From Alphaproteobacteria bacterium TMED93 (lineage in GTDB: Bacteria > Pseudomonadota > Alphaproteobacteria > TMED109), in assembly GCA_002171495.2 (NCBI GenBank), contig NHEU02000016.1, positions 1,881 to 28,313 on the forward strand: a stretch of DNA of 26,433 nt. The letters are read 5' to 3'. A program made the position numbers and the translations under genes. The notes beneath the pieces were generated by a model, which had not been told where the DNA came from, did not search any database, and saw only the letters and a list, made by a program, of their open reading frames with translations. Below, piece after piece: positions 1-26,433 of this stretch (positions are counted from its first letter, which is position 1; each line of letters starts with the position of its first letter).

Positions 1-141
1 GATGACCCTATCTACACAGGAAAGTATGTAGTTAGTTCATTTAAAAAAAGAATTAGAAATAAAGTAGCTGAAGAAAAAGATGATGCTATCACTGACCTTA
101 CTGAACAAGAAAAGTTAGCAATATTTAAAAATAGATATTAG
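1..141 (+). CDS. C-terminal end of an unidentified protein (partial)
   Basis: An open frame runs in from the left edge and ends at TAG 139-141, giving 46 residues. The piece is charged and helical-looking, with a basic stretch (SFKKRIRNK) and an ending LTEQEKLAIFKNRY. It has no membrane segment and no motif I can assign. The next gene starts 31 bases later on the same strand, so it may head the run of small genes that follows. Function unknown; only that an ORF ends here is supported. Confidence 0.55.
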   Translation, partial: DDPIYTGKYVVSSFKKRIRNKVAEEKDDAITDLTEQEKLAIFKNRY

Positions 142-171
142 AATGAAAATACAAAAAAAGAAAGTAATTGA

Positions 172-720
172 ATGACATTTAAAGAGTTAGGTGGATTTTT
201 ATCAAACTGGTTTGAAAAAAACTTATGTATATTAATTAATTTAAGTAAATCTAATAATACAGGTTGTTCTCCTGATTTATCCTTGGGAGATTTGCATATT
301 GTTGGTGGTAGTATTTTTATTTTAATAATAGGCTTAATGTTATTATCTTTTCTATCATTAATTCCACATTTAATAAGTGAATTAATTAAATATATTGGCT
401 ATGCTTTATCAGGTATGATTTATACATTAGGCTTTATTATAGGAATATTAGTAAATATCATTTATAGACTACTAGAATTAATTAGCCTAAACGATAACAA
501 ACTTTTTAAATTACTAAATAATCTAAGTATTAGAATTAGGCCTATTTATTATGCAATTACATTCACTGCTAAAAGAGTTGATACTAATAGTAATCAACTT
601 ACCTCAGAAGAAATAAAAAACTTAAAGTTTGAATATAGAGCACATAACATGGGAATTATTTTTGAGGGCATAGTTTTTCTTCTAGTCTTTTGGTTAATAT
701 GTTATTTAATAATCCATTGA
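172..720 (+). CDS. Multi-pass membrane protein, unknown function
   Basis: This 182-residue protein has at least three hydrophobic stretches: about residues 45-65 (IFILIIGLMLLSFLSLI), 75-100, and a C-terminal segment at about 160-181. The middle loop is polar, so an inner-membrane location is inferred. No family is recognised. The start has no clear Shine-Dalgarno sequence, as for many genes here. The next gene begins 11 bases downstream on the same strand, so the two are probably co-transcribed. The residues before the first membrane stretch include two cysteines that could face the periplasm or cytoplasm. Confidence 0.6.
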   Translation: MTFKELGGFLSNWFEKNLCILINLSKSNNTGCSPDLSLGDLHIVGGSIFILIIGLMLLSFLSLIPHLISELIKYIGYALSGMIYTLGFIIGILVNIIYRLLELISLNDNKLFKLLNNLSIRIRPIYYAITFTAKRVDTNSNQLTSEEIKNLKFEYRAHNMGIIFEGIVFLLVFWLICYLIIH

Positions 721-731
721 AAATAGATTAA

Positions 732-1214
732 ATGAAACACATACTAATTTTGCTATTCCTTTTTTCTACTAATTCCTTTTCAGGTGAGATAGATGGTAAG
801 GGTATTGAATGTTGGCCGAAAGGAGTTGATAAGAAAATTAAAGAAGGTTCTATGCATTGGTTCAATAATAATAGAGTTATATGGGTACATACATTAGGAA
901 AAGCAAGAATTCCGCCTAGTGAAGTATTAAGTAGTCATAGAAAAGATGTTTGGTCATCAAAAACATACACAACTAATGCTAATCACGTTATGTGGACATC
1001 ACATGTATATTTCAGTAATTATTTAGATAGAAAGACTTTAGTGCTTGAAATTAGAAATGTACACAATGACGATATTGTTATACAAACTTGCAGAGTATTT
1101 ACCGGTTTTGAAGAAGTCATAAAAAAACAAGATAAATATTTGAAAGCAGATGAAGAAAGAGAAAGGATAAGAGAAGAAAAAGAAAGAAAAGCAAGAGAAG
1201 GAAATAAAATCTAA
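732..1214 (+). CDS. Small secreted protein, 'GKGIEC' family
   Basis: The protein has 160 residues and a typical signal peptide (MKHILILLFLFSTNSFSG). The mature part opens with EIDGKGIECW, contains LDRKTLVLEI and a second Cys in TCRVF, and ends in a highly charged helical tail closing with GNKI. The same layout recurs in the gene at 3469 (LEGKALTC, INRKTL, QCEL, ending RNKI) and in the remnant at 6638 (EVDGKGIDC), so this is a local paralogous family. The two conserved cysteines could form a disulphide in the periplasm. Small proteins with this pattern are familiar to me from SAR11-type genomes, but I know no function for them. Confidence 0.65.
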   Translation: MKHILILLFLFSTNSFSGEIDGKGIECWPKGVDKKIKEGSMHWFNNNRVIWVHTLGKARIPPSEVLSSHRKDVWSSKTYTTNANHVMWTSHVYFSNYLDRKTLVLEIRNVHNDDIVIQTCRVFTGFEEVIKKQDKYLKADEERERIREEKERKAREGNKI

Positions 1215-1216
1215 TT

Positions 1217-1504
1217 ATGTATCAATACCTTCTAATAAAAGCTATTCTAGTTACAAATCCAGCAAACTATTATGCACCTAGTTATAATGCCACTACCTTT
1301 AAACTTTTTCAAAGTAAACAAGCATGCTATGAAAGACTATTAGTCATGAAAGAGAGTTTTGAAAAAGCTTCTCCAGAAAACGTAGAATTAATTGTGGACA
1401 ATGATGAATATAATAGTGATGTATTAATTTTTAAGATGCCATTTTCAGCTCGTATAAATTACTATACTTGTCAGAAGGTACTAATAGAAGAAATAAAAGA
1501 ATGA
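1217..1504 (+). CDS. Small protein, paralogue of the next gene
   Basis: This 95-residue protein starts with a short hydrophobic stretch (YLLIKAILVTNP). A body with single cysteines follows (QACYERLL near residue 36 and YYTCQK near residue 85). The next gene shares this plan: hydrophobic start, then SKSCEEKL, then YRCEL near the end, so the two look like tandem paralogues. It begins two bases after the secreted protein gene and overlaps the next gene by four bases (ATGA), which implies one operon. Function unknown. The N-terminus could be an uncleaved membrane anchor. Confidence 0.55.
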   Translation: MYQYLLIKAILVTNPANYYAPSYNATTFKLFQSKQACYERLLVMKESFEKASPENVELIVDNDEYNSDVLIFKMPFSARINYYTCQKVLIEEIKE

Positions 1505-1761
1505 TAGAAATAGTAGTTTTAATTGTTTTACATTTAGGTCCAGGTTTTGAATACAATTTTATACAAGCTAATGAGACTTTTAAAAGTAGCAAAAGCTGTG
1601 AAGAAAAACTAGATAAGATTGAATTGGATAGAAGAAGAAAAGGCAGCAAAGTATTTAGGGCAAATGAGTGGGTGCTAAGAATTGATAGTCAAAAAAATAT
1701 GAAAAAAGGAGATATGATTATGTATAGATGTGAATTAGCTGGTGGTCGTCAAACTTTTTAA
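1501..1761 (+). CDS. Small protein, tandem paralogue of the preceding gene
   Basis: I place the start at ATG 1501, inside the ATGA overlap with the preceding stop, giving 86 residues (MIEIVVLIVLHLGPGF...). A longer in-frame start exists at 1468, but it would add a hydrophilic stretch (MSEGTNRRNKR) before the hydrophobic beginning and deepen the overlap. The protein has a Cys in the SKSCEEKL segment and a second in MYRCEL near the C-terminus, as in its neighbour. Function unknown; two cysteines and a hydrophobic N-terminus suggest an envelope location. Confidence 0.5.
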   Translation: MIEIVVLIVLHLGPGFEYNFIQANETFKSSKSCEEKLDKIELDRRRKGSKVFRANEWVLRIDSQKNMKKGDMIMYRCELAGGRQTF

Positions 1762-1889
1762 AAGTTACTTACACATGTAAAAAAGGAAAGAGGACTGCTT
1801 GTAAATCGCATATGGAAGTTTTTGGTGATGGTTATTGCAAGTGGAATATAAATTTAAGTTATGCAAGGTGCGATATAGTTAGAAGATAA
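1734..1889 (+). pseudogene. Cysteine-rich coding remnant or very short gene
   Basis: One frame stays open from the TGA at 1731 to the TAA at 1887-1889 and encodes a basic, cysteine-rich peptide (VTYTCKKGKRTACKSH, GDGYCKWNINLSYARC). The only ATG in this frame is at 1812, which would give just 25 residues and no ribosome site. Four cysteines in about 40 residues look protein-like, so it may be the 3' end of a gene whose beginning was lost, perhaps related to the upstream cysteine-containing family. Low confidence. Confidence 0.25.
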
Positions 1890-1907
1890 CAAGAAAGGAA
1901 AGATGAT

Positions 1908-2066
1908 ATGAGTTGGTTTGAATATTTAGTTGTAGGTGGAATTTTTTTAAATGTAGGTGTAGTAGTCTACTGGTTAGATGAAATTTCAGAAAGACTTCTT
2001 GCGATAAATAATAACTTAGAACAGACTAGGAAAGACATTAATGATAACCATAGGGATAGATATTAG
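1908..2066 (+). CDS. 52-residue single-span membrane protein
   Basis: ATG 1908 is preceded by a good ribosome site (AAGAAAGGAAAG, with the purine core 5-10 bases upstream), unusual for this region. The product has one membrane segment near its N-terminus (FEYLVVGGIFLNVGVVVYWL) and then a charged helical tail (ISERLLAINNNLEQTRKD) ending in DRY. Such architecture suits a small membrane-tethered helical protein. No family or function is recognised. It is the last + strand gene before a convergent reverse-strand pair. Confidence 0.5.
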   Translation: MSWFEYLVVGGIFLNVGVVVYWLDEISERLLAINNNLEQTRKDINDNHRDRY

Positions 2067-2080
2067 AATTTCCTAGCCTG

Positions 2081-2106
2081 AGAGTAGCAAGAGGTATAAC
2101 TACTCT
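2081..2106. terminator. Hairpin between convergent genes
   Basis: AGAGTAG (2081-2087) can pair perfectly with CTACTCT (2100-2106) across a 12-base loop. It lies between the convergent genes ending at 2066 (+) and 2100 (-), where a bidirectional terminator would be expected. There is no uridine tract directly after either side, so termination is uncertain. Confidence 0.3.
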
Positions 2107-2237
2107 TGTTCCTTGTCCTCATTTTTAATTACATTTAACTTTGGTTTTAAATCTAGTTCAAGTTGGACAGGTTCTTTAGTTTCTTCTTTTACAAAATAAT
2201 CTAAATCATTAAATCTGTTAATAAGTATTTTGGTCAC
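2100..2237 (-). CDS. Possible small acidic protein downstream of the DUF4177-like gene
   Basis: The frame is open from 2282, but that start would overlap the upstream gene by 65 bases. A GTG at 2237 overlaps it by only 20 bases and gives 45 residues (TKILINRFNDLDYFVKEE ... VQLELDLKPKLN ... EDKEQE). The peptide is rich in acidic and basic residues and lacks a membrane segment. There is no ribosome site, but coupling to the upstream gene is plausible. No family recognised; it may not be real. Confidence 0.35.
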   Translation of the reverse strand: MTKILINRFNDLDYFVKEETKEPVQLELDLKPKLNVIKNEDKEQE

Positions 2238-2457
2238 CCATATTTGGTCTTTTAAAAATATAGGCTTCAGAACTCCAATCATTATCTGCTGGCACTATAG
2301 AAACTAATTCCCAGCCTTTATCTCCTTCTTGTTGAAAACTTTCTAAACCAAAATCTGCATCAGTATAACAAGTTTTATATTCCCACTTTGGAAAACCATC
2401 TCTATTCTTACGAATTCTTACTATGCCATCATCGTCACTGTAATCTATACCACCCAT
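2218..2457 (-). CDS. DUF4177-like small protein
   Basis: This 79-residue protein has the pattern of DUF4177-type proteins: WEYKTC early in the fold, then a segment with GDKGWELVSIVPA, then AYIFKRP. No enzymatic role is established for this family that I can name. An excellent ribosome site (AGGAGGAG) lies just upstream of ATG 2457. Further upstream on the reverse strand is an AT-rich promoter-like stretch with TATAAT and TATACT-like hexamers at about 2486-2500. It is oppositely oriented to the genes on either side. Confidence 0.65.
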   Translation of the reverse strand: MGGIDYSDDDGIVRIRKNRDGFPKWEYKTCYTDADFGLESFQQEGDKGWELVSIVPADNDWSSEAYIFKRPNMGDQNTY

Positions 2458-2588
2458 AACTCCTCCTATAAAACTATTAATAAAATTATAGTATAATCTA
2501 CCTAATTTATGTTTAACAGCTCTCTATGAATCTTAAATGGAATCTATAGATGCTTGTAAGACTAGTTAGAACATATTAATATAGAATT

Positions 2589-2651
2589 ATGAAAATAATA
2601 CTATTTATAATCTCAGTGTTAACATTATATGCAGAATATTACAGAGAATGA
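2589..2651 (+). pseudogene. Isolated signal-peptide ORF (remnant)
   Basis: ATG 2589 opens a 20-codon frame reading MKIILFIISVLTLYAEYYRE, then stops. The first 15 residues are a near-complete signal peptide very like those of the secreted family at 732, 3469 and 6638. Nothing mature follows, so this looks like the decapitated start of another family member joined to the gene at 2629 in a different frame. It could instead act as a short upstream ORF for that gene. Confidence 0.4.
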
Positions 2652-3444
2652 ACTAGAAGCAAAATGTGCTTTTATTCTTAGCATGAAAAATAGAATAAAA
2701 GAATATGCTGAGGAAAACATATTATTTAAAAATAATGGAAATATATATAGAAACATAGCAATTTTTAATATTGTTCTTACTTTTTTTTGTTGGTATTATT
2801 TTGTAATAGAGGAAGCTTGGAGTGAAGTAATTGGATTTAATTTATTTTTTAATTTTTGCTTGGTAATATTATATTTAGAAAAGCTTAATCAAATAAGACT
2901 AAATAAAAGAAATATAAATTGGGTTAATCGTGACCTAAAGAATGAAAATATTGAAATTTATACTAACCTTACTTTTCTTAGTCCATATAAAAATCAAATC
3001 TTGGACGTTAATAGAGAAAATATTTTAGAACATTTAAAAAAATTATATAATGAGAATAATTCAAAGAACTGGCCTACAGTCAAATATGAAGATATTAAAA
3101 ATTTTGTAAACTTAAGTATAGCTTTAGAAAGAAATAAAAAAGACAAAAGCTGGAAAAAAATTTCATACAATAATGGGATTTATGAAGGGCAAGTCCATAA
3201 TGATTTAAAAGAGGGTTGGGGTATTTTTAATTATAACGATGGTAAAATATATAGTGGTCAGTACAAGAATAATTTAGCAAATGGTTTTGCTTTTTTAAAA
3301 ATTAATAACGAACATACTATTACAGCAACTTATGAAAATGGTTTAGAAAATGCTAGTAATGTTACTTCCATTCATAAAGGTCAAAAGTCGACAGGAAGAA
3401 TAATAGATGGTAAATTCGTTATAGATAAAAATTCAAATGATTAG
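2629..3444 (+). CDS. Membrane protein with C-terminal MORN repeats
   Basis: The protein has 271 residues. An N-terminal helical part is followed by two closely spaced hydrophobic segments (about 41-58 and 66-84). After a linker, residues about 184-240 hold MORN-type repeats: YEGQVHNDLKEGWGIFNYND, then YSGQYKNNLANGFAFL, then a degenerate third unit (TATYENGLEN). MORN repeats are short beta hairpins often found in membrane-associated or lipid-binding proteins; in bacteria their role is mostly unknown. ATG 2629 lies inside the short signal-peptide ORF described above. A later in-frame ATG (residue 19) is an alternative start. Confidence 0.6.
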   Translation: MQNITENELEAKCAFILSMKNRIKEYAEENILFKNNGNIYRNIAIFNIVLTFFCWYYFVIEEAWSEVIGFNLFFNFCLVILYLEKLNQIRLNKRNINWVNRDLKNENIEIYTNLTFLSPYKNQILDVNRENILEHLKKLYNENNSKNWPTVKYEDIKNFVNLSIALERNKKDKSWKKISYNNGIYEGQVHNDLKEGWGIFNYNDGKIYSGQYKNNLANGFAFLKINNEHTITATYENGLENASNVTSIHKGQKSTGRIIDGKFVIDKNSND

Positions 3445-3468
3445 AAACAAAATACTAAGTATAGATTA

Positions 3469-3864
3469 ATGAAAATTATAATATCCATAATCTTTATGTT
3501 TTTATCTGCTAAATCATTTGCAGACTTAGAAGGTAAAGCTTTAACCTGTAAATGGGAAGGGTCAATTACAGGTTATACTTTCGCAAGAAACTATAAATAT
3601 CGTCAGTATTACGTTGGGCAACATAATGATACTTTTAGGGTGGAGTATTCAGACTTAGATAATTACTCAATGAATCCAGATAATATAAATCTATACATGG
3701 GATGGAAAATAAATAGAAAGACTTTAAGAAGAGTTAATCGTCTAGGACATGATAAGGGTCAATGTGAACTAGCTGATTATGAAACACTGAGCAATAGAAT
3801 GCAAGAACATAAAAATGAACTACAAAAAAAATACAACAAGAAGCTAGAAAGAAATAAAATCTGA
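3469..3864 (+). CDS. Small secreted protein, 'GKxxxC' family
   Basis: The protein has 131 residues with a clear signal peptide (MKIIISIIFMFLSAKSFA). The mature part begins DLEGKALTCKWEG, has an aromatic-rich middle, then WKINRKTLRRV, a second Cys (QCELADYE) and a charged tail ending ERNKI. It is a paralogue of the protein at 732. Its stop codon shares bases with the start of the FtsZ-like gene (TGATG), so the two should be translated together. The remnant at 6638 preserves the start of such a gene joined to the end of an FtsZ-like gene, which supports a lasting association of the pair. Function unknown. Confidence 0.65.
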   Translation: MKIIISIIFMFLSAKSFADLEGKALTCKWEGSITGYTFARNYKYRQYYVGQHNDTFRVEYSDLDNYSMNPDNINLYMGWKINRKTLRRVNRLGHDKGQCELADYETLSNRMQEHKNELQKKYNKKLERNKI

Positions 3865-4400
3865 TGAATGTAATATTAATAGGTTTGGGTGGAGCAAGTG
3901 GAAACATACTCAATAATATTGCTGAAGATAGTCCTAATGATTTTAATTACTTGTATATAAACACAGATAAAAAATCTATAGAAGACTCACAAATAGAAAA
4001 CAAACTACATGTAGATGTTAAAGAAGATATAGATATTAAAGATTCTTTTAAAGACATAACAGACAGTATTCTTAATCACGTTAAAGAGAATGATAAAGTA
4101 TTTGTTATAGCTGGATTAGGAGGTGTAACAGGCTCTGCACTATTATCTCATTTAGGTAAGTTATTAAAAGATAATAATTGTTCATTTGTAGGAATAGTTA
4201 CAAAGCCATTTAATTATGAAGGAAAAGCTAGAATGGAAATAGCAAATAAGTCATTAGATGAAGCTAAACCTTTCTATGACAAGATTGAGATATTTAATAA
4301 CCAATCTATGTTTCAATATGCAGAAAAAGAAACTACTTTTACTCAAGCCTTTAAAGAAATGGATATAAGAATAAAAACATATATTGAAAATGAGATTTAA
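3864..4400 (+). CDS. Truncated FtsZ-like GTP-binding protein
   Basis: This 178-residue protein matches only the N-terminal GTP-binding half of FtsZ. Visible landmarks in order are the T1 loop GLGGASGN (7-14), NTD (33-35), a changed tubulin signature GLGGVTGSA (84-92, where FtsZ has GGGTGTG), VTKPFNYEG (112-120), NQSMF (146-150), and TTFTQAFKEMD (157-167). Asp167 sits where FtsZ has the helix H7 Asp that contacts guanine. The protein then ends, so the T7 loop (NxDxxD) that completes GTP hydrolysis in a filament, and the whole C-terminal domain, are missing. It may bind nucleotide and cap or modulate FtsZ filaments, but this is inference. It is coupled by TGATG to the secreted protein gene and lies 4 bases before a methyltransferase gene. 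Confidence 0.75.
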   Translation: MNVILIGLGGASGNILNNIAEDSPNDFNYLYINTDKKSIEDSQIENKLHVDVKEDIDIKDSFKDITDSILNHVKENDKVFVIAGLGGVTGSALLSHLGKLLKDNNCSFVGIVTKPFNYEGKARMEIANKSLDEAKPFYDKIEIFNNQSMFQYAEKETTFTQAFKEMDIRIKTYIENEI

Positions 4401-4404
4401 TTAA

Positions 4405-5112
4405 ATGACGGCTCATGATAGTTGGGCAAAAATCTATGATAGGGCATACAAAGAGTCTTTTGGTAGTTTTTATAAAGAGTTCACAGAGTTAACTCTTAAA
4501 GTGATACAGGAGGAGACTGCTCAAGGTCTTAAAGTTATTGATTTTGGTGCAGGTACAGGTCGATTGACATTGCCTCTCTCTGAGCTAGGTTTTGAAATGA
4601 CTGCTGTGGACGCATCATTAGAAATGTGTAAAGAGCTACAGAGTAAAGACATTAAAAAAAAGATAAACATACACAATGAATTTATAGAAAATTTCATATC
4701 TAATGAACGTTATGATTTTGCTTTATGTGTTTTCTCAGTTCTAACATATATTACTGACGAACAAACTTTAAATAAGGCTCTTTCTAATTTAAAAGAGTGT
4801 CTGCATTCAGGTGGATTAATTTTGATGGATATACCTCTACCTGGAGCATTTAAAGGTTTAACTTATAAATCTGAAACCCTTCATCGAGATGTTATTGTAG
4901 ATAAACAAAATGATGTATTTAATTACCGAGAAAGTATTGATATTCTAAACGAAAACAATTGGATTAACTATAGTGATGAATTTAAAATACGGTGCTGGCA
5001 ACCAGATTTAGTATTAAATAAAATGAAGCAATTAGGCTTTAATATACAAAAAGATTTATCAGAGAGATTTATAGGAACTGGGGCATTATATTTTCTATTC
5101 AAATTAAATTAG
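4405..5112 (+). CDS. Class I SAM-dependent methyltransferase
   Basis: The protein has 235 residues, the usual size of a stand-alone class I methyltransferase. The SAM-binding motif I is clear (VIDFGAGTGRL, residues 44-54), followed by the acidic residue ending strand 2 (AVDAS, 67-71). Later come the DFALCVFSVLTYI region and GGLILMDIPLPG, matching motifs IV-VI. The substrate cannot be read from the sequence; related proteins act on small molecules, proteins or lipids. The gene starts 4 bases after the FtsZ-like gene and is probably in the same operon. There is no signal peptide, so it is cytoplasmic. Confidence 0.8.
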   Translation: MTAHDSWAKIYDRAYKESFGSFYKEFTELTLKVIQEETAQGLKVIDFGAGTGRLTLPLSELGFEMTAVDASLEMCKELQSKDIKKKINIHNEFIENFISNERYDFALCVFSVLTYITDEQTLNKALSNLKECLHSGGLILMDIPLPGAFKGLTYKSETLHRDVIVDKQNDVFNYRESIDILNENNWINYSDEFKIRCWQPDLVLNKMKQLGFNIQKDLSERFIGTGALYFLFKLN

Positions 5113-5119
5113 AGTTTTA

Positions 5120-5166
5120 TTAATTAACTTTTCAATGATTTATTTAATTAAAAAATATGTTAAAAT
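5120..5166 (+). repeat. 47-base direct repeat, copy 1 (promoter-like)
   Basis: This stretch matches 5728-5774 with two mismatches in 47 bases. It contains TTTTCAATGATTTATT, an A-rich block and TATGTTAAAAT, the last resembling an extended -10 hexamer (TAAAAT 5161-5166). It lies seven bases before the start of the gene at 5173. Confidence 0.7.
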
Positions 5167-5172
5167 ATAATA

Positions 5173-5574
5173 ATGCAGTGGTGGCAAAATATGTATAAGC
5201 TAAAAATTATAGAAAAATTTGAAGATTTGTATGTTGTAGACCGTTCAGAGGAAATTCCGTATAGTACAATTGAGGATGTTGTTCATGCGTTAGTTGATGA
5301 ATGCAAAGAGATTATGCAAGACCCTCATGCTTGTTTAGCTTTAGACAAATATATTGAGAAAGAATTAAAACCACAAGACCTTAAAAGTGAATATGGGGAT
5401 TGTAATATAGGCTTTTCATTATCCATACAAGATATTAATGAAGAACAAATTCTTCATATTACGATTAATTATGACTACATAAATAAATCAAAAAAAATAA
5501 AATTATATGAAGTAAATCATAAAGAAATATCACCTCAATTGTTAAAAAAAATTAATAATATCATTTATATCTAA
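5173..5574 (+). CDS. Hypothetical cytoplasmic protein
   Basis: The protein has 133 residues, no signal peptide and no membrane segment, and two cysteines (DECKEI and HACLAL). No family is recognised. The start could be ATG 5173 (MQWWQNMYKLKII) or ATG 5191 (MYKLKIIEKFEDLY). A -10-like hexamer at 5161-5166 would start transcription almost exactly at 5173, which favours either a leaderless message or the second ATG. The gene is preceded by the first copy of the 47-base repeat and is followed by about 200 bases without a gene. Confidence 0.5.
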   Translation: MQWWQNMYKLKIIEKFEDLYVVDRSEEIPYSTIEDVVHALVDECKEIMQDPHACLALDKYIEKELKPQDLKSEYGDCNIGFSLSIQDINEEQILHITINYDYINKSKKIKLYEVNHKEISPQLLKKINNIIYI

Positions 5575-5727
5575 ATAACTAATAAATATTAGTACGGAAT
5601 ATTTTTAATAATCTTTATTTTTCTATATAATAATTTATAATCAGAAAGTGTAATATGGTAAAATCTTTAGACATACATAAACAACTAAAGAGGTGTTTTT
5701 ATTTAATAATAAATTAAGAAGATTAAT

Positions 5728-5774
5728 TTAATTAACTTTTCAATGATTTATTGAATTAAAAAATATGTTATAAT
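5728..5774 (+). repeat. 47-base direct repeat, copy 2 (promoter-like)
   Basis: This second copy of the 5120-5166 sequence is 608 bases downstream. Here the extended -10 is closer to consensus (TATGTTATAAT, hexamer 5769-5774) and runs into the first ATG of the nuclease gene at 5773. Between the copies, bases 5575-5727 hold only AT-rich sequence with a weak CTTTAG/CTAAAG hairpin (about 5666-5692) followed by a short T run. Confidence 0.7.
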
Positions 5775-6582
5775 GATAAGTCTAAAAAGAAATAGTAAAT
5801 TAGAATTAGTAGAAGCTAAAGGAATACGTGTAAGACAATCTTCAATGTATACTCCTAATCAAAACGAAGATTTTAAAATAAGTAGAGGAAAGTTTAGTGA
5901 TTTTTTAACTTGTCCTCGTTGTTTTTATTTAGATAGAGTAAAGGGCTTAGCTTCTCCTGGAATGCCAGGATGGACCTTGAATGAGACTACAGACCTATTA
6001 CTAAAGAAAGAATTTGATGAGTGTAGAGAAAAGCAAACAGCTCATCGTATTTTTGAGGAAAATAATCTAAATCACCTAGTTCCTTTTGCACATCCAGATA
6101 TGGATAAATGGAGAGACTCCTTAAGAAATGGTTTAATGACAAAGTTTGAAAATATTATTCTTACTGGAGGCGTTGATGATATATGGCAGGATACAAATAC
6201 AAAAAAACTTATAGTAGTAGATTATAAGTCACAAGCGAATAAAAACATGGTAGAAACATGGTCTTATCTATCCTCTCCTTATCATGAAGGCTATAAAGTA
6301 CAAATGGATTTTTATGCATTTCTCCTGAAAGAAATGAACTTTGAGGTTGATGAAACTAGTTATTTTCTTGTTTGTAATGCAGATAGAAACGCAGAAGGTT
6401 TTTTTGGAAAGATGGATTTCTTTGAGACTTTAGTTCCATATAAATGGAATACTGACTGGATACCAGAACAATTGTCTAATATGCTAAAAACGCTAAACAG
6501 CGATGAAATACCAGAAGGTAATGTAAGCTGCATGAATTGTGCTTATGCTAGACAGAGAGCCCAGTATGACAAAAAAATATAA
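5773..6582 (+). CDS. Cas4/RecB-like PD-(D/E)XK nuclease with four cysteines
   Basis: This 269-residue protein resembles the PDDEXK_1 (Cas4/RecB) superfamily. The N-terminal part has SRGKFSDFLTCPRCFYLDRV with Cys47 and Cys50, typical of the start of such nucleases. The catalytic core shows GGVDDIW (133-138) and VVDYKSQ (148-154), supplying the Asp, Asp and Lys of the active site. A QMDFYAFLL helix follows. Near the end is CMNC (Cys253, Cys256). The two Cys pairs could hold an iron-sulphur cluster as in Cas4 or AddB. No CRISPR array or other cas gene is near. A -10-like hexamer overlaps ATG 5773, so the true start may be ATG 5845 (MYTPNQNEDF), just before the conserved part. Confidence 0.75.
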   Translation: MISLKRNSKLELVEAKGIRVRQSSMYTPNQNEDFKISRGKFSDFLTCPRCFYLDRVKGLASPGMPGWTLNETTDLLLKKEFDECREKQTAHRIFEENNLNHLVPFAHPDMDKWRDSLRNGLMTKFENIILTGGVDDIWQDTNTKKLIVVDYKSQANKNMVETWSYLSSPYHEGYKVQMDFYAFLLKEMNFEVDETSYFLVCNADRNAEGFFGKMDFFETLVPYKWNTDWIPEQLSNMLKTLNSDEIPEGNVSCMNCAYARQRAQYDKKI

Positions 6583-6637
6583 TACATATTAAAGCTTGGA
6601 AAGTCATAGAAATGAAAATGCTTTTAATTAAATAATT

Positions 6638-6858
6638 ATGAAAATTATACTTTCTATAATCTTAATATTTTATCATCACACTCCTTTTCATGGGAAGTAG
6701 ATGGTAAAGGTATAGACTGTAATGTGTATCTTAATAAAGAAAAAGAAACTACTTTTACTGTAGCCTTTAAAGAAATGGATATAAGAATAAAAAGAGAAAT
6801 AATTTGGAAGAGTTATATGAAAGAATGCTTAAAGAATTTGATAAGAATGATAAAATGA
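6638..6858 (+). pseudogene. Chimeric remnant: secreted-family start fused to FtsZ-like end
   Basis: ATG 6638 opens a signal-peptide-like frame (MKIILSIILIF) that stops at 6700. In a shifted frame the sequence continues SFSWEVDGKGIDC, the start of the small secreted family, and then runs straight into KEKETTFTVAFKEMDIRIK. That is nearly identical to the last part of the FtsZ-like protein at 3864 (residues 154-171), also at DNA level against about 4320-4378. The frame ends at TGA 6856-6858. The simplest reading is a second copy of the secreted-protein/FtsZ-like pair that lost its middle by deletion and then gained a frameshift. The surrounding 6859-7040 stretch holds no other gene I can see. 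Confidence 0.75.
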
Positions 6859-7059
6859 TGAAAAGTCTTAAAAAGACAAATAGATGAATCTAAACTACCT
6901 ACGCAATCATTTGAAAACACATATATAACCGGAAGAATAAAGAGGTAATTTTAAGAAAAATTATTGATATTTAATTAATATTATTAGATAATAAGGTAGA
7001 TTTATTAATTATAGTTATTTTGGAGCGATAACTAACTTTGAAAGGAGTTATTGCTTAAG

Positions 7060-7248
7060 ATGATTAACAAGAATAAATATTTTCTTAAAAAAGAGTTAGC
7101 AACCAGATATAGAGTAAGTACCTCTACTATTGAGAGATGGGTTTGTGATAAGAACTTTCCTTCTCCCCTAAGGATAGGCCCTAATAGAATTTTGTGGGAT
7201 ATAGATGAAATACTAGATTGGGAACAGTCTAGGAAGGAGGATAGGTAA
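7060..7248 (+). CDS. AlpA/excisionase-like HTH protein
   Basis: This 62-residue protein matches the AlpA/MerR-like small HTH proteins of mobile elements: FLKKELATRYRVSTSTIERWV forms the helix-turn-helix, followed by FPSPLRIGPNRILWDIDEILDW, a typical wing and ending. Such proteins act as excisionases or as regulators of prophage and island genes. An AAAGGAG sequence at 7041-7047 lies 12 bases before ATG 7060 and only 3 before an in-frame TTG at 7051, so the start is not settled. The stop overlaps the next start (TAATG). It likely controls the helicase module downstream. Confidence 0.75.
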   Translation: MINKNKYFLKKELATRYRVSTSTIERWVCDKNFPSPLRIGPNRILWDIDEILDWEQSRKEDR

Positions 7249-7619
7249 TGTCAAAAAAGCTCAAAGAAAATCAAGTAATTGCAGCTAAATTAATATCTTT
7301 TGGGTTTTCCTCTAGAAGTGTTTCTAAATGGATTAATGTGAGAGAGGAAACTATTTCTAGATGGAAAGCTCAAAAGGTTTTTTTAGAAGAAATACAAAAT
7401 CAGCAATCTGATACTTTAGACTTTATAAAAGAAAAACACTTTCAGTTATTTATAAAATCATTAAGTATTATTGAAAAAGCGCTTGAAGATGATGACCTTT
7501 CTTTAAAAGACAAAGCTATGATTAGTACAAGGTACTTGAGTTTATCATCTGGTTATTTAATAAATAATATAAATAAATCTAGCTATCATATTAAAGAAAA
7601 TTCTAGTTTAAATTTTTAA
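7248..7619 (+). CDS. HTH protein, terminase-small-subunit-like
   Basis: The protein has 123 residues. The N-terminal 40 residues form a helix-turn-helix (AAKLISFGFSSRSVSKWI, then VREETISRWKAQ) like that of phage terminase small subunits and phBC6A51-type proteins. The rest is helical, and a last basic tail follows. It could be a DNA-recognition protein of an integrated element or a regulator. Its start overlaps the AlpA-like stop by one base, so both are co-translated. The large nuclease-helicase gene begins 68 bases later. Confidence 0.55.
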   Translation: MSKKLKENQVIAAKLISFGFSSRSVSKWINVREETISRWKAQKVFLEEIQNQQSDTLDFIKEKHFQLFIKSLSIIEKALEDDDLSLKDKAMISTRYLSLSSGYLINNINKSSYHIKENSSLNF

Positions 7620-7687
7620 TAAAATATTCATGAAATGCTATCGTTTACTTTATACGTTTAATTGTTAAAATAATTTTATATTCATAG

Positions 7688-10600
7688 ATGAAAAATATGG
7701 AAAATAGAAAATATTATACTTTAGGATTAGATGAAGAAAGCTGTAATTTTTGTATAGAGAACTTACTAGGTAGTAATAATGAAAAATTTCCGGATAGCAT
7801 TTTAATTTTAGAAAAAGTCTTACATAAAGGAATGTTGTCTAAAGCAACAAAATTTCTTTCAAATAAATTAGAAAATAATTATCCTAAAGAAAAGAGATTA
7901 AAAAATATAAAGCTTATTGACGATAAGATACAAAAATGGACCAATTTGACTATAAAAGGAAACTCCAATAACTTAAAAGATAATCCAGCCTATAAGTTGT
8001 ATAAAGATATATCTTCTTTATTAAAGGGATTTCAATTTTTAAATAAGTTGATAATCCCCGAATGTAAAATATCAAGTTTTTTCCCACAGATAAGTGAAGT
8101 AAGCAGTTTAAATAAAGATTCTACAGTAGACTTCTATATTCCTGATGCAAGAATTATAATTGAAGTAGATGGACAGTTTCATACTGAAAGCGAAAGTCAA
8201 AAAAATATAGATAAAGAAAGAGATAATTTACTAAAACATTTACATATAAAAGTATTTAGAGTACCTACAAAATTTATAAGAGAAGAAACTAAAGAATACA
8301 GCGACTTTAAAAAAGAGCTTATTTTATTTTTAGGTAATAATATAAATATTCAGCACTATAAAAGCACCTTTGACAATAAGCTATTTCTTCAAGAACAATA
8401 TTATTTCTCTCACACAGCTATTATTAGGTTTCAGGTGCTTTTATTAGAATTAATTAAAAAAAACATTTTAAGTTTAGAGGATAAAAGTTGGAACCTAGAG
8501 ATATTTTCTGATTTTATTTCAAAGTTTGATTGGGTAAAGGTAGCATTAGATGATTTTTTTAACTTATTGTCACCTATATCAAATTTGTATGGTGATACAT
8601 TTATTAAACCAAAAATAAATTATAAAACTTATAAATATAATAAAGTTACTGAAAAATCTAAAAATATTAAAATAATGTTTTCATTATTTAGCAAGTATGA
8701 CGAAAGTAAACCAGATTATATATCTTTAAAAAGTACATATATACAAACTATATGTTATAAAACTCGTGGAAGCAGAAATAATACTATATTTAGATGGGGG
8801 GTATTGTCTAATTTCTTTGCAACTCCTAAAGTAAATAAAAAAAACATAAACCTTTCCGATGAACTAGTTCATAAAAGTCTGAAAATAATCTTGAAAGAAA
8901 TATATGATTATAATTCTTTTAAAGAAGGACAGGAAGAAATAATTGAAAAAATTTTTAAAAACCAAACATGCTTAGGTTTGTTACCTACGGGTGGAGGAAA
9001 GTCATTATGTTTTCAATTAACTTCTTTACTCAGATACGGTACTTCTATTGTTGTATGTCCTATTATATCTTTAATGAGAGACCATAAAGAAGAATTAGAC
9101 CAATTAGGTTTCAATCGAAGAGTTGGTTTTATATCTGCTAATCAGGAAAAACATAAGCGTGAAATAACTATACAAAGATTTAAAGAGGGGCAGCTTAATT
9201 TTATTTTTATTTCTCCTGAACGTTTTCAAACTGAAGAGTTTAGAAATATACTAATAGACTTAAACCAAACTAATTTAATTCAAAATATTATTTTAGATGA
9301 AGTTCATTGTTTATCTGAATGGGGGCATGATTTTAGACCTTCTTATTTGTCACTAGTTAATACAATAACAAATGCTATGAAAATTAAAGTTCCAATAATA
9401 TCTTTAACAGCTACGGCATCTTTAGCAGTTCTAAAAGATTTACAAGTAGAGTTAAACTTAAATGATGAAAATATAGTTTATAAAATGCTAATAGGTCGTA
9501 AGGAGCTTACCTTTGATATCAAACAGATTGATTCTAATACTAAGAAAACCATTTCAATTGATAAGCATGAAAATAAATACCAAGAATTATTAAATTTTTT
9601 GAAAAATAATAAACCAAGTAAAAAAAATGCAGGTTTAATCTTTACACCGCACGTAAATGGTAATTTAGGCTGCTATCCTCTTAGAAGAGACCTTTTATTG
9701 AGTTTAGATATAGATATTGGTATATTTAGTGGAGATGAACCTAATGATGCTAATACAGATATAAACAATAATTTATATAAGGATTGTGATTTCTTTAAAA
9801 AGAAAAACAGTAATAAAAGTAGTATTTCTTTTTATGAGCAATATAAGACTGAAATACAGGATAAATTTAAAAATAATGAATTAAGCCTAATGATTGCCAC
9901 CAAATCTTTTGGTATGGGTATTAATAAGAAAAATATAAGGTTTACAGTGCATTATGGAATGCCAGCATCAATGGAAGCTTTTTATCAGGAAGCAGGAAGA
10001 GCAGGAAGAGATGGAGAAGAGTCTCACTGTAAATTACTTTTTACAGAAGAGCATGATGGAATTCCTTCTGACTTACATGATAAAAATTTAAACATTAATA
10101 AGTTAAAAGGTTTTCCAAATAGTACAGAAAAAAATAAAAGAGGAGATTTTAGAACCCAATTATGGTTGCTAGCTAGCAAAATTTATTCTGTTTCTGAAGA
10201 TGCTAAAGCATGTGAATTACTTATAAATAAACTGTTTGAAAGTAATAGAGGAGTAGCAGAAGTATACCAGAAACGTGAAGTAATTATATATAGATTATTT
10301 CAATTAGGTATTGTTAAGGATTGGCTAGTAAAAGATTTTTTTGGTGGAACCTATCTAGTAAAGTACAAAAAAATTGATGTTGCGCAAATTTCTAAAAATA
10401 TCTTTAATAAGATTGCTAAATATTCTCCAAGTAATGAAGAGGTAAGTAAACATAAAAATAATCTAGGTTTAATACTTAAAGAAAATAATAATCCAATGAA
10501 AGATTTAATTACATATCTTTTAAGGTGGAATTATGAACACTTTGTTTATAATAGAAGGCAATCTTTAAAAAATCTTTATGAAAACTGCCAAAACTTTAAA

Positions 10601-11137
10601 AATATAGGGGCAAAAAGGTTTAAAGTAATGATGGACCAGTATTTTGCTATTGATAGTATATCTATTAATATAAATAAACATTTAGATAATTCTTTCACTG
10701 AGGCAATAGATAGTTTAGAAAGCACTTTATTCAAAGATAGCCAATTAGTTGATAATGATTATCTGTTAAAAACACAAACTTCTTTATCTAGATTTTTAGA
10801 AGCCTATCAGGATAACCCTTGGTTAAATATATTAAGTGCTTTTTGTAGGCTATTAAATAATGACTTTAATGATTTAGATGGAAAAGATAGATTTATAAGT
10901 TTTATAAATAGTGCAAAAAAAAATGAAAAAAATTGGCAAGAAGTTAAAAAGAAAATATTAAATTTAGGAGTAAACCTAGATGATGATAAAAAAATATTAT
11001 TATCTAACACTCTTGTGGATTCAAACTCTAGAGTAGAGGAAATTATAGATGTATATGATATTCTAGAAGACAAAAACTCTTTATTATTGTATATAGAGAA
11101 AGCTAATAATAGATTTAAAAAAGTTAAATATTTATGA
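7688..11137 (+). CDS. DUF559/VSR-like nuclease fused to RecQ-type helicase
   Basis: The protein has 1149 residues. The N-terminal third contains a short PD-(D/E)XK nuclease of the DUF559/VSR type: STVDFYIPDARIIIEVDGQFH with Asp148, Glu159 and Asp161, then KERDNLLKHLHIKVFRVP. The middle is a RecQ-like superfamily 2 helicase: Walker A PTGGGKS (433-439), DEVH (537-540), SLTATAS (from 572), FGMGIN, and QEAGRAGRDG (767-776). After it comes a winged-helix-like part and a helical C-terminus of about 300 residues; no HRDC domain or RQC zinc cysteines are evident. The fusion implies coupled unwinding and cutting of DNA, as in antiphage systems. The stop overlaps the next start (ATGA), so the two products probably act together. 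An internal ATG at 7697 is an alternative start. Confidence 0.85.
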   Translation: MKNMENRKYYTLGLDEESCNFCIENLLGSNNEKFPDSILILEKVLHKGMLSKATKFLSNKLENNYPKEKRLKNIKLIDDKIQKWTNLTIKGNSNNLKDNPAYKLYKDISSLLKGFQFLNKLIIPECKISSFFPQISEVSSLNKDSTVDFYIPDARIIIEVDGQFHTESESQKNIDKERDNLLKHLHIKVFRVPTKFIREETKEYSDFKKELILFLGNNINIQHYKSTFDNKLFLQEQYYFSHTAIIRFQVLLLELIKKNILSLEDKSWNLEIFSDFISKFDWVKVALDDFFNLLSPISNLYGDTFIKPKINYKTYKYNKVTEKSKNIKIMFSLFSKYDESKPDYISLKSTYIQTICYKTRGSRNNTIFRWGVLSNFFATPKVNKKNINLSDELVHKSLKIILKEIYDYNSFKEGQEEIIEKIFKNQTCLGLLPTGGGKSLCFQLTSLLRYGTSIVVCPIISLMRDHKEELDQLGFNRRVGFISANQEKHKREITIQRFKEGQLNFIFISPERFQTEEFRNILIDLNQTNLIQNIILDEVHCLSEWGHDFRPSYLSLVNTITNAMKIKVPIISLTATASLAVLKDLQVELNLNDENIVYKMLIGRKELTFDIKQIDSNTKKTISIDKHENKYQELLNFLKNNKPSKKNAGLIFTPHVNGNLGCYPLRRDLLLSLDIDIGIFSGDEPNDANTDINNNLYKDCDFFKKKNSNKSSISFYEQYKTEIQDKFKNNELSLMIATKSFGMGINKKNIRFTVHYGMPASMEAFYQEAGRAGRDGEESHCKLLFTEEHDGIPSDLHDKNLNINKLKGFPNSTEKNKRGDFRTQLWLLASKIYSVSEDAKACELLINKLFESNRGVAEVYQKREVIIYRLFQLGIVKDWLVKDFFGGTYLVKYKKIDVAQISKNIFNKIAKYSPSNEEVSKHKNNLGLILKENNNPMKDLITYLLRWNYEHFVYNRRQSLKNLYENCQNFKNIGAKRFKVMMDQYFAIDSISININKHLDNSFTEAIDSLESTLFKDSQLVDNDYLLKTQTSLSRFLEAYQDNPWLNILSAFCRLLNNDFNDLDGKDRFISFINSAKKNEKNWQEVKKKILNLGVNLDDDKKILLSNTLVDSNSRVEEIIDVYDILEDKNSLLLYIEKANNRFKKVKYL

Positions 11138-11559
11138 ATTTAAAAAAAGCAGAAAAAGCTTTAGACACATTAGATGAGAACGCAAAGAAAATTTCAAAAA
11201 TTTCTGATTCTGTATCTGATTTCAAAAAAACTGCTGCTGAATTAAAAAAACTTCCATCAGAATTAGAAAAAGATAGTTCCTTAATTACTTTAAAAATTCA
11301 TGAATTTAAAGACAAAGTTTTATCAGAATTTGATAAATATAAAAAAGATAATGATGCTAAAATAGAAAATCTTAAAAAGGATATGCAATCAAATATAGAA
11401 AACCTAAAAAAAGATAATAAACTAAATATAGAAACATCAAGAGAGAGTTTTAAAATAGAAATAGATAGTTTAAGAGGTAGGTTGTTTTTTTATTTTTGTA
11501 TTTTTGTTTTGCTTATTATAGGTTTGTTCATCATGGCCTTTAAAGACTTAATTTTTTAA
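11134..11559 (+). CDS. Coiled-coil protein with C-terminal membrane anchor
   Basis: This 141-residue protein is a long, lysine- and glutamate-rich helix with heptad-like spacing, including two near-identical 11-residue units (IENLKKDMQSN and IENLKKDNKLN) at about 78-99. A single membrane segment lies near the C-terminus (about 117-135, FFYFCIFVLLIIGLFIMAF). It would be tethered to the inner membrane with the coiled coil in the cytoplasm. The start overlaps the stop of the nuclease-helicase gene by four bases, so it is very probably its partner. A membrane-anchored coiled coil next to a defence-type nuclease suggests a scaffold or effector; that role is inference. Confidence 0.65.
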   Translation: MNLKKAEKALDTLDENAKKISKISDSVSDFKKTAAELKKLPSELEKDSSLITLKIHEFKDKVLSEFDKYKKDNDAKIENLKKDMQSNIENLKKDNKLNIETSRESFKIEIDSLRGRLFFYFCIFVLLIIGLFIMAFKDLIF

Positions 11560-11592
11560 TTAAAAGTATCAGTACAATAATTTTTTTTATAA

Positions 11593-11700
11593 CTGTAGAT
11601 TCAATTGTAGAGTGAAAACTGCTGTGGTATAATAAATGCTTATTTATTAACGCGTTTGAGGTAGAAAAGGGCAAAGGGCCTATGCTCCAGTTACCTCTAT
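11593..11700 (+). repeat. Promoter-hairpin element, copy A (possible ncRNA or att scar)
   Basis: The element begins CTGTAGATTCAATTGTAGAGT, including a -35-like TTGTAG (11605-11610). A 17-base spacer leads to TATAAT (11628-11633), and GCGTTTGAGG starts exactly 24 bases after the start of that hexamer. The following sequence can fold with GAGGTA (11658-11663) pairing to TACCTC (11692-11697). Copies B (20172) and C (14191) keep the same spacing. This copy lies immediately upstream of the copper island, next to the 3' end of the CueR gene. It could be a small RNA gene, a recombination site, or both. Confidence 0.6.
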
Positions 11701-11747
11701 ATTAAACCTTGCTAGAATCTATAATTGCGTATGTGTAAGTTTAATAG

Positions 11748-12134
11748 TTATTCTCTAGCTAGCTCATCTAGAATAGGGCATTCTGGTTTAGAATTTCCAG
11801 GACACTTCCTTACTAACCATTCCAAAGATTCTTTTAAATCTTCTAATTCTTTTATTTGCTTAGATATTTTTGTTAATTTATTTTTAGCAATATCTCTAAC
11901 ATTTTCACTTTTTCTACTACTATTACCAAATAGTTTTATAAGTTCCTTACATTCTTCCAATGAAAACCCTAAATTACGTGCCCTAACTAAAAACTTTAAT
12001 TTATTTATATTTTCAGTATTAAAATATCTATAATTATTTTCTAATCGATTAGCTTTTATCACTCCTATTTCTTCATAATGTCTAATAGTCCTAGGAGTTA
12101 TATTAAGTTTTTTTGCTATTTCAGTAATTAACAT
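11748..12134 (-). CDS. cueR: CueR-type copper/silver-responsive MerR regulator
   Basis: The protein has 128 residues, the normal CueR length. The N-terminal winged HTH is clear (TEIAKKLNITPRTIRHYEEIGVI), followed by the NNYRYF segment and a long dimerisation helix. The metal loop has Cys111 and Cys119 with seven residues between (CPGNSKPEC), then PIL, as in CueR, and Ser76 occupies the position where CueR has Ser77 rather than the Cys of mercury and zinc sensors. This marks a monovalent Cu/Ag sensor. It is transcribed divergently from the copper genes at 12173, and the shared gap holds a MerR-type promoter that it should activate. Confidence 0.88.
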   Translation of the reverse strand: MLITEIAKKLNITPRTIRHYEEIGVIKANRLENNYRYFNTENINKLKFLVRARNLGFSLEECKELIKLFGNSSRKSENVRDIAKNKLTKISKQIKELEDLKESLEWLVRKCPGNSKPECPILDELARE

Positions 12135-12135
12135 A

Positions 12136-12166
12136 TTGACCTTTACGTTACGGTATAGGTTATTGT
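12136..12166 (+). promoter_or_regulatory. CueR-type operator/promoter with 19-base spacer
   Basis: A -35 TTGACC (12136-12141) and a -10-like TATTGT (12161-12166) are separated by 19 bases, the overlong spacing that MerR-family activators correct. The dyad ACCTxTAC...GTAxAGGT (12139-12160) fills the spacer, as in CueR boxes. Transcription would start at about 12172-12174, right at the ATG 12173, so the message would be leaderless or nearly so. Confidence 0.7.
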
Positions 12167-12172
12167 ATAATT

Positions 12173-12808
12173 ATGAAAATAGCAATATTATTTTTGTTAC
12201 TTATTTATTCAGTATCTGCAGTTACCAGACCTGTCTCTTATTCTGGTGGATGGACTGTTATGTCCTATAATAATGATGCCAGAAATTCTTTTCTAGTTCA
12301 TTATTCTCCTACTAGTAAATATTCAATAGGCTATAAGACTGCTTACTGGCATGAAAAAGAATATTGGTTAAATGCATTTAATATTAATTATCTTGCTAAA
12401 AGAATAAATAAAAAAAAATCGCAAGCCAATATTTATTTTAATACTGGATTAGGATTACTTACTACAGATTATAAAGAATATAATAATAAAAAAGAATTAG
12501 TTTCCTATGGCGGGGGTTCAACAGATTGGGAAACAAGGAGACTTTTTATTTCTTATAATATCAATGCTATTAAGTCTAAAACTGTAGATGGTACATTTAT
12601 GCAAAAAGCAAGGGCTGGGTTTACTCCCTACTTAGCTGGGTATGGAAAATTACATACATGGTTAATGTATGAATTACATCATATGCCTGAAGACAATAAA
12701 ACTCTTACTTCTAATATTGTTATAAGATTTTTTAAATCTACTAATTTATTAGAGTTAGGTTTAGATGAAAATAAAAATACTACATTAAATTTTATTAAAC
12801 GGTTTTAA
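12173..12808 (+). CDS. Conserved outer-membrane-type protein of copper clusters
   Basis: The 211-residue protein has a signal peptide (MKIAILFLLLIYSVSAV). The mature part starts with PVSYSGGWTVMSYNND, and then shows alternating beta-strand-like segments (SKYSIGYKTAYW, QANIYFNTGLG, ETRRLFISYNI, HTWLMYELHHMPEDN) and ends in the aromatic C-terminus FIKRF, typical of an outer-membrane beta barrel. I recognise this pattern from proteins encoded beside copper or mercury-type transport genes in proteobacteria, but no function is established that I can name. It is the first gene under the CueR-type promoter and is followed 17 bases later by a metal-binding protein. Confidence 0.65.
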   Translation: MKIAILFLLLIYSVSAVTRPVSYSGGWTVMSYNNDARNSFLVHYSPTSKYSIGYKTAYWHEKEYWLNAFNINYLAKRINKKKSQANIYFNTGLGLLTTDYKEYNNKKELVSYGGGSTDWETRRLFISYNINAIKSKTVDGTFMQKARAGFTPYLAGYGKLHTWLMYELHHMPEDNKTLTSNIVIRFFKSTNLLELGLDENKNTTLNFIKRF

Positions 12809-12825
12809 AAAAAAAGGAAAATATT

Positions 12826-13176
12826 ATGAAAATTTTATTAACATTAATTAGTTTACTTATTTTAGCATCAACCACATATGCTACGAATAGTCATGCAGAA
12901 GAGGTTCATAACCATGATGATGTAGGCTTGTCTTCAGGAGAAATGACAAAAAATATTATTAGCGTAGATGTAAATGGAATGGTTTGTGACTTTTGTGCAC
13001 AATCTATAGAAAAAGTTTTTATGAAAAGAGAAGAAGTGAAAGGTATTAATGTAAATTTAGAGAATCAAAAAGTAATTATTTACTTACAAGAAGCAGTAAA
13101 TATTGAAGATGCTGTTATTGATACTATTTTTGAAGATGCAGGATATTCAGTAGAAAAAATAACTAGAAAGAGTTAA
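12826..13176 (+). CDS. Periplasmic HMA-domain metal-binding protein
   Basis: The 116-residue protein has a signal peptide (MKILLTLISLLILASTTYA), a His-rich linker (HAEEVHNHDD), and then one heavy-metal-associated domain. The metal site GMVCDFC places Cys54 and Cys57, as in MerP and CopZ. The rest of the fold matches (SIEKVFMKREEVKGINVNLE ... IFEDAGYSVEKI). It should bind Cu(I) in the periplasm and hand it to a partner, perhaps the MerT-like protein encoded next. An AAAGGAAAA ribosome site precedes the start. It lies in the CueR-controlled operon. Confidence 0.8.
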   Translation: MKILLTLISLLILASTTYATNSHAEEVHNHDDVGLSSGEMTKNIISVDVNGMVCDFCAQSIEKVFMKREEVKGINVNLENQKVIIYLQEAVNIEDAVIDTIFEDAGYSVEKITRKS

Positions 13177-13179
13177 AAT

Positions 13180-13560
13180 ATGAAGCCTTTATCAGTTAAA
13201 AACCTTATTGTTCCTTCCTTAAGTTTATTCACAAGTTTTGGGACTTTAATTTGCTGCGCATTACCATCTCTATTCGTGGCAATAGGGGCAGGAGCAGTTT
13301 TGGCAGGTTTAATATCTAATTTTCCTTTATTAATAGTACTATCAAAGTATAAGACCATCTTATTCACAATATCTGGTATTTTAATAGTATTTAGTGGGGG
13401 TTTATTATGGTTTAATAGAAATGCTCCGTGCCCTGCTGATCCAATAAAGGCCAAAGCTTGTAATCGTTTACGAAAAGGCAGCTTGTTTATTTATTTTGCT
13501 TCTTTACTAATTTATTCAATAGGTTTTTTCTTTGCATTTATAATTACTTCATTTTTTTAA
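13180..13560 (+). CDS. MerT-like membrane metal transporter
   Basis: The protein has 126 residues and three or four hydrophobic segments. The first contains a vicinal Cys pair (LICCALPSLFVAIGAG, Cys25-Cys26), like the first helix of MerT. A loop between later helices has two more cysteines (Cys84 and Cys94, in APCPADPIKAKACN). In MerT-type proteins such pairs pass the metal ion across the inner membrane from a MerP-like donor. The gene starts 3 bases after the HMA-domain gene. Here, with CueR, copper is the likely cargo rather than mercury, and the direction of transport is not certain. Confidence 0.7.
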   Translation: MKPLSVKNLIVPSLSLFTSFGTLICCALPSLFVAIGAGAVLAGLISNFPLLIVLSKYKTILFTISGILIVFSGGLLWFNRNAPCPADPIKAKACNRLRKGSLFIYFASLLIYSIGFFFAFIITSFF

Positions 13561-13568
13561 AGTAAATC

Positions 13569-14018
13569 TTAATGATGCTTGTGTTCTTGATTTCCTATTA
13601 AAACTTTAAATTTAATATTTATTACATTATTTTTAAATTTTATTTTTGCGTCTAACATTTCATCGTTAACATGCGACTTATTAATACCAAAGAACATAAT
13701 ATGATAAGATTTTGGTTTAAATATTAATTCTTTTCCAGGTAATACAATTAAGTCTTCTTTAAGAGGGCGCATTTTATATACACCATTCTCTTCAACAACT
13801 TCATGTATTTCTTGTTTTTCAGCTATACTTGAGTCAATTCCTATAAGTTGTATCTCATTATCAGAATTATTTTTAATTTTAAAATAACCAGCTCCCATCT
13901 TTCCATCATTAGCAATCATTTTCAGGATAGGGTGTGATATTGTTATACCATTTTTTTCATACTGGTGAGCAAAAGACTGATTGAGAATAAAGTATAATAA
14001 GACTATAAAAATACGCAT
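13569..14018 (-). CDS. PCu(A)C-type periplasmic copper chaperone
   Basis: The 149-residue protein has a signal peptide (MRIFIVLLYFILNQSFA) and the PCu(A)C (DUF461) fold: GAGYFKIKNNSDNEIQL, then the Cu(I) site with His72, Met83 ten residues later, and HIM (His106, Met108). This is the H-x10-M-x22-H-x-M pattern, close to the family form. The C-terminus ends in EHKHH, extra possible ligands. Such proteins carry Cu(I) in the periplasm, often to cytochrome oxidase, or buffer it. It is convergent with the MerT-like gene, 8 bases apart, and not in the operon with the efflux pump. Confidence 0.85.
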   Translation of the reverse strand: MRIFIVLLYFILNQSFAHQYEKNGITISHPILKMIANDGKMGAGYFKIKNNSDNEIQLIGIDSSIAEKQEIHEVVEENGVYKMRPLKEDLIVLPGKELIFKPKSYHIMFFGINKSHVNDEMLDAKIKFKNNVINIKFKVLIGNQEHKHH

Positions 14019-14190
14019 ACTTCAGAATTAGTTATTTTTATTTGAAAAGCAATGTTTAATTTAAAAATAATTAAATAATTTTTATAATAAGTTATTGATG
14101 TTTAGTATTATCATTAGAATATGATTAGAAATAAAATTTATAATAGCTTTATTTTTTTAATTTTAATAATAATTTAGTAATATTTACTAC

Positions 14191-14372
14191 AACTTCAGTT
14201 TCAACTCGAGAGAGAAATTATCTATGATATGATAAAAGTTTATTAAATTATGCGTTTGAGGGATAAATAGCAGAGAGGTTTTATCGGCAGACACTCCATT
14301 ATAACCCCCTCAAGAGAATGCATAAACTCCGTCAAAAAGGTCAGAGCCTTGTATTTTATTAAGATAGGCTCT
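14191..14372 (+). repeat. Promoter-hairpin element, copy C, with long stem
   Basis: This is a diverged relative of copies A and B. TATGAT (14228-14233) again starts 24 bases before GCGTTTGAGG, but the -35 region reads CTCGAG. The stem is long: TATGCGTTTGAGGG (14249-14262) pairs with CCCTCAA and GCATA (14307-14324). Inside it, GATAAA can pair with TTTATC. A second hairpin follows (AGAGCCT 14343-14349 with AGGCTCT 14366-14372). The 400-base gap between the copper chaperone and cusA holds this element and the integrase remnant, plus AT-rich sequence from 14019 to 14190 in which I see no gene. Confidence 0.5.
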
Positions 14373-14412
14373 ACTTCTCAAGTATGCCGTGCATAAAAAA
14401 AAAGCAATCTAC

Positions 14413-14433
14413 TTGTAGATTGAAATGTAGAGT
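14413..14433 (+). repeat. Short repeat abutting the integrase start (copy D)
   Basis: TTGTAGATTGAAATGTAGAG matches the beginning of elements A and B (CTGTAGATTnAATTGTAGAG) at nearly every base. It ends directly before the ATG of the integrase remnant. The preceding AATCTAC makes an inverted repeat with GTAGATT. This suggests a binding or promoter site linked to the integrase. Confidence 0.5.
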
Positions 14434-14658
14434 ATGAAAATAACAAAAAATAAAATTTAGTCCTTACAGACAGGTAAAAAACTCATGATGGTAGAGGGTA
14501 ATATTTCTTTTAAAAGGCGAAAAGGCAGATGGAGTTTTCGTTACCAACGCAATGGACAGTGTCATGAAATGGGATGTGGCATCTATCCTGAAGTTACCAT
14601 TGCCATGTCTAGAGAGCAACATGAGAGTTATAAAAAATCAAAAAGTTTTATCTTTTGA
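14434..14658 (+). pseudogene. Broken P4-type tyrosine integrase (N-terminal fragment)
   Basis: Translation from ATG 14434 reads MKITKNKI, an in-frame TAG (14458-14460), then SLQTGKKLMMVEG, then FKRRKGRWSFRYQRNGQCHE, then MGCGIYPEVTIAMSRE. This matches the DUF4102/Arm-binding N-terminal domain of P4-type integrases (the G-x-K-x-WRFRY...MGLGxYPxVSLAxARE pattern). The catalytic domain is absent: the frame runs into the 3' end of the oppositely oriented cusA gene and stops at 14658. It is a dead fragment, cut at the border of the pump operon, and marks an old recombination point. Confidence 0.75.
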
Positions 14659-17600
14659 TATTTTAATATAATTTTCTACTGCACTTTGTCCAAACTTCCA
14701 AAATATTAAAGGTGTTAATAGTAATGTAAATAAAGTTGACCCTAATAAGCCTGAAAATATTACTATTGCTACGGGGTTTAAAATTTCCTTACCAGTTTCC
14801 CCTGTAGCTAAAACCAAAGGAGATAAAGCTAAGATAGCTGTAGATGCAGTCATAAAAATAGGAACTAGTCTTTCCTGAGTTCCTCTCTTAATCATTTTTA
14901 AAGAAAATTTTTCATTTTCCTTTAGAGCTAAATGTAAATAATAAGAAATTAATAAAATATTATTCCTTGAAGAAATTCCTATTAGAGTAATAAATCCTAT
15001 CATAGTGGCAATAGATAGAACACCGCTACTAAAATATATTCCTATAATAGCCCCAATAAATGAAAAAGGTATGGCTAACATAACTTGGAGTGATAAATTT
15101 GTTGATTTAAAATGAGTATGTAAAGCAATAAACATACCTATAAATGAGAGCAGACTAAGAAGTAAAATTTTTTTTTGTGCTTTAGATTGGTTTTTAAATT
15201 CGCCATCATAACTTATGAAGTAGCCAGATGGTAGATTGATTTTTTTGTCTAAGGTACTTTTTATTTCTTTAACAACACTAACTACATCTCTGTTTTCCGT
15301 ATTAGCTTGTATAACTATTCTACGGCTAAGGTTCTCTCTATTAATATTATTTGGTCCTTTAGCCTCTTCTATATCTGCGAATAAATTTAAAGGAACGATA
15401 GTTCCTCTTATAGTATCAAATGGTATTTTTCCTATATCGGCAATATTTTTTCTTGAATGATCATCTAGTCTTAAGATTACATCATATATTCTATTACCAT
15501 CTATAATACTGGTTATGGTTTTACCTTGAAGAGCTAGCTCTGCATGCTTAGCTGCTTCTCCTATCATAACTCCATGTTGCTTTGCTTTATCTCTATCAAA
15601 TAAAATATGAATTTGTGGAATTAATAGTTGTTGCTCTACTTGTAAATCTACAATACCATCTATTTGATTAATTAGGTCTTTTACTTCATTAGCTTTAATT
15701 CTTAGTAAATCTAAATCATCTCCAAATATCTTTATTGCTATTTTTGCTTCTATTCCAGAAGTAATAAAATCAATTCTATGAGAAATTGGTTGCCCAATAT
15801 TTACTGCTATGCCAGGTATCAAACTAAGTTTATTTCTAATATCTGTTATAATTTCTTTTTTTGTACGTGATGTTTTTTTTAATTTCACTTCTAATTCTGA
15901 AGTATTTATATTCAAAGCATGTTCATCCTTTTCACTTCTGCCAGTTTTGCGACCAGTATACAATACTTCTGGAATTTCTAGTAATAGTGCTTCAGTTCTC
16001 ATTCCTATTCTGTTGGACTCCAAAAGAGATGTGCCAGGAGGAAGAGCAATATTTATAGTAAAACTCCCTTCATTGAAATCTGGTAAAAATTTTCTACCAA
16101 AGTTAGGAACCAAAGTAATTGTTATAATCATTAATATAGTTACTGAGAAAAAAATAACTTTTGGATATGCTAGTAACAAATCAAATATGCTTGAATGACT
16201 TTTTTTTAAAATTCTTATTAACCAACTTTCCTGTTTTTTATAAATGTTTTTCATGTTTGGCAGAAGATAAGATGATAAAGCTGGTGTTAAAGTTAGAGAA
16301 ACAATTAAAGATGCAATTATAGCTGTGATATATGATATTGCCAAAGGTGCAAAAATTTTTCCTTCTAAACCACTTAATGAAAAGAGAGGTAAAAAAACTA
16401 ACATAACTATAAAAGTAGAAAAAATAATAGTATTTCTAATTTCTTTTGAGGCCTCAAATATTACTTTCATTACTGGTTTAGGATCAATCATATTTTTATT
16501 CTGACGTAATCTCCTAAAAATATTTTCAACATCAACAATAGCATCATCAACTAATTCTCCTATAGCAATAGCTAGTCCGCCTAATGTCATAGTATTTAAA
16601 CTCATATTAAAAAATTTAAAAATAATAAAAGTTACAACTAATGATAAAGGTATGGCTATCAGAGTAACTGCCGTAGTTCTAAAATTTAATAAAAAAAGAA
16701 ATAATATTAGTGCTACTAAAATAGAACCATCTTTAATAGCATTGGCTACATTTTTTATAGCATTTTCTATAAAGTCAGATTGTTTAAAAATATTAGCATT
16801 TATTATCACCTCATTTGGAATAGTTTGTCTAATTTCTTCAAGTTTTTTATTAATATCCTTTGTAAGTTTTATTGTGTCTGTGCCTGGCTGTTTTGATATA
16901 GCTAATAAAATACCTGCTTTTCCATTAATAGAGGCATCGCCTCTTTTTGTAACAGGGCCACTAATTTTTATTTCTGCAATATCTGCTAAGGTTAGGGAGG
17001 GCATTTCTGGTGATACTTTTTTAGCAATTACTGTTTTCTTTAAGTCATCTAAGGAAGATATTCTTCCCACATTTCTAATTGAATACTCTTTATATGAGTC
17101 TTTTAGAAATCCTCCTGTAGTATTAATATTTGCATTTTCTAAAGCTTCTTGGACTTGATGTATGGTGACGCCAAAGTTTATAAGTTTATCTGGGTTAATT
17201 AAAACGTGATATTGTTTTAAATCTCCTCCTATAGCTGTTATTTTAGATATACCACTGATGCCTAATAAATTTTGCTTTATATCCCATTCAGCTATTGTTC
17301 TTAATTCTATTGAACTAAGTTTAGTTTTATTAGAAGAGGTAATACCAATGAACATAACCTCTCCCATTATAGAAGATACGGGCCCCAAAACAGTATTTAC
17401 ATCTTTAGGAAGAACAGAAGATACTTGATTAAGCTTTTCTATTACTATTTGTCGAGCTTTGAAAATTTCTGTATTCCAATTAAATTCAACATAGACTATT
17501 GAGAAACCTATTGAGGAAGAGGAACGCACACTTTTTACACTATTTGCGCCATTCATTGCAAGTTCTATAGGAAGAGTAACAGTTGTTTCTATTTCTTCAG

Positions 17601-17772
17601 GAGCTAAACCTTCAACTTCTGAAATAATAGTTACTGTTGGTGGGCTTAAATCAGGAAAAACATCAATAGGTAAAGTTTTTACTATTTGATAACCATATAC
17701 TAAAATAAAAGCTGACAATGAAACTATTAATAATCTTGATTTAAGAGAATACAGTATTATTTTATCGAGCAT
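14638..17772 (-). CDS. cusA: Heavy-metal RND efflux pump (CusA/CzcA family)
   Basis: The 1044-residue length is normal for HME-RND pumps. It starts with a first transmembrane helix and the PIDVFPDLSPPTVTI motif, followed by the first periplasmic part, then a block of helices with IGELVDDAIVDVENIFRRL (about residues 403-421), which carries the charged residues of the proton relay. The second half has the matching pattern (SISSRNN-like segment GISSRNNILLISYY) and ends with helices. It drives Cu(I)/Ag(I) export from the periplasm through the outer membrane using proton influx. Metal preference is inferred from the CueR and PCu(A)C neighbours, since the Met triad was not checked. It is the last gene of the efflux operon, 21 bases after the adaptor gene. 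Confidence 0.85.
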   Translation of the reverse strand: MLDKIILYSLKSRLLIVSLSAFILVYGYQIVKTLPIDVFPDLSPPTVTIISEVEGLAPEEIETTVTLPIELAMNGANSVKSVRSSSSIGFSIVYVEFNWNTEIFKARQIVIEKLNQVSSVLPKDVNTVLGPVSSIMGEVMFIGITSSNKTKLSSIELRTIAEWDIKQNLLGISGISKITAIGGDLKQYHVLINPDKLINFGVTIHQVQEALENANINTTGGFLKDSYKEYSIRNVGRISSLDDLKKTVIAKKVSPEMPSLTLADIAEIKISGPVTKRGDASINGKAGILLAISKQPGTDTIKLTKDINKKLEEIRQTIPNEVIINANIFKQSDFIENAIKNVANAIKDGSILVALILFLFLLNFRTTAVTLIAIPLSLVVTFIIFKFFNMSLNTMTLGGLAIAIGELVDDAIVDVENIFRRLRQNKNMIDPKPVMKVIFEASKEIRNTIIFSTFIVMLVFLPLFSLSGLEGKIFAPLAISYITAIIASLIVSLTLTPALSSYLLPNMKNIYKKQESWLIRILKKSHSSIFDLLLAYPKVIFFSVTILMIITITLVPNFGRKFLPDFNEGSFTINIALPPGTSLLESNRIGMRTEALLLEIPEVLYTGRKTGRSEKDEHALNINTSELEVKLKKTSRTKKEIITDIRNKLSLIPGIAVNIGQPISHRIDFITSGIEAKIAIKIFGDDLDLLRIKANEVKDLINQIDGIVDLQVEQQLLIPQIHILFDRDKAKQHGVMIGEAAKHAELALQGKTITSIIDGNRIYDVILRLDDHSRKNIADIGKIPFDTIRGTIVPLNLFADIEEAKGPNNINRENLSRRIVIQANTENRDVVSVVKEIKSTLDKKINLPSGYFISYDGEFKNQSKAQKKILLLSLLSFIGMFIALHTHFKSTNLSLQVMLAIPFSFIGAIIGIYFSSGVLSIATMIGFITLIGISSRNNILLISYYLHLALKENEKFSLKMIKRGTQERLVPIFMTASTAILALSPLVLATGETGKEILNPVAIVIFSGLLGSTLFTLLLTPLIFWKFGQSAVENYIKISKDKTF

Positions 17773-17793
17773 TTTTTTTTCAATTTTTTAAAA

Positions 17794-18840
17794 CTAATGG
17801 TCATCATGTGAATCTTTTTCATGATCATGATCTTCTTGGTCACTATGGTCATCATGTGAATCTTTTTCATGATCATGATCTTCTTGGTCACTATGGTCAT
17901 CTTCTAAATCTTCGGTAAGGTCTTTATGCTTTTTAGCTGATATATATTGCAATTGATAATTCCCATTTACTATAACTGCATTATCTAAAGTAAGACCATG
18001 CTTTATTTCTACATGATGGCTAGTTCTTGCTCCAATTACTACTTTTCTTTTTTCAATTAATTCTTCTTTAATAATATAAACAAAGTAGTCACCTAATTCT
18101 CCTAATAAAGCTTTTTTTGGGACTGTTAATACATAATTTTTATCATTAATAAAAACTTCCATAGTTCCCTGCAAACCAGGTTGTATATTTTTTTTTGGAG
18201 TTTCAATTATTGCATAAATAGAAAAAGTTCTAGTTTTTTTATCAATAACACGGTTTATGCGTTGAATTTTTCCATTTATTTTATTTTTAGGGTTTACGTC
18301 TAAATGTATTTCTACTTTTTGTCCAAATTTAATTAAGTTTATATCTGGTGTTTCATAAGCTATACCTCTTACTAGCATATGACTTGTATCTCCTATTTCT
18401 AAAATATTACCTCCTGCTTTAATTATTTCTCCTATCCCTGCATTGATATTTAGGACAAAGCCATTTAAAGGTGCGTTTAAAATAATATTCTTATTACCAA
18501 CTTTTAAAGGCTGTAAAGTAACAATCTTATCTCCTTCTTTTACAGATTGTCCTAGCTTTATTGGTAATTCAATAATCTTACCCTCAAACCTAGGGGATAC
18601 TGTAAATTTTTTTTCTGGGACTAGTTCAGTAAATGCTAAAAATTCAATTGTTTCAGAAATTGGTAAAAGTTTAACTTTCTCTGAGCGAATATTTAAATTT
18701 TTTACTTGCTCCTTACTTAATTTGATAAAATCAGAATATATTTCATCTTGAGAAAAAAAACTTTCACCATGATCATGTTCTGGCCCAGATATTAAAATAT
18801 TAGGAATAGTAAAGAAAAACAAAAAACAAATAATTCTCAT
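17794..18840 (-). CDS. cusB: Periplasmic adaptor of the metal pump (CusB/CzcB)
   Basis: The 348-residue protein has a signal peptide (MRIICFLFFFTIPNILIS) followed by a His-containing start (EHDHGES). The body is a membrane-fusion protein: a lipoyl-like half (PRFEGKIIELPIKLGQSVKE), a second half (APLNGFVLNINAGIGEIIKA), and beta domains (PGLQGTMEVFI, VPKKALLG). It joins the RND pump to the outer-membrane factor and may pass metal to the pump. The C-terminus is an unusual His/Asp-rich tail with an exact 16-residue repeat, a possible metal-binding extension. The gene overlaps cusC by 4 bases. Confidence 0.85.
   Translation of the reverse strand: MRIICFLFFFTIPNILISGPEHDHGESFFSQDEIYSDFIKLSKEQVKNLNIRSEKVKLLPISETIEFLAFTELVPEKKFTVSPRFEGKIIELPIKLGQSVKEGDKIVTLQPLKVGNKNIILNAPLNGFVLNINAGIGEIIKAGGNILEIGDTSHMLVRGIAYETPDINLIKFGQKVEIHLDVNPKNKINGKIQRINRVIDKKTRTFSIYAIIETPKKNIQPGLQGTMEVFINDKNYVLTVPKKALLGELGDYFVYIIKEELIEKRKVVIGARTSHHVEIKHGLTLDNAVIVNGNYQLQYISAKKHKDLTEDLEDDHSDQEDHDHEKDSHDDHSDQEDHDHEKDSHDDH
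17797..17892. repeat. Exact 48-base tandem repeat in the adaptor gene
   Basis: Two identical 48-base units (17797-17844 and 17845-17892), plus the first 8 bases of a third, encode SDQEDHDHEKDSHDDH twice at the C-terminus of the adaptor protein. Identity at every base implies a recent duplication or ongoing slippage. Its length is a multiple of three, so copy-number change would keep the frame and only vary the number of His/Asp ligands. Confidence 0.9.
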
Positions 18841-20069
18841 TCTACAAACCTCACTATTCTTTGACCTAATAAACTTTCTAGCTCATTAATAGAGGTTATG
18901 AAATTTAAATAGGCTTGTATTGACTCATTTTCAATATTTATTATTTTTTCTTTTATTTGAAATACTTCAAGGGTTGAAGTCTGCCCATTTTTAAATTTTT
19001 TATCTAATAAATCAGCAATAGCATGCCAAGTTGGTAAAATTTTATTTTTATAATTTTCTGCTGTAGCATTACTTGCTAAAAGTTTTTCATATGCTCTGAG
19101 CAAAAGGTATGAAAAATTTTCTTTATTCAATGAATTTAAATTTTTTTCGATCATATTTTTTTCTGCATAAGCCCTTGCATATACAGCTTTATTTTTATCC
19201 CAAATAGGTAAAGCAACTTTTAAACCCAAAAAAAGGGCAGTACTATTCTCATCAGGGTTATATTGAATTTGAGCTCTAGGACTAAAGGCAGGAACTTTAG
19301 AATCTTCTTCAGCAACTTTTAATTTAGCATTAGCAATTTTTTTTCTACTTTTTAATATGCCTATGACAGTTTCTTCATTGAGAGATAGTTTTATAATTTT
19401 ATTTTTACTAGGAATAGAGATATACTTAGGTTTATTAACAGAAAATACTTTTTGTTTGATTCCTGCCATACTAAGCAGGTTATTCCCTCCTTCAACTTTT
19501 AAAGAACTTAACACTCTTAATTGTTCTTTTAATCTTAGAATTTCTACATCAAATATTTTTTCTTCAGTTGTATCAATTAAACCTTCTAAAGAACTATTTT
19601 TTATTACTTCTTTTTTATTTAAATAAAACTTAGCTTGTTCTTTTAAAATTTTCTCTTTTTCCTGAAGTGCCCAATACGTGGTATAAGCCTTTGTAACTGA
19701 ATGAATGATTTCTAGCTTTTTTGCTTTTTCTTCAATAAGTGCAGTTTTTCTAATTTCATTTGCAAGTAACTTTCTTGATTTTAAATGGGAAACTCTAATA
19801 TCCTGCTCTAATAATAAATTTAAAGATTTAGATGAGTTTTTTTTTAGAGTAGTTACATCTATTTCTGCAGTTGGGTTACTTAAAGTTTCTATTTCTAAGG
19901 CATCAGAATTAGCATCTTGCATTTCTTTGGTTACTCTTGCTGAGGCAGTGCTTTTCTTTATAGCAATATCTAATATACTTTCTAAGTTGATTACTTCTGA
20001 TTTAAGAACACTATTAAAGTTTAAAATAAATAAAAGTAAGAAAACAGGATATTTGTAAAAAATTAACAT
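18837..20069 (-). CDS. cusC: Outer-membrane factor of the metal pump (CusC/CzcC, TolC family)
   Basis: The 410-residue protein has an N-terminal hydrophobic signal (YPVFLLLFILNFNSVLKS) and the TolC-family layout: INLESILDIAIKKS near the start, long coiled-coil helices, ALPIWDKNKAVYARAYAE in the second half, and a final LNFITSINELESLLG segment. It forms the outer-membrane channel of the efflux complex. It is first in the operon. A -10-like TATAAT on the reverse strand (20076-20081) lies only 6 bases before the ATG, which would give a leaderless message. No CueR box was found here. Confidence 0.8.
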   Translation of the reverse strand: MLIFYKYPVFLLLFILNFNSVLKSEVINLESILDIAIKKSTASARVTKEMQDANSDALEIETLSNPTAEIDVTTLKKNSSKSLNLLLEQDIRVSHLKSRKLLANEIRKTALIEEKAKKLEIIHSVTKAYTTYWALQEKEKILKEQAKFYLNKKEVIKNSSLEGLIDTTEEKIFDVEILRLKEQLRVLSSLKVEGGNNLLSMAGIKQKVFSVNKPKYISIPSKNKIIKLSLNEETVIGILKSRKKIANAKLKVAEEDSKVPAFSPRAQIQYNPDENSTALFLGLKVALPIWDKNKAVYARAYAEKNMIEKNLNSLNKENFSYLLLRAYEKLLASNATAENYKNKILPTWHAIADLLDKKFKNGQTSTLEVFQIKEKIINIENESIQAYLNFITSINELESLLGQRIVRFVE

Positions 20070-20171
20070 ATATCAATTATATAACTTAAAAAAAATTTGT
20101 ACATTCATTTAATGAATATAAGTATCTATAAAATAAACCTTGCTTATATCTATACTTATTAAGTTATTCAA

Positions 20172-20280
20172 CTGTAGATTAAATTGTAGAGTAGTAATCA
20201 CTATGATATAGTTAATACTTATTTAATAACGCGTTTGAGGTAGAAAAGGGCAGAGGGCCTATCCGCCATTAACCTATGAC
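20172..20280 (+). repeat. Promoter-hairpin element, copy B (possible ncRNA or att scar)
   Basis: Closely similar to copy A: CTGTAGATTAAATTGTAGAG, with -35-like TTGTAG (20184-20189), a 17-base spacer, TATAGT (20207-20212), and GCGTTTGAGG starting 24 bases after the start of that hexamer. The following GGTAGAAAAGGGCAGAGGGC is shared with A apart from one base. AGGT (20238-20241) can pair with ACCT (20272-20275), and the inner GGC with GCC. It lies just beyond the start of cusC, closing the copper island in the same orientation as copy A. The rest of the gap up to 20442 is AT-rich with no gene seen. Confidence 0.6.
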
Positions 20281-20442
20281 ACCGCAAAAGAACGTATCGC
20301 TCCATTAAAAGGGATAAATATTCTTCTAAAACTTCTTAAGAATTCATTTATATTAAATATCATTTAAAGTATAATAATAATTATATTTTATGGAAAAGTT
20401 ATTTAATATGTTTTGATAAATTAGAATGCTTACAATAATTTA

Positions 20443-21030
20443 ATGAAAAAATCATTTATCTTTTTTTTATTTTATATTTTTACTTTATCTGCATTTCCTC
20501 ATGGAGGAGAACTTAACACTGAAGGCTGCCATAATAATAGAAAGACGGGAGACTATCACTGTCATAGAAAACAACAAAAAACCAATAAAGAAAAACCTCA
20601 GTACGAAAAGAAACAAAAATCTTACAGCAGCAAATATAATAGAAAATCATTTCAGTATAAGTCTTATCCTACTAACACTGATATAGGTTTTTACACTCTT
20701 ACTAGATGTGATACGAACATAGATCATGTAGTATCTCTCAAAGATGCCCATGATAGTGGTGCAAGTTTCTGGAATAACTCTTTAAAAGAACAATTTGCAA
20801 ATGACAAAGCCAATCATGTTACGTCTTGTTCAAGTGTTAATAGTTCTAAAGGCGCTTCAACACCTTTAGACTTTTTGATAAAAAGCAATGATGGGAGAGG
20901 TATGGAGTACGAGATAAAATCTATTTGTTCTTATTTAGGAATTTATTTTCAAGTAAAGACTAAATACAATCTATCTTTTAATAATAATAATACAGAATTA
21001 TTTTCTAGATGTGGTTTAAATATTAAATAA
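20443..21030 (+). CDS. Secreted HNH nuclease (DUF1524-like) with YHYH-like motif
   Basis: The 195-residue protein has a signal peptide (MKKSFIFFLFYIFTLSAF). Immediately after it comes HGGELNTEGCHNNRKTGDYHCH (residues 20-41), a small His/Cys motif of the YHYH kind, possibly metal-binding. A low-complexity basic linker follows. The second half has the HNH pattern of DUF1524/GmrSD-like nucleases: CDTNIDHVVSLKDAHDSGAS (Asp94, His95), FANDKANHVTSCSSVNSSKG (Asn124, Asn133, Lys136). It is probably an exported DNA or RNA nuclease, for nutrient use, biofilm or competition. No immunity gene is obvious next to it. The start has no SD but a TACAAT hexamer lies 6 bases upstream. Confidence 0.72.
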   Translation: MKKSFIFFLFYIFTLSAFPHGGELNTEGCHNNRKTGDYHCHRKQQKTNKEKPQYEKKQKSYSSKYNRKSFQYKSYPTNTDIGFYTLTRCDTNIDHVVSLKDAHDSGASFWNNSLKEQFANDKANHVTSCSSVNSSKGASTPLDFLIKSNDGRGMEYEIKSICSYLGIYFQVKTKYNLSFNNNNTELFSRCGLNIK

Positions 21031-21191
21031 TGATTAAAAAATTTTTCATACTATTTTATATTAATATAATTTAACAATTAAATTAAATCTTAAAGCATAA
21101 AACTTAAAAATAAATTAAATATTTTTTTTGATTAATTAACTTATAAACATAAAAAAACAATAAAGTTTTTAATGTCACCTATATTTAGTAT

Positions 21192-23396
21192 TTATGTGAT
21201 CCTATTTTTATTATAACTAATGATTTCATCTTGAGGTAATAGATTTGTAAGAGGTCCTTCTCTTACATAACATTTTATGATTTTGTTACCAGAGTTATTA
21301 GTTTCTTTTATAAATTTAAGTTCATTTGATTGTTTAACCTCAATTAAACATAAAGTTTTAGTTTGTTCTGATTCTTCTTCTAATAATAACTTTTCTTCTT
21401 CAATTATCTTTTTTTCATCATCTAGTTTTTCTAGTAAATCTCTTTTATTTACAGAAGGAAAACTGATTTTGATATTATTATTAAAGAAGGTTGTATCAAA
21501 ATTTTCTACTATAATTTGTACAAGATGCCTATAAAATTTATCAATACTTCCATGAAAAATATCTAAATCTTTTTTTATTCCTAATAGTTCATTATCATCA
21601 TTTACTCCTATATAAAGGTTTCCTCCTATATGATTTGTAAAACCAGCAATAGTTTTAATAATATTTTTTTCTAGATTGGCATTTTTTTTATCCAATTTAT
21701 AATCCCAGCGTAGTGAGGATTTAAATTCGGTATCATCATCCTCATTAGATACAATCTCTTCCATTATTTGATCAATAGAAATTACTTCTTCCAATTCTTT
21801 AATATTATCTGAAGTCTGATTAAGATTATTTATAAAATTTTCTATAGCTTCGACTATTAAAGTTCTTCTGTTTTTAATAAATAGTTCAAAGTTTTCCAAT
21901 TCCCACAGTTCCTCGTTTTCAGGTATACATTGTTTTATCAATGCATTAGGGTTTTTTTCTTTGCATTCCTTTAAAAATTTAGCTGTTGCATTATTAGATT
22001 TAGATTTATTGGCTTTACTGCTTAGAAAACATATGTTAGCAATTTCATTAATTATTTTTCTATTTTCTGTGCCTTTATATTTATTTTTTAATATCGCTTT
22101 TGGAAATATATGATCTTTTTCAAAAGGATAGTTTGGTGAGTCCAAATCTATTGTTTGTTTTTTGTCTAAGCACACAGCATTGTTATTTCTAAAAGTCCAC
22201 TTCATCATGTAGAACAATGAGCTACTTGTAGATTGATTTTTCAAAAATTCTTCATTTAATATTTGACCTTCTTTTACAATATCTGTGCAAATTTGTAATT
22301 GATTTAACAACGAATTGTTTTTTTCATAACCAATGTATAATATTTTAAGCTGTTCTGTAATTCTAGTATTAACATTTGTCCTAAAATAAGCAAACTTCTG
22401 TGTAGTAAAAAAATAAAAAGCTAGTTTTTTTTCTTCATTCTCGGTCAATTCAAAATAATAATGACAAAATACTATTGGAATAATAGAAGGTTTATTTGCT
22501 ATTTCATTGATATTAATAATTTTATATTTTTTAAAGAAAGCAATCGTTTTTGATAAAGCTCCATCATTTTTTGTTATTTTTTCCCAACATGTTATAACAA
22601 GATCTTTCATTTTTTTGTCATGAAGGGTTTTATCAGTAGCATTATTAGTTTTTACCAAACAAGCCAATATTAATTGAGTATACATATCTATGCTTAAATC
22701 AAATTTATCTAACTTCCTTTTTTCTTTTTCTTTTATAATTTCCTCTCTCGCTTTTTGCCAATAACCAGATATGTATGCTAATAGTAACTCAGCTCCTGTT
22801 AATTTAACTCCAGAAGTGTTAATGTCATGAAATATGTTTATAGCTTTTGTAACGTCTTCACTATCAAATTGTTCATAAAATATTTCCTTTGTAAGAAAGT
22901 TATTTTTTAATTCCATATAAAGATCAATGTGTTCTCTTTTTTTAATGTCTTTTACTTTAAAATTATCTGAAAGCAGATGACTAATTTCTATTTGATTTTC
23001 GGGGTCAGTAATTTTTTCTTTAAAATATAATTCATAAGTTGGAAAATTTTTAAGACTAATGATTATTTTAAAATCTTTGAGTTCTACTTCATCTTTGCTG
23101 TAATAGTAGGGTAATTTACCATACATTATAATATATAATGCAGTAAGCCTTTGCTGGCCGTCTAGAATGTATGATTTTAAAAAGTTATCATTATTATTAT
23201 CGTATCTTTTGGAGGTTAGAGGAATTGTTGATCGCCAAATTAAGAGTCCTCCAACCGGTTTATTTTGTAAAACACTTTCTAGCAATTTAATAATTCTAGC
23301 TTTTTTCCATATAAATTCTCTTTGAAAGTTAGGAATTAAATATTCTTTTGCTTCAATTCTTCTTAAATGTTCTCTTATTTTTAATTTGTCAGACAT
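21192..23396 (-). CDS. GmrSD-type DUF262-DUF1524 protein fused to an AlbA_2 (Schlafen-like) domain
   Basis: The protein has 734 residues. The N-terminal DUF262 (GmrS-like, ParB/Srx-type NTPase) shows IPNFQREFIW (21-30), DGQQRLTALY (79-88) and INTSGVKLTGAELL. The middle DUF1524 HNH nuclease shows FEKDHIFPKAIL (about 426-437), with ANKSKSNNATAKFL as its Asn/Lys part. The C-terminal about 180 residues look like AlbA_2, the divergent AAA-type domain of Schlafen-like proteins: DTEFKSSLRWDY (about 551-562) and GFTNHIGGNLYIGVNDDNELLGI. Together this resembles type IV restriction enzymes (GmrSD, BrxU) that cut modified phage DNA. No partner genes are attached; it is transcribed against the genes on both sides. 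The 160-base gap after it (21031-21191) is AT-rich without a gene. Confidence 0.8.
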   Translation of the reverse strand: MSDKLKIREHLRRIEAKEYLIPNFQREFIWKKARIIKLLESVLQNKPVGGLLIWRSTIPLTSKRYDNNNDNFLKSYILDGQQRLTALYIIMYGKLPYYYSKDEVELKDFKIIISLKNFPTYELYFKEKITDPENQIEISHLLSDNFKVKDIKKREHIDLYMELKNNFLTKEIFYEQFDSEDVTKAINIFHDINTSGVKLTGAELLLAYISGYWQKAREEIIKEKEKRKLDKFDLSIDMYTQLILACLVKTNNATDKTLHDKKMKDLVITCWEKITKNDGALSKTIAFFKKYKIININEIANKPSIIPIVFCHYYFELTENEEKKLAFYFFTTQKFAYFRTNVNTRITEQLKILYIGYEKNNSLLNQLQICTDIVKEGQILNEEFLKNQSTSSSLFYMMKWTFRNNNAVCLDKKQTIDLDSPNYPFEKDHIFPKAILKNKYKGTENRKIINEIANICFLSSKANKSKSNNATAKFLKECKEKNPNALIKQCIPENEELWELENFELFIKNRRTLIVEAIENFINNLNQTSDNIKELEEVISIDQIMEEIVSNEDDDTEFKSSLRWDYKLDKKNANLEKNIIKTIAGFTNHIGGNLYIGVNDDNELLGIKKDLDIFHGSIDKFYRHLVQIIVENFDTTFFNNNIKISFPSVNKRDLLEKLDDEKKIIEEEKLLLEEESEQTKTLCLIEVKQSNELKFIKETNNSGNKIIKCYVREGPLTNLLPQDEIISYNKNRIT

Positions 23397-23491
23397 TATT
23401 TACTAAGATTGTATCATTATTATATTCAATTAAAAATATTTAATGATAATTATATATAGTCATCAGATAAACAAAATGTTAATATTAAAAA

Positions 23492-24415
23492 ATGAAGATA
23501 TTTTTAATAATATTGTTATTAATTAAATTAAACTTAACTTTTTCTCAAGAAAAAAATAAAACAATGGAATCAGGTTTTGATGAATTGAAAGGCTTAGTCG
23601 AAGGACTAGGAAAAGGAGACCTATCAATTATTACTAAAGGAATGAAGGGAGAAAAAAAAGAAGAAGAAAATACAGGTAAACAAAAAAATAATACTGAGAT
23701 CGAAAAGAAAAGCATAAGTAAAAGTTTTAGAGAGGATCAAAAAGGGCTAAGTGATGCTTTAAATAAATTATCTGGAAGTGATGATAAAGAATTATCGGGT
23801 ATAGCAAAATCATTTCAAGGTATACTTGGTTCTGGAGATGAAGTTAATAATAGCCAATTAAAGAAACAACAAGATAAATACTTAGATATATTATCAGACT
23901 CTTTAATAGATTTATTAACAGCTCAATTTAAGTTTCTAGAGGCCTTTAACATGAAACAAAATATTGAAATAACTAAAAAAGCTCTTGAGGATTTGAAAAA
24001 GGGAAAGGATGGACAAATACCTATAGAGCAATTAGAGACAGCAATTGAAGTATCTAAAGATAATAAGGTTATGATAGATCAAGCTATTGCTTCGAATAAA
24101 GATATATCAGAAGAGTCTAAAGAAATATTTTCTAGTGGGATGGAGGACTATGGTAGGGGCACAAGAAAGATGGTTAATGTAGGATATGCTTCTAAGGAAT
24201 ATTTATCTAATCTAGATGACTTTGGAATGGGAATGTTTGCTAATTTAGAGGGAATGTTATTTTTAGTTGAAAATATACCTTCATTAACTAAAACTTTTCT
24301 GGCTTCAACTGATAGCTTAGTGCAATATTCAAATAACAATGATATTCCAGTTCCTGAAGAGATATCTAGTGTACAAAAAGACAATGCAGAAGGTAGCTTC
24401 GCAGAATTTAATTAG
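23492..24415 (+). CDS. Secreted helical protein, unknown function
   Basis: The 307-residue protein has a signal peptide (MKIFLIILLLIKLNLTFSQ). A charged low-complexity stretch follows (KGMKGEKKEEENTGKQKN), and then a mostly helical body with many Lys, Glu and Ser residues and no cysteine. A small patch (NLDDFGMGMFANLEG) is rich in Gly and Met. No domain is recognised. It is the first of four + strand genes for exported or membrane proteins. The next gene starts inside its last 32 bases in another frame, so translation is likely coupled. Confidence 0.55.
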   Translation: MKIFLIILLLIKLNLTFSQEKNKTMESGFDELKGLVEGLGKGDLSIITKGMKGEKKEEENTGKQKNNTEIEKKSISKSFREDQKGLSDALNKLSGSDDKELSGIAKSFQGILGSGDEVNNSQLKKQQDKYLDILSDSLIDLLTAQFKFLEAFNMKQNIEITKKALEDLKKGKDGQIPIEQLETAIEVSKDNKVMIDQAIASNKDISEESKEIFSSGMEDYGRGTRKMVNVGYASKEYLSNLDDFGMGMFANLEGMLFLVENIPSLTKTFLASTDSLVQYSNNNDIPVPEEISSVQKDNAEGSFAEFN

Positions 24416-25592
24416 TACTCACAATGGCAAAATACTGAATTTGTTTTTAAAACTGTTTTTATATTTTGTACTAATAAAAAATATAGTAGCCAATGATTTA
24501 TATTTTGCAGGATTTGCATTTATAGGTAATGCTAATCAATATGATAGATATCCTGTTGCTGATAAATTATTTTCTGAAGATAAACTTATTTTAAGTAAGA
24601 AAGTTAAAGAATCTCTCAAATTTCTAAACAGAAAAGATTTAAATATAATTTATGATGAAGGAACAATAAAATCTGGTAATGCAAAGGCCATTGCATTTGG
24701 TTTAATGGATGAAGGAGTAGAAAGAGTAATAAATAAATTAGGAGTTACTTCACATTATAAAATATTTGGACAAGTATTAATATTTGATTACATTGAAAAT
24801 AAAGTAATAAGTAATTTTCCAGTGCTTTCAAGGTTTACTATAGTCACTGAAAATATTCCTAATAAAGAAAAAGATTATGAAGTTTTTAAAAGTCTTTATT
24901 TAGATTTAGATAGAGAAGCATCTATATTTTCTCAGTGGGTAAGAATGCTAGAAAAAGTAAAAATTAAAGAAAATTCAAATCGTATATATCTTGGAGTTAA
25001 AAATATAGATTTTGATGAGGGTGTAAAAGAACAGTTACCAACAAGGCTGTTAAAAAATAATGTATTGAAAACAAGAACAGCACAAAAATTAGAATATAAT
25101 ATAGCTTATCAATATGGTATACCTTTAGTTCCATATACAGTTGGTATCGCAATAGGTGGTAAGGGTGATGTAGGCTTGATGACGCGATTTTCTGATTCTG
25201 TTAGCATAGAACTGAAATTACCAGAAATTGATTACAGTATTAATCTATTAATTAGACAGTTTAGAAAGAAAAAAATAGAGAATGAGTTCTATGAAAATTT
25301 TATGTATGCAGCATTTTTAAAAATCGATTTTAAAGAAACCTTTGAAAATACAAAAATATTTGAAGAAAAGTTTTATTGGGTTGAAGATATCACATTTGCT
25401 AAGACATTAGATTATAAAATATTAGATGAATGGCAGATATATGAAACTGTTCAAGCTAATTTAATTAGTAAAACAGTAAGAATACTTTCTAGTCATGAAA
25501 AAGAATTTATTAGTGAAATTACACAAAGGGACCCTCAGGAAATTAAAAAGAAACTTATTAAAGTCAAAGAAGTATTAGAAAAAATAAAATAA
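24384..25592 (+). CDS. Secreted protein, unknown function
   Basis: I place the start at ATG 24384, overlapping the previous gene by 32 bases; the ATG at 24339 would overlap by 77 bases and TTG 24441 would start right at the hydrophobic stretch. The hydrophobic segment (FLKLFLYFVLIKNIVA) then acts as a signal peptide or anchor. The mature part begins NDLYFAGFAFIGNANQYDRY, like an envelope protein, and contains two beta-rich regions (YKIFGQVLIFDYI; VPYTVGIAIGGKGDVGLM). No family recognised. There are no cysteines in the mature region. It ends 16 bases before the membrane nuclease-like gene. Confidence 0.55.
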   Translation: MQKVASQNLISTHNGKILNLFLKLFLYFVLIKNIVANDLYFAGFAFIGNANQYDRYPVADKLFSEDKLILSKKVKESLKFLNRKDLNIIYDEGTIKSGNAKAIAFGLMDEGVERVINKLGVTSHYKIFGQVLIFDYIENKVISNFPVLSRFTIVTENIPNKEKDYEVFKSLYLDLDREASIFSQWVRMLEKVKIKENSNRIYLGVKNIDFDEGVKEQLPTRLLKNNVLKTRTAQKLEYNIAYQYGIPLVPYTVGIAIGGKGDVGLMTRFSDSVSIELKLPEIDYSINLLIRQFRKKKIENEFYENFMYAAFLKIDFKETFENTKIFEEKFYWVEDITFAKTLDYKILDEWQIYETVQANLISKTVRILSSHEKEFISEITQRDPQEIKKKLIKVKEVLEKIK

Positions 25593-25608
25593 AAAAAAAT
25601 AAATATTT

Positions 25609-26049
25609 ATGATTAATTTAGATATTACCAGACTATTTGATCAAATCATTATAATTATTCTAATTATTACTCTGTTATATCTAGGGTGGAAAATTAGAAG
25701 AGCCTATAAAAATTTTTTATTTTTTTTATTAAAAAGAAAGGGTAAAAAAGGCGAAAAAAATGCAAGAAAACTACTTAAAAATAATGGATATAAAATTATA
25801 AGTGCACAACATAAAATGCAAGGTTTTTTATATGAAGACAAAAAGAAAGTATTTTTTGAAGTTAGACCAGATTATCTAGTAGAAAAAAATGATATAACTT
25901 ACATAGCTGAGGTTAAAACCGGTTTGTCTGCTTTAATTGGAGAGAGAAATACAAGAAGACAACTTTTGGAATATTCAAAGCTTTTTAATTCTAATAAAGT
26001 ATTATTAGTTGATCTTACACTTAACAAAATTAAGATTATTGAATTTTAA
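25609..26049 (+). CDS. Membrane-anchored PD-(D/E)XK nuclease-like protein
   Basis: The 146-residue protein has one N-terminal membrane segment (about 12-30, QIIIIILIITLLYLGWKI). The rest has the pattern of small restriction-like nuclease folds of the UPF0102/Holliday-junction-resolvase type: KGKKGEKNARKLLKNNGYKI (Glu49), then VRPDYLV (Asp88), then AEVKTG (Glu101, Lys103), and a helix NTRRQLLEYSKLF. All three core acidic residues and the Lys are present, so it may be active, tethered to the inner membrane and facing the cytoplasm. Its role is unclear. It sits 16 bases after the preceding gene and 24 before the next. Confidence 0.7.
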   Translation: MINLDITRLFDQIIIIILIITLLYLGWKIRRAYKNFLFFLLKRKGKKGEKNARKLLKNNGYKIISAQHKMQGFLYEDKKKVFFEVRPDYLVEKNDITYIAEVKTGLSALIGERNTRRQLLEYSKLFNSNKVLLVDLTLNKIKIIEF

Positions 26050-26073
26050 AATGATTTACCTTATGAAATACAT

Positions 26074-26424
26074 ATGAGAAATAAAGATGGTACATTTGAT
26101 AAAAGATCTAAAGCAGGAAAAGAACTTGAGGCTGCTAGAAAAGAAATGGAAGCAAAAATAGAGGCTAAATATGCTCCAATAGAAAATTATTCTGATAGTG
26201 CTAAAAATATTTCTCAAGAGAAATCAACATATGAAGAAAAACCTAGAAAAAAATCATTCTTTTATACCATAATTAAATTATCTATTTTATTTGTTTTAGG
26301 TTATTTAGTTTACGGTTTTATTACCTCAGAAAACAAAACAAATTCTATAAGCGGTTCCAAAAGTAGTACTGAAAAAAATCAATCTAAAACTGAAGAATCA
26401 AACCAAAGTATAGGAAACTATTAA
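26074..26424 (+). CDS. Single-span membrane protein, unknown
   Basis: The 116-residue protein has a charged N-terminal helix (GKELEAARKEMEAKIEAKY), a membrane segment at about 63-83 (FYTIIKLSILFVLGYLVYGF), and a Ser/Lys/Asn-rich C-terminal tail (NSISGSKSSTEKNQSK). No family is recognised. It follows the membrane nuclease-like gene on the same strand and is probably in its operon. The stop is complete, 9 bases before the window ends. Confidence 0.5.
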   Translation: MRNKDGTFDKRSKAGKELEAARKEMEAKIEAKYAPIENYSDSAKNISQEKSTYEEKPRKKSFFYTIIKLSILFVLGYLVYGFITSENKTNSISGSKSSTEKNQSKTEESNQSIGNY

Positions 26425-26433
26425 ATAAATAAC

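Follow-up and report, generated by a model that had tools for sequence, protein, structure and literature searches.

A 26,433-nt stretch of DNA (the window) from Alphaproteobacteria bacterium TMED93 (GCA_002171495.2, contig NHEU02000016.1) carries, at positions 7060-11559, a Vsr-like nuclease fused to a RecQ-type helicase and, overlapping it, a gene for a small coiled-coil protein with a C-terminal membrane segment. The helicase and this partner are a conserved unit of patchy, often island-borne distribution, which likely serves phage defence and is considered here as a candidate antiphage module. The positions of all four genes of the locus were verified, and the following features were recognised:

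7060-7248, forward strand: gene for an AlpA/excisionase-like HTH protein (phrog_66, 4.1e-8; phrog_1553, 7.2e-6)
7248-7619, forward strand: gene for a small HTH protein (Pfam HTH_Tnp_1_2, 0.011; phrog_2538, terminase small subunit, 0.0015)
7688-11137, forward strand: nuclease-helicase gene, 1149 amino acids (Pfam, NCBIfam, alignments of homologues)
8105-8332, forward strand: Vsr-like DUF559 nuclease region, residues about 140-215 (DUF559 match; D148, E159, D161, H165, D175, R178)
8870-10087, forward strand: RecQ-type motor, residues about 395-800 (DEAD, Helicase_C, TIGR00614; Walker A K438, DEVH 537-540, R771/R774)
10088-11137, forward strand: C-terminal region, residues about 801-1149 (conserved blocks, e.g. 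NRRQSL and RFLEsYqnNPWLN in the consensus)
11134-11137, forward strand: ATGA, 4 nt shared by the helicase stop and the partner start (gap -4)
11134-11559, forward strand: partner gene, 141 amino acids, coiled coil and C-terminal membrane segment (heptad periodicity, hydropathy)
11482-11538, forward strand: partner residues 117-135, its most hydrophobic window (19-residue hydropathy scan)

Both enzymatic regions named in the preliminary description, a DUF559/VSR-like nuclease with intact acidic residues and a RecQ-type helicase fused to it, were borne out. Residues 146-201 belong to DUF559 (PF04480; 1.3e-5, 25.5 bits against a cut-off of 20.6), and positions 140-213 gave a profile match to 3hrl, a solved DUF559-type protein (2.1e-6). 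The motor contains Pfam DEAD (residues 414-584, 3.8e-21) and Helicase_C (residues 719-776, 3.8e-15) and falls within the RecQ family helicases of TIGR00614 (263 bits, cut-off 219.8), outside canonical RecQ (TIGR01389; 288 bits, cut-off 640.2). RecQ zinc-binding and HRDC domains are absent among Pfam matches up to 0.1, and residues about 801-1149 matched no Pfam family. D148, E159, D161, H165 and K438 are invariant in 26 aligned homologues. Among 72 helicase reading frames longer than 900 amino acids, counted over non-gap cells only, the nuclease residues are retained in 66/66 (D148), 64/65 (E159), 61/65 (D161) and 63/66 (H165), and the motor residues in 71/71 (K438), 72/72 (D537) and 72/72 (E538); gap cells at the nuclease positions (6 or 7 rows) are rows that lack or misalign the nuclease region.

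The first set comprised 81 loci (the window and 80 genome hits), of which 73 have DNA behind the helicase; at L006, L038, L043, L049, L051, L071, L075 and L079 the contig ends within the helicase or less than 250 nt past it. The partner follows the helicase at 71 of these 73 loci, compared with 0 of 19 control loci, where the helicase is an ordinary RecQ from these genomes (30 RecQ loci, minus 10 not recognised and one cut); seven of the ten unrecognised control loci were read on a single strand, and none of these seven has a coil-like neighbour on it. A second sample of 21 loci (11 not evaluable; seven of the 21 without the ExDGxxH motif; the partner of L239 duplicates that of L073) contained the partner in 8/8 evaluable motif-bearing homologues and in 0/2 motif-less ones. 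The co-occurrence that the preliminary description had put forward for checking is present in both collections. One of the two partnerless loci in the first set, L041, also lacks the nuclease residues; the other, L074, is a 683-aa RecQ-like frame that perhaps lies outside the nuclease-helicase family. At L016, L073 and L081, where longer opposite-strand ORFs are present, the partner was found by frame reading and direct search.

Helicase and partner genes overlap at 54 of 69 loci when the most upstream ATG/GTG/TTG start is taken, and at 49 with ATG only. The two proteins diverge jointly (Spearman 0.66 over 67 loci; the best of 1000 permutations reached 0.25). The partner remains open at L053 and L072, where the helicase is frameshifted and the partner follows its second half, and at L164, where the helicase is split by IS1. 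The conservation of this arrangement across loci shows that it is no chance association.

The partner in the window has the properties first ascribed to it: its coil shows a heptad periodicity of z = 4.8 against 200 shuffles, and its top 19-residue window, with a mean hydropathy of 2.94, ends six residues before the C-terminus. Of the 69 partners that directly adjoin the helicase, 61 have such a C-terminal membrane window; of the other eight, two run off the contig. A clear membrane segment is missing from six complete first-set partners and from two in the second sample, so anchoring is not universal; the heptad signal is weak in two first-set partners (L030, 1.5; L081, 0.9). The partner alignment has a mean column identity of 20%, coil sequences being too variable for homology of all partners to be provable. 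Kinship of the window's partner with ZorA, MukB-like or other coils was rejected, as PADLOC matches were 2.4e-4 or weaker, and the same applies to the Klebsiella partner (9.8e-4 or weaker). The partner profile matched viral fusion proteins as well as designed bundles (best 4.5e-7, a designed coil). Given these weak matches and the unspecific profile, we interpret the partner matches as coil similarity.

The pair was found in 16 phyla, with Flavobacterium frigidimaris (L011) and Maribrevibacterium harenarium (L023) among its environmental, non-pathogenic carriers, and the helicase is 95.6% identical between an Oceanospirillaceae and an Alcaligenaceae genome. The helicase occurs in one of 144 relatives and one of 398 phylum-drawn genomes, both times the window's own genome. 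A helicase commonly partnerless and outside variable regions, the picture that the preliminary description regarded as contrary to its proposal, was not found, given this rarity and the partner counts of 71/73 and 8/8. As anticipated, defence genes lie near many loci, including restriction-modification, Kiwa, Druantia-type, BREX, Zorya and MZA genes; at some loci, e.g., L012, the seven flanking proteins scanned gave no defence match. Counted as families, not proteins, defence neighbours are fewer around ordinary RecQ than around the pair (25 top families compared; 147 of 242 and 130 of 179 flanking proteins scanned under a size cap, respectively). In two inspected E. coli chromosomes the pair is flanked on one side by integrase/type I restriction genes and on the other by mzaABCDE. 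Eight plasmid records match at least 80% of the query, and the E. coli plasmid copies sit among replication genes for DnaB-like helicase, primase and ligase. Nearly all of the 80 matches listed from viral contigs span the motor only, and 0 of 25 phage records reach 80% query coverage. Patchiness and nearness to defence genes, by which antiphage defence was judged here, are both observed.

The two upstream genes had been described as HTH genes typical of mobile elements. This stands for the AlpA/excisionase-like gene, an inconstant neighbour in the operon lists of homologous loci, which is probably part of an integrated element carrying the pair and lies outside the conserved pair. The product of the second gene weakly resembles transposase or terminase small-subunit HTH proteins, so that its link to mobile elements has weak support, and this gene likewise lies outside the pair. 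An integrase end is located at the start of the contig, and the contig may be mis-binned.

A defence-system classifier, PADLOC, did return a name, matching residues 88-1073 of the nuclease-helicase to PDLC02868 'DpdF' (478 bits). The name does not survive comparison with NCBIfam NF041063 (173.7 bits against a cut-off of 550). Other Dpd matches in the nine window proteins are just weak DpdJ motif matches of the nuclease-helicase itself, and the seven flanking proteins scanned (L012; Erwinia helicase with 1642 bits on PDLC02868) gave no Dpd match. The label looks wrong for this protein. Its membership in the Dpd 7-deazaguanine system, as the component DpdF, is barely credible: the PADLOC match speaks for it, but the failed NCBIfam cut-off and the lack of Dpd partners in the scanned neighbourhoods already contradict it.

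We likewise found no named system with such a pair in the literature, in a search covering mostly papers outside subscription, which agrees with the preliminary description. Zorya combines long-coil membrane proteins with a DNA-processing helicase-nuclease; the partner matches ZorA (2.4e-4) over the coil part only, and among the window proteins scanned, the pair included, Pfam gave no match to a MotA- or MotB-like domain. To our knowledge, Hna is a single protein without a coiled-coil partner, RqlH has no DUF559 domain, and ShosTA and the DprA-phosphoribosyltransferase systems consist of two genes without helicase, nuclease or coiled coil. Hna is similar as a helicase-nuclease with two active sites in balance. 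Hachiman (HamAB) is likewise a two-gene defence of nuclease and SF2 helicase, but its nuclease is a separate DUF1837 protein, whereas here nuclease and motor form one chain and the second gene encodes a coiled coil; no DUF1837 Pfam match occurs in the nine window proteins. ARMADA and CoCoNuT unite Vsr-type nucleases with SF2 helicases and coiled-coil partners (PMC12458937 and PMC11090510). Their helicases are YprA-like or McrBC-linked, whereas the window motor is RecQ-type, and the term RecQ does not occur in either text.

In some relatives, genes for DprA and a phosphoribosyltransferase are added, which links the pair to ShosTA/PsyrTA. Accessory genes at L002 match ShosT (1.5e-16) and ShosA (1.1e-64), and the DprA of a Klebsiella plasmid matches ShosA (1.9e-65). 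ShosTA and the DprA-phosphoribosyltransferase systems are treated in PMC9122126; counterparts of ShosT and ShosA are both missing from the nine scanned window proteins. With PsyrTA/RqlHI, as described in PMC4670107, the pair shares a RecQ-like motor and, in some relatives, DprA and phosphoribosyltransferase. RqlH carries the phosphoribosyltransferase at its C-terminus (same source), whereas the helicase of the window begins with a DUF559 nuclease, pairs with a coiled coil and shows no phosphoribosyltransferase domain in Pfam; neither PsyrA nor ShosA was detected in the nine window proteins, and the term DUF559 does not occur in PMC4670107.

The intact residues, the partner's occurrence (71/73 against 0/19, and 8/8 against 0/2), joint divergence, patchiness, defence neighbours and the integrase end at the contig start together point to a defence module of two genes that targets DNA. 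Its nuclease-helicase would be tethered to the membrane and destroy invading DNA, a reading to which we give about an even chance. The partner's C-terminal segment would sit in the inner membrane, its coil would face the cytosol, and the conserved N-terminal part of the partner would keep the nuclease-helicase at the membrane. On foreign DNA that is entering or being replicated, the motor may load at ends, forks or single strands and then translocate, and the Vsr-like nuclease would cut. In some relatives, DprA and phosphoribosyltransferase might detect the single-stranded product and trigger a toxin, as has been proposed for ShosTA/PsyrTA. We infer that the two proteins form a complex, which would act on foreign DNA at the membrane and protect against phage.

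The same parts could be arranged for abortive infection: the nuclease-helicase would be an unspecific DNase kept latent, in the manner of Hachiman or Hna, and the coil its restraint or sensor rather than an entry-site tether; once triggered, it would destroy host and phage DNA. Those two helicase-nuclease defences follow such logic, tight translational coupling suits an effector and its restraint, and the DprA and phosphoribosyltransferase of some relatives are toxin-antitoxin parts (PMC4670107 and PMC9122126). However, the membrane segment in 61/69 partners is needless for restraint, and the frameshifts at L053 and L072 and the IS1 split at L164 fit loss of a harmful effector and simple decay equally; we regard abortive infection as unlikely, if a serious contender.

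Two other readings change the target or remove immunity altogether. DprA and ComF-like phosphoribosyltransferases double as DNA-uptake proteins (PMC4670107), and the pair might mainly act on plasmids or other transferred DNA, or guard DNA uptake, rather than counter phage; this is improbable, as relatives are themselves plasmid-borne (the eight records with at least 80% query coverage) and the inspected E. coli islands also carry MZA anti-phage genes. A helicase that serves repair or replication in the host or in the mobile element would fit a motor of the RecQ family and the E. coli plasmid copies among DnaB-like helicase, primase and ligase genes. Patchiness in hosts, the fusion of the motor with an intact nuclease, the variety of carriers and the chromosomal E. 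coli copies in defence islands argue against it, and we hold such a non-immune role to be decidedly improbable.

Taking the tethered-module reading further, the pair might represent a separate unnamed immune class, in which a tail-anchored coil posts a Vsr-RecQ enzyme at the membrane to shred entering DNA and, in some lineages, the resulting single strands arm a DprA-phosphoribosyltransferase toxin, with a first line (destruction) and a second line (suicide) in one operon; this is a speculative extension and rather unlikely. If the pair does serve defence, the helicase-nuclease defences would gain a system of two genes, found here in 16 phyla, orphan 'DpdF' hits in genome annotation would be explained, and membrane-tethered DNA destruction would be connected with DprA-phosphoribosyltransferase toxin systems. 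Since E. coli defence islands and environmental bacteria both carry copies, the proposal can be tested directly.

All four genes reported in the preliminary description at 7060..11559 were found in place, and its reading of the 1149-aa helicase was borne out. The DUF559 nuclease domain (residues 146-201) scored over the Pfam cut-off, and its Asp/Glu/Asp residues D148, E159 and D161 are, like the Walker A residue K438 of the RecQ-type motor, invariant across 26 aligned homologues and nearly invariant across 72. The protein passed the RecQ-family cut-off (263 vs 219.8 bits) and failed that for canonical RecQ (288 vs 640.2 bits); RecQ zinc-binding and HRDC domains were absent from its Pfam matches. 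The final 350 residues contain blocks conserved in the homologue alignment and match no Pfam family. A phage-derived family of unassigned function, phrog_33220, matches nearly the full helicase (441.5 bits), and the module is thus probably carried by prophages; the 1558 positions of phrog_33220 equal the length of the plasmid-encoded HAD-fusion helicase described below.

The 141-aa partner starts inside the helicase stop codon, shows heptad periodicity (z 4.8) and closes with one hydrophobic stretch. Co-occurrence of the two overlapping genes, for which the preliminary description had proposed a search, was assessed in the window and 80 public-genome loci among the matches listed (of 589 pattern matches, 567 encode a relative, probably including ordinary RecQ). 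Enough DNA lay behind the helicase in 73 of these 81 loci, and the partner was present in 71 of the 73, as against none of 19 ordinary RecQ genes from the same genomes (30 loci fetched, 11 not evaluable), four of which had any ORF in that place. A same-strand ORF of at least 90 codons starts no more than 60 nt from the helicase stop in 69 of these listed loci; in L053 and L072, where the helicase is frameshifted, the partner comes after its second half, and L041 and L074 have none. It overlaps the helicase in 54 of the 69 by the most upstream start, or 49 with ATG only. Heptad z exceeds 3 in 67 of the adjacent partners and a membrane window ends 61; two others (L009, L057) run off the contig and six (L012, L014, L016, L059, L065, L077) are complete without it. 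Several of these six end in a short basic tail (e.g., RGLFGRRKG) that may provide another way of binding membrane, or may bind DNA. Where the helicase is broken, by frameshift in L053 and L072 and by IS1 in L164, the reading frame of the partner is still open. The four nearest named loci among the matches listed belong to SAR116 and other marine alphaproteobacteria (34-40% identity), with partner N-termini resembling that of the window: MNLKKAEKALDTLDEN vs, for example, MDLSKAEKTLNKLEEN in L003.

In a second sample, 395 genomes from the same phylum as Flavobacterium frigidimaris, 22 had a match at 1e-90, centre included. The ExDGxxH motif is kept in 14 of the 21 non-centre loci, and ten of the 21 were evaluable for the partner (L239 of this sample duplicates L073). 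In all eight evaluable motif-bearing loci the helicase is followed by a coil-like ORF (heptad z 4.2 to 13.3; five with a C-terminal membrane window, two complete without, one cut by the locus end), and neither evaluable motif-less locus has an ORF there. L041, one of the two partnerless loci of the first set, has also lost nuclease residues. Helicase similarity correlates with partner similarity (Spearman 0.66 across 67 loci, against at most 0.25 in 1000 permutations), and still at 0.62 once pairs above 50% helicase identity are removed. From this joint presence and loss and the correlated similarities, nuclease, motor and partner appear to evolve as one.

The family is scattered. In a tree of 72 rows, 16 named phyla give 26 label changes (minimum possible 15, shuffled mean 41.3), counts that do not prove transfer; helicases of L023 (Oceanospirillaceae) and L024 (Alcaligenaceae) are 95.6% identical. 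At 1e-60 the helicase was found in one of 144 relatives and at 1e-110 in one of 398 phylum-drawn genomes, each time the window's own genome. Other genes of its contig are as follows.

Further genes of the window and its contig
L165:2-358 (start of contig C70, the window's contig): putative tyrosine integrase end, cut by the contig end, named from sequence
Window 3864-4400 (+): 178-aa protein with the GTPase part of FtsZ/tubulin only (Pfam Tubulin, 2.3e-19)
Window 5773-6582 (+): PD-(D/E)XK nuclease, weakly Cas4-like (profile matches)
Window 13569-20069: CusA/CzcA-type metal efflux cluster (family match)
Window 21192-23396 (-): fusion of GmrSD_N (7.9e-26) with Schlafen AlbA_2 (2e-12); PADLOC HEC-05 matches

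With the integrase end at its start and an AlpA-like gene upstream of the helicase, the contig looks like an island. The GmrSD_N-AlbA_2 gene is likely a second defence gene; the tubulin-like protein failed the NCBIfam ftsZ cut-off (90.6 vs 295.2 bits). Homologues of the PD-(D/E)XK nuclease occur in the three same-genus genomes searched, and contig C39 of its own genome carries a second copy. The efflux pump had no 1e-100 match in those three genomes, and the whole region may therefore be variable or mis-binned; mis-binning of this 32.6-kb contig, from a draft genome 75% complete, is possible.

Nearness to known defence genes, also proposed as a check, was compared in 20 genomes that encode an ordinary RecQ as well as the pair (proteins up to 8 kb away, PADLOC at 1e-20). 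Matches covered 169 families near the pair (130 of 179 proteins scanned) vs 55 near ordinary RecQ (147 of 242), a qualitative difference, as the counts are of families, not proteins. The 25 families listed near the pair include type I restriction, type II and III methyltransferases, KwaA, KwaB, Druantia-type helicase and methylase, BrxA, ZorB and reverse transcriptases; those listed near ordinary RecQ consist mainly of one type I restriction set, mad3, mad5, RtcR and PDC-M72A. Single-locus scans found a type I restriction enzyme at L019 and ZorA at L026; no match was obtained for the seven proteins scanned near L012 or for one from L037. Relatives occur in 7 of 5426 E. coli genomes (three chromosomal, four plasmid-borne), and on two inspected chromosomes integrase, AlpA and type I restriction lie on one side of the helicase and mzaABCDE on the other.

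On these two chromosomes and on Klebsiella and E. coli plasmids the order is annotated DprA, helicase (1558 aa in intact records; split by IS1 in L164) and coil (162 aa, with a C-terminal membrane window), with a 4-nt overlap at each junction. The Klebsiella helicase matches HAD and DUF559 (Pfam) and a ShosT-like phosphoribosyltransferase (PADLOC, 2.3e-7); those of L009 and L076 match HAD and phosphoribosyltransferase (Pfam). In SAR116 locus L002, separate genes for a phosphoribosyltransferase (ShosT-like, 1.5e-16) and DprA (ShosA-like, 1.1e-64) follow the pair, and an upstream ORF in L023, L024, L058 and L076 is close to DprA in size (323-355 aa). Passages of PMC9122126 and PMC4670107 give DprA homologues an antitoxin role in shosTA, syrTA and rqlHI, and name the phosphoribosyltransferase as the toxic part of RqlH. 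In the tree the long fusions (L009, L023, L024, L058, L076) group together, L020 included (support 90), and L002 lies elsewhere, so this accessory link probably arose more than once. The nine window proteins scanned had no accessory-arm match, bar the RecQ motor's own PsyrT match.

PADLOC labels the window helicase DpdF, a label rejected here as the protein failed the NCBIfam DpdF cut-off. With the PADLOC model, PDLC02868, an Erwinia nuclease-RecQ protein reaches 1642 bits, and the seven of its flanking proteins that were scanned had no Dpd match; the model thus fits the nuclease-RecQ family, to which orphan DpdF annotations may belong. We favour a membrane-tethered, motor-driven nuclease that would act against foreign DNA. 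The analysis shows the domains, linkage, joint divergence and genomic context of the pair; the tether, the complex, its substrate and a protective effect are what we infer. The main rival is abortive DNA destruction, as PMC12278908 and PMC13381803 describe for Hachiman and Hna, respectively; we also drew on PMC12839542, PMC12458937, PMC5512222 and PMC11090510. The preliminary description knew the combination as no named system, and the literature searched names no such nuclease-RecQ and coiled-coil pair. We rate the pair as a new form among helicase-nuclease defences.
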